From: Amylibacter sp. SFDW26
Lineage (GTDB): Bacteria; Pseudomonadota; Alphaproteobacteria; Rhodobacterales; Rhodobacteraceae
Assembly (NCBI RefSeq): GCF_009184395.1
Contig: NZ_WEIC01000001.1
Location: forward strand, 576,047-640,046
Reading direction: 5' to 3'
DNA length: 64,000 nt
Shown: positions 1 through 64,000 of the stretch, piece by piece
Layout of the letters: each line of letters begins with the position of its first letter
Numbering within the stretch: position 1 is the first letter of the stretch
Translations under genes and position numbers: made by a program
Notes under the pieces: model-generated
What the model was told of the DNA's origin: nothing
Seen by the model: the letters and a program-made list of their open reading frames with translations, nothing else
Database searches by the model: none

Positions 1-184
1 GTAACTGGTACGTTGAACATGTTGGTGTGAATGCGCCAGGTAGGGAAAAGAGAACAACACGCTTGCCAGCGAAATAATCATCTGTTGTCATGTTTTGCCA
101 ACGAAATGGGTTATCACCACCAATAGATTCGTCGCGAACGCGTGTTCGAAAAGTTACGTTTGGAAGGTTAACGCCAGTTTTCAT
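1..184 (-). CDS. Peroxiredoxin, Prx5/AHP1-like (3' part cut off by window edge)
   Basis: Reading the minus strand from the ATG at 182-184 gives 61 residues before the window ends. The protein opens with [12 protein letters not shown] and carries the peroxidatic-cysteine motif [12 protein letters not shown], with Cys56 as the presumed nucleophile. This is the glutaredoxin/glutathione-dependent thiol peroxidase (redoxin) family, which reduces H2O2 and alkyl hydroperoxides in the cytoplasm. The usual length is about 160 residues, so two thirds lie outside the window. It is divergent from lipA and shares a 262-bp intergenic region with it. Confidence 0.85.
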
Positions 185-446
185 AGGATATGTCCTTATT
201 GTTGAATATGAGTATAAGACTCACTTGGTTTATTACAGGATATGCCTACGATATTGGTGTCAGAGGACAACTGATAAAACCACTGTGGTGACAACTTGCG
301 ACATTATATCCATGACCTTGTTTATGAACGATGAAAAATCAAAATGGGCTGTGCTTTTTTAATGGTTTTATGACGTTTCTGCACAGTTTTTACGGGACAT
401 TCTGATCCGCAAGAGTTAGGCTTGTGTGAACAAGAAAGGTATCGCT

Positions 447-1397
447 ATGCGTGACTTGAATATTCCTGCGGAACGGCATCCAGAAAAGGCCCATAAGCCT
501 GATAATGTTCAGCCGAAAAAACCTGATTGGATCAGAGTGAAAGCTCCCAGCGGGCAGGGCTATGCAGACACGCGTAAAATCATGCGCGATAATAATCTTG
601 TGACTGTTTGCGAAGAAGCAGGATGTCCAAATGTTGGTGAATGTTGGTCGCAAGGCCACGCCACAATGATGATTATGGGCGAAGTTTGTACGCGTGCCTG
701 TACTTTTTGTAATATCGCGACAGGTAAGCCACCAGAAGATTTAGATGTGTTTGAACCGGGCCGTGTTGCTGCTGCGGTAAAAAAGCTTGGATTGAACCAT
801 GTGGTCATCACATCCGTAGATCGTGATGATATCAAAGATGGTGGTGCAGAGCATTTTGCACAGACTATTCGTGCAATCCGTAAGCAATCACCAAAAACAA
901 CGATCGAAATTCTAACGCCTGATTTTATTCGTTGTGATAACAGTGTGTTAGAGGTCGTTGTTGAAGCGCGCCCTGATGTGTTTAACCACAACTTAGAAAC
1001 TGTTCCAGGCCTTTATCCAGAAGTACGTCCTGGTGCGCGGTATTTCCACTCTTTGCGCCTTTTACAGCGTGTGAAAGAACTTGACCCATCCATGTTCACG
1101 AAATCGGGTATCATGGTGGGATTGGGTGAAGATCGCCAAGCTGTTATGCAAGTTATGGAAGATATGCGTGCTGCGGATTTAGATTTCTTGACAATCGGTC
1201 AGTATTTACAGCCAACACCAAAACACCACGCGGTGGATCGTTTTGTGACGCCTGAAGAGTTCGCAGCTTATGAAAAAGCAGCTTATGGTAAGGGTTTTCT
1301 GATGGTTTCTGCCACACCATTGACGCGTTCTAGCTATCATGCAGGTGATGATTTTGCGAAACTGCGTGCCGCACGCACCAAAGCGTTAGGGCTCTAA
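447..1397 (+). CDS. lipA: Lipoyl synthase
   Basis: Radical-SAM enzyme that inserts two sulfur atoms into protein-bound octanoyl groups to make lipoyl cofactor for 2-oxoacid dehydrogenases and the glycine cleavage system. Both clusters are visible: the auxiliary cluster CX4CX5C at Cys55, Cys60 and Cys66 ([12 protein letters not shown]), and the radical-SAM CxxxCxxC at Cys81, Cys85 and Cys88 (CTRACTFC). Length (316 aa) is normal. A GTG at 426 would add seven residues, but AAAGG at 433-437 sits 9 nt before the ATG at 447, so the internal ATG is preferred. It is followed 16 bp later by the cupin gene. Confidence 0.97.
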
Positions 1398-1413
1398 TAT
1401 TTAAGGGTTTATT

Positions 1414-1743
1414 ATGAAAATGAATAACATTCCGTTTGGAATAACGGATTGGTCTGCCATTGAAAAAACAGAGCATGCAGGCGACACTGGCAAAGCTTTT
1501 TGGCAAACGCAGGTTTTTGATGATATCCGCGTGCGTATGGTGGAATATACTGCTGGGTATTTAGCTGATCACTGGTGTGAAAAGGGGCATATTTTAATGT
1601 GCCTTGAGGGTGAGCTTACAACCGAATTGGATGATGGCCGTATATTCGTTTTAAAACCTGGTATGAGTTATCAAGTTGCAGATCATGCTGAGGCACATCG
1701 TTCATCTACAGAAACTGGCGCCATATTATTCGTAGTAGATTAA
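1414..1743 (+). CDS. DHCW-motif cupin-fold protein
   Basis: Small single-domain cupin of 109 residues. The signature D52-H53-W54-C55 is followed by EKGHIL, and a second cupin strand motif lies around VLKPGMSYQVADHAEAH. These residues would line a metal-binding barrel, but no substrate can be read from the sequence. It lies 16 bp downstream of lipA and is followed by a strong terminator, so it is probably the last gene of a lipA-cupin transcript. Assignment to the small DHCW cupin family is by motif; the biological role is unknown. Confidence 0.8.
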   Translation: MKMNNIPFGITDWSAIEKTEHAGDTGKAFWQTQVFDDIRVRMVEYTAGYLADHWCEKGHILMCLEGELTTELDDGRIFVLKPGMSYQVADHAEAHRSSTETGAILFVVD

Positions 1744-1747
1744 AGTA

Positions 1748-1776
1748 AAGCCCCGCAAAAATTTTGCGAGGCTTTT
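1748..1776. terminator. Bidirectional rho-independent terminator
   Basis: Stem AAGCCCCGCAAAA / TTTTGCGAGGCTTTT between the convergent cupin gene and the CSD-DEAD helicase gene. T-runs follow on both strands, so it can serve both genes. Confidence 0.85.
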
Positions 1777-1780
1777 ATTC

Positions 1781-3361
1781 TTAACGCTTAGATTTACGAC
1801 CTTTGCCACCGCCTTTTGGTTTCCCTTTTCCTTTAGGGCCACCAAATGATTTGCTTGGGCGAGGGCCACCGCGACCGCGGCCTGACCTGCCGCGTGGTTC
1901 TGGTTTTTCCTCTGGTGGGATAACAACCGAAGTCAAGCCTTCTAACTGAGTAACAGGAACAGGCTTTTTAATTGTTTTTTCAATATCGCGCAGGAGTTTT
2001 TGTTCATCTGGAGAGCAGAATGAAATCGCACGACCAGATGCGCCCGCACGTGCAGTGCGACCAATACGGTGTACATAGCTTTCTGGAACGTTTGGCAGGT
2101 CATAGTTGATTACGATCTCAATACCCGAAATATCAATACCACGTGCTGCAATATCTGTTGCAATCAGCACATATGTTTTACCTTTGCGAAAATCTTCTAA
2201 TGCACGCTGGCGTTGACCTTGGGATTTATTACCATGAATTGCATCCGCTTTAATATCCTGTGTTGCCAACCACTTAACCAGCTTATCTGATCCATGTTTG
2301 GTGCGTGCAAATACGATGATACGCTTGCTAGGGTTTTTCTTTACAATACGTTCAAGTGCCAATCCCTTGTTCATTTTGACAAGGTGCATTACCTCTTGTT
2401 TCACTTTTTCCGCTGTTGTGCTTTCAGGGGCAACAGAAACCTCAACTGGGTCATTCAGATGGTCAGATGCTAATTCGCGAATAAGCTTGGGCATTGTTGC
2501 AGAAAACAATAAAGTTTGACGTTCTTTCGCCAACTTAGGCAAAATACGCTTGATGGCTGGCATAAAGCCAATATCCATCATTTGATCTGCTTCATCTAAG
2601 ACAACAAAATTGGTTTGATCTAAGCGTAAACCTTTTTGATCAACCAAGTCTTCTAGGCGACCTGGAGTTGCTACAAGGATATCTACGCCACGAGATAAGG
2701 CTTGCATCTGTCTGCGAATAGGGGCGCCACCGATGGCAACCGCAAAATCGAGAGGTAGTTTTTTACCCATATCGCGCAGGTTGGTGTGAATTTGCATCGC
2801 CAACTCACGTGTCGGTGTCAGTATTAATACACGTGTGGAACGTGCTTTGCGCTCTATCGGGTTGTGCAATAATTTGTGCAGAATTGGCAAAGAAAAGGCT
2901 GCGGTTTTACCAGTGCCCGTTTGGGCCAAACCAACAATATCACGGTCCTTTAGAACTGCTGGAATCGCTTGCGCCTGAATAGGTGTAGGTGTTGTGTATC
3001 CAAGGAAAGACAAGGATTTAACCAGCAATGGATCAAGACCAAGCTTATCAAATGCAGATGCATCGCTTTTGGGTGTTTCAGCGATAACCTTCGCTTCGGC
3101 CGCTTTCTCCTTTGGAGATTTCTTTTTGGGACGCGGGCGCGGTGCTTCACCTTTAAGCAATGCAAAATTTGCACCAGCTTTGCGACCTGTTTCTGTATCT
3201 GTTTGTACATCAAAAGATACACGTATACCTTCTGCAAGGTCTTTCAGGCCAGACGCCTTCAAAGCCTTCATGTGTACAAACACATCATTTTCACCTTCAT
3301 CGGGATTTACGAATCCGATGCCCTTTTTGGCATCGTACCAAAGCACAGTTCCTGTCAGCAT
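1781..3361 (-). CDS. Cold-shock domain fused to DEAD-box RNA helicase
   Basis: 526-residue protein with two modules. Residues 1-70 are a cold-shock domain (GTVLWYDAKKGIGFV, NDVFVHM) with RNP1- and RNP2-like strands. A K/P/E-rich linker (about 75-100) leads into a full RhlE-type DEAD-box helicase (about 103-470): AQTGTGKT, PTRELAMQ, VLDEADQM, SATMP, and HRIGRTAR. A Gly/Arg/Lys-rich tail (about 485-526) is typical of RNA-binding helicase ends. Likely role: ATP-dependent unwinding of structured RNA in ribosome assembly or at low temperature. The in-frame ATG at 3361 starts directly with the CSD, and there is no stop between the modules. The cold-shock module at the N terminus is the unusual part. 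Confidence 0.93.
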   Translation of the reverse strand: MLTGTVLWYDAKKGIGFVNPDEGENDVFVHMKALKASGLKDLAEGIRVSFDVQTDTETGRKAGANFALLKGEAPRPRPKKKSPKEKAAEAKVIAETPKSDASAFDKLGLDPLLVKSLSFLGYTTPTPIQAQAIPAVLKDRDIVGLAQTGTGKTAAFSLPILHKLLHNPIERKARSTRVLILTPTRELAMQIHTNLRDMGKKLPLDFAVAIGGAPIRRQMQALSRGVDILVATPGRLEDLVDQKGLRLDQTNFVVLDEADQMMDIGFMPAIKRILPKLAKERQTLLFSATMPKLIRELASDHLNDPVEVSVAPESTTAEKVKQEVMHLVKMNKGLALERIVKKNPSKRIIVFARTKHGSDKLVKWLATQDIKADAIHGNKSQGQRQRALEDFRKGKTYVLIATDIAARGIDISGIEIVINYDLPNVPESYVHRIGRTARAGASGRAISFCSPDEQKLLRDIEKTIKKPVPVTQLEGLTSVVIPPEEKPEPRGRSGRGRGGPRPSKSFGGPKGKGKPKGGGKGRKSKR

Positions 3362-3474
3362 ATCGCTCTTTCAAAAAGGCGCAGCCTTCACATACAGGCG
3401 CGCGTTAAGGGATGGCGGAGGTGCCGTATATCCCGTAGGCGGCTTCAATAGGGTTCGAGGGCTAAAGTCAAGGC

Positions 3475-4545
3475 TTATAGATCAAGTGTGTTTGCTACAA
3501 AGCGGCGGCGCAGGGATGGAACGCGTGCAAACAGTTTTAAGAGGCGCATAAGGATAAAACGTTTCGTAAAGCTGGTTGTCGTAACCGCTTTTCTCATACG
3601 TTCCGACATTTGTATGGCTTTCTTGCCCAACGGGTGGCGGATCGCAGTATAGTTCTTAGTCGTACCATTCGCGATGCATTCGGCCAGTTCTGCGGCATCT
3701 GCGATACCTAAGTTCATTCCGCGACCGCCAACAGGGGAATGACAATGCGCTGCATCACCCGCCAAAAACGCGCGACCAAGTTGGTAGGTTTTGGCCTGCC
3801 GAATAGACACTTTAAAGGTGCCAGAACGGCGAATCTTTTCGACAATCATTGGAATTGGAAGGGCGGCAAGGGCATCTTTGGATGTAGCAACAACTCTAAA
3901 ACGCTCTTTATCTAGGGGAACTGTAACCGCAACGTTTCCATCTTTAAGTAAGAAGATACTGAAACTGCGTGGATTTCGCCAAACTTTGGCATCCACATCA
4001 GCAATCGACCATGTTTCAGGTAAGTCAAACCCTTCATAAGGAATACGTAAGGCCTCGCGTACTGTAGAATTTACGCCATCTGCACCAATCACGTAATCAA
4101 ACCGGAAAGCCTTGCCCAAGATGCTAACTGAAACCTCATTGTCTGATTGCGAAAGTGATAAAAATTCGGCGCCGTAATTCACTTTACCACCTAATTCTCG
4201 AAATACTTTTAGCAAATGATATTCAGTGCGATCTTGGGGAAGTGCGTACAAACGCTTGTTCAAACCCCTTAAGCCATTCATCTTGATCGAAGAGACCTGT
4301 TTATCTTGATTGTGGAAAACACTGGATTGAATAATTACAGCTTCTTTGCGAATGGCTTTTGCAGCGCCAGAAGGTGTCAAAATATCCATTGAGTTTGGTA
4401 AGATGCCAACGGCGCGGGATAAATTTGACGCTGTTTTCCGTTTTTCAATCACAACAGGCATAATCCCGCGGCGCGCCAATTCGATTGCAGCGGTTAATCC
4501 TGTTGGGCCTGCACCCACTATTAAGACACGTGTGCTTTGGGTCAT
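3475..4545 (-). CDS. FAD-dependent monooxygenase (FAD_binding_3 family)
   Basis: Flavoprotein hydroxylase of the PHBH/UbiH superfamily. Visible motifs: N-terminal dinucleotide fold LIVGAGPTGLTAAIELARRG, the DG motif GADGVNSTVRE, and the GD motif FLAGDAAHCHSPVGGRGMN that contacts FAD ribityl. The start is placed at the ATG at 4543-4545 (MTQSTRVLIVG). The longer frame upstream is the neighbouring small gene read in another frame. It is 356 aa, slightly short for the family. It lies 5 bp after the stop of the 60-residue membrane protein, suggesting co-transcription. The substrate cannot be predicted; an aromatic compound is likely. Confidence 0.88.
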   Translation of the reverse strand: MTQSTRVLIVGAGPTGLTAAIELARRGIMPVVIEKRKTASNLSRAVGILPNSMDILTPSGAAKAIRKEAVIIQSSVFHNQDKQVSSIKMNGLRGLNKRLYALPQDRTEYHLLKVFRELGGKVNYGAEFLSLSQSDNEVSVSILGKAFRFDYVIGADGVNSTVREALRIPYEGFDLPETWSIADVDAKVWRNPRSFSIFLLKDGNVAVTVPLDKERFRVVATSKDALAALPIPMIVEKIRRSGTFKVSIRQAKTYQLGRAFLAGDAAHCHSPVGGRGMNLGIADAAELAECIANGTTKNYTAIRHPLGKKAIQMSERMRKAVTTTSFTKRFILMRLLKLFARVPSLRRRFVANTLDL

Positions 4546-4550
4546 GATTG

Positions 4551-4733
4551 TCAGAATTTCGGTGTTCGTCGGATACTGTTGACTGATAGAAAATCTGGCC
4601 AACCGTAAAAATATTCGTAAGCGTATAAAAGCGCGCAAGCGAGGATGATATAGAAAACAAATTTTACGCGTTTCCATGACGGAGGGTTTTGCGCCCAACG
4701 CTTCATGCGCATCATCCAATGCAATCCAATCAT
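4551..4733 (-). CDS. Small single-pass membrane protein, conserved hypothetical
   Basis: 60-residue protein with a basic N-terminal segment (RMKRWAQNPPSWKRVK), one hydrophobic helix (FVFYIILACALLYAYEYF) and a short GWPDFLSVN tail. The positive-inside pattern suggests a cytoplasmic N terminus. The RWAQNPPS...RVK arrangement resembles small proteins I recall from other Rhodobacterales (from memory, not searched). Its stop is 5 bp upstream of the FAD monooxygenase start on the same strand. Function is unknown. It is easily missed because the monooxygenase frame stays open across it. Confidence 0.65.
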   Translation of the reverse strand: MIGLHWMMRMKRWAQNPPSWKRVKFVFYIILACALLYAYEYFYGWPDFLSVNSIRRTPKF

Positions 4734-4853
4734 GGTTCGTTTTCCTTTAACCTGCTTACAGGTATTACGCCCTTATGTACCACATGTTAGCGAATTTACC
4801 TTATGCTACAAGATAGCACGTGACCTTTGTGAAAACGCTGCCTAAATAGGGGT

Positions 4854-5303
4854 ATGCCTACACACGCTGAAACACGAATAATGCCTTATACAGCCAAACA
4901 GATGTACGATCTGATCGCGGATGTGGATGCTTACCCCAAATTTTTACCTTGGTGTTCTGCTGCACGCATTCGTAAGCGCACCCCAGATGGTATGAACGAA
5001 ATTGTGGATGCGGATTTGGTAATCTCTTTCAAAGTGTTTCGTGAAAGATTTGGGTCTCGCGTTACTTTGATGCCGGAAGATAATAAAATTGTTGTTGAAT
5101 ATCTGGACGGGCCTTTCAAATACCTGAAAAACAATTGGTCATTTGTTGATTGTAAGGATGGCTGTGAGGTGGATTTTTTCGTTGATTTTGAATTTAAATC
5201 TAAAATCTTACAAACGCTTATTGGTGTGGTTTTTACCGAAGCTATGCACCGCATTGTAAGGGCATTCGAAGATCGCGCCGCAGAACTATACGGCACTAAA
5301 TAA
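4854..5303 (+). CDS. Coq10/RatA-like START-fold protein (ubiquinone-binding)
   Basis: 149-residue polyketide-cyclase/START-fold protein. The N terminus MPTHAETRIMPYTAKQMYDL and the segment VDAYPKFLPWC are characteristic of the Coq10/RatA family. In alphaproteobacteria these proteins are thought to bind or chaperone ubiquinone; in E. coli the homologue RatA is described as a toxin blocking 70S assembly. No signal peptide or membrane helix is seen. It stands alone, with its own terminator-proximal end facing amtB. The coenzyme Q role is the more likely one. Confidence 0.88.
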   Translation: MPTHAETRIMPYTAKQMYDLIADVDAYPKFLPWCSAARIRKRTPDGMNEIVDADLVISFKVFRERFGSRVTLMPEDNKIVVEYLDGPFKYLKNNWSFVDCKDGCEVDFFVDFEFKSKILQTLIGVVFTEAMHRIVRAFEDRAAELYGTK

Positions 5304-5314
5304 ATATACAGTAT

Positions 5315-5342
5315 AAAAAAAACCGCCCCCGAAGGGACGGTT
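5315..5342 (-). terminator. Rho-independent terminator of amtB
   Basis: On the minus strand: AACCGTCCC-TTCG-GGGGCGGTT followed by at least six T, 25 bp after the amtB stop. The plus strand has no T-run after the stem, so it is directional, although the ratA/coq10-like gene also ends here. Confidence 0.85.
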
Positions 5343-5367
5343 AAAGTACAGGAAGAGTACTCGGTAA

Positions 5368-6549
5368 TTATGATGCGTGATCGTATGCGCGCTCACCATG
5401 TGATGTCAGATCAAGACCAGTAACTTCATCTTCTTCTGACACACGAATTGGGAAGATAACCGCTACTAATTTCACCAGGATGAATGTCACAACAACAGTA
5501 AAGACCCCTACAACGATCAGGCCGCCCACTTGTGCGGTCCAATCTGCGTGACCTAATACTGCTAACATTATGATACCAAACATGCCGCCAACACCGTGTA
5601 CGGCGAATACGTCTAATGTATCGTCAATTTTCAACATGTTCTTAACAACACCGCAAAGTTCTTGGCAAAGTACGCCTGCGATTGCACCGATCAACATGGC
5701 TTCCATTGGGCTAACTGAACCAGATGCAGGTGTAATAGATGCAAGGCCAGCGATTGTACCTGTGACCATGCCAACCATGGATGCCTTACCGTACTTGATA
5801 CGTTCGTAAGCGGCCCATGTTAAGGATGCTGTTGCGGCAGAGATGTGCGTTACGGTCAATGCCATAGCTGCTGTACCGTCTGCTGCAAGTGCTGAACCGC
5901 CGTTAAAGCCGAACCAGCCAACCCATAACATTGATGCACCGATCATCACATAACCAGGATTATGTGGGGGTACGTTTTTATTTCTGCGCGCGCCAAGTAC
6001 GACGGCAACGACCAAAGCTGCAAGACCAGCTGTTTCGTGTACAACGATACCGCCTGCGAAGTCATTGACGCCTTCTGCAAACAAGGACCATTCAGCGCCA
6101 GCCAATAGGCCGCCACCCCAGATCCAGTGCGTGACTGGTGCGTAAACCAACAACATCCATAGGCCAGAGAATGTTAGAACGAATGCAAAGCTGATCCGTT
6201 CTACATATGCACCTACGATCAATGCAGGTGTGATGACTGCGAATGTCATCTGGAAAGCAAAGAATAGGATTTCAGGAATAGTGCCCGACATTGTATCTGA
6301 TGTAACACCTGTCATGAACATTTTGCCTAAGCCGCCCCAGTAAGCGTTCCCTTCGCCAAATGCGATGGAATACCCCGCTACCAGCCATAGGACTGACATC
6401 AAACATGCAATTGCAAAACATTGCATTAATACTGAAAGTACGTTGCGTGCGCGAACCAAGCCGCCATAAAAGAGCGCAAGGCCCGGAAGTGTCATAAAGA
6501 GTACCAGCGCCGTTGCGACGATGATCCATGCTGTATCTGCACCGTTCAT
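5368..6549 (-). CDS. amtB: Ammonium transporter
   Basis: Amt/Rh-family channel of the inner membrane with about 11 hydrophobic helices. Family motifs include FYGGLVRARNVLSVLMQC near the N terminus and DFAGGIVVHETAG, which contains the conserved Asp of the ammonium site. Two ATGs (6549, 6555) and an upstream TTG (6564) are in frame. GAGGG lies about 8 nt before the ATG at 6549, so that start is chosen. No glnK gene precedes it, although amtB is usually preceded by glnK. Regulation by the NtrBC system encoded nearby is expected, but I saw no sigma54 -24/-12 promoter. Confidence 0.96.
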   Translation of the reverse strand: MNGADTAWIIVATALVLFMTLPGLALFYGGLVRARNVLSVLMQCFAIACLMSVLWLVAGYSIAFGEGNAYWGGLGKMFMTGVTSDTMSGTIPEILFFAFQMTFAVITPALIVGAYVERISFAFVLTFSGLWMLLVYAPVTHWIWGGGLLAGAEWSLFAEGVNDFAGGIVVHETAGLAALVVAVVLGARRNKNVPPHNPGYVMIGASMLWVGWFGFNGGSALAADGTAAMALTVTHISAATASLTWAAYERIKYGKASMVGMVTGTIAGLASITPASGSVSPMEAMLIGAIAGVLCQELCGVVKNMLKIDDTLDVFAVHGVGGMFGIIMLAVLGHADWTAQVGGLIVVGVFTVVVTFILVKLVAVIFPIRVSEEDEVTGLDLTSHGERAYDHAS

Positions 6550-6730
6550 TTTCATATCCCTCAAAAAATGCGTAATTGAGGTGTTTTTAGTCGCGATTGC
6601 AGGTTTAGAGGAAGATTAAAGGGCCGTATCGCAGTTTTATAAATAGGCATATTGGTTCAATTGCTTAAAAAATAATCAGTAAAACTTAGAACGCATAAAA
6701 AACATGCAAATTTGAGTCTTTCAAATTGCT

Positions 6731-7204
6731 TTATTTTGCAGCGTTTAAAATCAAATTGAGTGCAAATTGGGCAGATTCTAAACGCACATTCTCGCGTCCA
6801 AGGGGGCCAAACTCTACTGTTTGCGTCTGTGTTTTTTGACCTTTAACAGCAAGTCCAAAGCAAACACGTCCCTCTGGTTTATGCTCTGATGGCCCAGGGC
6901 CAGCAATGCCTGTAATTGATACAGATATATCTGTATGGCTTGCTTCTAATGCGCCATCAGCCATTTCTTTTGCGACTGGTTCGGACACAGCGCCGTATTC
7001 ACCCAATGTGTTGCCTTTAACATTGATCATCTGCATTTTTGCAGCATTAGAATATGTAACGTACCCACGATCCACAACATCAGATGATCCAGAAATTTGA
7101 GTTAAGGCCGCTACAACCATGCCGCCAGTGCAGCTCTCAGCGGTTGCAAGGGTCCATCCTTTTGCACGGCAGGCGTCTAAAACATCTGATGCGAGTTGTT
7201 CCAT
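6731..7204 (-). CDS. pncC: CinA-family nicotinamide-nucleotide amidase
   Basis: 157-residue stand-alone C-terminal CinA domain that deamidates nicotinamide mononucleotide in pyridine-nucleotide salvage. Diagnostic motifs are LATAESCTGGMVVAAL, the central SNAAKMQMINV region, YGAVSEPVAKEMADGA and SITGIAGPGP. The catalytic Ser lies in AESCTGG. The N-terminal MoCF domain found in full-length CinA is absent, as is common. Its start ATG overlaps the end of pgpA, indicating translational coupling in the ispD-ispF-pgpA-pncC transcript. Confidence 0.92.
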   Translation of the reverse strand: MEQLASDVLDACRAKGWTLATAESCTGGMVVAALTQISGSSDVVDRGYVTYSNAAKMQMINVKGNTLGEYGAVSEPVAKEMADGALEASHTDISVSITGIAGPGPSEHKPEGRVCFGLAVKGQKTQTQTVEFGPLGRENVRLESAQFALNLILNAAK

Positions 7205-7692
7205 TAGATATATCCGTGTGCCAACGCACCCAATAAGGTGGTTAAAGTGGCGGCCATAATACCCGCGAAGACATCGTCCAACATGACACCAAAAGGTGTC
7301 TCTTTCTTATCTGCCCAGCTCACAGGCCAAGGTTTAAGAATGTCAAAGAAGCGAAAAAACATCAGGCCAACGACCAAACCAGGCCATGGTAGAATGGCAA
7401 GTGGTACTTCCCAAAGCCATAACATGCCTGCAAGCGGGAATAGGGTGATCCATTGTCCAACTACCTCATCAATCACCACTTCGCCTGGGTCGTGGTTATC
7501 TGTGTTGGCAGTATGCTGTGCGGTTGCCCACCAACCGATGAAAAAGGTGGCGATAGTTGCAATAAGAAGTGCGGGGAAGCTGCCCATTGCAAAAATGATG
7601 ATTGCAAAAGGTAGCGCAGCCAAAGAACCCCATGTGCCAGGTGCTTTTGGCATCAGACCAACGTAAAAGAAGGTTGCGATTAATTTGCTCAT
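7204..7692 (-). CDS. pgpA: Phosphatidylglycerophosphatase A
   Basis: 162-residue inner-membrane phosphatase that converts phosphatidylglycerol phosphate to phosphatidylglycerol. Motifs are [10 protein letters not shown] near the N terminus, [17 protein letters not shown] and the [12 protein letters not shown]...[10 protein letters not shown] block, all typical of PgpA. Three to four hydrophobic segments are visible. It overlaps ispF by 4 bp and pncC by 1 bp, so it sits inside a tightly packed operon. Confidence 0.93.
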
Positions 7693-8168
7693 ATTTTCAC
7701 CAATGTTGCAGTGGCTTGGGCTGCAATGCCTTCGCCACGCCCTGTAAAGCCAAGTGTTTCAGATGTTGTTGCCTTCACGCTAATGCGCTCAAGCTCCAAC
7801 CCAGTGATATCTGACAATGTTTTACGCATTGCTAGTGCGTTTGGGCCGATTTTGGGCTGTTCACAGATCAAAGTGCAATCGATGTTTGTGATCGTAAAGC
7901 CCCTAGATGTTGAGGTTTCGACTGCTTTCTTTAGGAAAATATCAGAAGCAGCGCCTTTCCATTGGTCATCATTTGGTGGAAACCATTGGCCAATATCACC
8001 TTCTGCCATTGCGCCAAAAATTGCGTCTGTGATTGCATGCATGCCAACATCGGCGTCAGAATGCCCGATCAACCCGCGATCAAATGGGATTTTAACGCCA
8101 CATAATATTACGTGGTCGCCTTCACCCAATTTGTGAACGTCAAATCCGTTTCCGACACGAATATCCAT
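7689..8168 (-). CDS. ispF: 2-C-methyl-D-erythritol 2,4-cyclodiphosphate synthase
   Basis: MEP-pathway enzyme that cyclises CDP-ME 2-phosphate with loss of CMP. Metal-ligand motif [19 protein letters not shown] (Asp and His of DxH) is at the N terminus, followed by [19 protein letters not shown] with the second His, and [17 protein letters not shown] at the C terminus. Length (159 aa) matches the family. It lies 3 bp after ispD; in many alphaproteobacteria the two are fused, but here they are separate adjacent genes. Confidence 0.96.
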
Positions 8169-8171
8169 GCT

Positions 8172-8846
8172 CTATCCTATTAGTCTTTCAGCCAGATCAA
8201 AGTCTTCTGGCTGTGTTATTTTTAAGTTTAGCTCTGACCCAAGAATAGGGGTCACGTCAAGACCTGCTGCGCGTGCCATTGCCACATCATCATCAGCGGG
8301 CTCTTTAGCATTTTCATGAGCCGCTATAATATCTGCCGTATAAAAAGCCTGAGGTGTTTGTCCACGCCATAGTGTATCGCGTTTTTGAGCATCTTGAGCT
8401 TTTCCATTTGCAACATGCCAAAGGGCGTCAGTGACGGGCAGGGCCAAAAAGGCTGCTTTATCTGTATCTAGGGCATCAATAATGCGGTTAAGCGCGTCAT
8501 ATGGCAGTAATGGTCTCGCACCATCGTGGATGAAAACCTGTTCGCCCTTACATGCTTGAAGGCCATTTAAAACAGACGCGCTGCGTGTATTGCCACCAAT
8601 GGATGGTGTTTGTAATCGTGCATCATTAATCATTTCGACACAGGCAGCATAATGTACCTGATCGTCTGGATTTATAACGACACGAACCTCGGTAATGCGA
8701 TCGCTTGCTAGTAACGCTTTGATCGTATGCGTTAAAATAGGGATTCCCGCTAAAGGGCGGTATTGTTTTGGTAATCCACCGCCTGCGCGTGTTCCGCGTC
8801 CTGCGGCAACGATAAGTCCTGTGCGTTTCATTGGCATTTTCGTCAT
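8172..8846 (-). CDS. ispD: 2-C-methyl-D-erythritol 4-phosphate cytidylyltransferase
   Basis: MEP-pathway nucleotidyltransferase. The CTP-binding N terminus GLIVAAGRGTRAGGGLPKQY is diagnostic, with VFIHDGARPLL and the late LKITQPEDF motif also present. Starts at 8846 (MTKMPMKRTG) or 8831 (MKRTG) are both possible; the longer one is listed. It is the first gene of the ispD-ispF-pgpA-pncC minus-strand operon, divergent from dusB across about 100 bp. Confidence 0.95.
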   Translation of the reverse strand: MTKMPMKRTGLIVAAGRGTRAGGGLPKQYRPLAGIPILTHTIKALLASDRITEVRVVINPDDQVHYAACVEMINDARLQTPSIGGNTRSASVLNGLQACKGEQVFIHDGARPLLPYDALNRIIDALDTDKAAFLALPVTDALWHVANGKAQDAQKRDTLWRGQTPQAFYTADIIAAHENAKEPADDDVAMARAAGLDVTPILGSELNLKITQPEDFDLAERLIG

Positions 8847-8945
8847 TTTTGCTTATTTATTGTGCATATTTCAGTTTGATAGGGCTTTGGCGGATTGCTG
8901 ATCCCGATAAAGGCGTATAGATGTGATTTTGCATAAGGATTAAGC

Positions 8946-9929
8946 ATGACCTCTATTTTGATTGAAAATAAGGCATTATCACCTGCGGTTTTTCTGGCTC
9001 CCCTTGCTGGTATCACAGATTTACCGTTTCGTAACCTCGTATCTGAATTCGGGGCAGGATTAGTTGTGTCCGAAATGGTGGCATCCCAAGAGATGGTTCA
9101 AGAACGGCCATCTGTACAAGCGCGTGCAGAGCTAGGGTTTGAATCACAGAACACATCCGTACAAATAGCAGGACGAGACGCTTACTGGATGGCTGAGTGT
9201 GCCAAAATGTGCGCTGATAATGGGGCGAAAATCATCGATATCAATATGGGATGTCCTGCAAAACAGGTTACAAATGGTCTTTCTGGTTCTGCTTTGATGA
9301 AGACACCAGATTTTGCACTAACATTGATCGAAGCAGTCGTGAACGCTGTTGATCTGCCCGTCACATTGAAAACCCGCCTTGGGTGGGATGATGATATGCT
9401 CAATGCCCCGCATATTGCAAAACAGGCGGAAAGTGCTGGCATTAAAATGGTCACAATCCATGGTCGCACACGGTGCCAATTTTATAAGGGCAATGCAGAC
9501 TGGAACGCTATTCGCGACGTTAAGGATGCAGTTGATATTCCTGTGATTGCGAATGGTGATATCGTTGACACGAAATCCGCAAAGCGGGCGCTAGAAGCCT
9601 CTGGTGCAGACGGCATTATGGTAGGGCGCGGGGCGCAAGGTAAACCATGGGCTTTGGCGCAAATCGCACATGATATTTTTGGGACAGATGCACCAAGTAT
9701 TCCAGTTGGGAATAGTCTTATTGATATGATTACAAGGCATTACGAAGAAATCTTGAAGTTTTATGGGGCAGAGCTTGGCAATCGCGTAGCACGTAAACAT
9801 CTGGGTTGGTATATGGATTATATCGGTACAAACCGTACATTGCGCCGCGCTGTGCAAACGGAAAAAGATACGACTGTGGTTCTATCATTAATACAGAATT
9901 TATATGATGATACCGAGGTGGCGGCATGA
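8946..9929 (+). CDS. dusB: tRNA-dihydrouridine synthase B (NifR3)
   Basis: Flavin-dependent enzyme that reduces uridine to dihydrouridine in tRNA. Visible are LAPLAGITDLPFRNL, the catalytic-Cys motif DINMGCPAKQVTNGLSGSALM, VTIHGRTRCQFYKGNADW and GIMVGRGAQGKPW, which covers the FMN phosphate site. In alphaproteobacteria this gene was called nifR3 and is the conserved first gene of the ntrBC operon. Its stop overlaps the ntrB start by 4 bp (ATGA), as expected for coupled translation. Confidence 0.96.
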   Translation: MTSILIENKALSPAVFLAPLAGITDLPFRNLVSEFGAGLVVSEMVASQEMVQERPSVQARAELGFESQNTSVQIAGRDAYWMAECAKMCADNGAKIIDINMGCPAKQVTNGLSGSALMKTPDFALTLIEAVVNAVDLPVTLKTRLGWDDDMLNAPHIAKQAESAGIKMVTIHGRTRCQFYKGNADWNAIRDVKDAVDIPVIANGDIVDTKSAKRALEASGADGIMVGRGAQGKPWALAQIAHDIFGTDAPSIPVGNSLIDMITRHYEEILKFYGAELGNRVARKHLGWYMDYIGTNRTLRRAVQTEKDTTVVLSLIQNLYDDTEVAA

Positions 9930-11002
9930 CTGATACATCTTTTGAAAATGTCTGGAATGCGCTGCCATTCCCTAGCTTTGTTGTAACACAAGACGGGCAA
10001 ATTACTGATGCGAATGGGGCTGCTGAACAATTGGTGTCTACATCTCAGCGTCAAATGCGCCAAAAGACACTATCGCAAATCTTTCATGAGAATTCGGTGG
10101 TCGTGGGAACGGTTCATCAAGCAGCTAAAGATCAGGGATCTATGACGCAATACAATGTGGATGTTGCGATTGAAAATAAAACTACGGCAGTGTGCAATGT
10201 CTATGTAAGTTTCCTAAACCCTGAACAGTCTAAGTTGCTTTTGGTTGTGCAGCCCACTGGTGTTGCACAGAAAATGAGCCAATCGCTTACTAATCTGTCG
10301 GCTGCCCGTTCCGTCACTGCAATGGCGGCAATGTTGGCGCATGAAATCCGTAATCCATTGGCGGGGATTACTGGCGCGTCGCAACTTTTAGCCATGAACG
10401 CCAACGAAGAAGATATCGAATTGGCCGACATGATTGCCCAAGAAGCCAAGCGTATTGGACAATTGGTCGACCGCGTGGAACATTTTGGCGATCAACGTCC
10501 AATGGATCCCAAGCCTGTTAATATCCATGACGTTCTAGATCGTGCGCAACGCGCTGCAGCTGCCGGCTATGCATCGCATGTGAATTTCACAGTGGAATAT
10601 GATCCATCGTTACCTGATACATCCGGTGATGCTGATCAATTATTACAAGTTTTTCAAAACCTTATTAAAAATGCAGCTGAAGCTGTGGACGAGAAACGCG
10701 GCACTATTAAAGTACGGACATCATATAATTCTGGCGTAAAGCTTGCAATGCAAGGTAACAAAACCCAAAACTTACCATTACAAATTGAGGTGATTGATAA
10801 TGGTCGGGGTGTTCCTGCCAATTTGATATCTGAAGTTTTTGACCCGTTTGTTACCAGTAAATCCAATGGCACAGGGCTTGGCCTGTCGCTTGTATCTAAA
10901 ATTATCGCTGCACATGGCGGCTTGGTTGAGTGTTCCAGCACAGAAGGGCGTACAGTATTTGTTGTGCGCTTACCTGTTTGGCGCGTCAAAAAGGAGAATT
11001 AA
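9926..11002 (+). CDS. ntrB: Nitrogen regulation sensor histidine kinase
   Basis: Cytosolic two-component kinase/phosphatase that controls NtrC in response to PII proteins. Domains are a PAS fold (about 10-110), the HisKA dimerisation helix with phospho-acceptor His139 in MLAHEIRNPLAG, and the HATPase lid and N boxes (NLIKNAAEAVDE, DNGRGVP, GTGLGLSLV). It has no membrane helices. Its start overlaps the dusB stop, and its stop is 2 bp before the ntrC start. Length (358 aa) is typical. Confidence 0.95.
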   Translation: MTDTSFENVWNALPFPSFVVTQDGQITDANGAAEQLVSTSQRQMRQKTLSQIFHENSVVVGTVHQAAKDQGSMTQYNVDVAIENKTTAVCNVYVSFLNPEQSKLLLVVQPTGVAQKMSQSLTNLSAARSVTAMAAMLAHEIRNPLAGITGASQLLAMNANEEDIELADMIAQEAKRIGQLVDRVEHFGDQRPMDPKPVNIHDVLDRAQRAAAAGYASHVNFTVEYDPSLPDTSGDADQLLQVFQNLIKNAAEAVDEKRGTIKVRTSYNSGVKLAMQGNKTQNLPLQIEVIDNGRGVPANLISEVFDPFVTSKSNGTGLGLSLVSKIIAAHGGLVECSSTEGRTVFVVRLPVWRVKKEN

Positions 11003-11004
11003 TT

Positions 11005-12384
11005 ATGGATGGAACAGTCATAGTCGCAGACGATGACCGCACAATCCGCACGGTTTTAACACAAGCGCTAACACGAGCAGGCTGCAAGGTTCGTTCGACG
11101 GGCAGTGTTTCGACTTTATGGCGCTGGATCGAAGAAGGCGAGGGCGATGCTGTCGTATCGGATGTGATGATGCCAGACGGCAATGGTTTGGATTTATTGC
11201 CGCAAATCCACCGTAAACGTCCGAACCTACCTGTGATCATTATTTCTGCACAAAATACGGTTATGACAGCGATCAAGGCTTCTGAGCATGGTGCGTATGA
11301 TTATTTGCCAAAACCTTTTGATCTGAAAGAGTTATTATCGAAAGTTAGTCGTGCCTTAAGTCAGTCAAATATGGCTGCCGCGCCGACGGCAACAGCTATG
11401 AATAGTGGTCAAAACTTGCCACTTGTTGGCAGTTCACCTGCAATGCAAGAGGTGTACCGTGTTGTTGCGCGTGTTCTGAATACGGATCTTAATGTGATGA
11501 TCACGGGGGAAAGCGGTACGGGTAAAAACCTGTTGGCGAAGACCTTACATGATCTTGGACATCGCGGATCAGCACCAATGGTTACTATAGGAGCCGCCTC
11601 AGCAACGCCTGAAAGTGTTGAGCAAATTTTGCAAGACGAAAATAAAACGCCAAATGGAGCGACCATTTATCTTGATGAAATTGCTGAAATGCCAGCCGAT
11701 ACACAATTGAGATTGTTGGATTTAATGCAATCTCCCGTTGTTCAAGATAAAAACCTGCGCTTCATTTCGTCAACACAAAAACCATTGACGAACTTGGTGA
11801 ATGAAGGTCTGTTCCGTGAGGATTTATTCTACCGTCTTAGCGTTATGCCCATTTCATTGCCGCCGCTACGTGACCGTATGGATGACATTTCTGAGCTTAC
11901 ATTGTACTTCTTGCAAAAAATTGCAGCGGACGGCCAACCATTGAAGACGATTGCCAGCAAAGCGCTGGATCATATGCGTTCAGCACTTTGGCTGGGTAAT
12001 GTCCGCGAATTGCAAAATTTCGTACAACGCGTTGCCGTACTGTGTACCGAAGAAGAAATCACTGCTCAATTTACCGAAGAGACATTAAAACAAATGCCTA
12101 AGGCTAAACCAGAAGGGGTGCCTTTGGGCAATGAACGCCTTTCATCAGCGGTTGAGGCGCATTTGAAACGGTACTTTGATTTGCATGGCGATCAGTTGCC
12201 ACCACCTGGTTTATACAACCGTATTTTACGTGAAGTTGAACTGCCATTGATAGCTTTGACATTGTCAGCGACCCGAGGAAATCAGATTAAAACGGCAGAA
12301 TTGCTGGGTATCAACAGGAATACTTTGAGAAAAAAGATCAATGACCTCGATATACAGGTGACACGCACTAAGAAAATGATGTAA
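11005..12384 (+). CDS. ntrC: Nitrogen regulation response regulator NtrC, sigma54-loop-less type
   Basis: Receiver domain (residues 1-120, phospho-acceptor Asp53 in VSDVMMPDGNG), AAA+ domain (about 140-370) and Fis-type HTH (about 430-459; TAELLGINRNTLRKKI). The ATG at 11005 is preceded by AAGGAG, so the longer upstream frame is rejected. The AAA+ segment between APMVTIGAA and IYLDEIAEMP is about 15 residues shorter than in enteric NtrC and has no GAFTGA loop. Walker A reads GESGTGKN, with Asn175 where Thr/Ser is usual. This matches the rhodobacterial NtrC type known from Rhodobacter capsulatus, which activates sigma70 promoters. Confidence 0.95.
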   Translation: MDGTVIVADDDRTIRTVLTQALTRAGCKVRSTGSVSTLWRWIEEGEGDAVVSDVMMPDGNGLDLLPQIHRKRPNLPVIIISAQNTVMTAIKASEHGAYDYLPKPFDLKELLSKVSRALSQSNMAAAPTATAMNSGQNLPLVGSSPAMQEVYRVVARVLNTDLNVMITGESGTGKNLLAKTLHDLGHRGSAPMVTIGAASATPESVEQILQDENKTPNGATIYLDEIAEMPADTQLRLLDLMQSPVVQDKNLRFISSTQKPLTNLVNEGLFREDLFYRLSVMPISLPPLRDRMDDISELTLYFLQKIAADGQPLKTIASKALDHMRSALWLGNVRELQNFVQRVAVLCTEEEITAQFTEETLKQMPKAKPEGVPLGNERLSSAVEAHLKRYFDLHGDQLPPPGLYNRILREVELPLIALTLSATRGNQIKTAELLGINRNTLRKKINDLDIQVTRTKKMM

Positions 12385-12428
12385 AACTGCCACAGTGTAT
12401 ATCGTAATTATGGAACGACTCGGGCAGG

Positions 12429-14690
12429 ATGAGAAAGTTTCCACTTCTAAATAGAATGAACCGCTTGAATATTTGGCGTAAGCGCCGAAATGTTCAAAGC
12501 GCTTTAACTTTGTGCCTTGTAGCACTTGGTCCAATCTTACTTGTAACAACAGTTTTCCTGTTGAACCGTTTTGGTTCGCAGATTTCACCTGGGTTGTTTC
12601 GTGGGATTGTTCTTGCTGACTTCGTTTACGTTTTGGTAATTGTTGCGCTTGTTGCACAACGTATTATGCAGATGGTAGCAGCACGGCGTGCAAAATCGGC
12701 GGGCTCTCGCTTACACATTCGCTTGAGTGGAGTTTTCGCGGCTGTCGCTTTTATTCCAACAGTTTTGGTTGCTGTATTTGCAACTATTACATTGAATATT
12801 GGTATCGAAGGTTGGTTTTCAGAACGTGTAAGGGACGCGGTTGGCACATCTTTGTCAGCGGCAGAAGCTTATGAAGCAGAACAACGTGATGACTTGTTAG
12901 AAGACGCCGCTTTTCTTGGGCAATATTTGGTAAACCAGAAACGTAGGTTCCCGTTAATAGAAACTGCTGGCATTCGCGATGTTATGATCCAAGGGCAGTC
13001 ACTTGTACAACGTGGATTGAAGGAAGCTTACGTTATCAACAGTAATTCTGAAATTGTAGCACGTGGGGATCGCAGCTATTTATTTGATTATGAGCCGCCA
13101 ATCTTAGAAGAAATTACAACAGCAGATGATTTTAAGACCGTTATTATTCGCGACTGGGAAAACAATGAGTTTCGGGCGCTGCTAAAACTACCAAATTTTT
13201 TGGATCACTATTTATTAGTTTCACGCACTGTTGATGGTGATATTTTAACTTTGCTGGATGAAACCAAAGAAACCGTATCACTTTATAACCAACTTGAAAG
13301 TGATCGAGGTCGCTTACTGTTTGATCTTGGTTTGATGTATCTTGGTTTTGCTTTTTTTGTTATTTTATCTGCTATCTGGTTAGGTTTATGGTTTGCAGAA
13401 CGTCTTGCGCGCCCTGTTGGCAAGTTGGCTGGTGCAGCACAGCGTGTTGGTGCAGGGGATTTAACAGTACGTGTACGTGAAGAAGCTGGCGATGATGAGA
13501 TTGCGATGTTGGGGCGTATATTTAATCGGATGACACAGCAGGTGAAACGCCAACGGGATGACTTGATAGATGTAAACGAACGTACGGAAAACCGCAGACG
13601 CTTGTTTGATAGTGTATTAACGGGGGTATCAACAGGTGTCATTGGTTTAACACCAAGTGGCGAGATCGAAGTGTTTAATGCGGCGGCCTCTCGTTTGTTA
13701 GAGGTCGATGTAGAGAAAGTTATCGGTAAAACACTAAAGAAAACCGTTCCAGAATTTGCAGCCTTATTTAAAGAAAGCCAAGATAAAGGCGGGCAAACGC
13801 GCCAAGATGAGATCAGTTTGACACGCGCAGGTCACGCCGAAGTGTTATTGGTACGTATTGCCGCACGTATGACTGATGGGGAAACACTTGAAGGGTATGT
13901 TGTGACCTTTGATGATGTTACGGATCTTGTATCTGCTCAGCGTATGGCGGCTTGGGGCGATGTCGCGCGCCGTATTGCGCATGAGATTAAGAACCCGTTA
14001 ACACCAATTCAACTGTCGGCAGAACGTATGCGCCGCAAGTTTATGCCTTTGGTTGGTGATCAGTCTGATACGTTGGAACAATATACAGATGTGATCATTC
14101 GGCAAACAACCGATCTGCGTCGCATTGTCGATGAATTCTCTAAGTTTGCACGTATGCCAGAGCCAGAACGCCGTACACATAACTTGTCTAAACTGATAGG
14201 CGATGCCGTTCTATTGCATCAAAATGCGCGGCAAGACATTGAGATTAAACTTAAAAATAATAGAAAGCAGTTGGATGTCGATCTTGATGACACGATGATT
14301 TCTCAAGCTCTTACAAATCTTATAAAAAATGCTGGTGAAGCAATTGATAGTTATATCTCACAGCATGGTAACGAAAACTACATACCTGAGATTAGAGTGT
14401 TGGTTGATACAAAAGATAAAGTTACAACTATATTGATACAGGATAATGGTATTGGGTTGCCTAAAGAAAAGAGATCAAGATTATTTGAGCCATATGTTAC
14501 GAACCGTGAAAATGGTACGGGATTGGGACTGCCCATTGTGAAGAAGATTATTGAAGAACATGGAGGTACATTAGAATTACTTGATGCACCGAAGTTTAAA
14601 GGCAATAAACATGTAGGTGCTATGGCGCGTATAGTATTGTCTGTGGTAAACCAAGAAGAACAAGAACCTGAAAAAGCCAAAGTAGCATAA
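12429..14690 (+). CDS. ntrY: Nitrogen/redox sensor histidine kinase
   Basis: Membrane-bound kinase of 753 residues. Several N-terminal TM helices (about 24-100) precede an extracytoplasmic segment, then another TM helix (about 295-320), a HAMP linker (LARPVGKLAGAAQRVGAGDL), a PAS domain, and HisKA with IAHEIKNPLTPIQLSAERM. HATPase boxes are NLIKNAGEAID, DNGIGLP and GTGLGLPIVKKII. It forms a pair with NtrX. In alphaproteobacteria this system responds to nitrogen and, in some species, oxygen. It lies 44 bp after ntrC and 18 bp before ntrX. Confidence 0.95.
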   Translation: MRKFPLLNRMNRLNIWRKRRNVQSALTLCLVALGPILLVTTVFLLNRFGSQISPGLFRGIVLADFVYVLVIVALVAQRIMQMVAARRAKSAGSRLHIRLSGVFAAVAFIPTVLVAVFATITLNIGIEGWFSERVRDAVGTSLSAAEAYEAEQRDDLLEDAAFLGQYLVNQKRRFPLIETAGIRDVMIQGQSLVQRGLKEAYVINSNSEIVARGDRSYLFDYEPPILEEITTADDFKTVIIRDWENNEFRALLKLPNFLDHYLLVSRTVDGDILTLLDETKETVSLYNQLESDRGRLLFDLGLMYLGFAFFVILSAIWLGLWFAERLARPVGKLAGAAQRVGAGDLTVRVREEAGDDEIAMLGRIFNRMTQQVKRQRDDLIDVNERTENRRRLFDSVLTGVSTGVIGLTPSGEIEVFNAAASRLLEVDVEKVIGKTLKKTVPEFAALFKESQDKGGQTRQDEISLTRAGHAEVLLVRIAARMTDGETLEGYVVTFDDVTDLVSAQRMAAWGDVARRIAHEIKNPLTPIQLSAERMRRKFMPLVGDQSDTLEQYTDVIIRQTTDLRRIVDEFSKFARMPEPERRTHNLSKLIGDAVLLHQNARQDIEIKLKNNRKQLDVDLDDTMISQALTNLIKNAGEAIDSYISQHGNENYIPEIRVLVDTKDKVTTILIQDNGIGLPKEKRSRLFEPYVTNRENGTGLGLPIVKKIIEEHGGTLELLDAPKFKGNKHVGAMARIVLSVVNQEEQEPEKAKVA

Positions 14691-14708
14691 GGGTCAAAGG
14701 AAAGTATT

Positions 14709-16109
14709 ATGGGCGATATTCTAGTAGTAGATGATGAAAAAGACATTCGAGAATTAGTGTCGGATATTTTAATTGATGAAGGCTATACAACGCGTTTGGC
14801 AGCCAATTCGGATGATACATTTTATGAAATTAACTCCGAAGCACCAGATTTGATCATTCTGGATATCTGGCTGAAAGAAAGTAAGTTGGACGGTATCGAT
14901 ATTTTAAAAACGGTCCGCCGTGATAACCCTGATATCCCTATTGTGATCATCTCGGGTCATGGCAATATCGAAATCGCTGTTGCCGCAATCAAACAGGGCG
15001 CTTACGATTTTATCCAAAAACCGTTCAATATCGATCAATTGATGGTTGTTATATCACGAGCGATGGAAACTTCCCGCTTACGTCGTGAAAATGCAGCCTT
15101 GAAAGTAAGGGATGTAACTTCATCTACGATGGTTGGCGAAAGCCTAATATTCAAAGCGCTTAAATCGCAATTGGATAAAGTTACAAAAACCAATGGTCGA
15201 GTAATGTTGCGTGGCGCGTCTGGTTCAGGAAAAGAAGTTGCAGCACGTTATATTCATGCAAACTCTGACCGTTCAAAAGCTCCGTTTGTGTCTGTGAATT
15301 CTGCAACGATTGAACCAGAACGTATGGAAGAAGTTTTATTTGGCCGTGAAACAAAAGAGCGTGGCCATGAGCCAGGTCTGCTGGAACAAGCGCATGGCGG
15401 TTTTGTCTTTTTTGATGAAATCGCAGATATGCCAATTGGGACACAATCTAAAATCTTACGAGTGCTTGTTGACCAGCAATTCACACGTGTTGGCGGTTCA
15501 GATAAAGTCCGCGTTGATATGCGCGTTGTGTCTGCTACGAATAAAAACCTGTTAGATGAAATCGCTGAAGGTAATTTCCGCGAAGAGCTGTACCATCGCT
15601 TAAACGTTGTTCCAATAGAGGTTCCAGCTTTGGAAGAACGTCGTGAGGATATTCCTGTTCTAGCGGAACACTTCATTGATGAATTGCACAAAACGCAAGG
15701 ATTACCCAAACGTAATCTATCCGAAGAAACAGCCGCGATGCTCCAAACTATGTCATGGCCTGGAAATGTTCGCCAATTGCGTAATATTATTGAACGTGTA
15801 TTGGTGTTGGGTGCTGATACTGGCGACATAGAGCCAAACGAATTACCAAATAACGTAGCAACAGAAAATGATGATGGTCCTACTCAAAAATCTTTTGCTA
15901 TGTTGCCACTAAGGGAAGCACGCGAAATGTTTGAACGGGACTATTTAATGGCTCAAATCAATCGATTTGGCGGTAATATTTCTAAAACTGCCAATTTTGT
16001 TGGTATGGAACGTTCAGCACTGCACCGTAAATTGAAGTCACTAAATGTGATTACTACAAATAAATCCGGCGCACGTGTGGCAGAAATTGATGAGATAGAT
16101 CAAGGTTAA
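14709..16109 (+). CDS. ntrX: Response regulator NtrX
   Basis: Partner of NtrY. The receiver domain (1-120) starts ILVVDDEKDIRELV and has the acceptor Asp in LIILDIWLKES. The AAA+ domain has Walker A RGASGSGKEV and FFDEIADMP, and there is a C-terminal Fis HTH (TANFVGMERSALHRKLKSL). The stretch after VLFGRET reads KERGHEPGLLEQA where GAFTGA would be, so sigma54 contact is doubtful, as reported for other alphaproteobacterial NtrX. Length (466 aa) is typical. It follows ntrY directly. Confidence 0.95.
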   Translation: MGDILVVDDEKDIRELVSDILIDEGYTTRLAANSDDTFYEINSEAPDLIILDIWLKESKLDGIDILKTVRRDNPDIPIVIISGHGNIEIAVAAIKQGAYDFIQKPFNIDQLMVVISRAMETSRLRRENAALKVRDVTSSTMVGESLIFKALKSQLDKVTKTNGRVMLRGASGSGKEVAARYIHANSDRSKAPFVSVNSATIEPERMEEVLFGRETKERGHEPGLLEQAHGGFVFFDEIADMPIGTQSKILRVLVDQQFTRVGGSDKVRVDMRVVSATNKNLLDEIAEGNFREELYHRLNVVPIEVPALEERREDIPVLAEHFIDELHKTQGLPKRNLSEETAAMLQTMSWPGNVRQLRNIIERVLVLGADTGDIEPNELPNNVATENDDGPTQKSFAMLPLREAREMFERDYLMAQINRFGGNISKTANFVGMERSALHRKLKSLNVITTNKSGARVAEIDEIDQG

Positions 16110-16184
16110 TTATTGACCTAGCTCTATGAATTTGCGATTTATTTGCGATTGCGCTGATTTTTGCGCGTTGATCAGGAGACCGAA

Positions 16185-17561
16185 ATGAAGGTCATCATAT
16201 GTGGCGCTGGACAAGTTGGTTGGCAAATCGCAAGGCACTTGTCCTCTGAAAGCAATGACGTGACGGTTGTGGACAACAATGCTGAATTGGTTGCACGTGC
16301 GACTGACACACTAGATGTCGGTGGTATAACGGGATTTGCATCTTACCCAGATGTTTTGGCTCGTGCAGGTGCAAATGATGCAGATATGATCATTGCTGCA
16401 ACATTCTCGGATGAGGTTAATATGGTCACATGTCAGGTGGCACATTCGGTTTTTTCAATTCCGCGTAAAATTGCGCGACTACGCTCACAATCCTATTTAG
16501 ATGTGATTTATTCTGATTTATATCAAAGGGACCACTTGCCAATTGATGTTGTGATCTCACCAGAACTCGAGGTTGCAAAAACAGCTCTTCAACAGATTGA
16601 ATCACCATCAACTTTTGACACAGAGCCTTTCTTAGAGGGGCAAGCAAAGTTTATTGGCATTGAACTGGATGAAGACTGTCCTGTTCTAAACACGCCATTA
16701 CGCCAGTTGTCGGAACTCTTTTCAACACTTCGTGCAGTGGTTGTTGGTGTTCGCCGCGAAGGCCATTTGTTTGCACCAAGTGCAGGTGACCAATTGTTTG
16801 CTTGTGATCAAGCATATATTGTTATCCACAATGAAGATTTGTCTCGTTGTTTGGAGGTTTTTGGAAAAACTGTCAAAAAACGCGAACGTGTCATTATCTT
16901 AGGTGGTGGTAACGTTGGGTTACATGTTGCATATACATTAGAGCAGAGTGGTGACCGTATTCGCACAAAAATTATTGAGAAGAACCGAGAGTGCGCTGAA
17001 AATGCAGCTGATGCATTGACCCGTACGATTGTTTTGAATGGCGACGGTTTAGATATGGAACTGCTTGAAGAGGCAAATATTGCACAAGCGGATGCTTTAT
17101 TGGCTTTGACTGATGATGATAAAACGAACCTTTTAAGTTGTACACGTGCAAAAGCCGCTGGAGTACCTATGACTGTGGCTTTGGTAAATGACCCATCATT
17201 GACGGAATTAAAAGAACCACTTGGCATTGATGCTTTCATCAACCCACGCGCAACAACGGTATCATCGATTTTACGGCACATTCGGCACGGACGTGTGAAA
17301 GAGGTTTATTCTATTGGAGATGCAGAAGCAGAAGTAATTGAAGCCCAAGTTTTAAACAGTTCTCCGATTGCGGGGATGAAAGTGCGGGATATTGATTTTC
17401 CAGAAGGTGCTATTTTAGGGGCTGTACAGAAAGGTACAGAAGTTTTGCGCCCAAATGGTGATACAAAGATCGAAGATGAAGACACCGTGGTGATTTTCTG
17501 CCTAGCAGAGGATATTCCTAAAGTGGAAACATTGTTCCAAGTTCAAGTTGATTTTTTCTAG
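16185..17561 (+). CDS. trkA: Trk potassium uptake regulatory subunit
   Basis: Cytoplasmic NAD(H)-binding gating subunit of the Trk K+ channel. Two Rossmann/RCK repeats are seen: MKVIICGAGQVGWQIARHLS (residues 1-20) and RVIILGGGNVGLHVAYTLE (about 233-251), each followed by a TrkA-C domain. The start at 16185 gives 458 residues, the classical TrkA length, with AGGAG 8-12 nt upstream. A GTG-type upstream frame start (16161) is rejected. It is followed by trkH after 4 bp, giving a complete TrkAH system downstream of ntrYX. Confidence 0.95.
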   Translation: MKVIICGAGQVGWQIARHLSSESNDVTVVDNNAELVARATDTLDVGGITGFASYPDVLARAGANDADMIIAATFSDEVNMVTCQVAHSVFSIPRKIARLRSQSYLDVIYSDLYQRDHLPIDVVISPELEVAKTALQQIESPSTFDTEPFLEGQAKFIGIELDEDCPVLNTPLRQLSELFSTLRAVVVGVRREGHLFAPSAGDQLFACDQAYIVIHNEDLSRCLEVFGKTVKKRERVIILGGGNVGLHVAYTLEQSGDRIRTKIIEKNRECAENAADALTRTIVLNGDGLDMELLEEANIAQADALLALTDDDKTNLLSCTRAKAAGVPMTVALVNDPSLTELKEPLGIDAFINPRATTVSSILRHIRHGRVKEVYSIGDAEAEVIEAQVLNSSPIAGMKVRDIDFPEGAILGAVQKGTEVLRPNGDTKIEDEDTVVIFCLAEDIPKVETLFQVQVDFF

Positions 17562-17565
17562 TAAT

Positions 17566-19071
17566 ATGAAAGGGATAACAGATATTCCTTTCTTTGTTAT
17601 TCTTATGGCATTGTCATGTATTGCGATGTTTTTTCCAATTTTACATGCCATTCGCTTGGAGGATTGGTTAACAGCGCGCACGTTTTTCTATAATGGTGCT
17701 TTTTTAGGGATTATTACTACGATCATTGGCATTGCTGTAAGACGCCAAGACAGAAGCGCATCCGCAAGCACACATTTGATTACTATGTTATGCGCCTATG
17801 TGGTTTTACCCATATTCTTAGCAATGCCGTTTGCCGCCTTAGTTAAAACAGCCTCATTTTTCCAATCGTATTTCGAAATGCTGTCAAGTCTGACAACAAC
17901 TGGTGCAACATTATTCGATGATCCTAAAGTCTTGTCTGAGCCATTACATTTATGGCGCTCGTTGGTGGGGTGGCTTGGTGGTTTTATGATTTTAGTGGTC
18001 GCAATGGCTATTTTCGCCCCCTTAAACATGGGGGGCTTTGAAATTTATGCTTTGCAACGACATCGGAAAGAAGCTGTATCGCAGATGCAAAAAGCTGAGG
18101 TTTCTGAGAGACTTAATAAGTTTGCAAATCAAATTTTTCCAATTTATTTGATGCTTACATTGGTTCTGACATTTACTTTGATTATTCTTGGTGAACGCGC
18201 GTTTATTGCGGTTACACATGCAATGGCTATTTTATCAACCAGTGGAATATCCCCTGTTGGCGGCTTATCAGGATCGTCTGGTGGTTTTTTCGTTGAACTG
18301 GTTATGTTTTTATTTCTGTTTTTTGCGGTTTCTAGAAACACGTTTTTGCCAGGACGTGAACAAGAAAGCTGGCGAACAATCAAACATGATAAAGAAATCA
18401 CACAAGCTTTGCTGTGTATTACGATCATTCCAGCCTTATTATTTATCCGGCATTGGACTGGCGCAATTGAGGCAAATGCTCAAGGTGATGCTATAACTGG
18501 GGTTAGTTCACTTTGGGGGAGTAGCTTTACGATTTTATCGTTTCTTACGACAACAGGTTTTGAAAGCCAATCTTGGGGGACAGCACAAAATTGGTCTGGC
18601 TTAGGAACTCCAGGCCTTATTTTTATTGGCCTTTCTGCATTAGGTGGCGGCGTTGCTACGACTGCAGGAGGCATTAAGTTGCTACGGATTTATGCATTAT
18701 ACAAACACGGAATACGTGAGATGGAACGCCTAAGTTACCCAAGTTCTGTGGGGGGTGCAGGGCAACGTGGCCGAGCCATAAGGCGTGAAGGGGCATTTAT
18801 TGCATGGATATTCTTAATGGTTTTTGTCTTCACATTGGGAATTATTATGTTGGGACTAACTTTAACAGGCTTAGACTTTGAAGAAGCGCTCGTTTTTGCT
18901 GTTGCAGCATTGGCTACCTGTGGTCCATTGGTAGGGATTTCGATCGAAGGTAGTTCAAGTTATATACTTCTCTCAGACGAAGCAAAAGCTATCTTATGTG
19001 TTGCGATGATTCTCGGACGTTTAGAAACGGTTGCCGTTATTGCCTTATTTAACCCCAATTACTGGCGTTAA
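17566..19071 (+). CDS. trkH: Trk potassium transporter membrane subunit
   Basis: Polytopic channel subunit with four M1-P-M2 repeats. Selectivity-filter-like segments are SSLTTTGATLF, LSTSGISPVGG, LTTTGFESQSW and LATCGPLVGIS, each placed between hydrophobic helices. Start: ATG at 17566 (MKGITDIPFF), 4 bp after the trkA stop. An in-frame TTG at 17548 is possible but would overlap trkA. No clear Shine-Dalgarno precedes it, so coupling to trkA translation is likely. About 501 residues. Confidence 0.93.
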   Translation: MKGITDIPFFVILMALSCIAMFFPILHAIRLEDWLTARTFFYNGAFLGIITTIIGIAVRRQDRSASASTHLITMLCAYVVLPIFLAMPFAALVKTASFFQSYFEMLSSLTTTGATLFDDPKVLSEPLHLWRSLVGWLGGFMILVVAMAIFAPLNMGGFEIYALQRHRKEAVSQMQKAEVSERLNKFANQIFPIYLMLTLVLTFTLIILGERAFIAVTHAMAILSTSGISPVGGLSGSSGGFFVELVMFLFLFFAVSRNTFLPGREQESWRTIKHDKEITQALLCITIIPALLFIRHWTGAIEANAQGDAITGVSSLWGSSFTILSFLTTTGFESQSWGTAQNWSGLGTPGLIFIGLSALGGGVATTAGGIKLLRIYALYKHGIREMERLSYPSSVGGAGQRGRAIRREGAFIAWIFLMVFVFTLGIIMLGLTLTGLDFEEALVFAVAALATCGPLVGISIEGSSSYILLSDEAKAILCVAMILGRLETVAVIALFNPNYWR

Positions 19072-19203
19072 AGGCACAATATAGCGAAAAAACGCACTAA
19101 AAACGCTGGTTTGCTCTGGATAATCCCAATTTGCTGACTAGTATCGCGCTTATAAAAAGAAAACGCTCACGCAAATGTGGGCCAATAACGAAAGCTGGGA
19201 CAA

Positions 19204-19440
19204 ATGGCTGCCGATAAACAAAACTTGCAGGACGCATTCCTGAATAACGTTCGCAAAGAAAAAAACTCCGTAACTGTTTTTTTGATTAATGGTGTAAAAC
19301 TACAAGGTGTTATCACTTGGTTTGATAACTTCTGCATCTTGTTGCGCCGTGATGGTCAATCACAACTGGTGTATAAGCACGCGATTTCTACAATTATGCC
19401 TGCACAACCTGTTGTTTTGTATGATGGAGATGGAGAATAG
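19204..19440 (+). CDS. hfq: RNA chaperone Hfq
   Basis: 78-residue Sm-like hexameric protein that mediates sRNA-mRNA pairing. Sm1 and Sm2 motifs are present: [17 protein letters not shown] and the C-terminal YKHAIST. The N terminus [19 protein letters not shown] is standard for alphaproteobacteria. A 132-bp gap from trkH leaves room for its own promoter. Its stop codon (TAG at 19438-19440) abuts the region from which hflX appears to be translated. Confidence 0.97.
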
Positions 19441-20705
19441 GCGCTCTCGAAACTCGCGTAAGCGTCCTACATCCAAGTATCTGGAACTTAGAAAGCCGCC
19501 GCGCGCCAGAACATTCACTGGCAGAGGCCGTTTCTCTTGCGCATGCCTTAAAACTTGACGTTGCCCACGAACTGGTTGTGTCTTTGAAAAAGCCACAAGC
19601 TGGGCTTTTATTTGGCAAAGGCAAACTTGAAGAACTGGACGCGATCTTTAAGGCCAAAGAAATTGGCCTTGTTATCATCGATGGTCCTGTTACGCCCATT
19701 CAACAACGTAACCTTGAAAAGAAATGGGATGTAAAAGTTCTGGATAGAACGGGCCTAATCCTTGAGATTTTTGGGGATCGTGCGGCAACGCGTGAGGGGG
19801 TATTACAAGTTGATCTAGCACATCTATCCTATCAGAAAACGCGTCTTGTACGAAGCTGGACACACTTGGAACGCCAAAGGGGTGGCTTAAGCTTTATCGG
19901 TGGTTCAGGTGAGACGCAGATCGAGTCGGATCGTCGCATGATTGACGATGCTATTGTACGGTTGAAGCGGCAACTTTCTAAAGTCGTTAAAACACGCTCA
20001 TTACACCGCGATGCGCGTAAGAAAGTACCGTACCCGATTGTGGCTTTGGTCGGATACACCAATGCAGGTAAATCCACTATTTTCAATCATATAACAGGTG
20101 CTTCTGTTATGGCGAAAGATATGCTGTTTGCCACATTGGACCCAACAATGCGGGCGGTAAAATTACCATCTGGGCGTGATATTATCCTATCAGATACTGT
20201 AGGCTTTATCTCCGATCTCCCAACGCAATTGGTCGCCGCATTTCGTGCTACATTGGAAGAGGTTTTAGATGCTGATCTTATTTTGCATGTCCGAGATATT
20301 TCGCACCCTGAAACTGAAGAACAAGCACATGATGTTCTAGATATTCTAACAGGATTAGGAATTGAGGAAGAAGCTCAACAATCCATGTTAGAAATATGGA
20401 ACAAAATTGACGCTCTTGATAAAGGTAAAGAAGAGCCTTTGGTGAATGCTGCAGAACGGAATCCAAAAATCGTTGCTACATCAGCACTAACGGGTGTTGG
20501 TATTTCCGAACTTATGGACGCGATAGAGTGGAACTTGGCGGAACCAACAAAAACAGAAAAGGTCAAATTAGCCTTTTCAGAGGGCAAACGCCGTGCATGG
20601 TTGTTTGACCACAATGTTGTTGATAGCGAAGATCAGATTGATATTGGCTTTGAAGTCACTGTTACATGGACACAAAAACAAGCTGCGCAATTCCAAAAAG
20701 TCTAA
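19437..20705 (+). CDS. hflX: GTPase HflX (ribosome-splitting), start codon uncertain
   Basis: GTP-binding ribosome-associated GTPase. The glycine-rich domain is visible ([28 protein letters not shown]), followed by the G domain: G1 [10 protein letters not shown]3 DTVGFI, G4 NKID. The first canonical start in frame is GTG at 19578, but the codons upstream to 19437 encode [12 protein letters not shown] and [20 protein letters not shown], which look like the normal HflX N-terminal domain. No ATG, GTG or TTG exists in that stretch. An ATA at 19437 overlapping the hfq stop (ATAG) and preceded by GGAGATGGAG is the best candidate. Coordinates use this extension; the certain part begins at 19578. Confidence 0.85.
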
Positions 20706-23179
20706 TTTTCAATGTTGATAGGTTGTAGGGTTGTTATACCAACAGCCCCACCACGTGCCAAATCGGGGTCCAATGACATTGGAATGTATTCACCACGACG
20801 CCAAAGTTGGGCTAAGTTATCATAGTAATGTGATAATGGATGCCCAGATTGTCCTGTTGAAATAATAAAAACAGAACTGTCTGGGTCTGAAAAGTCCACC
20901 ACAGCGCGAAAACCACCTGCATGTACATTGGCATAAGGATTGGGCCCTGTGCCCGATGTCCGGGCACGTTGTAAAGTGTTGTCACCACCTGCAGTATCTT
21001 GGCGAATATTCGTAAACCACTTTAACACAGAAATTTTGCCCAAAACTTCGTGGTCTTGATGTGCCTGATGTGCTTGTCCCCAACGCCAACTGTCAATGCG
21101 TGGGCCATATTTCTCGGTCAACTCGATCAAAGCATCATCCAAAGCTATACGTGCTATATCTGTACATGTTTCTTCGCGTGATGAGGGGCGGATATCACAC
21201 CATTGTGCGGCGCCATCTATATTGCGGAATACACGCTCAATGAATACGGGATCGGGGCGGGGGAATTTTTCAATCAAGGGCCCCAGTTCATCTGACGCTA
21301 AACGGCGTTGTAAATTACGAAGCCATGCTGCGAAAATTAAAGGTTCTGGTAGATGCTGGTCCATTTCACCGTTCCAACTGGCAAGTAACTCTAGTGCAAC
21401 TTGCTGCTGTCGCTCTGGCGTACCTGCAAGTGCCTTTGTGCCTGAAAACCACAACTCACTTGCGATCAGAGGTAAAAGGGATCGTGCTGTAAATGATACC
21501 GCATCGTTTTGTGTTTCGATGAAGCTTTCACGCGTATGTACAGCGCGATTATTCAAAAGTTTTGTTAGACGTTCAATACGTTGTGTATCACCCCAAGAAT
21601 AGCTGACATGGTTTGGAAATGCTTTATCCGTTAGTTTATTATTGGTATTGGCTACAATACCACTAGACGGGTTACGTACATATGGGTTTTCATTAAAGTC
21701 AAAATACCCATCCCAGCGGTTTTGCGGCAACCATCCTTGTGATGGAATACGACCTTTGCTGGAGTGATTGATATGTCGTTTTGGCATTTTGCCAATAGTT
21801 TGCATCGCAATTGAGTTTCTATCCGCCAACATCAAATTCTGCGACGGTGCTATAAATTTTTCGGCCGCACGGCGAGCTGCGAAAATTGATTTTGATCGCA
21901 TCACTTCTAAAGCACCAGACATAGAAGTGTCATCTTGCTCTAAGGCAACCCACCTTAAAGATACCACATGACCTTCTGGCGTAATATCACCTAATGAATA
22001 ATGTTCCGGTGGGATAACAGGACCATTTTCTGTGTACTTTATAGTTATTGTACGGCTTGGCGCATCTTTGACATTTATGATCACGCTTTTGGTTCGAAAT
22101 GATTTGTAACCAATTGGCGTTAGATATTCGTCTGGGTTTTCTGGGTTTAATTTCTCAATGTAAACATCAAGGTTATCTAAATAAGAGCTTGTTACACCCC
22201 ATGCTAAATCATTTGAACGTCCAGCTAATACAGCAGGCATGCCTGGTATGGTTGCGCCAATAACACCGCCCGATTTAAAATCAAGTCGCGCTAACATCCA
22301 AATAGAAGGCGCAGAAAGCCCTAAGTGAGGGTCCGTTGCCAATAGGGGCGCATGTGCTGCGGCGCGTTTTGAACCAACGGCCCAAGCATTAGATGCGCCA
22401 CCCATATTTAATGGGCGAATTGGGTCCAAAGGGTCATAGTCGCTTTGCGCAAATTTAATGGGCTTTTTGATATCTTCGAAAAGCTCTGCAAACTCTGGTA
22501 ATCCAATCACGCCATCGCCTGGGGCATCAGGCATGATGTCTTTTATCAAATCTGCCCCGACAGTCAGAGAAACTTGAGCACGTGTAATTTCACTACGTAA
22601 TTGGCTGTCTAATTGCAAAGACATCAATTTTATGATGGCTAAACTGTCAGATGCGACCCATGGAGCAATTTCATTGGAAAACAGAAAAAACTCAGGTGCT
22701 CCACGCCCTAAAGCATCCTCATTCACTTTACGTAACCATGCATTTACACCATCTGCGTAAGCATCCAGAGCAAGCTGCGTTTCAGTTGTCTGAACTTTGT
22801 ATGAGCCTTGTGCCAATGCATATAGGTCTAGGCGACGGATAAAACTATCTATGTTTACTGTGCGTTCCCCAAACAATTCCGATAATCTGCCTTGAGCTGT
22901 GCGGCGTAACATTGTCATTTGCCATATGCGATCTTGTGCATGGGCAAACCCTAGACCAAAATAAACATCGTGATCGGTATCGCCAAAAATATGAGGTACA
23001 TTATGATTGTCGCGGACAATTTCAATCGGTGCTTCTACATCGGGAATATCATAAGCAATGTTATATTCTGGCAATGAGCGTACAGCAAAATAATAGGCTA
23101 ACACACTACCTGCGATAGCTAAGACAAACATCATAACAAAACTGCGCATAAGCCAGCGAAATAAGAAAGCCAAAGCCAC
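20702..23179 (-). CDS. Penicillin acylase family protein (Ntn hydrolase)
   Basis: 825-residue periplasmic/membrane-anchored N-terminal-nucleophile amidohydrolase. One TM or uncleaved signal segment lies at about 11-32. The alpha part contains IVRDNHNVPHIFGDTDHDVY and FGLGFAHAQDRIWQM. The autoprocessing site is at GGASNAW, where Ser263 would become the N-terminal nucleophile of the beta chain. Beta-chain motif LLATDPHLGLSAPSIW follows. Family members hydrolyse beta-lactam side chains or N-acyl homoserine lactones; the substrate here is unknown. Its stop overlaps hflX by 4 bp, convergently. Confidence 0.93.
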   Translation of the reverse strand: MALAFLFRWLMRSFVMMFVLAIAGSVLAYYFAVRSLPEYNIAYDIPDVEAPIEIVRDNHNVPHIFGDTDHDVYFGLGFAHAQDRIWQMTMLRRTAQGRLSELFGERTVNIDSFIRRLDLYALAQGSYKVQTTETQLALDAYADGVNAWLRKVNEDALGRGAPEFFLFSNEIAPWVASDSLAIIKLMSLQLDSQLRSEITRAQVSLTVGADLIKDIMPDAPGDGVIGLPEFAELFEDIKKPIKFAQSDYDPLDPIRPLNMGGASNAWAVGSKRAAAHAPLLATDPHLGLSAPSIWMLARLDFKSGGVIGATIPGMPAVLAGRSNDLAWGVTSSYLDNLDVYIEKLNPENPDEYLTPIGYKSFRTKSVIINVKDAPSRTITIKYTENGPVIPPEHYSLGDITPEGHVVSLRWVALEQDDTSMSGALEVMRSKSIFAARRAAEKFIAPSQNLMLADRNSIAMQTIGKMPKRHINHSSKGRIPSQGWLPQNRWDGYFDFNENPYVRNPSSGIVANTNNKLTDKAFPNHVSYSWGDTQRIERLTKLLNNRAVHTRESFIETQNDAVSFTARSLLPLIASELWFSGTKALAGTPERQQQVALELLASWNGEMDQHLPEPLIFAAWLRNLQRRLASDELGPLIEKFPRPDPVFIERVFRNIDGAAQWCDIRPSSREETCTDIARIALDDALIELTEKYGPRIDSWRWGQAHQAHQDHEVLGKISVLKWFTNIRQDTAGGDNTLQRARTSGTGPNPYANVHAGGFRAVVDFSDPDSSVFIISTGQSGHPLSHYYDNLAQLWRRGEYIPMSLDPDLARGGAVGITTLQPINIEN

Positions 23180-23258
23180 CTCCGATATTGACCCCCAACG
23201 ATTAGCAGTCCATGTCTATAGGAGCAATATGAATGACATGACAATCGGGAGCTAAAAC

Positions 23259-24125
23259 ATGGTAAAAGTAGCGTTTATCGGCTTGGGTGTAATGGGATAC
23301 CCAATGGCAGGACATCTTCAATCAAAAGGGCATGATGTAACTGTTTATAATCGCACTGTTGCAAAGGCCGAAGATTGGGTGGAAAAATACGGTGGTGCAA
23401 TGGCTTTAACGCCTGCAGAAGTTGCGAAAGGACAGGATGTTGTCTTTGCATGTGTTGGCAATGATGACGATTTACGCGGTGTTACAATGGGGCCGGATGG
23501 GGCTTTTCAAAACATGAGTGCTGGATCTGTATTTGTAGATCACACAACGGCTTCTGCAGAAGTGGCGCGCGAACTTTCGTCTGCTGCTTCCAAAGCGGGC
23601 TTTGAATTTATTGATGCACCTGTTTCTGGAGGCCAAGCGGGTGCAGAAAACGGTTTGCTGACTGTTATGTGTGGTGGCGATGAAACTGCTTATGCGCGTG
23701 TTGAAGAGATCATTATGTGTTTCGCACAAGCCAGCCGTTTGATGGGTGGTTCTGGTGCTGGGCAGTTAACGAAGATGGTGAACCAGATTTGTATTGCTGG
23801 TTTGGTTCAGGGGCTTTCAGAAGGTTTAGCATTTGCCCAGAAATCAGGTCTGGATGGTAAAGCCGTTGTTGATGTGATTTCCAAAGGGGCCGCTGGATCA
23901 TGGCAAATGGCGAACCGTGGTCATACGATGATTGATGATGAGTTTGAATTCGGCTTTGCTGTGGATTGGATGCGCAAAGATTTGGGCATTTGTCTTGAAG
24001 AAGCAAAAAACAATGGCGCTTCATTGGATGTTGCCAAAATGGTTGATGGCTATTACGCGGAAGTCCAAGAAATGGGCGGAGGTCGTTGGGATACATCCAG
24101 CCTAATCCGTCGTTTGAATAAGTGA
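23259..24125 (+). CDS. NAD(P)-dependent beta-hydroxyacid dehydrogenase (HIBADH/GlxR family)
   Basis: 288-residue oxidoreductase. It has the Rossmann motif [15 protein letters not shown] at residues 6-20, substrate-site [14 protein letters not shown] (about 119-132) and the catalytic Lys172 in [10 protein letters not shown]. These features define the 3-hydroxyisobutyrate dehydrogenase/tartronate semialdehyde reductase family. Exact substrate is not readable from the sequence. It lies 7 bp upstream of rpe on the same strand, so the two are likely co-transcribed. Confidence 0.9.
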
Positions 24126-24132
24126 GATTATT

Positions 24133-24816
24133 ATGACTGTAGAGTTTGATCCAAAACGCGAATTAAAAATTGCGCCATCTATCTTATCTGCCGATTTTGC
24201 CAGATTAGGCGAAGAAATCCGGGATGTAGAAGAGCAGGGCGCTGATTGGATTCATGTTGATCCGATGGATGGACATTTCGTTCCCAACTTAACCATTGGC
24301 CCTAATGTTGTTGCCGCGATCCGCCCACATGTAAAAACGGTGATGGATGTACATTTGATGATTTCGCCAGCAGATACTTATCTGGAAGCTTTTGCTAAAG
24401 CGGGTAGTGATATTCTAACTGTACACGCCGAAGCTGGGCCACATTTGGATCGCAGTTTACAAGCAATACGATCTTATGGTTGTAAAGCAGGGGTAGCGTT
24501 GAACATCACAACACCTTTATCTGTGATTGAATATTGCTTGGATAAGATTGACCTGATCCTTGTGATGACAATCAACCCTGGTTTTGGTGGCCAGAAATTC
24601 ACACATTCTGTCGTCGATAAAGTGGCCGCTGCGCGTAAAATGATTGGGGATCGACCTATTTGGTTAGAAGTAGATGGTGGCGTATCGCCAGAAACAGCAC
24701 CACTTTGTTGGAATGCAGGTGCTGATGTTCATGTAGCGGGTTCTGCTGTGTTTAATGGTGGCACACCAGAAGATTACAAACGCAATATGGATGCTATTCG
24801 TGCATCATGTGCATAG
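24133..24816 (+). CDS. rpe: Ribulose-phosphate 3-epimerase
   Basis: TIM-barrel enzyme interconverting ribulose 5-phosphate and xylulose 5-phosphate in the pentose phosphate pathway. Conserved motifs: [34 protein letters not shown] with the metal-binding Asp and His, [19 protein letters not shown] and [12 protein letters not shown]. Length (227 aa) is standard. It is followed by a terminator facing the convergent SYLF gene. Confidence 0.96.
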
Positions 24817-24817
24817 A

Positions 24818-24842
24818 AAAGGCAGCTTAAAGCCGCCTTTTT
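24818..24842. terminator. Terminator between rpe and SYLF gene
   Basis: Imperfect stem AAAGGCAGCTT-AA-AGCCGCCTTTTT directly after the rpe stop, with one A/C mismatch. T-runs on both strands suggest it works for both convergent genes. Confidence 0.7.
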
Positions 24843-24864
24843 AGTATTTGAATGTAAACAATAA

Positions 24865-25419
24865 TTACCGAACAATACGGTTGTATTTGGATCCTTCCAA
24901 AGACACACCAAGCAACAGCCCAGCTTGTCCGAACACAACGCTGTAAACACCGTCACGGATGCTGTTGCTGTCAAGGCCAGCGGCATCTGCGTTATCAATC
25001 AAAGTGTATTCAAGGTCTGCGCCTAAAGTCCAACCTGGCTTAGAGCGGAATTTTTGTAATGAGTTTTGGTCTGCAAAAAACAGAACTTGTGCCACTTGCT
25101 GTACGCCGATTTGCAAACCCCATGAGCCAGCAACGATAGAATAATAATCAACAGGGGCTTCGCCCACCAAAAGTGAGCCTTCACCGTAAGAACCGCCAAT
25201 GATCAAACCACCTTTGGTAATTTTTGGCATCACCAGCATACCAACGGATTGGTTGCGTAATGTCGTTGTGAATGGAAGCTCTGCTTCCATCTGGCGCAAT
25301 GCTGCATCAACATTTGCGTCAATTTTAAAGCGTGCACGGCTTTCTGTGCCGCCTGCACATGCTGTGGTTAATGATGCGCCAGCTGTCGCGATGAAACTCC
25401 GCCGAGTCCAATTTTGCAT
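24865..25419 (-). CDS. SYLF-domain (Ysc84-like) lipid-binding protein
   Basis: 184-residue exported protein. The N terminus NWTRRSFIATAGASLTTAC combines a Tat-like RRSF motif with a possible lipobox cysteine, so it may be a periplasmic lipoprotein. The rest is a SYLF domain: GMLVMPKITKGGLIIGGSYG, SIVAGSWGLQIGVQQV and TLGADLEYTLID. SYLF domains bind phosphoinositides in eukaryotes; the bacterial role is unknown. It is convergent with rpe and lies downstream of hemB on the same strand after 129 bp. Confidence 0.88.
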   Translation of the reverse strand: MQNWTRRSFIATAGASLTTACAGGTESRARFKIDANVDAALRQMEAELPFTTTLRNQSVGMLVMPKITKGGLIIGGSYGEGSLLVGEAPVDYYSIVAGSWGLQIGVQQVAQVLFFADQNSLQKFRSKPGWTLGADLEYTLIDNADAAGLDSNSIRDGVYSVVFGQAGLLLGVSLEGSKYNRIVR

Positions 25420-25548
25420 GGAATGCTCCTGTAATGCCTACTCTTGTTCGATCTTATGCCGATTTCTATACTCTTTTTAGGACAAAACGGACGTGCTGTC
25501 ATCCTATTACGTGCAAATAGGCGTGATTTTGCTGGAAAATAACACTTA

Positions 25549-26553
25549 TTAGAACGGTTGGGATAATTTTTCAGCAACTTCGCGAGCATAATATGTTAAA
25601 ATGCCAGCACATCCCGCGCGTTTGAATGCCATTAGGCTTTCCATAATGATTTTATCACGATCAACCCAACCATTGGCAGATGCGGCTTCAATCATCGCGT
25701 ATTCACCGCTAACTTGATAGGCAAATGTAGGTACTTGGAATTCTGTGTTCACACGTTGGCAAATATCCAAATAGGGTTGGCCTGGTTTCACCATGACCAT
25801 ATCCGCACCTTCATCCAGATCACGTGCAATCATGCGCATCGCTTCATCAGAATTACCAGCATCCATTTGATATGTAGATTTATCACCTGTTAAGGCACCT
25901 GTTGCACCCACAGCATCGCGGAAAGGGCCATAAAAAGCAGAAGCATATTTTGCAGAGTAGGCCATAATAGCGACATGCGACAAATCGTTTTGCTCTAAAG
26001 CACGACGAATAATGCCCACACGTCCATCCATCATATCAGATGGGCCAAGGATATCTGCGCCAGCCTCTGCGTGGCTTAGCGCTTGACGCTCTAAAATCAT
26101 CAACGTCTGATCGTTTAGAATTTCACCTTCATGAACTATGCCATCATGGCCCAATGAATTATAAGGGTCTAATGCGACATCCAGCATGACGCCTATATCT
26201 GGTACAGCTGATTTAATTGCACGTGTCGCACGGTTAGCAAGGTTTTCAGGATTATAAGCTTCTTCACATTCCGGTGTCTTTAAGTTGGCATCAGTGTATG
26301 GAAACAAAGCAACAACGGGAATACCAAGGTTTGCCGCTTCATTGGCCGCGATCACTGCGCGGTCAATCGTCAAACGCTCTACACCAGGCATGGATGGCAC
26401 CGGTTCAGAAGCGTCTGTGCCGTCCATAATGAAAATAGGCCAAATGAAGTCTGATGCTTTAATATCATTTTCACGCACTAAATCGCGCATCCAATCAGTC
26501 CGGCGTAAACGGCGTGGGCGGTTTGCAGGGAAAGGTGCGATTGGCAATGTCAT
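25549..26553 (-). CDS. hemB: Delta-aminolevulinic acid dehydratase (porphobilinogen synthase)
   Basis: Condenses two 5-aminolevulinate molecules to porphobilinogen in haem biosynthesis. The Schiff-base lysines are in MAYSAKYASAFYG and MVMVKPGQPYLD. The region that binds catalytic zinc in animal and yeast enzymes reads LDVALDPYNSLGHDG here, with no cysteines, indicating the zinc-independent (Mg-type) class. Length (334 aa) is normal. It has its own upstream intergenic region and no close partner. Confidence 0.96.
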   Translation of the reverse strand: MTLPIAPFPANRPRRLRRTDWMRDLVRENDIKASDFIWPIFIMDGTDASEPVPSMPGVERLTIDRAVIAANEAANLGIPVVALFPYTDANLKTPECEEAYNPENLANRATRAIKSAVPDIGVMLDVALDPYNSLGHDGIVHEGEILNDQTLMILERQALSHAEAGADILGPSDMMDGRVGIIRRALEQNDLSHVAIMAYSAKYASAFYGPFRDAVGATGALTGDKSTYQMDAGNSDEAMRMIARDLDEGADMVMVKPGQPYLDICQRVNTEFQVPTFAYQVSGEYAMIEAASANGWVDRDKIIMESLMAFKRAGCAGILTYYAREVAEKLSQPF

Positions 26554-26683
26554 AGCGTATCCTTCAAATATTCAGGCTTTGAGTGCCTAAATTTTGACGT
26601 AACTTCAAGTGAAAAGGTTTTTTCTATTGGTTTTCATGAGCATTTTGCTTAGGGAGGTCTCTGAAGTTTGGAACTGATACAAA

Positions 26684-27184
26684 ATGTACGAAGTCATTCT
26701 CACCGAAAACACTTTTGCCAACCCTTGGTATTGGGCTGTTGTGATTATTGCGTGGGTTAACCTTTTGCAATACAGCTTTGGAATATCACGTGAAATGTTT
26801 AATGCTGCACGTCGTGGTGATGTACAAGCCAAGCAAGATACAATGGCACTATTAGATGTGAATTCGCGTATTATTATTACGGATTACACGAAACTTGGAA
26901 GCCTTTTAGTGCTTCTAACATGTTTTGTTCTCTCATCCTTTGCCGTTATTGGCTTCAAGAATGATGTATACACTTTACAAGCCGTTGTCTTTTTGGGTGT
27001 TCCCATCGCTTTGATCGGAATTATGGGTTTTGCATACTCAAAGAAAATGATCAGCTATGCAGATAATTGGGAAAGAATTTGCCGAACTTATACTCTGTTT
27101 TGGTTTATCAAATGGGCCATAGCGTTGATTTCAATAACGATCACAATGTTTTGGGCCGTTTATATCGAAGTCACAGCATTTTAA
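26684..27184 (+). CDS. Four-helix inner-membrane protein, conserved hypothetical
   Basis: 166-residue polytopic protein with hydrophobic helices near 15-33, 68-90, 97-116 and 140-162. It has a cytoplasmic-looking basic loop between helices 1 and 2 (REMFNAARRGDVQAKQD). I know comparable Rhodobacterales proteins labelled loosely as SufBCD-associated, but nothing here shows an iron-sulfur function. It sits 39 bp upstream of mfd on the same strand. Treat as unknown function. Confidence 0.75.
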   Translation: MYEVILTENTFANPWYWAVVIIAWVNLLQYSFGISREMFNAARRGDVQAKQDTMALLDVNSRIIITDYTKLGSLLVLLTCFVLSSFAVIGFKNDVYTLQAVVFLGVPIALIGIMGFAYSKKMISYADNWERICRTYTLFWFIKWAIALISITITMFWAVYIEVTAF

Positions 27185-27223
27185 GCGGTTGAAGTAGGGC
27201 AATAGCTGCGATACCCGTCCCAT

Positions 27224-30200
27224 ATGGACACGAAAATACATAATCCAAATCTAACAACAGTAGGCGGCGCACCCGAAGGCTATGATGCGCGTTTATTAGC
27301 AGAGCATTTGCAAAAAACGAATGCACCTGTGATCCATATTGCACGGGATGATGCGCGTTTGGCTGACACACAGACAGCCTTACAGTTCTTCGCCCCTGAT
27401 GTGCCTGTTTTTGTCTTTCCTGCATGGGATTGCTTGCCGTTTGATCGTGTTTCTCCGAACGCTGATATTTCCGCAATGCGTATGGCGACATTAGCAGCAC
27501 TTGCTGATGGTTTTGATCGTCCATTCATCATGCTGACGACTGTAAGTGCTGCAACGCAACGGATACCTGCACGTGAGATATTAAAGCAATCCAGTTTTAC
27601 TGCGACTGTCGGGAAGCAAATTGACGAAACCGCTTTACGCAGTTTCTTTACCCGCATGGGCTTTACCCAAGCGCCAACAGTGATGGAACCAGGCGATTAT
27701 GCGATCCGTGGTGGTTTGATCGATGTCTATCCACCAGGGGATAGTGGTCCAGTACGTCTTGATCTCTTTGGTGACGTTTTGGATGGTGCGCGCCGTTTTG
27801 ATCCAGAAACCCAGCGCACAGTGGAAAAACTGACCCGTATTGAATTGGCTCCAGTATCTGAAGTGATCTTAGATGAGGCCTCTATTCAACGTTTCCGCCA
27901 AAATTATCGGTTAGAATTTGGTGCAGCTGGCACAGATGACCCGCTTTATGAAAGTGTGAGTGCAGGGCGTAAATATCAAGGTGTTGAACATTGGACGCCG
28001 TTTTTCCACGAAAAACTGGAAACTCTGTTTGATTACATCCCAAACGCAACAATCTTTTTGGATGACCGCACCACGCAATCACGCCTAGCGCGTTGGGAAA
28101 GTGTTGCGGATCAATATGATGCACGCAAAGACGCTTTAGCAAACAAATCGCGTATGGACAGTGTCTATAAACCTTGCCCTGCTGAGTTATTATATATGGA
28201 TGATCTGGCTTTTGAAAAAGCTCTACACGATCACCAATTGCGCCAGTTATTTGCTTTACCACAAGGTACAGGACCAAATGTAATTGATGCAGGCGGCCGT
28301 ATTGGGCGCAACTTTGCCCCAGAACGCCAACAAGAGGAAATCAGCCTGTTTGGTGCATTGGCAGATCATATCAAAGACAAACGCGTAAATGGTCATGTCT
28401 TGATTGCGTCTTTCTCTGAAGGTGCACGTGAACGTTTGACTGGATTGTTAGAAGATCACGATACCACTGGAGCTACGAATATTGCTAAATGGTCTGATGT
28501 TCAGGCTGAAAAGGGTGGTCTGTCTCTAGCCGTTTGGCCCTTAGAGCACGGCTTCGAAGCCAAAGGCTTAACTGTAATTTCGGAACAAGACGTTCTGGGG
28601 GATCGTTTGATCCGTACAGGAAAACGCAAACGTAAGGCTGAGAATTTCTTGACTGAGGCAACCAGCCTAACACCTGGTGATCTCGTTGTGCACTTAGATC
28701 ACGGTATTGGTCGCTACAAAGGTTTGGAAACCGTCACAGCCGCAGGCGCACCACATGATTGCATCCTTTTGGAATACGCAAACAATGATCGTCTGTTTAT
28801 CCCGGTTGAAAACATCGAGCTTCTTAGCCGTTATGGGCATGAAGAGGGGATGTTGGACCGCTTAGGCGGCGGAGCATGGCAAGCGAAAAAAGCGAAGCTG
28901 AAAGAACGCATTCGCGAGATGGCAGATAAGCTGATCCGTGTCGCTGCCGAACGTATGTTGCGTAAAGGTGAAGTTATGGAGCCGCCCGCTGATGCTTGGG
29001 ACAGTTTTTGCGCGCGTTTCCCATATACGGAAACCGATGATCAGCTAAATGCGATTGAAGATGTGATGGAGGATATGTCCTCTGGTCGTCCTATGGATCG
29101 CTTGGTTTGTGGTGATGTCGGTTTTGGAAAAACCGAAGTAGCTTTACGTGCAGCATTCGTAGCAGCTTCTGCGGGTACACAAGTTGCAATTGTTGCACCA
29201 ACTACGTTGCTAGCCCGCCAACATGCAAAATCATTCGAAGAGCGTTTCCGTGGCACAGGTATCCGCGTAAAACAGCTATCTCGCTTTGTGACTGCAAAAG
29301 AAGCAGCCTTAACAAAAGAAGCCATGGCGAATGGTGGCGTAGAGATTGTTGTTGGAACGCACGCTGTATTGGCGAAAGGTATCAAATTCGCAAACCTTGG
29401 TCTGTTGATTGTCGATGAAGAACAGCATTTCGGTGTGAACCACAAAGAACGTTTGAAACAACTGCGTACAGACGTGCATGTATTAACCCTAACAGCCACA
29501 CCAATTCCACGGACATTACAAATGTCACTCTCTGGTGTACGTGAGCTTAGCATCATTGGCACGCCACCAGTCGACCGCCTTGCGATCCGTACATATGTTA
29601 GTGAATTCGATAGCGTCACTATTCGCGAAGCCTTGCTGCGCGAACATTATCGTGGTGGCCAAAGCTTCTATGTCGTACCACGCATCAAAGATCTGCCAGA
29701 GATTGAAGCATTCCTCAAAGATCAACTGCCAGAGCTCACCTATGTTGTTGCCAATGGACAAATGCCAGCTGGTGAGCTGGATGACCGTATGAATGCTTTT
29801 TATGACGGAAAATATGATGTTCTGTTGGCTACAACGATTGTTGAAAGTGGTTTGGATATTCCAACGGCCAATACAATGATCGTCCATCGCGCTGATATGT
29901 TCGGCCTTGCACAGCTTTATCAAATTCGTGGTCGTGTTGGTCGTTCCAAAACACGCGCCTATGCATATCTGACAACAAAGCCGCGCCAACGCATAACACC
30001 AAACGCAGAAAAGCGTTTACGGGTTCTAGGCTCATTGGACAGCCTGGGCGCAGGTTTCACACTGGCATCGCAAGATTTGGATATCCGCGGGGCAGGGAAC
30101 CTGTTGGGCGATGAACAATCTGGACAGGTTCGTGAAGTGGGCTTTGAACTGTACCAAGAAATGCTTGAAGAGGCGATTGCCAAGATGAAAGCAGGCGAAA

Positions 30201-30688
30201 TGGAAGGCCTGTCCGAGGTTAATGAAAATTGGTCACCTCAGATCAACCTTGGTGTGCCTGTTTTGATCCCAGCCGATTATGTGACTGATCTTGATGTACG
30301 TCTTGGCCTTTACCGTCGCTTATCCAGCCTATCGAAAAAGGTAGAATTAGAAGGTTTTGCCGCAGAATTGATTGACCGCTTTGGTAAGCTGCCTGATGAA
30401 GTGAATATGCTGTTGCGCGTTGTACGTGTCAAAGCCATGTGTCGCGCTGCTGGTATTGCGAAACTAGACGGCGGTCCAAAAGGAATTGTGATCCAGTTCC
30501 GTAACGATAAGTTTGCACGCCCAGAAGGTTTGGTGCAATTCTTGGCAGATCAACGTGGTACGGCGAAAGTCAAAGACAATAAAATCGTCGTCCGCCGGGA
30601 TTGGCCCAATGATGATAAGAAGATCAAAGGCGCCTATATCATTACGCGCGATTTAGCCGTTCAGGCAAAAACGCCCAAAAAGAAATAA
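27224..30688 (+). CDS. mfd: Transcription-repair coupling factor
   Basis: 1154-residue SF2 translocase that removes stalled RNA polymerase at DNA lesions and recruits UvrA. Order seen: UvrB-like N-terminal module, RNA polymerase-interacting CarD-like domain (about 480-560; PGDLVVHLDHGIGRYKG), translocase motif I GDVGFGKTEVALR, motif II VDEEQHFG, motif III LTATPIPRTL, motif VI QIRGRVGRSKTRAYAY, and the C-terminal TRCF domain (from about 1000). Length is typical for alphaproteobacteria. A hairpin follows the stop. Confidence 0.97.
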   Translation: MDTKIHNPNLTTVGGAPEGYDARLLAEHLQKTNAPVIHIARDDARLADTQTALQFFAPDVPVFVFPAWDCLPFDRVSPNADISAMRMATLAALADGFDRPFIMLTTVSAATQRIPAREILKQSSFTATVGKQIDETALRSFFTRMGFTQAPTVMEPGDYAIRGGLIDVYPPGDSGPVRLDLFGDVLDGARRFDPETQRTVEKLTRIELAPVSEVILDEASIQRFRQNYRLEFGAAGTDDPLYESVSAGRKYQGVEHWTPFFHEKLETLFDYIPNATIFLDDRTTQSRLARWESVADQYDARKDALANKSRMDSVYKPCPAELLYMDDLAFEKALHDHQLRQLFALPQGTGPNVIDAGGRIGRNFAPERQQEEISLFGALADHIKDKRVNGHVLIASFSEGARERLTGLLEDHDTTGATNIAKWSDVQAEKGGLSLAVWPLEHGFEAKGLTVISEQDVLGDRLIRTGKRKRKAENFLTEATSLTPGDLVVHLDHGIGRYKGLETVTAAGAPHDCILLEYANNDRLFIPVENIELLSRYGHEEGMLDRLGGGAWQAKKAKLKERIREMADKLIRVAAERMLRKGEVMEPPADAWDSFCARFPYTETDDQLNAIEDVMEDMSSGRPMDRLVCGDVGFGKTEVALRAAFVAASAGTQVAIVAPTTLLARQHAKSFEERFRGTGIRVKQLSRFVTAKEAALTKEAMANGGVEIVVGTHAVLAKGIKFANLGLLIVDEEQHFGVNHKERLKQLRTDVHVLTLTATPIPRTLQMSLSGVRELSIIGTPPVDRLAIRTYVSEFDSVTIREALLREHYRGGQSFYVVPRIKDLPEIEAFLKDQLPELTYVVANGQMPAGELDDRMNAFYDGKYDVLLATTIVESGLDIPTANTMIVHRADMFGLAQLYQIRGRVGRSKTRAYAYLTTKPRQRITPNAEKRLRVLGSLDSLGAGFTLASQDLDIRGAGNLLGDEQSGQVREVGFELYQEMLEEAIAKMKAGEMEGLSEVNENWSPQINLGVPVLIPADYVTDLDVRLGLYRRLSSLSKKVELEGFAAELIDRFGKLPDEVNMLLRVVRVKAMCRAAGIAKLDGGPKGIVIQFRNDKFARPEGLVQFLADQRGTAKVKDNKIVVRRDWPNDDKKIKGAYIITRDLAVQAKTPKKK

Positions 30689-30694
30689 GCCGCG

Positions 30695-30719
30695 CTCCAT
30701 TCGGTTGCGCTGAATGGAG
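30695..30719 (+). promoter_or_regulatory. Hairpin overlapping the RBS of the tandem DSBA-fold gene
   Basis: Perfect 8-bp stem CTCCATTC / GAATGGAG with a 9-nt loop in the 37-bp gap between mfd and the next gene. The 3' arm contains the GGAG that would be the Shine-Dalgarno for the ATG at 30726. No T-run follows, so a translational role is more likely than termination. Confidence 0.5.
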
Positions 30720-30725
30720 TTATGA

Positions 30726-31976
30726 ATGTCTTTCAAATCGCTTGTTCTGTCTCGGATTATTGCTTTTATCACAGATCAAGACAGACGTGATAAGCGTGCA
30801 GATAAATTCGAAGCAAAGCGCAAACGTGCGGGTGATCCGCATGAGGTGATCTTTTTCCATGATGTAACCGATCCATACAGCCATATTCTGTTATTGGCAT
30901 TGCCAGATGTAATCAAAGATACGGATATTAAACTGACTTGCCATTTGGTGAACGAGCCGAAAGACGATGTTGTGCCTGAACGTGTAATGTTATCGGATTA
31001 CGCTTTGAAAGACGCTCAAGTTTTGGCAACGAGAGCTGGCTTTAAATGCAAATTAATACCTCCAAGCGATCAGCAAGTAAAGAAGGTGCGCAGTGCAATC
31101 GCTGCTGCTTTTGTCGAAAATGATATTCGTACTGCTTGTAATATTAGTAAAGCACTTTGGAGCGATGAAAATATACCAGATTCTGAATATCACTGGCAGC
31201 AATCGCAATCTGAAGGTACCGCAATATTAACTAAGCTTGGTCATTATATGGGCGGTATGCTCTATTACGGTGGCGAATGGTATTGGGGTCTGGACCGTTT
31301 ACATTATCTTGAAACGCGTCTGCGCTCCGTTGGTGCCCTAACAAAGTCTGATACGTTTCCAATGCCGTCCGTTCCCGCATCAACGGGTAAGGTGCATGGT
31401 AGGCTTCACATGTATTTTTCTTTTAGAAGTCCTTATTCTTATATCGCTTTGCAACGCGCGATTGCATTGACTGATGCTTATGGCGTCGAATTAAAGCTTC
31501 GGTTTGTCTTGCCAATGGTGATGCGTGGCTTACCAGTGCCAAAGTCAAAACGCTTATATATCGTCAATGACGTCGCCCGTGAAGCCAAACGCCTTGGCTT
31601 GCCTTTTGGGCGTATCGTCGATCCATTGGGCAAAGCTGTCGAGCGTGGATATGCCTTAATGCCATGGGCAAGAGAACAGGGCCAAGATATAAGACTGGCC
31701 CAAAATTTTTCCACGGCAGTTTCGTCTCAAGGCATAGATGCCACCACAGACAAAGGATTGCGCCGTATCGTTGAGACGGCAGGGCTATCTTGGGATGAAT
31801 CTAAAGAGAAATTGCTAATTGATGAATGGAGCGCAGAAGCAGAGATCAATAGGCAGGAATTAACAAACCATAGCCTATGGGGTGTTCCCAGTTTTCGGTT
31901 TGAGGACAAATGCGTCTGGGGACAGGATCGTATGTGGTTGATCGAGGAATGGTTTCAAGACAAGAATAGAGAATAA
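30726..31976 (+). CDS. Tandem DSBA/HCCA-isomerase-fold protein
   Basis: 416-residue protein with two thioredoxin-like DSBA domains in series. The first begins at about residue 40 (VIFFHDVTDPYSHILLL) and the second at about 227 (LHMYFSFRSPYSYIALQ). Each keeps the Ser/Asp-Pro-Tyr-Ser active-site position of 2-hydroxychromene-2-carboxylate isomerase/GST-kappa, and neither has a CxxC. A glutathione-linked isomerase or transferase role is plausible, but the substrate is unknown. It lies 18 bp upstream of the VOC gene, probably in one transcript. Confidence 0.8.
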   Translation: MSFKSLVLSRIIAFITDQDRRDKRADKFEAKRKRAGDPHEVIFFHDVTDPYSHILLLALPDVIKDTDIKLTCHLVNEPKDDVVPERVMLSDYALKDAQVLATRAGFKCKLIPPSDQQVKKVRSAIAAAFVENDIRTACNISKALWSDENIPDSEYHWQQSQSEGTAILTKLGHYMGGMLYYGGEWYWGLDRLHYLETRLRSVGALTKSDTFPMPSVPASTGKVHGRLHMYFSFRSPYSYIALQRAIALTDAYGVELKLRFVLPMVMRGLPVPKSKRLYIVNDVAREAKRLGLPFGRIVDPLGKAVERGYALMPWAREQGQDIRLAQNFSTAVSSQGIDATTDKGLRRIVETAGLSWDESKEKLLIDEWSAEAEINRQELTNHSLWGVPSFRFEDKCVWGQDRMWLIEEWFQDKNRE

Positions 31977-31993
31977 AGTCTTGGAGGCACAAA

Positions 31994-32380
31994 ATGCAAT
32001 TCGAACGTACAGGGATTATTCTATTCACCTATAACTATGATGCCTGCGTATCATTTTATACAAAAATCCTAGGGCTTCCTGTACTTTTTTCCATAAATGA
32101 AGGTGATACACATTTAACGTGTTGTGATTTTTTCGGTGCGTATCTGATGATTGAAACAGGTGGGCCAGATGCACAACATACAAAGACCATGGCACAAAAT
32201 CCGACTAAACTTCGTTTTAATGTTGCCGATGTTGAAAATGCTGCCCAAGAGTTGGAAAGCAAAGGTATCATTGTCCAGCGTGGCGTTTTTGACTGGGGCA
32301 CAATTGCTAATTTTACAGATCCAGACGGTAATATGTGTTCCCTAAGAGATCAAAAAACATTTAGCGAGCAGATGGGTTAA
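31994..32380 (+). CDS. VOC-family (glyoxalase/dioxygenase superfamily) protein
   Basis: 128-residue vicinal-oxygen-chelate fold protein. It has the typical betaalphabetabetabeta start GIILFTYNYDACVSFYTKILGLPV and a C-terminal FTDPDGNMCSLRD. Family members include glyoxalase I, fosfomycin-resistance enzymes and extradiol dioxygenases; here only the fold is clear. A Shine-Dalgarno GGAGG precedes the ATG. Its stop overlaps the convergent site-2 protease gene by 4 bp. Confidence 0.85.
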   Translation: MQFERTGIILFTYNYDACVSFYTKILGLPVLFSINEGDTHLTCCDFFGAYLMIETGGPDAQHTKTMAQNPTKLRFNVADVENAAQELESKGIIVQRGVFDWGTIANFTDPDGNMCSLRDQKTFSEQMG

Positions 32381-33045
32381 GCGCGCTTATTTCTGAACAT
32401 ATTGTAGTGCATTATGATCGATGGGAAAAAGAACAAGAACCAACCGTTCGTAAAATAGAACCAAAGTGCAGCAGGAATCCATAATACTGACAAAACGGTT
32501 CCAACTGCCCCAGAAATACGTGTTGCTATTTCATAAGATGTCAGCCGCATAGCAAATAGGTGGAATAGCTTTCCACCATCTAGTGGATGAACTGGGATCA
32601 GATTGAAAATAGCAAGGTACAGATTTAACGTTGCAAAATACCCTAAGTAAGACAATACCATGGCTATTTCATAGCTATCTGCAGGTGCAAATTCAGATAT
32701 TAAACCACATACGGCCCACAGTATCAGATTTACAATTGGCCCCATTGCAACCACAAGTTCTTCTTCATACGGTGTTGCTGAATGTACGCCCTGACAATAT
32801 CCACCACCACCATGAAGCGTAATGTTTCGCACAGGCAGACCTTGTATCAAATACCCCCATGCGTGTCCCAATTCATGTAAAAAGATAGAGATCACTAACA
32901 TTATAAAGAATGTCAAAGACCAAAGGATATCATTACCGCCACCAATAACCACTATAATGACAAAGAGCATAATCAAAGAGGGGTTTATTTGTACAGGAAC
33001 GCCAAAAGGACCGCGGAATTCAAAAAAAGGGGTTTCGTTTTGCAT
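32377..33045 (-). CDS. Site-2 protease family (M50) membrane metalloprotease
   Basis: Polytopic zinc protease of about 222 residues. Active-site motif HELGH lies in the first helical bundle (SIFLHELGHAWGYLI) and the third ligand motif in FNLIPVHPLDGGKLF. No PDZ or CBS domain is attached, so this is the minimal M50B/SpoIVFB-like type. The start is placed at the ATG at 33045 (MQNETPFF); a TTG at 33060 is also in frame. Substrate unknown; such enzymes usually cleave TM segments of regulators. Confidence 0.88.
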   Translation of the reverse strand: MQNETPFFEFRGPFGVPVQINPSLIMLFVIIVVIGGGNDILWSLTFFIMLVISIFLHELGHAWGYLIQGLPVRNITLHGGGGYCQGVHSATPYEEELVVAMGPIVNLILWAVCGLISEFAPADSYEIAMVLSYLGYFATLNLYLAIFNLIPVHPLDGGKLFHLFAMRLTSYEIATRISGAVGTVLSVLWIPAALWFYFTNGWFLFFFPSIIMHYNMFRNKRA

Positions 33046-33130
33046 AATATAATTTACCAAATAAAATTAAACTATTGAAAGTTATAATAAAGTTCTTGGG
33101 CGAAATTGCGGCTGAAAAATGGTTTCAAAA

Positions 33131-33613
33131 TTATTTTAATGAGCTTCTTTTTGATCGAAACAGTAGGAACGTTGCTAATATCCAAATGATTATTTCAAGC
33201 CAAAAAGTCCAATGAGCTATAAAGGATAATACGAAATGATTGTGGGTTGGTTGCACTCTGACCAATTCATATAAGCGATCTGAAAAAGGCCATAGCCACA
33301 TTATTCCGCCTGCAATTGTATCAAGAAAAATATGCAAATATATTCCAATCAGGAATGTAAGGAACACTTTAAGAATATATCTGTTCCAAATCGCCAAAAC
33401 ACAGATAATGATTGGTGAAAATAGCAACCAAAACCCAGGAGCATGCACCCAGTAGCGATGATGATGAAATGCTTTTTCATCAAAATAGTAGAACCAAAGT
33501 AAATCTAAGTCAGGAAAAATTGCACCCACCATGGCAGCAAACATTAAAACTCGCGTATCAACGCGCATCACTTTACCTAATAAATATCCCGATGGTAAGT
33601 GAGCTGTGATCAT
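33131..33613 (-). CDS. YdjM/DUF457-like membrane-bound metal-dependent hydrolase
   Basis: 160-residue membrane protein with about four hydrophobic helices. Histidine/aspartate motifs typical of the family are MITAHLPSGYLLG, AIFPDLDLLW, HHHRYWVHAPGFW and YLHIFLDTIAGG, which would coordinate metal at the membrane face. In E. coli YdjM is LexA-controlled, but no LexA site was identified here. Its start overlaps the end of the FrnE-like gene by 4 bp, so they are co-translated. Confidence 0.78.
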   Translation of the reverse strand: MITAHLPSGYLLGKVMRVDTRVLMFAAMVGAIFPDLDLLWFYYFDEKAFHHHRYWVHAPGFWLLFSPIIICVLAIWNRYILKVFLTFLIGIYLHIFLDTIAGGIMWLWPFSDRLYELVRVQPTHNHFVLSFIAHWTFWLEIIIWILATFLLFRSKRSSLK

Positions 33614-34254
33614 CCAGTTGCTTTGTTCTTTTCTGCGATCTCTTTAATTACACTGTCCCACATTTCAGTCGGTTGTGCACCGTTCACGACATAATGGTTA
33701 TCAACAACAAAACAGGGGACACCTTGCACACCTGATTGACGGGATTTTTTATCGCGTTCACGTATATCGCTTTTATCTGCATCACCTTCTAACAACACAC
33801 GGATCGCTTCACCGTCCATACCAGCAGCATCTGCAATGCGCACCAAGACAGAATGTTCTGAAATATCGCGACCTTCTTTGAAGTATGCTTTGAACAAACG
33901 GTCAACGACCGCATTTTGTTTGCCTTCAATACCAGCCCATAAGATTAGGCGATGAGCATCCACTGTGTTTGGCGTGCGCTTGATACCCGCAAAATTTAAT
34001 TCTAAACCATTATCGCGCGCGGCTTGATCAATTTGACCATAGACTTTGATCGCACCTTCTTGGCCCCCAAATTTGGTTTCCAGATATTCGCGACGATCCA
34101 TACCATCCGCTGGCATCGTTGGGTTTAATTGAAACGGATGCCATTCAATGATGATATCATGGTTGGGGTTTGCCTCTAAAGCACGGTCCAGACGGGTTTT
34201 GCCAATGTAACACCACGGACAAATAGGATCAGAGATAATATCAATCTTAGTCAT
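33610..34254 (-). CDS. DsbA-family oxidoreductase, FrnE-like
   Basis: 214-residue cytoplasmic thioredoxin-fold protein without a signal peptide. The active site CPWC lies at residues 12-15 (DPICPWCYIGKTRLDRAL) and the cis-proline loop is GVQGVPCFVVDN. The FrnE group has disulfide reductase/isomerase activity and is linked to redox-stress tolerance in Deinococcus. It is followed by the YdjM-like gene with a 4-bp overlap and is divergent from the XRE regulator. Confidence 0.9.
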   Translation of the reverse strand: MTKIDIISDPICPWCYIGKTRLDRALEANPNHDIIIEWHPFQLNPTMPADGMDRREYLETKFGGQEGAIKVYGQIDQAARDNGLELNFAGIKRTPNTVDAHRLILWAGIEGKQNAVVDRLFKAYFKEGRDISEHSVLVRIADAAGMDGEAIRVLLEGDADKSDIRERDKKSRQSGVQGVPCFVVDNHYVVNGAQPTEMWDSVIKEIAEKNKATG

Positions 34255-34320
34255 TGGTTATATAGTCCTTTTAGAACATCTCGTTTGCAAGTCCCTTCGC
34301 ATTTAGGCTAGAAGAACATC

Positions 34321-34947
34321 ATGAGCAATATAAATGAACCCAGTTTAATCACAATCGCGCGTGCTGACGGTGCGCAAGAGCAAAGTGCCGCCCTTAATTT
34401 GGGGCAACGTGTCCGTCAATTGCGCAAGGACCGTAAATGGACTTTGGAACAAGCCGCACAAGAGGCGGGGCTTGCCCGTTCGACTTTATCAAAGATCGAA
34501 AATGAACAAATGTCCCCAACATTTGATGCCGTGAAAAAGCTGGCAGAAGGTTTGGGGATTTCCGTTCCTCAATTATTTACTGCCCCAAAATCAGAACAGG
34601 TGATGGCACGATTAGCTGTGACCAAGATGAGCGAAGGCCGTGAATTAATCACCAGCACATATGAGCATGAGATGTTAGCACCAGAGCTGAAATCCAAAGC
34701 AATGGTGCCATATCGTGCCCGTATTCGTGCGCGTTCTTTTGATGAATTCGAGGGCTGGGTACGCCATGATGGCGAAGAATTCTTGTATGTTCTTTCTGGT
34801 GTTGTGAAATTTTTTACAGAATTCTACGAACCCGTAGAAATGCGCCGTGGTGACAGTGCATATTATGATGCCGCGATGGGCCATAACGTGATTTCAACAA
34901 GCCAAGATGATGCAGTCGTTTTATGGGTTACGTCTCTTCCGAGTTAA
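34321..34947 (+). CDS. XRE-family regulator with C-terminal cupin domain
   Basis: 208-residue transcription factor. The HTH (about residues 28-82) reads LRKDRKWTLEQAAQEAGLAR with LSKIENEQMSPTFD, and a cupin effector domain (about 130-205) contains HDGEEFLYVLSGVVKFF and DSAYYDAAMGH. PuuR-like regulators of this build sense small metabolites in the cupin pocket. It is divergent from the FrnE-like gene and its 3' end overlaps aqpS by 20 bp, convergently. Target genes are not evident. Confidence 0.9.
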   Translation: MSNINEPSLITIARADGAQEQSAALNLGQRVRQLRKDRKWTLEQAAQEAGLARSTLSKIENEQMSPTFDAVKKLAEGLGISVPQLFTAPKSEQVMARLAVTKMSEGRELITSTYEHEMLAPELKSKAMVPYRARIRARSFDEFEGWVRHDGEEFLYVLSGVVKFFTEFYEPVEMRRGDSAYYDAAMGHNVISTSQDDAVVLWVTSLPS

Positions 34948-35581
34948 ATAATAATTTAGCGCATCCGAGTGCCAATCCCATGCCGACCAACTGACAGACA
35001 ATGAAAAGCGGTGCATTCATTGGGCTGATACCTGCGAATGTGTCTGACATTGTACGTGCAATCGTAACAGCAGGGTTTGCAAAGCTGGTAGAAGCCGTAA
35101 ACCAATAAGCCGCAGTAATATAAAGCCCTACAAGCATTGGAACGCTTTCTGGACGATGTTTTATACCACCAAAGATCACCATAAGTAGTCCAAAGGTCGC
35201 AATCACCTCTGAAAACCCTTGCGATGGTCCAGCACGTAGTTTGGATGATGTTTGCAATACGGATGTTTCAAACATCACATGTGTGGCCCAGACCCCTAAT
35301 ATGGCCCCAATGATCTGTAGAATAATATAGATGCTGCCGTCTTTTACGCTGATTTTGCCAAGTAAGAAAAATGCTAATGTAACCGCAGGGTTGAAATGCG
35401 CTCCAGATACAGGTCCAAAGATCGTAATCAACACATAAAGAATAGCGCCCGTTGCAATTGTATTGCCCAGTAAAGCAATCGCGATGTTTCCACCTGACAA
35501 TGTATCGCCCATAATGCCAGAACCGATGACTGTTGCTAATAAAAACGCCGTTCCCAGTGCTTCTGCTAGATATCTATTCAA
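34928..35581 (-). CDS. aqpS: Aquaporin of the MIP family, AqpS-like
   Basis: 217-residue six-helix channel with two NPA boxes: SGAHFNPAVTLAF and SFANPAVTIARTMS. It begins one base inside the arsC stop region (4-bp overlap, 35578-35581), so it is translated with arsenate reductase. In Sinorhizobium meliloti an aquaglyceroporin AqpS lets arsenite made by ArsC leave the cell. The same job is inferred here. There is no arsB/acr3 pump or arsR regulator next to it. Confidence 0.85.
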   Translation of the reverse strand: MNRYLAEALGTAFLLATVIGSGIMGDTLSGGNIAIALLGNTIATGAILYVLITIFGPVSGAHFNPAVTLAFFLLGKISVKDGSIYIILQIIGAILGVWATHVMFETSVLQTSSKLRAGPSQGFSEVIATFGLLMVIFGGIKHRPESVPMLVGLYITAAYWFTASTSFANPAVTIARTMSDTFAGISPMNAPLFIVCQLVGMGLALGCAKLLFNSEET

Positions 35582-36063
35582 GGTGTAATATCCCCAATGT
35601 CGATCAGATGTTTTTGTAACTCGTCTGATGACATATCTTCAAACGGCAAAGCAAGCAATGCAGTGGCGCGGTGATGTAATATTTTATAAGCCTCTGCAAA
35701 AGCTGCAGCAACGGCTTCTGGTGGTTCTGTTACATCAGCAGGATCCTCAACCCCCCAGTGAGCTTTCAAAGGTGCGCCAGGCCAGTAGGGACATTCTTCG
35801 TTACGGGCATTACCACAAACGGTAATGACTAAATCTACGTGTGGCGCATCATCACCAGAAAACTCGTTCCACGACTTAGAGCGTGCAGTGCTGGCATCAA
35901 TACCGACAGTCGCTAAATGTGCAACTGCAGCTGGGTTCACTTTGCCCACTGGTTTTGATCCAGCGGAGTAAGCCGTGATGCGATCAGCTTCAAATGCGTT
36001 AAATATTGATTCTAAAAGAATCGAACGAGCGGAGTTGCCAGTGCAAAGAACAAGTATTTTCAT
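35578..36063 (-). CDS. arsC: Arsenate reductase, low-molecular-weight phosphatase fold
   Basis: 161-residue thioredoxin-linked arsenate reductase. The P-loop LCTGNSARS has catalytic Cys7, and the redox relay cysteines Cys83 and Cys91 appear in TVCGNARNEECPYW, as in Staphylococcus/Bacillus-type ArsC. It reduces arsenate to arsenite. It is the first gene of the arsC-aqpS unit and is preceded by the intergenic region carrying the sRNA candidate. Confidence 0.92.
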   Translation of the reverse strand: MKILVLCTGNSARSILLESIFNAFEADRITAYSAGSKPVGKVNPAAVAHLATVGIDASTARSKSWNEFSGDDAPHVDLVITVCGNARNEECPYWPGAPLKAHWGVEDPADVTEPPEAVAAAFAEAYKILHHRATALLALPFEDMSSDELQKHLIDIGDITP

Positions 36064-36169
36064 AGTGGTGCCTTACTCGATTCTGATAACAGTTTTATGA
36101 CAGGTTGAAAGTGTCCATTAAGTATTTGTTAATAAATGCTTATTTTGAATTCATGAAGTGCGGTTTTAC

Positions 36170-36300
36170 CAAAAAAAACGCCCTCACGAAGAGGGCGTCA
36201 AGTATTGAGGCAGGTTTCATACAGGCAAGAAACCTATCGAGCAGTGAAACCTTTATACAAATTACAGCCCGAGTCTCCAAGAGAAAACTTTGTGTTTTCC
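36170..36300 (-). ncRNA. Candidate small RNA ending in a strong terminator
   Basis: The minus strand of the gap between arsC and the peptide-binding protein holds three stem-loops. SL1 is GAAAAC-ACAAA-GTTTTC (36283-36299). SL2 is formed by GGTTTCA (36245-36251) and TGAAACC (36213-36219), and the same 3' arm can instead pair with GAAACCT at 36229-36235. A classic terminator with about eight T follows. The terminator points away from any minus-strand gene that could use it, because the next gene to the right is on the plus strand. No Rfam family was recognised. Confidence 0.45.
36171..36198 (-). terminator. Orphan minus-strand terminator
   Basis: ACGCCCTC-TTCGT-GAGGGCGT followed by eight T on the minus strand. 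No annotated minus-strand CDS lies between it and 36343, so it probably ends the candidate sRNA. Confidence 0.8.
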
Positions 36301-36342
36301 GTGAATTAAGGCACATAACCCATTGAAAACTGATTCAATTCA

Positions 36343-38172
36343 ATGAATGTTGCCTGCATGTCACGACTCTTATCCAAAGCCCCGCTTATTGTTTCCATAT
36401 TGGCAACTATAAACATTTTGACGGCAACAATTGCCACATCAGAGCCACAATATGGCATTGCAATGTATGGAAAACCAGCGCTTCCACCGGGATTTGCGCA
36501 TCTGCCATATGCAAATCCTGAAGCGCCAAAAGGTGGAAAGATCGTTTTAGGCGAATCTGGTGGGTTTGATTCTCTTAATCCGTATATCTTGAAAGGGCGC
36601 GCACCTTGGGGGCTTCGGTTGCACGTTGTGGAAAGCTTAATGGGGCGCAATTGGGATGAACCTTTTGGGTTATATGGCGTCTTGGCGCAAAGTATTGAAA
36701 CGGGCCCAAAGCGCGAATGGGTTGCTTTTACAATTCGCCCAGAGGCAAAATTTTCAAATGGTACGCCTGTAACTGTAGAAGATGTGTTGTGGTCTTTTAA
36801 AACTTTGGCAAGCAAAGGGCATCCACGTTATGCAAATGCTTGGGCAAAAGTTGAAACTGCAGAAATCACTGGCCCACGTACTGTACGTTTCACATTTAAT
36901 ACTATTGATCGTGAACTCCCCTTAATTCTTGGCCTCGGTCCCATTTTACAAAAAGCCGATTGGGATGGGCGAGCATTTGAAGAAAGCTCGCTGAATATTC
37001 TAAGAGGATCGGGTCCATATGTCGTTGCTGATTTCGAACCTAACCGTTTTATAAGTTTTAAACGTAACCCAGACTATTGGGGAAAAGACCTTCCATTTAA
37101 TAAGGGGCGTCATAACGTGGATGAAATCCGCTACGATTTCTTTAGTGATAGTGATGTGGTGTTTGAGTCATTTAAAGCAGGTGAAAGTAGTATCTTTCGT
37201 GAAAATAACGCAGGCAAATGGGATACACATTACAACTTTCCGGCCGTGATCAATGGTGAAGTCACTAAATCATTGATCGCACATCAACGTCCTTCTGGTA
37301 TTCGAGGCTGGGTTATGAATACTCGTCGCCCTCAATTTGCAGATATCCGCGTACGTGATGCTTTGATCCATGCATTTAACTATGAATTCATCAACCGCAC
37401 GATTAATGGAAACCCACAACCACGCATCACATCCTATTACTCAAACTCGGTGTTAGGGATGGAGCAGGGGCCTGCAACAGATAAAGTGCGCGCATTGCTT
37501 GAGCCATTTCAGGCCGATCTGCCCAAAGGTGTACTGGATGGCTATATGTTGCCAGTATCGGATGGATCAGAACGCAACCGCAAGAATTTGCGCAAAGCCA
37601 AAAAGCTTTTGCAAGAAGCAGGGTGGACTGTTCAAGACGGTATTTTGAAAGATGCTAGTGGCATGCCGTTTAAAATGGAGGTCCTTCTAAGGGCAGGGTC
37701 TGCAAGTAATGAAGGCATTATGAATATATACAGTGATGCCCTTAAACGCTTGGGTATAGATCTGGAAATCGCGGTTATTGATGCCGCTCAGTATAAAGAA
37801 CGCACAAATACATACGACTTTGACATGACCTTTTACCGTCGCGCTTTATCACTCTCGCCTGGTAATGAACAAAAGCTATATTGGGGTGCAGATGGTATTA
37901 AAAACCCTGGGACGCGCAATTACATGGGAATGAACAGCCCAGCCGCTGAAGCCATGATTGATCATATGTTAGCCGCCGAAGATCAAGAAGAGTTTACAGC
38001 TGCTGTAAAAGCTTTAGATCGCATCTTAACCGCTGGCCGCTATGTAATCCCACTATGGCATTCATTGGAGTCGCGTTTGGCACATAAATCTGAATTGCAC
38101 TTTCCAGAAAAAAACCTGCCCATGTACGGAGACTGGACAGGTTTTATACCAGATGTCTGGTGGGTTAAATAA
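36343..38172 (+). CDS. Extracellular solute-binding protein family 5 (oligopeptide, YejA-like)
   Basis: 609-residue periplasmic binding protein with a hydrophobic signal segment (about 13-33). Family-5 features are GGFDSLNPYILKG, the motif ETGPKREWVAFTIRPEAKFSNG split by the fold hinge, RGSGPYVVADFEPN and RNPDYWGKDLP. Such proteins deliver peptides or other solutes to ABC importers. No permease or ATPase gene is nearby, so it is an orphan component here. It is convergent with the RTX gene, stop to stop 6 bp apart. Confidence 0.9.
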   Translation: MNVACMSRLLSKAPLIVSILATINILTATIATSEPQYGIAMYGKPALPPGFAHLPYANPEAPKGGKIVLGESGGFDSLNPYILKGRAPWGLRLHVVESLMGRNWDEPFGLYGVLAQSIETGPKREWVAFTIRPEAKFSNGTPVTVEDVLWSFKTLASKGHPRYANAWAKVETAEITGPRTVRFTFNTIDRELPLILGLGPILQKADWDGRAFEESSLNILRGSGPYVVADFEPNRFISFKRNPDYWGKDLPFNKGRHNVDEIRYDFFSDSDVVFESFKAGESSIFRENNAGKWDTHYNFPAVINGEVTKSLIAHQRPSGIRGWVMNTRRPQFADIRVRDALIHAFNYEFINRTINGNPQPRITSYYSNSVLGMEQGPATDKVRALLEPFQADLPKGVLDGYMLPVSDGSERNRKNLRKAKKLLQEAGWTVQDGILKDASGMPFKMEVLLRAGSASNEGIMNIYSDALKRLGIDLEIAVIDAAQYKERTNTYDFDMTFYRRALSLSPGNEQKLYWGADGIKNPGTRNYMGMNSPAAEAMIDHMLAAEDQEEFTAAVKALDRILTAGRYVIPLWHSLESRLAHKSELHFPEKNLPMYGDWTGFIPDVWWVK

Positions 38173-38178
38173 CCCAGA

Positions 38179-39309
38179 TTAGATGCTTGGATCAGGAAAG
38201 AATGTGACCAAGTCAGCTGCCGTAGTACTGGAGGCGTCTAATCCTTGAATTGTGGCTGCAACATTGCCATCCACAAGAATGTTCGTCCCACCAGCACCAT
38301 CATCAGCGATTGTGACTGTTGGTTCAGCATCAGCAGATGGATACTGTACGTTAATTGTGTCTGTTGCACTGTCAAAATCAGTGATGACAGAACCAGATGT
38401 GTTGGTAACCAAAGGATACGACAGTATGAAGTTGTCATTACCGTCGCCGCCAGTTGCCGTATCACCATTTCCGATAATGAATGTATCGTTACCTTCACCA
38501 CCAAATAGTTGATCTGCTAAGTCTACATCAACTCTGCCAAATGTGCCGTCAGCATTTTGCTCAACGTTTACACCTGAAAGAATATCATCACCATTGCCGC
38601 CAAACAATGTGTCTACACCTTTGCCGCCAAATAATGCATCATTACCTTCGCCGCCATTGACAACGTCAGCACCACCTTCGCCAAATAGCGTATCATTACC
38701 ATCGCCACCGAAAAGTTCATCCGCAGCACCAGATTTGTTCACATCGCCAGTGTCACCGAAGATAACGTCATCGCCAGTGCCACCATATAATTCGTCAGTA
38801 CCAAAGCCGCCGAATAATGCATCGCCGCCTTCACCACCAAACAATATATCAGAATTGTTCTGGCCATTTAAAAGATCATCGCCTTTAGCGCCGCGAAGAA
38901 TATCGTCACCGCCGTTACCGCTGATGTTATCATTACCAAAGCCACCGCCTAAATCATCATTGCCGGTCCCGCCAGTAATTGTATCGAAACCATTACCACC
39001 AGAGATTTTATCATCACCAGGGCCACCATTGATGTTATCATTACCTTGATTGCCGCTTAAGCTGTCATCGCCTGCAAGGCCATTGATTGTATCGTTGCCA
39101 GCAAGACCAGAGATTGTGTCGGCTTCTAAAGCGCCACGTAGTAAATCATTACCATCGGACGGAGACGTTGATGTTGGTTCACCCATGCCGTCATCGTTAC
39201 CGTCATCTATTATACCTGTTGTGCTTGATGAAGAAGAAGAATCATCATCATCAATCTCAGCAGCTGCAAACCCTAATGCCAGAGGCAATAGGAAAAATAA
39301 ACCCAACAT
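38179..39309 (-). CDS. RTX-repeat (hemolysin-type calcium-binding) protein
   Basis: 376-residue protein. The N-terminal 17 residues are hydrophobic ([17 protein letters not shown]), followed by an Asp/Ser-rich low-complexity tract (about 18-32). From about residue 53 to 250 it is built of RTX nonapeptides GGxGxDxUx such as GGTGNDDLG and GGEGNDALF. The C-terminal part (about 270-376) resembles the RTX-associated domain with [15 protein letters not shown]. Calcium-dependent folding outside the cytoplasm is expected; the secretion route is unclear because no type I exporter genes are here. Confidence 0.88.
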
Positions 39310-39441
39310 ATCAATAAGACCCCTCAGTCAAACTTTAAACAAAATAATGACACAATTTAAGCCACTCATCAGCAAAAGAGTCAATCTAATGAATTGCAAA
39401 AACACTGTTGATGATATGGAAACAATGGGGGGAAAGTCGTG

Positions 39442-40161
39442 TTATTTGCTTGCTGCAGCTTTTTTTGTACGCACAGTTTTTGCTTTACCAGCAGCCTTCT
39501 CTTGCTTTGATGGCGGCATAACAAGACCTGCTGAAATCACAAGTTTTGCAGCTTCCTCAACAGTCATATCTAATTCTAAAACATCTTCTGTGGGGACAAA
39601 CAGCAAAAAACCCGATGTTGGGTTAGGGGTCGTTGGTAAAAATACAGATGTCATATTCGATTGTTTTGACTTGGTTAAAAGCTCACCACTTGATTTCGTA
39701 GATATAAATGCAATCGCCCAAATTCCTTTGCGCGGGTATTCCACCAAACAAGCACGCTCAAACGAGTTGTTACTTTGATTGACCACAGTCTCTGTAATCT
39801 GCTTTAGACCATTATAAATAGTCCGCACAACGGGCATACGATCAACCATTGCCTCAGCTGTACGCACTAATGAACGTCCAAAGATACCTTTGGTCATACT
39901 ACCAATAATTGTCGTGAATATTAAGAAGACGATCACGCCCAAGCCGCGTACATTGATATCCAAATATGTCAGCGGGTTATATTTCGCTGGCAGGAATGGC
40001 AGTACACTGGCATCTACAAAGCCAACAAAGCTCCAAACAGCCCAAATTGTTACAGCAACAGGCAAAACCACGGCCAACCCAGTGATAAAGTTATTCCGTA
40101 ATGATGTGAACATGCGCCCGCGTGGTTTCTTAACAGGCTTTTTCTTTGGTTTTTGCGCCAT
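39442..40161 (-). CDS. DUF502 family membrane protein
   Basis: 239-residue inner-membrane protein. A basic N terminus (KKKPVKKPRGRMF) precedes two hydrophobic helices (about 28-48 and 72-95). The conserved core covers VVRTIYNGLKQITETV and the late FLLFVPTEDVLELDMTVEEAAK. Plant homologues of DUF502 are called COV proteins, but bacterial function is unknown. It ends in an Ala/Lys-rich tail. It is divergent from rpsB. Confidence 0.9.
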   Translation of the reverse strand: MAQKPKKKPVKKPRGRMFTSLRNNFITGLAVVLPVAVTIWAVWSFVGFVDASVLPFLPAKYNPLTYLDINVRGLGVIVFLIFTTIIGSMTKGIFGRSLVRTAEAMVDRMPVVRTIYNGLKQITETVVNQSNNSFERACLVEYPRKGIWAIAFISTKSSGELLTKSKQSNMTSVFLPTTPNPTSGFLLFVPTEDVLELDMTVEEAAKLVISAGLVMPPSKQEKAAGKAKTVRTKKAAASK

Positions 40162-40295
40162 TTGACCGTATATTCCCTCTAATTGTAGAACAGTTAAGCT
40201 ACATATTGCGCTTCTTCAAGCTGTTCGTGCATTTATAGTGAAATAGCCCTTGCTATCCTTATAAAACCATCATAAAGACCCCCTCATAAATCCAC

Positions 40296-40395
40296 AGGCG
40301 AGGCTTGCGGGTTGCAGGGGAGAAATCCCTGTAGCTCCACCGGTTGGGCATATGTCCTTCTCCTCGCTGCGGCTAAACCGGAAAAGGAAAGTATT
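40296..40395 (+). promoter_or_regulatory. Structured 5' leader of rpsB
   Basis: Two hairpins lie just before the S2 start: CAGGG...CCCTG at 40315-40331 and CCGGTT...AACCGG at 40340-40381, the latter ending 14 nt before the ATG and close to the AAAGGAAA Shine-Dalgarno. Ribosomal-protein leaders often bind their own product. Autoregulation by S2 is inferred from position and structure only. Confidence 0.5.
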
Positions 40396-41475
40396 ATGGC
40401 TCTACCTGAGTTCACTATGCGCCAATTGCTAGAAGCAGGCGTACATTTTGGTCACCAAACACATCGCTGGAACCCTCGTATGGGTCAGTTCATCTACGGT
40501 CAACGTAATGGCATCCATATCATGGACCTTACACAAACTGTACCATTGTTGGATGCAGCTCTTAATGCGGTTCGCGAAACAGTTGCGAAAAACGGTCGTA
40601 TCCTATTCGTAGGGACTAAACGCCAAGCATCTCGCGCAGTTGCAGAAGCAGCTGAGCGTTCAGCACAATACTACATGAACCACCGTTGGTTGGGCGGCAC
40701 TTTGACAAACTGGAACACAGTGTCAAAATCAATCGCACGTCTAAAAACTATCGACGAGAAAATGGAAACTGGCGCAGAAGGCTTGACGAAAAAAGAACGT
40801 CTGGGCATGGAGCGCGAACAAGTTAAACTAGAAGCATCATTGGGCGGCATCCGCGAAATGGGCGGCACACCGGATCTTGTTTTCATCATCGACACAAACA
40901 AAGAATCTTTGGCTGTGGCAGAAGCGAAAAAATTGGGCATCCCAGTTGTAGCTGTTGTTGATACAAACTGTTCACCAGACGGCATCGACTTCCCGATCCC
41001 AGGTAACGATGATGCGGCACGCGCTATTGAACTTTACTGTGACTTGATCGCACGTTCAGCACTAGACGGTATGGCATCTGCTATGGGGTCTGCTGGCATT
41101 GATATTGGCGCAGCAGAAGAAGCACCAGTAGAAGAGCTACCAGCGGCTGTTGAAGAAGTTGATGCTCCTGCTGTTAAAGTAGAGAAAAAAGCTACGAAGA
41201 AAAAAGTTGCTAAAGAAGAAGCACCTGCTGAAAGCGCTGGCACAAAACCTGCTTTGCTAACAGAAGCACCTGCTGAAAAAGACGATTTGAAAAAAATCGG
41301 CGGCGTTGGTCCAAAATTGGAAGAAACATTGAACGGCCTAGGCATCTACCACTTCTCACAAGTGGCAGCATGGTCAGCAGACGAAGTTCAGTGGGTTGAT
41401 GATAACCTATCTTTCAAAGGTCGCATCGACCGTGATGACTGGATCGGTCAAGCAACAGAATTGATGAACGCTTAA
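40396..41475 (+). CDS. rpsB: 30S ribosomal protein S2 with C-terminal helix-hairpin-helix extension
   Basis: The N-terminal 230 residues are a normal S2 ([52 protein letters not shown]). The start is the ATG at 40396, not the upstream in-frame codon at 40312, which would read through the leader. After the core come an Ala/Glu/Lys-rich linker (about 240-295) and a helix-hairpin-helix module (about 296-359; [36 protein letters not shown]). Total length 359 aa against about 250 for ordinary S2. It is followed by tsf, the usual partner. Confidence 0.96.
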
Positions 41476-41500
41476 TCAGCGTCACACACCTGTCACAGTA

Positions 41501-41518
41501 GGGCGGTAGACGCCGCCC
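41501..41518 (+). promoter_or_regulatory. GC-rich hairpin between rpsB and tsf
   Basis: Perfect 6-bp stem GGGCGG / CCGCCC with a 6-nt loop in the 73-bp rpsB-tsf gap. No T-run follows. It may attenuate or stabilise the transcript between the two genes. Confidence 0.5.
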
Positions 41519-41548
41519 TATATACGAATTCCGAATTGGAGACATATT

Positions 41549-42424
41549 ATGGCTATTACAGCTGCAATGGTTAAAGAACTACGCGATACAACTGCCGCTG
41601 GCATGATGGACGCGAAAAAAGCACTGACAGAAACAAACGGCGACATGGAAGCTGCAATCGATTGGTTGCGCACAAAAGGTCTTGCTAAAGCTGCGAAAAA
41701 AGCGGGCCGTACGGCTGCTGAAGGTCTTGTAGGCGTTGCAGTAAATGGCGGCGTTGGTGTTGCTGTTGAGGTTAACTCAGAAACTGACTTTGTTGGTAAA
41801 AACGCTGAGTTCCAAGAAATGGTTGGCGGTATCACTGCTGCTGCATTGAACGTATCTGATGTTGACGCACTTAAAGCGGCTGACATGGGCGGCAAAACTG
41901 TTGAAACAGTTGTCACAGACAAAATCGCGACAATCGGTGAAAACATGTCTGTACGTCGCATGGCAAAAATCGAAGGCGACGTTGTTGGATCATATATCCA
42001 CACAGCAGCCGCTGACGGCATGGGCCGCATTGGTGTTTTGGTAGCACTTAAAGGTGGCGACGAAGGCATCGCAAAGCAAATCGCTATGCACGTAGCAGCA
42101 ACAAACCCTGCATCTTTGTCAGAAGCTGACTTGGATCAATCTGTTGTAGATCGTGAAAAAGCTGTTCTAACAGAACAAGCACGCGAAAGCGGTAAGCCAG
42201 ACGCAGTGATCGAAAAAATGATCGTTGGCCGTATGAAAAAGTTCTACTCAGAAGTGACTTTGGTCAACCAAGCGTTTGTGATGAACCCAGACGTAACAGT
42301 TGGCGAAGCTGCAAAAGAAGCGGGTGCAGAAGTTGTTGCATTCGTACGCTTGGAAGTGGGCGACGGCATTGAAAAAGTAGAAGAAGATTTCGCAGCAGAA
42401 GTTGCAAAAACAATGGGCGGCTAA
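41549..42424 (+). CDS. tsf: Elongation factor Ts
   Basis: Guanine-nucleotide exchange factor for EF-Tu, 291 residues. Diagnostic motifs: [20 protein letters not shown] in the N-terminal UBA-like domain, and the EF-Tu contact region [19 protein letters not shown]. The C-terminal coiled region and [20 protein letters not shown] are also normal. A GGAG Shine-Dalgarno precedes the ATG. It is the second gene of the rpsB-tsf operon and ends at a terminator. Confidence 0.97.
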
Positions 42425-42457
42425 GCCGAACAATTCTTCTTACTAAGAATACAGAAG

Positions 42458-42488
42458 GCCTCGCATATTTGCGGGGCTTTTTATTTTT
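42458..42488 (+). terminator. Terminator after tsf
   Basis: Stem GCCTCGCA-TATT-TGCGGGGC followed by TTTTTATTTTT, 33 bp after the tsf stop. Confidence 0.9.
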
Positions 42489-42571
42489 ATAATGTAGATT
42501 AGATTATGAGGGAAATAATTGTAAGATATCATTTTAATTGGTAAGGTGTAATGACATTATAAGGTGCATAT

Positions 42572-43318
42572 GTGCTTAAGAAATTCATTAACAGTTTTAA
42601 AAGGAATCCTTCTTCTAGAAGTAAAGTGCAATTTCGTAATGGGCGGCTTGTAAAGCATTATCAATCATTTGATGTAAAAATACCAGATGATGAACTTGAA
42701 GAACTTGTTTACGAACCTTTTGATGAAGCGCTTTCAAATATCGACTATGAACGAGTATCTAAGAAGCTCTGGGTTCGCCGTGAATTAACTCCTATATGCC
42801 ACCTTTTTTCATTAGAAGGGCACGGTAAATTTTATGATAAAATTGCCCCGTCTTTCGGTTTCTCATTAGATTTTGTTCCTCATATATCAGGGAATGATGT
42901 TAAATGGCATCGTACTTTGAAGTCTGCGCGTTATGATATGCAAGTCAAAACTTATTCAAAATGTTTTCATATTAATAAATATGATTGTAAGGACTTAATT
43001 AAAAAGGATGTGAGTTTTATTTTACCAAGAGGGTTGAAAATGGCTAGCAGGTTTTGTTCGCGTTCCAATACCTTAATGAGTTTACCAGAACTTTTTGAAT
43101 GGCATAAGCTACATTGGAAATTACGTTCAAATTTTCCATACGAGGTGGTTCATCACTTTGATTCACCTGTGAAAGCATTTTTATTTAAGAAATTAGGAAA
43201 AGACTTGGAGGCAAAGGAAATTTTAGATATTTGGCTAGAAGAGAAAAACGCTATGTGTGAATATCCGTTAGAGTCTAGTATATATAAGAAGTTGCATGAC
43301 TTATTAGAACGAACATAA
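42572..43318 (+). CDS. Protein of unknown function, AT-rich gene
   Basis: 248-residue protein that I do not recognise. It starts at a GTG (42572) with AAGGTG about 6 nt upstream. The N terminus is basic (KKFINSFKRNPSSRSK), there is no signal peptide or membrane helix, and it is rich in Lys, His, Phe and Tyr (for example VHHFDSPVKAFLFKKLGKDL). Base composition is visibly more AT-rich than tsf and most neighbours, and it stands alone between a terminator and a convergent gene. Recent acquisition is plausible. No catalytic motif was identified. Confidence 0.65.
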   Translation: MLKKFINSFKRNPSSRSKVQFRNGRLVKHYQSFDVKIPDDELEELVYEPFDEALSNIDYERVSKKLWVRRELTPICHLFSLEGHGKFYDKIAPSFGFSLDFVPHISGNDVKWHRTLKSARYDMQVKTYSKCFHINKYDCKDLIKKDVSFILPRGLKMASRFCSRSNTLMSLPELFEWHKLHWKLRSNFPYEVVHHFDSPVKAFLFKKLGKDLEAKEILDIWLEEKNAMCEYPLESSIYKKLHDLLERT

Positions 43319-43333
43319 ACATTAACTTACTTA

Positions 43334-43777
43334 TTAAGCTTTTCCCAAATTCAGAACAACCCCAGCCAAAACAACATATCGTCCAACCTTGGCAATCGTT
43401 ACCAATACTAAAAACCGCCAAAACGGTTCGCGCATCACACCCGCGGCTACGGTGATCGGGTCGCCGATAAGTGGCACCCAACTTAACAGTAATGACCACC
43501 GCCCATAACGGCTGTACCATCCTTGTGCGCGTTCCAATGTCTGGGGCTTTGCGGGAAACCACCGTTTATGGCGATAACTCAACGCCAACCGCCCCAGCAC
43601 GTAATTCACCATGGATCCCAGCACATTCCCCACACTTGCCACGGTGATCAGTAAGGCAGGGGAATATTTGCCCAAAGCCAGCATAACCCCCAAAACCGTT
43701 TCGGATTGCGCAGGAAGTATTGTGGCCGCAACGAACGCAGACAGAAACAGCCCTAAATATGCGGAAAGATCGCCCAA
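43334..43777 (-). CDS. YqaA/DedA-like SNARE-associated membrane protein
   Basis: 147-residue polytopic protein of the small YqaA branch of the DedA (VTT domain) superfamily. Typical motifs are the FLSAFVAATILPAQSETVL start, GNVLGSMVNYVLGR and SLLLSWVPLIGDPITVAAG, followed by the basic/hydrophobic C terminus. DedA proteins act in membrane lipid distribution and proton-motive-force homeostasis. It begins 8 bp after the TetR gene on the same strand, suggesting co-transcription. Confidence 0.88.
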   Translation of the reverse strand: MGDLSAYLGLFLSAFVAATILPAQSETVLGVMLALGKYSPALLITVASVGNVLGSMVNYVLGRLALSYRHKRWFPAKPQTLERAQGWYSRYGRWSLLLSWVPLIGDPITVAAGVMREPFWRFLVLVTIAKVGRYVVLAGVVLNLGKA

Positions 43778-43784
43778 ATTCGTC

Positions 43785-44369
43785 TTATATGCTTACAAGT
43801 TGCAAGGCTTGGTCGCGAATGTTTTTCAAACCCGCTTGCGTATAGGCACCGCGCGATAGCACGCGCAATGCAATCATATAGGCCAGTAAAGCACTGCCAA
43901 CCTGTTTGGCATTCAAACCCTTTGGGAAAACACCTAAAGCCTGACCACGTTCAACTATGCGAACGAAAAACGCTTCGGTGCCAGCAATCGAATCTTGGAC
44001 AATCTTTTGTATCTCTGGGTTATGATGCGGTGTTTCTAGGGACGTATTTACAATAAAACATCCCTTATGGTCGGTATCATTCGTGCAATCTTTTATGATG
44101 CTTTCAAACAAAGATTCTAATGCTTCTTTCGGGTTCTCTATTTTTTCAAACATATCCAAAGTACGTTTGGTCACGTCACGGTCATATTGCACAAGAGCAC
44201 GTTTAAACAGATCATTTTTGCCGCCGAAAGCATTGTAAAGACTGCCTTTATTGATCCCCATAGTCTTGGTTAAATCTGCCATAGAGGTGGCTTCATAACC
44301 TTTGCTCCAGAAAAGCGTCATCGCTTTTTCTGTTGCGGTATCAAGTTCAAAAGACTTTTCCCAAGGCAT
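43785..44369 (-). CDS. TetR/AcrR-family transcriptional repressor
   Basis: 194-residue regulator with N-terminal HTH (about 28-55; MADLTKTMGINKGSLYNAFG) and a helical ligand domain ending in LLAYMIALRVLSRGAYTQAG. The build resembles the YcdC/NemR-type C-terminal domain (TetR_C). It is divergent from the AhpD-like gene and the shared 139-bp region contains three GTTTATACCGATC-type sites, so autoregulation and repression of the neighbour are likely. The inducer is unknown, but the AhpD-like partner suggests an electrophile or peroxide. Confidence 0.9.
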   Translation of the reverse strand: MPWEKSFELDTATEKAMTLFWSKGYEATSMADLTKTMGINKGSLYNAFGGKNDLFKRALVQYDRDVTKRTLDMFEKIENPKEALESLFESIIKDCTNDTDHKGCFIVNTSLETPHHNPEIQKIVQDSIAGTEAFFVRIVERGQALGVFPKGLNAKQVGSALLAYMIALRVLSRGAYTQAGLKNIRDQALQLVSI

Positions 44370-44390
44370 AATAGCTTCCTCTTTTACGCA

Positions 44391-44480
44391 GTTTATACCG
44401 ATTGTTCAAAAAAATACAATGCGGGTGTTGACTGATCGGTATAAACAAATTACCCAATATTTAAACCGATCGGTATAAAC
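44391..44480. promoter_or_regulatory. Three TetR operator-like sites
   Basis: Copies of one dyad lie between the divergent genes. Site A is GTTTATACCGATTG at 44391-44404, site B is GTTGACTGATCGGTATAAAC at 44427-44446, and site C is TTAAACCGATCGGTATAAAC at 44461-44480. Their shared core ACCGATCGGT is a perfect palindrome in site C, and ATCGGTATAAAC repeats in B and C. Placement fits repression of both the tetR gene and the AhpD-like gene. Confidence 0.75.
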
Positions 44481-44508
44481 TATCGATCCTTCATCCTAAG
44501 GAAAGAAA

Positions 44509-45057
44509 ATGACGACTTTTACAAGACACACAATTGAAACAGCACCAGAAGCCGCAAAACCAGTTTTAGAAGAAACAAAGGCAGCATTCTCTTTTGTTCC
44601 AAACCTATTGGCCAATATGGCCGAAGCGCCAGCATTGCTCAAAGGATACATGGAATTGGCTGCAACATTTGACACAACGAGCCTGACAGTAGCGGAACGT
44701 CAGATCGTATTGATGACAAACAACCGCTTGAACGGCTGCACATATTGTATGGCGGCGCACACAAGCATTTCGCAGATGCAGGGCGTAGCTGCCGATGTTA
44801 TTGAAGCTTTGCGCAACAACACACCGATCGCTGATCCGAAACTAGAAGCATTGCGTCAATTTTCGATCATTGTGAATGAAACGCGCGGGTATCCAAGTGA
44901 TGCCCAAGTCACTGCATTGTTGGATGCAGGTTATACAAACCAAACAATCCTTGAGGTGATTTTGGGCACAAGTTTGAAAGTGATGTCAAACTACACAAAC
45001 CACATCGCCCATACAGAAGTGGATGAAGCATTCCAAACAAACGCTTGGGCTGCATAA
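44509..45057 (+). CDS. Carboxymuconolactone decarboxylase family (AhpD-like) protein
   Basis: 182-residue all-helical protein with the alkylhydroperoxidase-like CxxC site in RLNGCTYCMAAHTSISQMQG, including the conserved His. Proteins of this type act in peroxide or electrophile detoxification, or as peroxidase-linked disulfide reductases. A GGAAAG Shine-Dalgarno precedes the ATG. Three TetR-type operator sites lie directly upstream, so it is the likely main target of the divergent repressor. Confidence 0.92.
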   Translation: MTTFTRHTIETAPEAAKPVLEETKAAFSFVPNLLANMAEAPALLKGYMELAATFDTTSLTVAERQIVLMTNNRLNGCTYCMAAHTSISQMQGVAADVIEALRNNTPIADPKLEALRQFSIIVNETRGYPSDAQVTALLDAGYTNQTILEVILGTSLKVMSNYTNHIAHTEVDEAFQTNAWAA

Positions 45058-45155
45058 GTATTCATGTGGATAGTGAACTGTTTGCTATCCACAAACCACA
45101 ATTGTAACCCGTTCAAATTTCTCATGTGCAAATCAAATAAACCTCTTTCACAAAC

Positions 45156-45171
45156 CGTAATTTCGATTACG
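45156..45171 (+). repeat. Short inverted repeat upstream of the FAD oxidoreductase gene
   Basis: CGTAAT-TTCG-ATTACG, a perfect 6-bp stem with a UUCG-type tetraloop about 35 bp before the start of the FAD oxidoreductase gene. It could be an operator or a leader hairpin; no terminator T-run follows. Confidence 0.45.
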
Positions 45172-45206
45172 CTTCATCCATGTTCTATGAATAGGGAGAA
45201 GGGCGC

Positions 45207-46514
45207 ATGACGAAATCATATGATGCCATAATCATCGGCGCAGGTGTGATCGGGGCAAGCATTGCCAAAGAGATGGCCGAAGCGGGATATAAAACCTTGT
45301 CATTGGATAAATTACCAGAAGCGGGTCATGGCTCCACCTCTGGGTCATGTGCAATCATTCGCACGTATTATTCTGCCTTCGAAACCTGCGCCTTGGCCTA
45401 TGAAGGCTGGTTTTACTGGAAAGACTGGGAAAATTATATCGGGCGTGAAAACACCGAAGACATGATCCAATACTTCGATACGGGGTGCTTGGTGATCAAA
45501 ACTGATCACAACAATCACCTGAAAAATGTATGCGATATGATGGATCAAGTGAGCTGCCCCTATGAACATATTGCCACCGAAGACATTCACAAACGCTTTG
45601 GCGGTGTGAACACAGAACGTTTTGATCCAGCAAAACGTCCAGACGATGATGGTTTTGGGCAACCCACAGGTGGTAATGTTTCTGGCGCTGTATTCTTTCC
45701 ACGCGGTGGATATGTCAGCGATCCAAAGCTTGCAGCACAAAACGCTCAGTCAGCTGCCGCGGCTTTGGGGGCAGAGTTTATGTTCAACGCCGAAGTAACT
45801 GAAATCCGTCAATCTGATAACCGTGTTCAAGGAGTAACACTATCCGATGGCACTCAAATTGATGCGCCAATCTTGATCAACGTAGCAGGGCCACATTCCT
45901 TTGTTATCAACAAGATGGCGGGTGTTGTTGATAAAATGAAGATGACCACACGCGCACTTCGCCATGAAGTGGCACATGTGCCAGCTCCCGCAAGCTTAGA
46001 TTATGAAAACAACGGTGTGATTTATTCAGACAGCGATATCCACACATATGCGCGCCCAGAAGTGGGGAATAACATTTTGATTGGGTCAGAAGATCCGCCC
46101 TGTGATCCGCAAGAATGGATCGAAGACCCAGATGTATTCGATGACAATATCACCGATCAATGCAAAACCCTTGCCATGCGCTTGGCACAGCGTCTGCCTG
46201 ATCTCGGCATACCAGAACAGGGGCGTGGTTTGGTGGCGCTTTATGATGTTAGCGAAGATTGGATGCCGATTTACGATAAAAGCGACCTAGGCGGCTTTTA
46301 TATGGCTATTGGGACCAGCGGAAACCAGTTCAAGAATGCGCCAGTCGTGGGCAAATTAATGACCCATCTGATCAAAACCGTCGAAGGTGGGCAAGATCAC
46401 GATCAACACCCAGTTTCTTTCCATCTTGATAACATCAACAAAGATATTTCTTTAGATGCGTTTTCGCGGAACCGAGAAATCAATCAAAACTCCAGCTTTT
46501 CTGTGATAGGATAA
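45207..46514 (+). CDS. FAD-dependent oxidoreductase, DAO family (sarcosine/glycine-oxidase type)
   Basis: 435-residue flavoenzyme of the D-amino-acid-oxidase fold. The Rossmann motif IIIGAGVIGASIAKEMAEAG is at residues 10-29, with GSTSGSCAIIRTYYS near the FAD site, VTLSDGTQIDAPILINVAGP in the middle and FYMAIGTSGNQFKNAPVVGK at the C terminus. The substrate is probably a secondary or tertiary amino acid. A GGGAGAAGG Shine-Dalgarno precedes the ATG. It is followed by the redoxin gene after 3 bp. Confidence 0.9.
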   Translation: MTKSYDAIIIGAGVIGASIAKEMAEAGYKTLSLDKLPEAGHGSTSGSCAIIRTYYSAFETCALAYEGWFYWKDWENYIGRENTEDMIQYFDTGCLVIKTDHNNHLKNVCDMMDQVSCPYEHIATEDIHKRFGGVNTERFDPAKRPDDDGFGQPTGGNVSGAVFFPRGGYVSDPKLAAQNAQSAAAALGAEFMFNAEVTEIRQSDNRVQGVTLSDGTQIDAPILINVAGPHSFVINKMAGVVDKMKMTTRALRHEVAHVPAPASLDYENNGVIYSDSDIHTYARPEVGNNILIGSEDPPCDPQEWIEDPDVFDDNITDQCKTLAMRLAQRLPDLGIPEQGRGLVALYDVSEDWMPIYDKSDLGGFYMAIGTSGNQFKNAPVVGKLMTHLIKTVEGGQDHDQHPVSFHLDNINKDISLDAFSRNREINQNSSFSVIG

Positions 46515-46517
46515 TCC

Positions 46518-47063
46518 ATGCTACTTGATACCCCCATATGCGACTTTGACTGGCCAGCGCCAGAATTCACATTGAACGATTTTGATGGGGTGTCTCATAA
46601 AATGTCTGATCACTTGGGCGAAAACGGTTTGTTGATCGCCTTTATCTGCAATCATTGTCCGTATGTACTGGCAATCGCCAACCGTCTTGCTGAGGATGCA
46701 AAAGAGCTTCAAGCACAGGGCATCGGTGTTTTGGCGGTGATGTCGAATGATTACACATATGTCCCAAGCGACAGTCCAGAAAACATGAAACTATTCTCTC
46801 AAAAATACGGGTTTTCCTTCCCATACTTAGTGGATGAAGATCAATCCGTTGGCAAATCATATGGTGCCGTTTGCACTCCTGACTTCTTTGGCTTCAACAC
46901 TCAAGGTGGTTTACAATACCGTGGACGTTTAGATAGTGCAGCGATGGGGGATCCAACAGGGCGTACATGTGAATTGGTGGATGCTATGACCCAGATTGCG
47001 AAAACGGGGCAAGGGCCCCGTCAACAAACCCCAAGCATGGGGTGCTCTATTAAGTGGTCGTAA
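46518..47063 (+). CDS. Thioredoxin-fold redoxin (AhpC/TSA family)
   Basis: 181-residue cytoplasmic protein without a signal peptide. Its AhpC/TSA fold contains the redox motif ICNHCPYVLAIANRLAED, with a CxxC at the helix start, and a VDEDQSVGKSYGAVCTPDFF cis-Pro loop. The C terminus includes PRQQTPSMGCSIKW, a conserved Cys region in this subfamily. It probably transfers thiol electrons or reduces peroxides. It follows the FAD oxidoreductase by 3 bp, suggesting it helps that enzyme cope with H2O2. Confidence 0.88.
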   Translation: MLLDTPICDFDWPAPEFTLNDFDGVSHKMSDHLGENGLLIAFICNHCPYVLAIANRLAEDAKELQAQGIGVLAVMSNDYTYVPSDSPENMKLFSQKYGFSFPYLVDEDQSVGKSYGAVCTPDFFGFNTQGGLQYRGRLDSAAMGDPTGRTCELVDAMTQIAKTGQGPRQQTPSMGCSIKWS

Positions 47064-47068
47064 CCTGC

Positions 47069-47926
47069 TTAGATTTTGCGGAACCATGCCAGCAAAGGTA
47101 GGAATACAAAGTACATTGTGATGCCATAAACAGCTGCAGGTAATGAATACGCTGTAAAGCCTGCTGCAGCGCCTGCAATTAATGTGGCAACCGTGATACC
47201 CAGTGTAGAGTTCTGAATGCCAGTCTCAATTGCAATGGTTTTCATTTCATTTGCACTTAAACCTGCGGCTCTTGCCGTTAAACACCCAACCGCTAGCAAT
47301 GCGACATTCAATGTTACCAAAGCAGGCGCAAGTGTTGTTAGATTTTCAATGAATGTGTCCCAATTGGTTGCAACAGCGGCGATGACGATGACAACAAACA
47401 GCACGGTCGCTATTTTGCTAAGGATAGCCTCTGCACGATCCGCAGCACCTTTCAAAAGGCGGCGGAAGGTCAAGCCCAATAGAACAGGTAATGTGCTGAT
47501 CAAGAACATCTTAATTGCGATATCTGTGACATTTACGGGCTCTGCATCTGCACCCATGAAATGCGCAACTGCCAAAGCCAAGAAAAATGGCAAAACCAAA
47601 ATACTGGATAGACTAATAACGGCTGTCAGAGTGACTGACAAAGCAACATCGCCTTTTGCCAAACGTGTCAGGATATTACTGGTCACACCGCCTGGGCAGA
47701 ATGATAAAATCATAAAGCCAACGGCCAATTCTTTGGTGATACCAAAAAGCATAATTACGATCAGTGCCATCACTGGTATGATCAGAATTTGGTTCACAGC
47801 CCCCACGCCAAACGACAATGGTTTTTGTAAAACACGGCCAAAGTCTGCAAATGTAAGCCCTAGGCCCAGCGAAAACATGATAAACGCAAGCGACAGTGGC
47901 AAGACAACACTGATAAGAATGTCCAC
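47069..47926 (-). CDS. Bile acid:sodium symporter family (BASS) transporter
   Basis: 285-residue inner-membrane carrier with about nine hydrophobic helices. Family signatures are LGLTFADFGRVLQKPLSFG, FMILSFCPGGVTSNILTRL and the late ETGIQNSTLGITVATL. BASS proteins use a sodium gradient to import organic anions such as 2-keto acids or pantothenate; the cargo here is unknown. It is convergent with the redoxin gene, stops 6 bp apart. Confidence 0.9.
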   Translation of the reverse strand: MDILISVVLPLSLAFIMFSLGLGLTFADFGRVLQKPLSFGVGAVNQILIIPVMALIVIMLFGITKELAVGFMILSFCPGGVTSNILTRLAKGDVALSVTLTAVISLSSILVLPFFLALAVAHFMGADAEPVNVTDIAIKMFLISTLPVLLGLTFRRLLKGAADRAEAILSKIATVLFVVIVIAAVATNWDTFIENLTTLAPALVTLNVALLAVGCLTARAAGLSANEMKTIAIETGIQNSTLGITVATLIAGAAAGFTAYSLPAAVYGITMYFVFLPLLAWFRKI

Positions 47927-48014
47927 TTTAAATCTCCCAATTTCCCTTGGGCGACTTTAATCAGACATGATCTTTAAATCTAGTCTGCGCATAAAACGTG
48001 ACGTGACGAAATTT

Positions 48015-48048
48015 ACAAAAAAGCAGATGCTAAAAATAGCACCCGCTT
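48015..48048 (-). terminator. Terminator of the outer-membrane protein gene
   Basis: Minus strand: AAGCGGGTGCT-ATTTTT-AGCATCTGCTT followed by a T-run (48015-48020), 23 bp after the outer-membrane protein stop. One G/A mismatch is in the stem. Confidence 0.75.
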
Positions 48049-48070
48049 AATTATTTTATGATACTCTTTA

Positions 48071-48664
48071 TTAGAAGCGGAAAGTACCGCGCACTTGCAG
48101 AGTTGTAGCATCTAAATCGATGCCAGATGAATTGAAGTTATCAAACTCATGATACAATAATTCTCCACCGATTGAGAAGTTATCGTATAAAATGTGCTCA
48201 TAACCTGCACCAGCAAAATATCCATCATCATCGCCAAGACTGTTTGTATCGGCGTTTGCGTAGCCAGCTGTTGCGTATACTAAGCCCTGACCAATCTTAT
48301 AACCGCTACGCAGTTTTAAGCGCAGTACATTTTCCAATTCAGCCGTTGGGCTGACATCTATTTTGGCAAAGTCATAATCGACACCAGCGCCAGCAACCCA
48401 GTTGCCAAAGTCATAATCATAACCTGCAATTATACCACCAATAGCACCATCACCATCGACACCGGCTGTATTAGAACCAACATCACCATAGCCGATTTGG
48501 CCACCGATATATCCGCCAGTCCAATTTGGCGTAGTTGGTGCCGCAGCAATTGGTTCTGGTTCAAATACGGGTGCTTCCTCTGGCGGTGTGGCCAATGACC
48601 CTGCCATTGCTGGACCTGTTACTAATGTTGCCGTTAATATTGTGTATATGCTCTTTTTTAGCAT
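48071..48664 (-). CDS. Outer-membrane beta-barrel protein (Omp25/porin-like)
   Basis: 197-residue exported protein. A signal peptide (about 1-21, ending GPAMA) is followed by a Pro-rich stretch and a small OMP beta-barrel with alternating aromatic strands (GGYIGGQIGYGD, AGAGVDYDFAKI). The C terminus ends in a beta-signal-like TTLQVRGTFRF, with the terminal Phe typical of BAM substrates. Likely an abundant surface protein of the Omp25/31 group. Upstream is a long AT-rich region with a TCACATATATGTGA palindrome at 48841. Confidence 0.88.
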   Translation of the reverse strand: MLKKSIYTILTATLVTGPAMAGSLATPPEEAPVFEPEPIAAAPTTPNWTGGYIGGQIGYGDVGSNTAGVDGDGAIGGIIAGYDYDFGNWVAGAGVDYDFAKIDVSPTAELENVLRLKLRSGYKIGQGLVYATAGYANADTNSLGDDDGYFAGAGYEHILYDNFSIGGELLYHEFDNFNSSGIDLDATTLQVRGTFRF

Positions 48665-49082
48665 GCTCTATCCTTTCGAATACTTGTTTGTTCGCAGACC
48701 ATTGCGGTTTGAATAAACAGAGGAAAGAGCGGAAGATATGATCATAGTGAAGTGGCAGAACTATGCTGGTCGTTGGCGGTATATTGCTGCTATTTTCCGC
48801 TCATGTGTTTGATTAAACACAATAAACACAATGCAAGTTGTCACATATATGTGAAAATCTATCATGAGCGTTTTATAACTTAGAATTTTGTTCGAAGATT
48901 TTCGAAATTCATGACATTTACGCAGAGTCGAAAACCGGCAATCTCTTCCATGATAAAAATGTCTTTTCATAACAATAAAAGCTAATGATCAAGTCTCGTA
49001 AGTTTTGATAATTTAAGCCATGGTCATGAATTGACCGACACATTTATATGTGACATCAAACTTCAAAGACTTGGGAGATTTC
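48665..49082. other. Long divergent intergenic region
   Basis: 418 bp between the outer-membrane protein gene and the saccharopine dehydrogenase gene, AT-rich. It holds the inverted repeat GTGTTT-GATT-AAACAC (48805-48820), the 14-bp palindrome TCACATATATGTGA (48841-48854) and CACAT-TTAT-ATGTG (49039-49052). I see no believable gene; the small frames here lack coding character. Confidence 0.6.
48841..48854. promoter_or_regulatory. 14-bp perfect palindrome TCACATATATGTGA
   Basis: Operator-like dyad 177 bp upstream of the outer-membrane protein start and 229 bp before the lysine-pathway gene. It has the same arms (TCACAT/ATGTGA) as the palindrome in front of bufA1 at 62986, with a different central dinucleotide. 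Confidence 0.45.
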
Positions 49083-50138
49083 ATGGCACATATATGGGTG
49101 CGCGCAGAACAACGCGCGTTTGAACAGCGCGTTGGCTTAACACCATCAGGGGCAAAAAAACTTATAAGCGCTGGTCATACCGTGACTGTCGAAGAAAGCT
49201 CTACACGTGCAATACCCATTATAGGTTATGAAGATGTTGGTTGTACAATTGCAGCGGAGCATTCATGGATGGACGCACCCGATGATGCGATTATTTTTGG
49301 CCTGAAAGAATTAAACGAAGATGGCCCAGATCTCAAACATCGCCACATCATGTTTGGTCACGCCTACAAAGGGCAATCAGAAGGGCCTGCCTTATTAAAT
49401 CGTTTCAAGCGGGCAGGTGGCACACTTTATGATCTGGAATACCTTGTAACTGAAAATGGTCGCCGTATTGCAGCCTTTGGCTATTGGGCTGGTTTCGCAG
49501 GTGCCGCTGTTGGTGTAATGACATGGATTGCACAGCAAAAGGGTGAAAAACTTGGCCCTGTAGGTGTCTACCAAAGCAAGGATGATCTTGTTTTTGAATT
49601 AAAAGCAGGACTTGTTGGTAAAGTCGACTTACCAACAACAATCATCATCGGTGCTTTAGGCCGTGTTGGTACAGGCGCTGGCGATCTATCTGAAAGCTTA
49701 GGGCTTCAGACAACCAGATGGGACATGGCAGAAACGGCTCATGGTGGCCCATTCCCAGAAATTCAGGAACACACATTATTTGTGAATTGTATTCTTGCAG
49801 CACCAGATGTACCGCAGTTTGTGCCAGCAGATAGCATTTCAAAATCACGCACTTTAAGTGTGATTGCAGATGTATCGTGTGATCCAAGCAGCGATTACAA
49901 TCCAATTCCTATATACGACCACTCAACCACTTTTGCAGAACCTGTGATACGTATTGCAGATACACCAAATCTATTGGATGTTATGGCAATTGATAATCTG
50001 CCATCTATGTTGCCCGTTGAAAGCAGCGAAGATTATGCCGAGCAATTATTGCCAAGTCTCTTGGAAATCGATGCAATTGATCAAGGCGTATGGGGCCGTG
50101 CTGCAGAAACATTCAAAACACACGTGAACAAACTATAA
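49083..50138 (+). CDS. Saccharopine dehydrogenase (NAD+, L-lysine-forming type, LYS1-like)
   Basis: 351 residues from the ATG at 49083, which has TGGGAG about 8 nt upstream; the longer frame from 49050 is rejected. The family N terminus is IWVRAEQRAFEQRVGLTPSG, with HIMFGHAYKGQSEGPALLNRF and the late cofactor loop IGALGRVGTGAGDL. In this family the enzyme interconverts lysine + 2-oxoglutarate with saccharopine. It is paired 11 bp upstream of a second saccharopine-type dehydrogenase, which points to lysine catabolism to glutamate and aminoadipate semialdehyde. Confidence 0.88.
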   Translation: MAHIWVRAEQRAFEQRVGLTPSGAKKLISAGHTVTVEESSTRAIPIIGYEDVGCTIAAEHSWMDAPDDAIIFGLKELNEDGPDLKHRHIMFGHAYKGQSEGPALLNRFKRAGGTLYDLEYLVTENGRRIAAFGYWAGFAGAAVGVMTWIAQQKGEKLGPVGVYQSKDDLVFELKAGLVGKVDLPTTIIIGALGRVGTGAGDLSESLGLQTTRWDMAETAHGGPFPEIQEHTLFVNCILAAPDVPQFVPADSISKSRTLSVIADVSCDPSSDYNPIPIYDHSTTFAEPVIRIADTPNLLDVMAIDNLPSMLPVESSEDYAEQLLPSLLEIDAIDQGVWGRAAETFKTHVNKL

Positions 50139-50149
50139 GGAGAGAGACT

Positions 50150-51295
50150 ATGGCAACAATCAATTGGGTCGGCACAGGACTGTCTTCTATTCCGGGTTTA
50201 CGTCGCTTAATAACTGCAGGCCACGATGTAGTCGTGTGGAACAGAACCGTTGAAAAAGCTAAAGCTGAATTGGATGATCTGAATGCAGACATTCGCACCT
50301 TTGATCTTGATACGTTGAAATCCACCTTAACAGCAGGTGATCTGGCAATCTCTATGCTACCAGGTGAATGGCACGTTCCAATTGCCGAAGCCTGTTTTGA
50401 AAAAGACGCACATTTCGTGTCGTCATCCTACATTTCCCCTGAAATGGCCGCGTTAAATGACCATGCAAAAGCAAAGGGCTTGTGCTGTGTTAACGAAGTG
50501 GGGCTTGATCCAGGTATCGACCACTTAATGGCGCATTGGTTAGTGGCGGATTACCGTGCCTCAGATGCTTATGATGCCAATAATGACCTAAGCTTTATCT
50601 CTTATTGTGGAGGTATCCCTAAAATCCAAAATGACTTCCGCTATAAGTTCAGTTGGTCACCGTTGGGTGTTCTAAAAGCTCTTACATCACCATCTAAATC
50701 AATACGTGATTTTAAAGATTATGATGTTGCACGCCCATGGGATGCTGTCAGCTCTTATGAAGCACCATTGGAAAAAACGGAAAGCTTTGAAGTTTACCCA
50801 AACCGCAACAGTATCCCATTTATGCAGGATTATAACTTTGATCCGACATGGAATGTAAAAACATTCGTGCGTGGCACATTACGTTTAAATGGTTGGGCCG
50901 AGGCATGGAAAGATATCTTTACAGAGATTGAAACGCTTGAAGGTGCGGCAGGTGATGCACGTCTCAAAGAAATGTCAGATGGCTTCTGGAAAGCACATGC
51001 TTACGACGAAGGCGAACCAGATCGCGTTGTGATGTGTGTAGCTTTGAAAGCAGAGCAGGGGGATGAGGCCGTTTATCATAAAACATACGCAATGGATGCT
51101 TGGGGTGACGAAAAGTCAACGGCTATGGCAGACTTGGTCTCTATAACGGTTTCAATGGCTGTCGAATCTGTGCTTGCAGGTGAAATAGAAGCGGGTGTTA
51201 CACCCGCGCCAGGATCTATGGAACTGGTTGCAAAATGGTTGGATACTGTGGATGGCATTGTACAACATTTAAATATTGTTGATCACACTACCTAA
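50150..51295 (+). CDS. Saccharopine dehydrogenase (L-glutamate-forming type, LYS9-like)
   Basis: 381 residues, starting at the ATG at 50150 after a strong AAGGAGAGAG Shine-Dalgarno; the longer frame from 50090 overlaps the upstream gene and is rejected. N-terminal Rossmann segment NWVGTGLSSIPGLRRLITAG, then DLAISMLPGEWHVPIAEAC, and FVSSSYISPEMAALNDHAKA, VNEVGLDPGIDHLMAHW. These are typical of the saccharopine dehydrogenase family that cleaves saccharopine to glutamate and aminoadipate semialdehyde. Together with the upstream gene it makes the two-step saccharopine route; no aminoadipate-semialdehyde dehydrogenase is adjacent. Confidence 0.9.
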   Translation: MATINWVGTGLSSIPGLRRLITAGHDVVVWNRTVEKAKAELDDLNADIRTFDLDTLKSTLTAGDLAISMLPGEWHVPIAEACFEKDAHFVSSSYISPEMAALNDHAKAKGLCCVNEVGLDPGIDHLMAHWLVADYRASDAYDANNDLSFISYCGGIPKIQNDFRYKFSWSPLGVLKALTSPSKSIRDFKDYDVARPWDAVSSYEAPLEKTESFEVYPNRNSIPFMQDYNFDPTWNVKTFVRGTLRLNGWAEAWKDIFTEIETLEGAAGDARLKEMSDGFWKAHAYDEGEPDRVVMCVALKAEQGDEAVYHKTYAMDAWGDEKSTAMADLVSITVSMAVESVLAGEIEAGVTPAPGSMELVAKWLDTVDGIVQHLNIVDHTT

Positions 51296-51359
51296 ATAGA
51301 CTTGAGCCGTTCTATAAACTGTTCTAAATGCCGTCTTTCCAAAACACCAAAGGCGTAAC

Positions 51360-52607
51360 ATGACCAACAACACACTCGGCATAGATTTCGGAACATCCAA
51401 TTCTGCCGCTGGTGTATTGGTGAATGGAAAGCCGCACCTTATTGAAATTGAACAGGGACAGAAGACCCTACCCACATCCATATTTTTTGATTTTGACACT
51501 CAAAAGACCTTGATTGGTAGCCCAGCAAATGCATCCCTAATTCGCGGTGAAGAGGGGCGATTTATGCGCGCCCTTAAAAGCGTGCTTGGCACATCTTTAA
51601 TGAATGAACAACGCCGCATTATTGGTCAAACGCTTAGCTTCTACGACATTATTGCTTTGTTTTTAAAACAATTGAAAAGCCGCGCCGAAGAAGCCTGTTA
51701 TCAAGAGTTTGATTACGCCTTATCAGGTCGCCCAGTTTTATTTCACTCCAATGACGCAACCAAAGACGCCAAGGCTTTGGCTGACCTAACAAGATGTTAT
51801 GAACTCGCAGGGTTTAAAGGCGTTGATTTCCTTTATGAACCAGAAGCCGCAGCAATCGCAAATGGGGCTTTAGAGACGGATGAAAATATTGGCCTGATCG
51901 TAGATATTGGTGGCGGTACATCCGATTTTACAGTGTTCAAAAGCAAAGGCCAAACTATTGATATTATGGCCAGTCACGGCGTGCGTATAGGCGGCACAAA
52001 CTTTGATAAATCAATAAGCGTCGATCATGTTATGCCACTTCTTGGCAAGGGCACAGATATCCGCAATGAAATGGGCTCTGGTACATTGCCCGCACCAAAT
52101 GCGATTTTCCAAGATTTAGCCACGTGGGAGAAAATCCCGTTCATGTACAGTCAGGATACACGTAAATCTGTCGCTAAGATGCATAAAATGGCAGTGGAAA
52201 AACCACTTTTTGCCCGCCTTGAAAGTGTTTTAGAGCATGAGCTGGCCCATGAAATGGCCTTTGCTGTGGAAACTGGGAAAATCCAAGTGAATAAAGCCGA
52301 CCAAGACAGATCAAAGATTGACCTAAGTATGATTCAACCAGACTTGGCTGCAATCTTGACCCAATCAGACTTAGATATATCGTTGGCCATTCACGCCCAA
52401 GGTATCAAAGAGTGTGCATTGGAAACAGTCAAACGGGCAGAGTGCAACCCCAGCCAAATAAACACGGTCATATTTGTGGGTGGCTCGAGTTTAATGTCAG
52501 TTGTTGGGCAAACGATGGCCGATATTTTTCCACAAGCAAAACAGCAATATTCAGATGCATTTACGGCTGTTGTTGACGGCTTAGCGATTGCAGCGGCAGA
52601 AGGTTGA
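51360..52607 (+). CDS. Hsp70-family ATPase, YegD-like (no substrate-binding domain)
   Basis: 415-residue actin/Hsp70-fold protein. Phosphate-1 motif LGIDFGTSNSAAGV (residues 6-19), phosphate-2 LIVDIGGGTSDFTVFKS, and adenosine motif VIFVGGSSLMSVVGQ are all present. It ends where DnaK would begin its peptide-binding domain, which matches the YegD group. Its client or partner is unknown. It has its own upstream spacing from the saccharopine pair and precedes the AEC carrier by 69 bp. Confidence 0.9.
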   Translation: MTNNTLGIDFGTSNSAAGVLVNGKPHLIEIEQGQKTLPTSIFFDFDTQKTLIGSPANASLIRGEEGRFMRALKSVLGTSLMNEQRRIIGQTLSFYDIIALFLKQLKSRAEEACYQEFDYALSGRPVLFHSNDATKDAKALADLTRCYELAGFKGVDFLYEPEAAAIANGALETDENIGLIVDIGGGTSDFTVFKSKGQTIDIMASHGVRIGGTNFDKSISVDHVMPLLGKGTDIRNEMGSGTLPAPNAIFQDLATWEKIPFMYSQDTRKSVAKMHKMAVEKPLFARLESVLEHELAHEMAFAVETGKIQVNKADQDRSKIDLSMIQPDLAAILTQSDLDISLAIHAQGIKECALETVKRAECNPSQINTVIFVGGSSLMSVVGQTMADIFPQAKQQYSDAFTAVVDGLAIAAAEG

Positions 52608-52676
52608 AATTCGTATTTACAGACCTAAATGATTTGCCTAATGGGCTGTTAAAACGCTTATTATCGGAATTCTTCC

Positions 52677-53606
52677 ATGTTTAGTATTGCACTCCTTATC
52701 GCCCCAATCTTTGCTTTGCTTGTCATCGGAAATCTATTGCGCCGTCACGGCGTGTTGGATACAGACTTTTGGCGCTTAAATGATCGGCTGGTCTATTGGA
52801 TACTGATGCCCTCATTACTGTTTTATAAAACGTCAACAGCAGATTATGATCTATCCCTTGTCAGCACGTTCGCCACCGTAATCCTTGGCAGTTTCGTTGT
52901 TGTCCTTATCTATGGCATTATAATATGGCGCTTGTCATTTTTCTCAGGTGCCGTTTCCAGCTCCATTATGCAAGGTGCTCTACGTCACAACACATTCGTT
53001 GCCTTAGCCCTAACCGAACGCATATACGGGGCAGAGGGTTTGGCACTCGGCACATTGGCCTCTGCGATGTTGATCCCAACTACTAACTTCTCAGTCGTCT
53101 CTTTAATGGTCGTAATGACAGCAAAAGATAAATCGCAAAACATCGTTACTGCAATCGCACGCGATCTTTTGCGAAACCCACTGCTATTAGCCGTTCTCGC
53201 AGGCTTTGCCTGTAACACGGCATTCAGCGGAGATATACCAATCTTACATGACACCACGCGCATTTTAGGCCAAGGGGCACTGCCAATCACATTGCTCAGC
53301 GTAGGGGCCAGCATCCGTATCAAACAAATGGCAGCCGATTGGAAACCAATGAGCTTTGCCATCTTTGGCCGCATGATCCTATTCCCAGTCGCGACATTTA
53401 TCATCGCCCAAATGATTGGCCTCACAGAACTGCAAACAATGGTTGCCTTAATCTTTGCATCTGTCGCGACAGCATCTGCCTCCTATACATTGGCAAATCA
53501 AATGAACGGAGACGCACCTCTTATGGCCGCGATCATAACATTCCAAACTTGCCTGACGTTCATTACAATCCCTGTGACACTTACTGTGGCGGCATTTGCA
53601 TTTTAA
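52677..53606 (+). CDS. AEC-family transporter (auxin efflux carrier superfamily)
   Basis: 309-residue membrane carrier with about ten hydrophobic helices. Typical elements are FALLVIGNLLRRHGVLD at the N terminus, the inner ALRHNTFVALALTERIYG and LPITLLSVGASIRI motif and the C-terminal VASASYTLANQMNGDAPLMA. AEC members move organic anions such as malonate or malate by proton coupling; the substrate here is not evident. Confidence 0.9.
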   Translation: MFSIALLIAPIFALLVIGNLLRRHGVLDTDFWRLNDRLVYWILMPSLLFYKTSTADYDLSLVSTFATVILGSFVVVLIYGIIIWRLSFFSGAVSSSIMQGALRHNTFVALALTERIYGAEGLALGTLASAMLIPTTNFSVVSLMVVMTAKDKSQNIVTAIARDLLRNPLLLAVLAGFACNTAFSGDIPILHDTTRILGQGALPITLLSVGASIRIKQMAADWKPMSFAIFGRMILFPVATFIIAQMIGLTELQTMVALIFASVATASASYTLANQMNGDAPLMAAIITFQTCLTFITIPVTLTVAAFAF

Positions 53607-53713
53607 TCTTAGTAATAAAACTTGAAAAATATAATCTAATGAACATGTTAAAAACACATTCTTGAATGATGAATAAAGGTATCAACTCATAAAGTTCTGA
53701 TTGGATCATACAG

Positions 53714-54328
53714 ATGTCAATCGTTTCAGATCGCAGCGATTTTTCCGCGCCCTATGGGGCATGGATTGTTGCAGGGTCTCGAATATTCACGAAGTTTGGA
53801 GTGGTGCGCATAGAAAGCCTATCCATTGATGATGAGGTCATCACAAGGAGCAATGGATTTCAGAGGATTCAATATTTAGGAAATACGCGCCAGCATGATG
53901 AGAAATTCAAAACTTCCATCATGATAAAGACAGGCGTTATTAATAATGAACAAGATATTTTTGTGTCACCTGATCATAAGATATTAGTTTACGGCTCCAA
54001 AATTAAACAAGAGTTTGGCAAGCTCGAATATCTGGTGGCAGCCAAAGATTTAATCAATGGCAGCAGTATTGTTAAACTAGATGCGAATGATCTAGAATAT
54101 CATTGTGTGCTCTTTGAAAAGCACGAGGTAATTTATGTAGAAGGGGCAGCCTTAGAAAGCTTTAACTTAAATGATATCAAAGCGCAGGGCGGTATGTTTT
54201 TTGACAAAGGCATGACTGAAATTGCCATTCAAAAACAAGCCAGCTTTACTGAAACAACCAAACCAATCTTAAATCGAACCAAAGCATCCGTTTTGCGAGA
54301 CAACCCTGATCTTATGCTACGCGATTAG
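53714..54328 (+). CDS. Hint-domain (Hint_2) protein lacking the catalytic cysteine
   Basis: 204-residue protein with a Hedgehog/intein-like fold. The recognisable block is WIVAGSRIFTKFGVVRIESL with SIDDEVITR, then SNGFQRIQYLG, and DIFVSPDHKILVYG in the middle. Family members normally start this block with Cys (CFxxGTxI), which would be the autoprocessing nucleophile. Here the aligned residue is Trp, so self-splicing is unlikely. It ends about residue 204 with no extra domain. It is convergent with aroQ, stops 8 bp apart. Confidence 0.8.
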   Translation: MSIVSDRSDFSAPYGAWIVAGSRIFTKFGVVRIESLSIDDEVITRSNGFQRIQYLGNTRQHDEKFKTSIMIKTGVINNEQDIFVSPDHKILVYGSKIKQEFGKLEYLVAAKDLINGSSIVKLDANDLEYHCVLFEKHEVIYVEGAALESFNLNDIKAQGGMFFDKGMTEIAIQKQASFTETTKPILNRTKASVLRDNPDLMLRD

Positions 54329-54335
54329 TATAAAT

Positions 54336-54770
54336 CTACCCCAGATGCTGAACCATCCGTTCAATCGCCATCGGATACCCATCTGCGCCATGCCCCATGA
54401 TTGCATCAAACGCGACACGCCCCACATAACTTATATGGCGAAACTCTTCTCGGGTATGAATATCTGACAGATGCAACTCTAGCGTGGGCACTTCAACAGA
54501 AGAAACCGCATCCATAATGGCAATTGATGTATGCGTATAAGCACCCGCATTGATGATGATCCCATCAAACGCTCCACGCGCTTCATGTATCCAATCAATC
54601 AACACACCTTCGTGGTTCGACTGCCGACATTCCACTGAAATTCCCATAGCCACAGCTTTATCCGCACACATCTGTTCGATGTCTGCCAAAGTCGTGGTGC
54701 CATAAACCTCAGGCTGACGTGTGCCAAGTAGGTTCAAATTCGGGCCGTTCAGGATCAATATACGTTTCAT
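54336..54770 (-). CDS. aroQ: 3-dehydroquinate dehydratase, type II
   Basis: 144-residue dodecameric enzyme of the shikimate pathway. Motifs: ILNGPNLNLLGTRQPEVYGT with the active-site Tyr, SNHEGVLIDWIHEA, IINAGAYTHTSIAIMDAV and VELHLSDIHTREEFRHIS-type segment at the C terminus (here LELHLSDIHTREEFRH). Length is standard. It is monocistronic here, and the minus-strand leader upstream is GC-rich and structured. Confidence 0.95.
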   Translation of the reverse strand: MKRILILNGPNLNLLGTRQPEVYGTTTLADIEQMCADKAVAMGISVECRQSNHEGVLIDWIHEARGAFDGIIINAGAYTHTSIAIMDAVSSVEVPTLELHLSDIHTREEFRHISYVGRVAFDAIMGHGADGYPMAIERMVQHLG

Positions 54771-55111
54771 AATTCTGTATCTGCCACGGTTAGCCCCAAA
54801 AAACTAGACTATAAAAGAGCGGGAGAAGGGGCGGGTTGCCGGCCGGGAGAGGGCAACCCGCAGAAGAAAGGATAATCAAGCAAGAACATCCTCTACAATT
54901 CGTATCTAACAGAACTCAGATCATTGAGAGTGACGAATATCACTCTTTACCCAAAGGAAATAAAATAATTTCCCTTAGGGTAAGGCGCTCAACCCAACGT
55001 CAAATGAAAAAACCTGCAAGAAACCCCGATATAGTAGTTCACGAAAACGCTATCGCTAGATATAGTGGCAGGTGAATCATAAAAAAGACCAACGGGACGC
55101 AGGGAACAAAC
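54771..55111. other. Structured intergenic region between aroQ and thyX
   Basis: 341 bp with three stem-loops: a GC-rich 10-bp stem GCGGGTTGCC/GGCAACCCGC at 54831-54861 with a purine loop GGCCGGGAGAG, AGAGTGA/TCACTCT at 54927-54947, and a long imperfect stem TACCCAAAGGAAAT/ATTTCCCTTAGGGTA at 54948-54982. An apparent 79-codon frame at 54836-55075 is disrupted by these structures and does not look coding. It probably holds regulatory or small-RNA sequence. Confidence 0.5.
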
Positions 55112-56026
55112 ATGCCATTAACACCAGAACAACAGGCCGAAATCCAAGATCAACGCGCACAACAGGGGACAACCCGCCGCGCGATATCCGAAGGTATGGA
55201 AAATCACCTATACACGGCACATGAAGTTCTGGATCACGGGCTGATCCGCGTCATCGATTACATGGGCAATGACAGTGCCATCACCCAAGCCGCCCGCGTA
55301 TCATACGGCAAAGGCACCAAAGCGGTGACAAATGACGAGGGTTTAATCCGTTACCTTATGCGCCACTGGCATTCCACACCGTTCGAGATGTGCGAAGTGA
55401 AATTCCACATCAAACTCCCAGTGTTTGTTGCACGCCAATGGATCCGTCACCGCACAGCGAATGTGAACGAATACTCTGCACGCTATTCCATCTTGGACCG
55501 CGAATTCTATATTCCAAAAGCGGAACACCTTGCCGCCCAATCCGTGATCAACAACCAAGGCCGCGGTGAAGCCTTAACAGGCGCCGAAGCGGACGCCGTG
55601 TTGAAATACCTTAAAGACGACAGTGAAAAAGCTTATGACCATTACGAAGAAATGATGGCAGAGGGGGATGACAGCAAACAGGGCTTGGCCCGCGAATTGG
55701 CTCGCATGAACCTGCCAGCCAATGTCTATACCCAATGGTATTGGAAGGTCGACTTGCACAACTTATTCCACTTCCTACGCCTGCGCGCCGACAGTCACGC
55801 CCAATACGAAATCCGCGTCTACGCCGAAAAAATGTGCGAAATCGTCAAAGACTGGGTGCCAGCAGCCTATTCAGCATTCGAAGACTACCGCATGGGCGGC
55901 GCCAATGTATCCGAACGCGGCCTAGAATGCCTACGCCGCCGTTTGGCAGGGGAAGAGGTCACGCAAGAGAACAGCGGCATGTCTAAAGGTGAATGGCGTG
56001 AGTTTGAGGCGATGATTAAGGGGTAG
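55112..56026 (+). CDS. thyX: Flavin-dependent thymidylate synthase
   Basis: 304-residue FAD enzyme that methylates dUMP with tetrahydrofolate and NADPH, in place of ThyA. The signature [15 protein letters not shown] fits RHRxxxxNExSxRY, and [24 protein letters not shown] precedes it in two steps ([22 protein letters not shown]). AGGGA lies upstream of the ATG. Its stop (56024-56026) is immediately followed by the start of a small membrane protein, so those two are translationally coupled. Confidence 0.95.
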
Positions 56027-56362
56027 ATGGTTGATTATCGAGAAATTTCTCAAGATTACGCTCAAGGTGCAATAAAGGCAGCTTTTGCTTTGAATGGAAC
56101 TTCATGCATAGCTATAGTATCTCAACTTTCCGATATTCGTGATAGTTTATTTTCTAGTTATGTTGGCCTTAGTTTGAAGCTTTGGTGTATTGGCCTTTCC
56201 CTGTCAGCATTGACTTGGATTATAGGGTTTGCGTCTGCAAGATATGTGGATAAATCGTATAATGAATCTGGGGAGTGGCAATTAAAAAGAGCTAACGAAC
56301 TTATGATTGGTGGTTATGTCATTATAATTACATCTATTTTGTTTTCTTATTCGGCGCATTAA
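56027..56362 (+). CDS. Two-helix membrane protein, unknown function
   Basis: 111-residue protein whose ATG directly touches the thyX stop (TAGATG). It has two or three hydrophobic segments (about 54-70 and 92-108), with the AFALNGTSCIAIVSQL stretch as a further weak one. I do not recognise the family with confidence; small Rhodobacterales membrane proteins with a LNG start of helix 1 resemble it. It is markedly more AT-rich than thyX. Coupled translation with thyX is the main reason to believe it is real. Confidence 0.6.
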   Translation: MVDYREISQDYAQGAIKAAFALNGTSCIAIVSQLSDIRDSLFSSYVGLSLKLWCIGLSLSALTWIIGFASARYVDKSYNESGEWQLKRANELMIGGYVIIITSILFSYSAH

Positions 56363-56424
56363 ATTTAGCTAATGGTTTTAACTCTTAATTAATCACCACA
56401 AACACCAGCGCCCGAGACGAGGGT

Positions 56425-56481
56425 GGGCGCAATGCGCCCTCCCGTGGGGGAGGATCGGGCGCGTCCGTGCTATGCACGGAC
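56425..56481. repeat. Cluster of three GC-rich hairpins
   Basis: Three consecutive perfect or near-perfect stems in an otherwise AT-rich gap: GGGCGC/GCGCCC (56425-56439), CCTCCC/GGGAGG (56438-56453) and GTCCGTGC-TAT-GCACGGAC (56463-56481). It lies in the 180-bp gap between the membrane-protein gene and the zigA stop. No T-run follows, so it is not a simple terminator; a REP-like or regulatory RNA element is possible. Confidence 0.6.
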
Positions 56482-56542
56482 ATGGTTATGGCTGGCGTTG
56501 TGTTGTACTGTGCGCAGGTTTCAACGCACCGCACAAAAATAT

Positions 56543-57760
56543 CTACGCAGACTTTTGCATTTCAGCCTGAGCCCAATTCGGGAACGGATCGCTGTATTCT
56601 GGCAGTTCTTCCACGCTCTCCGCAATCCCTTCAGGGATCAAAGCACCGTCCAGTTTCGACGTTAAATCCAGCCAGTTCATCCCTGTGCCAATAAACACGA
56701 TCTCTTGACGGCGATCGCCCCATGGTTCTTGCCAATGTGTTTCCATATAGGCGCGTGCGGTTTCATTCTCTGGCCATCTTTCCTTTGGTGTGGTTGCCCA
56801 CCACTGGCCAAGCGGTTTCACGGATGACAAAGCCCCCGCCAAAGAAAACTCTGCAACCCACTCAGGACGTGATGCAATCCAAAAGTGGCCTTTGGCGCGG
56901 ATCACACCTGGCAAAGCGCCGTTTAAAACGGCCAAGATTTTTTCTGGGTCAAACGGGCGGCGTGCGCGGTATACGAATGTTTTCACATCATATTCATCGC
57001 TTTCTGGTATGTGATCGGCAAATCCATACAGCTCTTTTGCCCACATCGGGTGATCATGTGCAGAAGCGAAATCAAACAGCCCTGTGTTCAAAATCTCTTT
57101 TGCTGGCACATCAGAATAGCTGCTGCGAATGATCTTAGCGTCCGCATTCAAGCTTCGAATAATTTTCAACGCCGCATCCACCTGATCTTTTGTGGCATCT
57201 ACAACTTTGTTCAGCACCACAACATCCGCAAATTCGATTTGCTCGACCAGTAGGTTTACCAAAGTACGGTCATCCTGTTCGCCCAAGCTTTCACCACGAT
57301 CGCTTAAGAAGTCATGGCTTGAATAATCATTCAGCAGGTTCACCGCATCCACAACAGTCACCATTGTATCAAGGCGGGCTATATCAGACAGGCTTTGGCC
57401 GTCTTCATCACGGAACTCAAATGTTGCGGCTACAGGCAGGGGTTCGGAAATACCCGTGGATTCAATCAACAAATAATCAAAACGACCATCCTCAGACAAT
57501 CTGCGCACTTCTTGCAAAAGGTCATCACGCAATGTGCAGCAAATACAACCGTTCGACATTTCAACCAATGTTTCATCTGTGCGGCTCAGTTCTGTATTCG
57601 CGCGAACAAGGTCTGCATCGATATTCACCTCGGACATATCATTCACGATGACAGCAACTTTTAATCCATCACGATTATTTAAAACACGATTGAGCAAGGT
57701 GGTTTTGCCTGCACCAAGGAAACCAGATAAAACTGTTACAGGAAGACGGGTGTCGGACAT
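56543..57760 (-). CDS. COG0523 (ZigA/CobW-like) GTP-dependent metallochaperone
   Basis: 405-residue G3E GTPase. Walker A GFLGAGKT (residues 13-20), metal-binding CxCC in NGCICC (Cys72, Cys74, Cys75), [14 protein letters not shown], and NKVV for guanine specificity. The C-terminal CobW_C domain contains [20 protein letters not shown]0523 proteins under Zur control help cells survive zinc limitation. An ATGTTAT-AAC-ATAACAT dyad lies 22 bp upstream of the start, which supports this role. Confidence 0.92.
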
Positions 57761-57780
57761 TATAGTGCCTTTCTATTTGA

Positions 57781-57799
57781 TATGTTATAACATAACATA
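57781..57799. promoter_or_regulatory. Zur-type operator
   Basis: TATGTTAT-AAC-ATAACATA, an 8-bp perfect inverted repeat with a 3-nt spacer, matching the alphaproteobacterial Zur box pattern. It sits between the COG0523 gene start (57760) and the DUF6525 stop, exactly where a repressor of the metallochaperone gene would bind. Confidence 0.8.
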
Positions 57800-57916
57800 C
57801 ATAGAGCATAAAGAAACTACAACCATTACTGTAAAATTTTCTCTGAATAGGGTTGGAGCCATATATTATATGATCATCCGTTCCTTATCCTTTGCCAATG
57901 TCCGCCCTTCTGTCGT

Positions 57917-58120
57917 TTACAAGGCCATCAAAGCACCTTCAGCATTTTCGCCTTTTGACAAAGTTTTCACCCAAATACGCTTGGCAGATTTCGGTGGCCA
58001 AGGCAAAACAACCTCTGATAACCATACGCGCAATGGAGCAGGGAGGGTATCGTAAGATTGCACTGGATTAACCACGCGCTTTTTCCCGCGAAGTGATGTT
58101 GAGCCTAAATTCTTGTTCAT
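57917..58120 (-). CDS. DUF6525 family protein
   Basis: 67-residue small protein starting at the ATG 58120 (MNKNLGSTSLRGKKR). The block SYDTLPAPLRVWLSEVVLPW, followed by PPKSAKRIWVKTL, is the conserved feature of this short Rhodobacterales-type family. The longer frame to 58207 adds residues without coding character and is rejected. Highly basic, no membrane helix. Function unknown. It lies upstream of the Zur box on the same strand as the COG0523 gene. Confidence 0.75.
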   Translation of the reverse strand: MNKNLGSTSLRGKKRVVNPVQSYDTLPAPLRVWLSEVVLPWPPKSAKRIWVKTLSKGENAEGALMAL

Positions 58121-58561
58121 TGATGTGCATAGGGTAAGTAATTTAAGTGCAATGTTATGCCATAATGCGAAAGCATAAAGGCAAGCGTTGGTTAAGCTAT
58201 AGTTCACGCATAATATTATTCCCCCGAAGGGGTCTGCGGGGGCGGGGAACCACCGCAGACAAATCTTCTACTGCTCAAGAAGACTTTCTATGAATTCACC
58301 GCCGTGGGAGGGCAATGGTAAATCCAGTTTGGCATGATCGGATAGGGAAAGATCAGTCTGCCATGAATTGAGCATATGATATTATATCTGGAAGGTGTGT
58401 AATGCACATTACGTAAAGAGCTGAGCATATCTCTTAGAAACCTACGTAGTCGATAAGTTCGAAATATGGTATTTTATATATGTGTCACAATATTGCCCCG
58501 AAGCCATCTCAATCTTGGCACAACCCTTCGTCATAATGTTCGAAAAGTGCAGGAGCAGTCC
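58121..58561. other. Long gene-free region with a GC-rich hairpin
   Basis: 441 bp. It contains CCCCGAAGGGG (58222-58232) next to an 8-bp stem GTCTGCGG/CCGCAGAC (58232-58260) with a G-rich loop, then CTTCT/AGAAG (58265-58282), and GTAATG-CA-CATTAC (58399-58412). The small frames here look non-coding. The hairpins resemble those near thyX and zigA in having purine-rich loops. Confidence 0.5.
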
Positions 58562-58870
58562 ATGAATTTTATCATAAGTTACAGCAGTGTTGAGGGTGTA
58601 TCTGCGTATACCAAAATTACGGCAGCTAATTTGATTGGGTTTTCATTTATTCTTCCCATCGCTATGTCATATGCCCCTTTGCCTTTCCCAACAGCGCTTT
58701 TGGTATTGGTTCTATATCTGATGATGTCTCATGTCCGTCATTGGGAACGTGATAACACGTTGACGGATCCAGAAGGGGTGCGTTTGGACTGGTTTCGCAG
58801 TGGTATCTATTTATGGATGCCGATGGCATGTGGTGTGTTTTCCACGATTTTGGTGGCAACAGTCATTTAA
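58562..58870 (+). CDS. Small membrane protein, unknown function
   Basis: 102 residues from the ATG at 58562, which is preceded by GGAGCAG. Three hydrophobic stretches are visible (about 20-38, 38-55 and 82-100), with a charged middle (RHWERDNTLTDPEGVRLDW). The longer frame starting at 58466 is not supported. No family is recognised. It is convergent with cspA1, separated by that gene's terminator. Confidence 0.6.
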   Translation: MNFIISYSSVEGVSAYTKITAANLIGFSFILPIAMSYAPLPFPTALLVLVLYLMMSHVRHWERDNTLTDPEGVRLDWFRSGIYLWMPMACGVFSTILVATVI

Positions 58871-58938
58871 AGTGGTCTGACATTTGTCATACGTCCAGTG
58901 CACGCACTGTGCACGCGGATCATACATCAGTTTTGCAT

Positions 58939-58968
58939 AAAAAAACGGCGATCCGAAGACCGCCGTTT
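58939..58968 (-). terminator. Terminator of first cspA gene
   Basis: Minus strand: AAACGGCG-GTCTTCGGAT-CGCCGTTT followed by a T-run, 24 bp past the cspA1 stop. A 19-nt copy of its 3' half occurs at 59424-59442. Confidence 0.85.
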
Positions 58969-58992
58969 CAAAATTCCGTAAGCTATAAAAGC

Positions 58993-59199
58993 TTATGCAA
59001 GTGCGATTGCAGTTGCGTTTTCTTTACCGTTACGGCCAGTTTCTAGCTCGTAAGATACTTTTTGGTTGTCGTCCAAACCTTGAAGGCCAGCCGCTTGAAC
59101 AGCAGTGATGTGTACGAATACATCGTCGCCGCCTTGGTCAGGTTGAATGAAGCCGAAGCCTTTAGTTGGGTTAAACCATTTTACAGTGCCAGTAGCCAT
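58993..59199 (-). CDS. Cold-shock protein, CspA family (first copy)
   Basis: 68-residue beta-barrel RNA chaperone starting MATGTVKWFNPTKGFGFIQP, with RNP1 KGFGFI and RNP2 DVFVHI. The ATG at 59199 has AGGAGA about 9 nt upstream; the longer frame to 59343 runs through the untranslated leader and is rejected. A second, 90%-similar copy lies upstream on the same strand at 59582-59788, and the leaders share a GCGACATGCCG-type block. Confidence 0.95.
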   Translation of the reverse strand: MATGTVKWFNPTKGFGFIQPDQGGDDVFVHITAVQAAGLQGLDDNQKVSYELETGRNGKENATAIALA

Positions 59200-59221
59200 C
59201 TGTTTATCTCCTAAGTTTCCG

Positions 59222-59247
59222 CGCACGACATGCCGCGGTGTGGTGTT
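59222..59247 (-). repeat. Leader block shared by the two cspA genes
   Basis: GCGC(A/G)CGACATGCCG followed by a TGGTG stretch occurs here and at 59812-59836, 23 and 24 nt upstream of the two cspA start codons. Duplicated with the genes, or kept for temperature-responsive translation. Confidence 0.55.
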
Positions 59248-59423
59248 ATCTCCTTGATCCCATTGCAGAAATACAAGGCGGCGCACGGCCGTTAATACAG
59301 GACTTTCAAGCATCAGATTTAGGAACTTGGAAAGGCCGGACACTCTGTTAGGAGAGAGGCTGAAACCGTGCAGACCATAATCTGCGTAAGTCTCTTAATT
59401 CATCGAATTCTACTAATGTATAA

Positions 59424-59442
59424 CGATCCGAAGACCGCCGTT
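59424..59442 (-). repeat. 19-nt partial copy of the cspA1 terminator
   Basis: CGATCCGAAGACCGCCGTT is identical to 58949-58967 in the cspA1 terminator, but lacks the pairing arm. It suggests the cspA region arose by tandem duplication. Confidence 0.65.
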
Positions 59443-59531
59443 ATCATATATTAAGTGGCACATAAGCTGGAATAGGGGCATCGGTCAAGGGGTATCGGTT
59501 TTTGAGACTTTGATAAGCGGGTTTCCCCAAA

Positions 59532-59558
59532 CAAAAACGGCGACCAATGGCCGCCGTT
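59532..59558 (-). terminator. Terminator of second cspA gene
   Basis: Minus strand: AACGGCG-G...CGCCGTTTTTG, 24 bp after the cspA2 stop, the same AACGGCG/CGCCGTT stem as the cspA1 terminator. Confidence 0.8.
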
Positions 59559-59581
59559 AAAAATCATGAAAAAACAATGAA

Positions 59582-59788
59582 TTATACAAGAGCGATGTTC
59601 GTCGCGTTTTCCTTGCCGTTACGGCCAGTTTCTAATTCGTATGTTACTTTTTGGTTGTCGTCCAAACCTTGCAAACCTGCAGCTTGAACAGCCGTTACGT
59701 GTACAAATACATCGTTTCCGCCATCATCAGGTTGAATAAAGCCGTAGCCTTTCGTTGGGTTAAACCATTTTACGGTGCCATTCGCCAT
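59582..59788 (-). CDS. Cold-shock protein, CspA family (second copy)
   Basis: 68 residues, starting MANGTVKWFNPTKGYGFIQP at the ATG at 59788. RNP1 is KGYGFI and RNP2 DVFVHV. It differs from the first copy at only a few positions (Gly/Ser, Asp/Asn, Ile/Val types), so the pair is a recent duplicate. The longer frame to 59974 is leader sequence. A GGAGAA Shine-Dalgarno lies just upstream on the minus strand. Confidence 0.95.
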   Translation of the reverse strand: MANGTVKWFNPTKGYGFIQPDDGGNDVFVHVTAVQAAGLQGLDDNQKVTYELETGRNGKENATNIALV

Positions 59789-59989
59789 CCGTGTTCTCCT
59801 TCGTAGTGCCACGCGCGACATGCCGTGGGGTGGTGCTGCTGTAGTATTCTCGGTATCAGCAGGCATCACGGGGGAAGTCAGCGGATCAGTGGAACAATTA
59901 GCTTTACATCGTGGATAATGGTTCGATTCTGTTGAATTGCAAGCATTTCCTTTGAGGGTTATAGATTTCGGCAATTAACGGAGAATCTG

Positions 59990-60322
59990 ATGAATATTAC
60001 ACTATATGGACTAAAGACCTGTGATACCTGCAAAAAAGCTTTAAAATCACTATCTGCAGCTGGGCATGAGGTGACTTATGTTGATGTACGTGCAGATGGT
60101 GTTGCACCGGCTAAATTAGCAGAGTTTCAAGGGCTTTTTGGTGATGCGCTGACAAATACACGCTCAACAACCTGGCGCGGTTTGGATGAAACACAACGTG
60201 CACGTCCAGCATTAGAGTTGATTGCAGAAAACCCAACCTTGATGAAGCGACCTGTCATTGAAACAGCAAATGGTTCATATTTAGGATGGGGAAAAGATGT
60301 TCAAGCACAGTTTGAAGATTAA
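59990..60322 (+). CDS. ArsC/Spx-fold protein (YffB-like)
   Basis: 110-residue thioredoxin-like protein of the ArsC/Spx superfamily. The N terminus MNITLYGLKTCDTCKKALKS contains CxxC, and LMKRPVIETANGSYLGWG holds the conserved Arg-Pro loop. The gram-positive Spx role is transcriptional; in Proteobacteria such YffB-like proteins are assigned as glutathione-dependent reductases of unknown substrate. Its terminator is shared with the bufferin operon. Confidence 0.88.
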   Translation: MNITLYGLKTCDTCKKALKSLSAAGHEVTYVDVRADGVAPAKLAEFQGLFGDALTNTRSTTWRGLDETQRARPALELIAENPTLMKRPVIETANGSYLGWGKDVQAQFED

Positions 60323-60324
60323 GG

Positions 60325-60357
60325 AAAAGGCCTTAGATATCTACTCTAAGGCCTTTT
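60325..60357. terminator. Strong bidirectional terminator
   Basis: Near-perfect 13-bp stem AAAAGGCCTTAGA/TCTAAGGCCTTTT between the ArsC/Spx gene (plus) and doxX (minus), with T-rich ends on both strands. It ends the bufferin operon. Confidence 0.9.
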
Positions 60358-60362
60358 AATTA

Positions 60363-60908
60363 TTAGCGAATTTTAAGAACGCGATCCAAGGATAATGGTC
60401 CTGCGCCTTTTACGATCATCGTAATAAGTAAAGTGATCCACAATAGACGTTGATCCAAGACCAAGCTGTCTGATGCACGGTCAAACCAAGAGCCGAATGT
60501 TGCAGAATCAAGGTCATGCCCTGTTTTATCGACGAATGATTGTACAAAAACAAACCCAATCATGCCGATCGCAGCAAAACGCGTGAATAAACCAACGAGG
60601 ATTAAGAAAGGTAGAACAAACTCTGCGGTCGTACCAGCAATCGCAATCAGTTTGTAGATACCGCCCAATGCACTGCTGTCGTATCCAACAGCATCAAATA
60701 CTTTTGGGAACATCTGGATGTATGCGTTGTCATTCGGGAATAAGAAGCCCAGAACGCCATCGCCAACTTTGGTTTTTGCAGAGTTCCAGAAATAAACAAG
60801 CAAAACAGCAGCAAAAGCAAAACGTGCCAATGTTGGAAGCAGCCATGTGCCTGCTAACTTTGTGATCATATCTATGACCTTATTATAGAGTGTAAAAATT
60901 GCGTTCAT
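60363..60908 (-). CDS. DoxX-family membrane protein of the bufferin cluster
   Basis: About 181 residues with four hydrophobic helices (near 18-36, 65-85, 92-110 and 130-150). DoxX features are WLLPTLARFAFAAVLLVYFW and TAEFVLPFLILVGLFTRFAA. The ATG at 60908 is favoured because GGGG lies 6 nt upstream; 60914 is also in frame. It sits 5 bp after the bufC stop. DoxX genes are common in DUF2282/DUF692 clusters. Its role may be membrane quinone or redox handling; this is not established. Confidence 0.9.
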   Translation of the reverse strand: MNAIFTLYNKVIDMITKLAGTWLLPTLARFAFAAVLLVYFWNSAKTKVGDGVLGFLFPNDNAYIQMFPKVFDAVGYDSSALGGIYKLIAIAGTTAEFVLPFLILVGLFTRFAAIGMIGFVFVQSFVDKTGHDLDSATFGSWFDRASDSLVLDQRLLWITLLITMIVKGAGPLSLDRVLKIR

Positions 60909-60919
60909 GATCATCCCCT

Positions 60920-61666
60920 TTATATGTTTATGTGTGTGATCAGTTGGTGTGTCAGTAATAATCCAAGCGCTTGGCCCAGATCAAAGGTTTCATCGATACC
61001 CAGTGTTGCCTCATAGGCTTCGCCAAGTGTGTTATTCTGTAAGTTTGATAAAAAACAATGTGTTGCATCATCTATTTCAACCATATCTACGTCTAGTTCT
61101 GGTCTAAATAATAGAACGGCTTGTGCCACAGCTTTTGGTTGCGGTGCCCCTTCAACCATATTCATGTTCCATATTGAAAGAACTGGATATGCTGATTTAA
61201 GCATCCGGGCAGCTGGTGATAATTCTAATTTCACGTTCATCAGATCTTCGGGCGCAATAGCGCCAAGAGCATCAGGTGAAATCGCGATGCTGTCTGTTGC
61301 ATGATAGCTGCTGCGACGCGCCAGTTCCAAACGGGCAACATCTGGCAGATAGGGAAGCTGTTGTACGTGTTCAAAGTTTTCTAAAAATTCAGGGAAGGCT
61401 TCACCGTAAAACATCATCATTGGTGTGGTCGGCGGATGTGCACGAACATAAACGCCTGCCATCGCTTTGAAAAATTCATCTCCGACCAATTTATGGATAG
61501 CTGGAAAGGCTGTTTCCATTGCATCAATCAGGCTGACCACCACATTATTGCGGTAGACATCAAAGCGTTTGCCAGCAGGACGGCCTTGATAATCAACCAT
61601 GCCTGCGGGTGTCGCCAAGTCTGCGTTTAACAGGGCGGCTGTGAAATCTGTTTGCGTTACGGTCAT
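60920..61666 (-). CDS. bufC: DUF2063 partner of the MNIO enzyme (bufferin maturation)
   Basis: 248-residue protein with the N-terminal DUF2063 module (FTAALLNADLATPAGMVDYQ, then GRPAGKRFDVYRNNVVVSLI) that recruits the precursor peptide to the MNIO enzyme. The C-terminal half is a separate alpha/beta region (FRPELDVDMVEID). It overlaps bufB by 4 bp and is followed by doxX. In characterised bufferin clusters the DUF2063 protein is the essential recognition partner. Confidence 0.9.
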   Translation of the reverse strand: MTVTQTDFTAALLNADLATPAGMVDYQGRPAGKRFDVYRNNVVVSLIDAMETAFPAIHKLVGDEFFKAMAGVYVRAHPPTTPMMMFYGEAFPEFLENFEHVQQLPYLPDVARLELARRSSYHATDSIAISPDALGAIAPEDLMNVKLELSPAARMLKSAYPVLSIWNMNMVEGAPQPKAVAQAVLLFRPELDVDMVEIDDATHCFLSNLQNNTLGEAYEATLGIDETFDLGQALGLLLTHQLITHINI

Positions 61667-62535
61667 TCTGCAGCGACCAACTGCGCGTTTGCCAGCAAAT
61701 CATCTGCAAGGCGGGCTTCATTGGCTAGAACATCCCAGCTTGGAATGTCATTGTCCCACTCAATCAATGTTGGGCGTGGGCCAGATTGTTTAAGCGTATA
61801 TTCATATAATTCCCAAACAGGATCAACGACTTGGCGTGAATGGCTGTCGATTAACAGCGTTTCGCCATGATCGTCTGCATCTTCTTCATGCCCACCTAAA
61901 TGGATTTCCCCAACGTGCTCTAAAGGATAGGCATCAATATAGGCTTCTGGGGAATACTGTTGGTTGGTTGCAGAGATGAAAACGTTGTTCACATCAAGCA
62001 GCAAACCACAGCCTGTACGTGTTGCAACTTCTGATAAGAAATCAATTTCAGACATATCGCTTTCTTCAAAAGCGCAATATGTGGATGGGTTTTCAAGCAG
62101 CATACGGCGGCCAACTGTATCTTGCACTTGATCGATGTGATCAACGACACGATCAACGACCGCTTGTGTGTAAGGCACAGGAAGGAGATCGTTTAAGAAA
62201 TGCGTTTCATGTGTAGACCACGCCAAATGTTCAGAAAACAGGGCAGGATTTAACCAGCTTACCAGATGTTTTAGGCGTGCAAGGTGATCTGCATCCAATG
62301 GACCTTCAGCACCAATAGACAATCCAACACCATGACAAGACACGGGATACATATCGCGAAGATGTTTAAGCTGCGCTATTGGGCGACCACCGTCACCCAT
62401 ATAATTTTCGGCGTGGATTTCGATCCAACCGATTGCAGAAGGGTCTTTCAAAATGCCATTCAAATGTTGTGCTTTATAGCCTACACCCGCGCGATTGGGG
62501 ATTTCAGGGATGTTGGCAGAGCTTTGATCTAGCAT
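61663..62535 (-). CDS. bufB: DUF692 multinuclear non-heme iron oxidative enzyme (MNIO)
   Basis: 290-residue TIM-barrel enzyme that modifies cysteines of the precursor peptide. Candidate iron ligands are spread through WIEIHAENYMG (His41, Glu43), CHGVGLSIG (His68), FSEHLAWS (Glu102, His103), LENPSTYCAFEE, LLLDVNNVFI (Asp181, Asn183), EIHLGGHEEDADDHG (His212, His216) and LIDSHSRQV (Asp230, His232). This pattern is diagnostic of DUF692. It lies 62 bp after bufA1 and overlaps bufC. Confidence 0.93.
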   Translation of the reverse strand: MLDQSSANIPEIPNRAGVGYKAQHLNGILKDPSAIGWIEIHAENYMGDGGRPIAQLKHLRDMYPVSCHGVGLSIGAEGPLDADHLARLKHLVSWLNPALFSEHLAWSTHETHFLNDLLPVPYTQAVVDRVVDHIDQVQDTVGRRMLLENPSTYCAFEESDMSEIDFLSEVATRTGCGLLLDVNNVFISATNQQYSPEAYIDAYPLEHVGEIHLGGHEEDADDHGETLLIDSHSRQVVDPVWELYEYTLKQSGPRPTLIEWDNDIPSWDVLANEARLADDLLANAQLVAAE

Positions 62536-62597
62536 TGTGAAAACTCCTTTTCAGGGTAGGTGTGGCAGAGTGTCCGCCACACCAAAAGACTTAATGC

Positions 62598-62900
62598 TTA
62601 TGCAGGGATGTCGCGTGAAAGCTCTTCCAAAGAACCTGTACGTGGTGTGCCGTCTGCAAGTGCTGGTAGTTCGATACCTTCACATGTACCTTTAGCAACC
62701 AATGACCATGCGTTACCTTGGTAATCTACTTTAGATGTACCTGCACATGATGTACCTGGACCAGCTGCACAACCGTTTTCACCAGCCAGAGCAACGCCGT
62801 AGCATTTTTCTTTACCAGCTGCTGAAGCTGTGTGTGTTTGCGCTGTAAGAGCTGCTGCAACTGCTGATGCTACTGCTAATGATTTTACTGTTTTTGACAT
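62598..62900 (-). CDS. bufA1: Bufferin-type precursor peptide (DUF2282)
   Basis: 100-residue secreted precursor. Residues 1-28 form a Sec signal ending HTASA, with cleavage before AGKEK. Four cysteines (Cys33, Cys44, Cys52, Cys73) lie in [33 protein letters not shown] and GTCEG; the central two are the ones modified in characterised bufferins. The mature protein is expected in the periplasm, binding copper. First gene of the operon, with a 14-bp palindrome 86-99 bp upstream. The C-terminal tail [20 protein letters not shown] is longer and more acidic than the cysteine core. Confidence 0.93.
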
Positions 62901-62985
62901 TGTGTGTCTCCTTGAAGGGTCTGTTAATACTGTTCGCTTCTTTGCGATGACTAAGACTTAGCAAAATAAATGTCTAACGCGCCAC

Positions 62986-62999
62986 TCACATCGATGTGA
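62986..62999. promoter_or_regulatory. Palindrome TCACATCGATGTGA upstream of bufA1
   Basis: Perfect 14-bp dyad, 86-99 bp before the bufA1 start. It has the same arms as the palindrome at 48841. Close by lie CTAAG-A-CTTAG (62951-62961) and GTAA-CA-TTAC (63021-63030). One of these is likely the operator of the bufferin promoter. Confidence 0.5.
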
Positions 63000-63045
63000 A
63001 TAACATGTAGTTCAGAGTTTGTAACATTACGGGGGCTAAAACGCA

Positions 63046-63071
63046 AAAAAGGCTGGAAAACCAGCCTTTTT
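63046..63071. terminator. Bidirectional terminator between bufA1 and fpr
   Basis: Perfect 11-bp stem AAAAAGGCTGG/CCAGCCTTTTT, 20 bp after the fpr stop. It ends the fpr transcript and separates it from the bufferin promoter region. Confidence 0.9.
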
Positions 63072-63090
63072 CAATAAGTTTTGTTACAGA

Positions 63091-63921
63091 TTAGCCTACA
63101 AAGGCTTTTTCCACTACGAATTCAGCAGGGGCACTGTTAGAGCCTTCTGTTAGGCCAGCAGCCTCACAAATCTCTTTAATGTCGGTATTTAGACCCATTG
63201 AACCACAGACCATCAAGCGATCTGTTTCTGGGTTCAATGGTGGAAGACCAAGATCAGCAGCCAATGTGCCGTCTTTCATCAATGTTGTGATACGGCCCAT
63301 CTTTGGGCTCTCTTCGCGTGTCGTTGTTGGGTAATATTTCAGTTTGTCACCAACCATTTCACCGATCAAAGGATCAGTCGCCAATGAGGCAATTAAGTCT
63401 GCGCCGTATTTTAGTTCCGCCACTTCGCGGCAGGTATGGCACATGATCACTTCGTCATAGCGTTCATATAGATCTGGATCACGCATCAATGATGCAAATG
63501 GGGCAATACCAGTACCTGTTGCAATGAAATACATGCGTTTTGCAGGTAAGAGCGCATCTAACACCAATGTACCCACTGGCTTTGGACGTACGATGACTTC
63601 GTCACCAACTTTGATATTTTGCAATTTAGATGTCAAAGGACCGTCTTGAACTTTGATCGAATAGAATTCCAATTCCTCGTCCCATGATGGAGAGGCGATA
63701 GAATAGGCACGCAACAGTGGTCTTTGCTTGCCAGTTTTTTCATCAGGATCACCCATAAGGCCGATCATTACGAATTCACCAGAGCGAAACCGCAAGGATT
63801 GCGGGCGCGATAGGCGGAACGAAAACAAATGGTCCGTATAATGTGTAACGGACTTTACGATTTGTGCATCTGGCAGCACTGGTTTAGCTTTTTCTGTTGT
63901 CACAACTGATTGCTCTGTCAT
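63091..63921 (-). CDS. fpr: Ferredoxin--NADP+ reductase
   Basis: 276-residue FAD enzyme transferring electrons between ferredoxin and NADP(H). FAD-binding LLRAYSIASPSWDEEL (RAYS), the NADP-binding IATGTGIAPFASLMRD and the later MVCGSMGLNTDIKEI motif are all present. The C terminus ends EKAFVG, with the C-terminal aromatic placed over the flavin in this family. The N-terminal 20 residues vary. It lies upstream of the bufferin promoter with its own terminator. Confidence 0.95.
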   Translation of the reverse strand: MTEQSVVTTEKAKPVLPDAQIVKSVTHYTDHLFSFRLSRPQSLRFRSGEFVMIGLMGDPDEKTGKQRPLLRAYSIASPSWDEELEFYSIKVQDGPLTSKLQNIKVGDEVIVRPKPVGTLVLDALLPAKRMYFIATGTGIAPFASLMRDPDLYERYDEVIMCHTCREVAELKYGADLIASLATDPLIGEMVGDKLKYYPTTTREESPKMGRITTLMKDGTLAADLGLPPLNPETDRLMVCGSMGLNTDIKEICEAAGLTEGSNSAPAEFVVEKAFVG

Positions 63922-63969
63922 TGGTCTTACTTTCGGGAGTGTCTATAGAGGGATTATAGAGAGTTGTTA

Positions 63970-64000
63970 TTACGCTTTTTGGCGCATACGGGATTGGTAA
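63970..64000 (-). CDS. C-terminal end of a gene cut by the window edge
   Basis: The minus strand reads YQSRMRQKA and then TAA at 63970-63972, in open frame to the window end. Only 10 residues are visible. In related genomes fpr follows cysteine/sulfite-assimilation genes, so a DUF934-type protein would fit, but nothing here proves this. Confidence 0.35.
   Translation of the reverse strand, partial: YQSRMRQKA

Follow-up and report, generated by a model that had tools for sequence, protein, structure and literature searches.

A Buf1-type bufferin operon in Amylibacter sp. SFDW26 and its putative upstream control site

Bufferin clusters are described as having at their cores the genes for a precursor, an MNIO enzyme, a DUF2063 protein and a DoxX protein, and thousands of bufferin precursors have been collected (PMC12452194). 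Among the described systems closest to the one studied here, genes CC3254-CC3257 of Caulobacter vibrioides encode proteins of the DUF2282, DUF692 (MNIO), DUF2063 and DoxX families, in this order, and are reported to be under sigma-F (PMC3511200). The gigPABT genes of Cupriavidus metallidurans comprise the same four families; they are described as a single operon, verified by RT-PCR and induced by copper and gold, that forms a divergon with rpoQ, which encodes an ECF sigma factor, and a putative antisigma gene (PMC10304878). The GIG operon of Legionella is likewise reported to combine these families (PMC5413113). In bufferins, the central cysteines are reported to be modified and the first and last to be joined as a disulphide (PMC12452194). 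Thiooxazoles have been argued to be the common product of MNIO-DUF2063 pairs; in the EGKCG captophorins (fontiphorin, oxazolin) they are installed by an MNIO enzyme with its DUF2063 partner, as is proposed below for the present system (PMC13097082).

Here we examine a locus with the same four families in Amylibacter sp. SFDW26, contained in a stretch of 64,000 nucleotides (hereafter, the window) of a 3.1 Mb genome rated 100% complete. The genes stand in the same order as in Caulobacter vibrioides, whereas the genome has no NrsF match and the promoter site is a different one; and in contrast to the divergon of Cupriavidus, the gene 5' of bufA1 has the same orientation and encodes a homologue of ferredoxin-NADP reductase; it is found also in four relatives' loci (L027, L041, L052, L072). 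We regard it as very probable (about 0.93) that this is a Buf1 bufferin operon, for which the chemistry and the copper role would follow by likeness to studied relatives and control would be exerted by another regulator. The gene set was already known; the new part is the upstream control site, which differs from Caulobacter's.

The four genes and their products

All four genes are on the minus strand, arranged head to tail in the order bufA1, bufB, bufC, doxX, with a gap of 62 bp between bufA and bufB, an overlap of 4 bp between bufB and bufC, and a gap of 5 bp between bufC and doxX. Across the whole genome there is a single DUF2282 match and a single MNIO match, both in this operon. An earlier note on this DNA had read it as a bufA1-bufB-bufC-doxX bufferin operon, a reading that held: all four families are present in the published order, and BufB passes the cut-off of its own model. 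Comparisons were made with a relatives set, the best 80 of 300 relatives of the window's locus, most of whose genera we take to be Rhodobacteraceae, and with a class sample, an even set of 289 Alphaproteobacteria genomes of which 100 have DUF2282; one locus was taken from each of the other 99 DUF2282 genomes and scored with profiles built from the relatives set.

BufB (61663-62535, minus strand), the predicted MNIO (DUF692) bufferin maturase, scores 355 bits on the Pfam MNIO model (cut-off 25) and 381.3 bits on NCBIfam NF050167, MNIO_BufB (cut-off 310). The DUF692 enzyme with its candidate metal ligands, as the note had it, is well supported: H68, H103, E148, D181, H212, D230, H232 and E259 have the same residues opposite them in 3BWW (HMMER alignment), and each of the eight is conserved in 77-78 of the 79 BufB rows aligned. 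For H216, too, 3BWW has a His opposite, but H216 falls below the 95% filter among relatives. That these nine residues act as ligands, and which of them bind iron, is our assumption.

The proposed partner, BufC (60920-61666, minus strand), is a DUF2063 protein by its Pfam score (PF09836, 98.7 bits, cut-off 27.2) and remains below the cut-off of the NCBIfam HvfC model (59.9 bits against 142). A sequence search of the PDB returned no convincing relative of BufC (best E 0.7). Its AF2 model (pLDDT 92.2) matches TglI of the TglHI complex (8hci, 8hi7; E 4.8e-06) and NGO1945 (3dee; E 1.0e-04), and 3DEE is named as a PME1 protein (PMC13097082), consistent with a partner of PME type 1. Both the family and the 4-bp overlap with bufB had been noted before and are confirmed.

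The last gene, doxX (60363-60914, minus strand), gives a weak call: 24.5 bits on Pfam PF07681, barely above the cut-off of 23.6, and 28.5 bits on the NCBIfam HvfX model, below its cut-off of 80. Its product, a predicted membrane protein, has three to four hydrophobic segments by hydropathy and is related to the DoxX proteins that relatives encode at this position. Its membership of the same tight operon, 5 bp from bufC, is upheld; its description as less usual is not. DoxX lies beside bufA in 71 of the 80 relatives' loci (the best 80 of 300), and the nine without it comprise L037, L080 and L081, each with more than 10 kb of DNA, and six on short stretches. Room (at least 2600 bases downstream) is available in 89 of the 99 fetched loci of the class sample, and 76 of these 89 carry DoxX downstream of the precursor on the same strand. 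DoxX is both a bufferin core gene (PMC12452194) and part of the same set in Cupriavidus, Caulobacter and Legionella.

Downstream of doxX, a terminator-like hairpin was picked up by a hairpin scan at 60325-60357 on the minus strand; the region has three terminator-like sites, no more than shuffled sequences (mean 3.6). Beyond the operon, at 58993-60322, lie two ORFs named by eye as cold-shock-protein-like and an ArsC-family gene, in opposite orientation; relatives of the second cold-shock ORF occur in 53 of the 80 relatives' loci, and relatives of the ArsC gene in 54. Further on, a CobW-family GTPase (56543-57760) scores 579 bits on the ZigA zinc chaperone model, just below its cut-off of 600.

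The precursor and its C-terminal tail

BufA1 (62598-62900, minus strand), the predicted bufferin 1 precursor, has 100 amino acids and matches DUF2282 (Pfam PF10048) with 83.2 bits against a cut-off of 22.4. Cysteines at 33, 44, 52 and 73, which the note had listed for a DUF2282 precursor, are indeed there and are kept in 84 of 84 aligned rows. Residues 1 to about 27, judged by eye, have a basic start, a hydrophobic stretch and an AxA-like end before residue 28, and are a probable Sec signal peptide. A sequence search of the PDB found no convincing relative of BufA (best E 0.67), and a structure model built from 30 sequences was poor (pLDDT 55, too low to use).

The tail that follows Cys73 has 27 residues, including GSLEELSRD, and with six acidic and two basic residues counted it is acidic, as claimed. 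The further claim that such a tail is less usual fails among close relatives, since 27 is their commonest length: 42 of the 84 aligned rows have 27 residues, 30 have 28, nine have 29 and three have 22, in a set that is drawn from the best 80 of 300 relatives and leans towards the window's own tail form. We therefore dropped the tail as a novelty, its length being ordinary in this company. The long tail is nevertheless not common in the class at large, where tail length runs from 9 to 31 residues over 99 loci and reaches at least 26 in 13 of them. Exact GSL stands at most 10 residues from the last Cys in 39 of these loci and at a greater distance in 14, while nearly half (46 of 99) lack it; with near forms included, the counts become 50, 14 and 35. 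The window's tail could thus represent a longer, conserved variant of an ending common to about half of the class. Within the C-terminal stretch of BufA1 (62601-62681), P79, R87, R96 and D97 are invariant in all 84 rows.

The region upstream of bufA

Upstream of the operon, 83-105 bp before bufA, lies a conserved operator-like site, TGTTATTCACATCGATGTGAGTG (62983-63005, minus strand), which contains the perfect palindrome TCACATCGATGTGA (62986-62999, minus strand); the genome has no second copy of this 14-base palindrome, even at one mismatch. Across the aligned regions, the columns of the site keep their information, with little left in most neighbouring intergenic columns, and a weak gCTA element follows about 18 bases after the end of the site. 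Inverted half-sites can be read by eye as CAC-N6-GTGA and, in many relatives, ACG-N4-CGTGA. A scan for sigma-70 promoters found five against 6.8 expected. In the open-access literature, judged by title or abstract, we found no description of this operator-like site.

A motif search in the 69 upstream regions that lack the sigma-F-type promoter reached a log-likelihood of 525 against 109 for shuffled regions (width 20), with sites in 50 of the 69. Fixed patterns were also counted in 83 upstream regions, one row being left out as too short: GTAAC-N16-18-CGAA for the sigma-F-type promoter, and a YGTGAnnCACnnnnnYGTGAnT-like pattern for the new site. The relaxed new site occurs in 41 regions (the window's among them), the sigma-F type in 14, neither in 28 and both in none; shuffled regions matched the sigma-F-type pattern at 0.18% and the relaxed site at 0.08%. 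The strict site is present in 24 of the 83 regions, and the window, which has GTTA in place of GTGA, is not among these; its 160 bases upstream of bufA do not contain the GTAAC-N16-18-CGAA promoter. The 28 regions with neither type include three second bufA copies (L021, L033, L045): in these loci a tandem bufA pair lies 5' of bufB, the first copy preceded by the conserved site and the second by neither site type.

The division extends to NrsF, of which a search of the window's genome returned no match and a control search found the Caulobacter vibrioides protein. NrsF is present in 14 of 14 genomes of sigma-F-type loci and in 0 of 16 genomes of loci with the new site (chosen by hand among the 40 such loci fetched), a pattern that could rest on few changes, the genomes compared being related. 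NrsF also lies near the operon in L037 and, together with an ECF sigma gene, in L053. In 20 genomes picked by hand for a strict site in their bufA region, the strict pattern occurs 22 times against once for the backward control. Because 20 of the 22 occurrences precede bufA (contig ranges compared), the strict site appears to serve the bufferin operon almost alone in these genomes; the other two matches fall inside ORFs that are 1224 and 288 bases long.

In the window's own genome a looser pattern matches four places against none for the control, with about three expected by chance, as estimated from how many bases are fixed. Apart from the site before bufA, one match is inside what by eye is the S4 ribosomal protein gene, one inside an ORF of 555 residues, and one outside ORFs. 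The last (C1:304338-304356; L219 1501-1519) is outside ORFs of at least 60 residues; an ORF of 276 residues, whose N-terminus resembles a signal peptide, starts about 60 bases past it. This match may be a second target of the regulator. A longer pattern was found in five of 21 genomes, all five of the window's genus, and was absent from eight of the 13 genus members searched, these eight being counted irrespective of the presence of bufA; one further match of this pattern fell inside an S4-like gene.

A CopR/CusR-type response regulator, whose boxes we take to be TGAC-N6-GTCA-like, was considered as the binder of the site and rejected: the genome has 28 matches to the heavy-metal regulator model, the best at 186.2 bits, below the cut-off of 279.2. 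This best match looks like PhoB, because it follows ORFs read by eye as pstB and phoU.

Between the operator-like site and bufA, a short leader hairpin, TCGC-AAAGAA-GCGA, lies at 62934-62947 on the minus strand. Of the 41 regions, 26 have a stem of at least five pairs, compared with 21% of shuffled sequences; the stem in the window itself has only four pairs. In many relatives the stem stays as its sequence varies. The evidence for this hairpin is moderate, since stems were nearly as frequent (23 of 41 regions) in a control window placed over the operator. An Rfam search with the hairpin found no family; its one hit, to a microRNA family, was at chance level.

Proposed mechanism and alternative readings

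By analogy with studied relatives, from which the modification of the cysteines, the export and the copper binding of the peptide are carried over, we propose that BufC would dock the BufA1 precursor to BufB, an iron enzyme that would oxidise Cys44 and Cys52 to 5-thiooxazoles before Sec export; that a Cys33-Cys73 disulphide would form in the periplasm, where the mature peptide would bind excess copper; and that DoxX would act as a membrane partner. The operon would be switched on by a putative regulator binding the site 83-105 bp before bufA, a presumed activator site by the putative -35 region. In this lineage another regulator acting at the conserved site probably switches the operon on, instead of sigma-F and NrsF. 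The fuller hypothesis, to which we give even odds, is that the operon has dropped out of the sigma-F/NrsF regulon in some of the Rhodobacteraceae and related bacteria, where control has passed to a dedicated, single-operon putative regulator binding a paired inverted-repeat site (ACG-N4-CGTGA, CAC-N6-GTGA) by the -35 region.

The cluster might instead be of the oxazolin (HvfA) or methanobactin type, given that BufB also scores on the HvfB model (247.4 bits) and the MbnB model (54 bits), as all of these are MNIO enzymes. Both scores are far under the respective cut-offs of 360 and 325, however, and the BufB model is passed; moreover, unlike the repeat peptides of the EGKCG captophorins, the window's precursor is a four-Cys DUF2282 protein in whose sequence no EGKCG repeat was found, and such an assignment is extremely improbable. 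If the locus is a bufferin operon, its peptide could answer another stress, such as gold, chromate or cadmium, with copper secondary: the Caulobacter operon is reported to be induced by chromium and cadmium (PMC3511200), the Cupriavidus operon by gold as well as copper (PMC10304878), and the window's operon is without a sigma-F-type promoter, so that its signal may differ. We consider it unlikely that copper is secondary, as copper chelation and a benefit to growth in excess copper are reported for Caulobacter bufferin 1 (PMC12452194), and the products of MNIO-PME1 clusters are described as generally copper-binding (PMC13097082).

The upstream site, too, can be read in other ways. Its end is near the presumed -35 region, with the weak gCTA some 18 bases further on in aligned regions, as might be the case for a recognition sequence for an alternative sigma factor; but the conserved stretch exceeds 20 bases and has inverted half-sites (by eye), making it longer than a -35 element, so that a transcription-factor operator is preferred and a sigma-factor sequence is unlikely. 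We deem it very unlikely that the link between promoter type and NrsF mirrors descent alone and that the site has no role: the compared genomes are related, and those in which NrsF was sought are of unstated completeness, yet the site columns kept their information while most of their neighbours lost theirs, which points to selection.

As a bufferin operon, the locus adds one more bacterium to a family with thousands of collected precursors. If the upstream site is a dedicated operator, it would open a direct way to study how the stress answered by bufferins is sensed in these bacteria, and would allow a clean test of whether the bufferin-inducing signal is copper at all; and if a dedicated regulator does act there, it would constitute a new single-target copper or stress switch.
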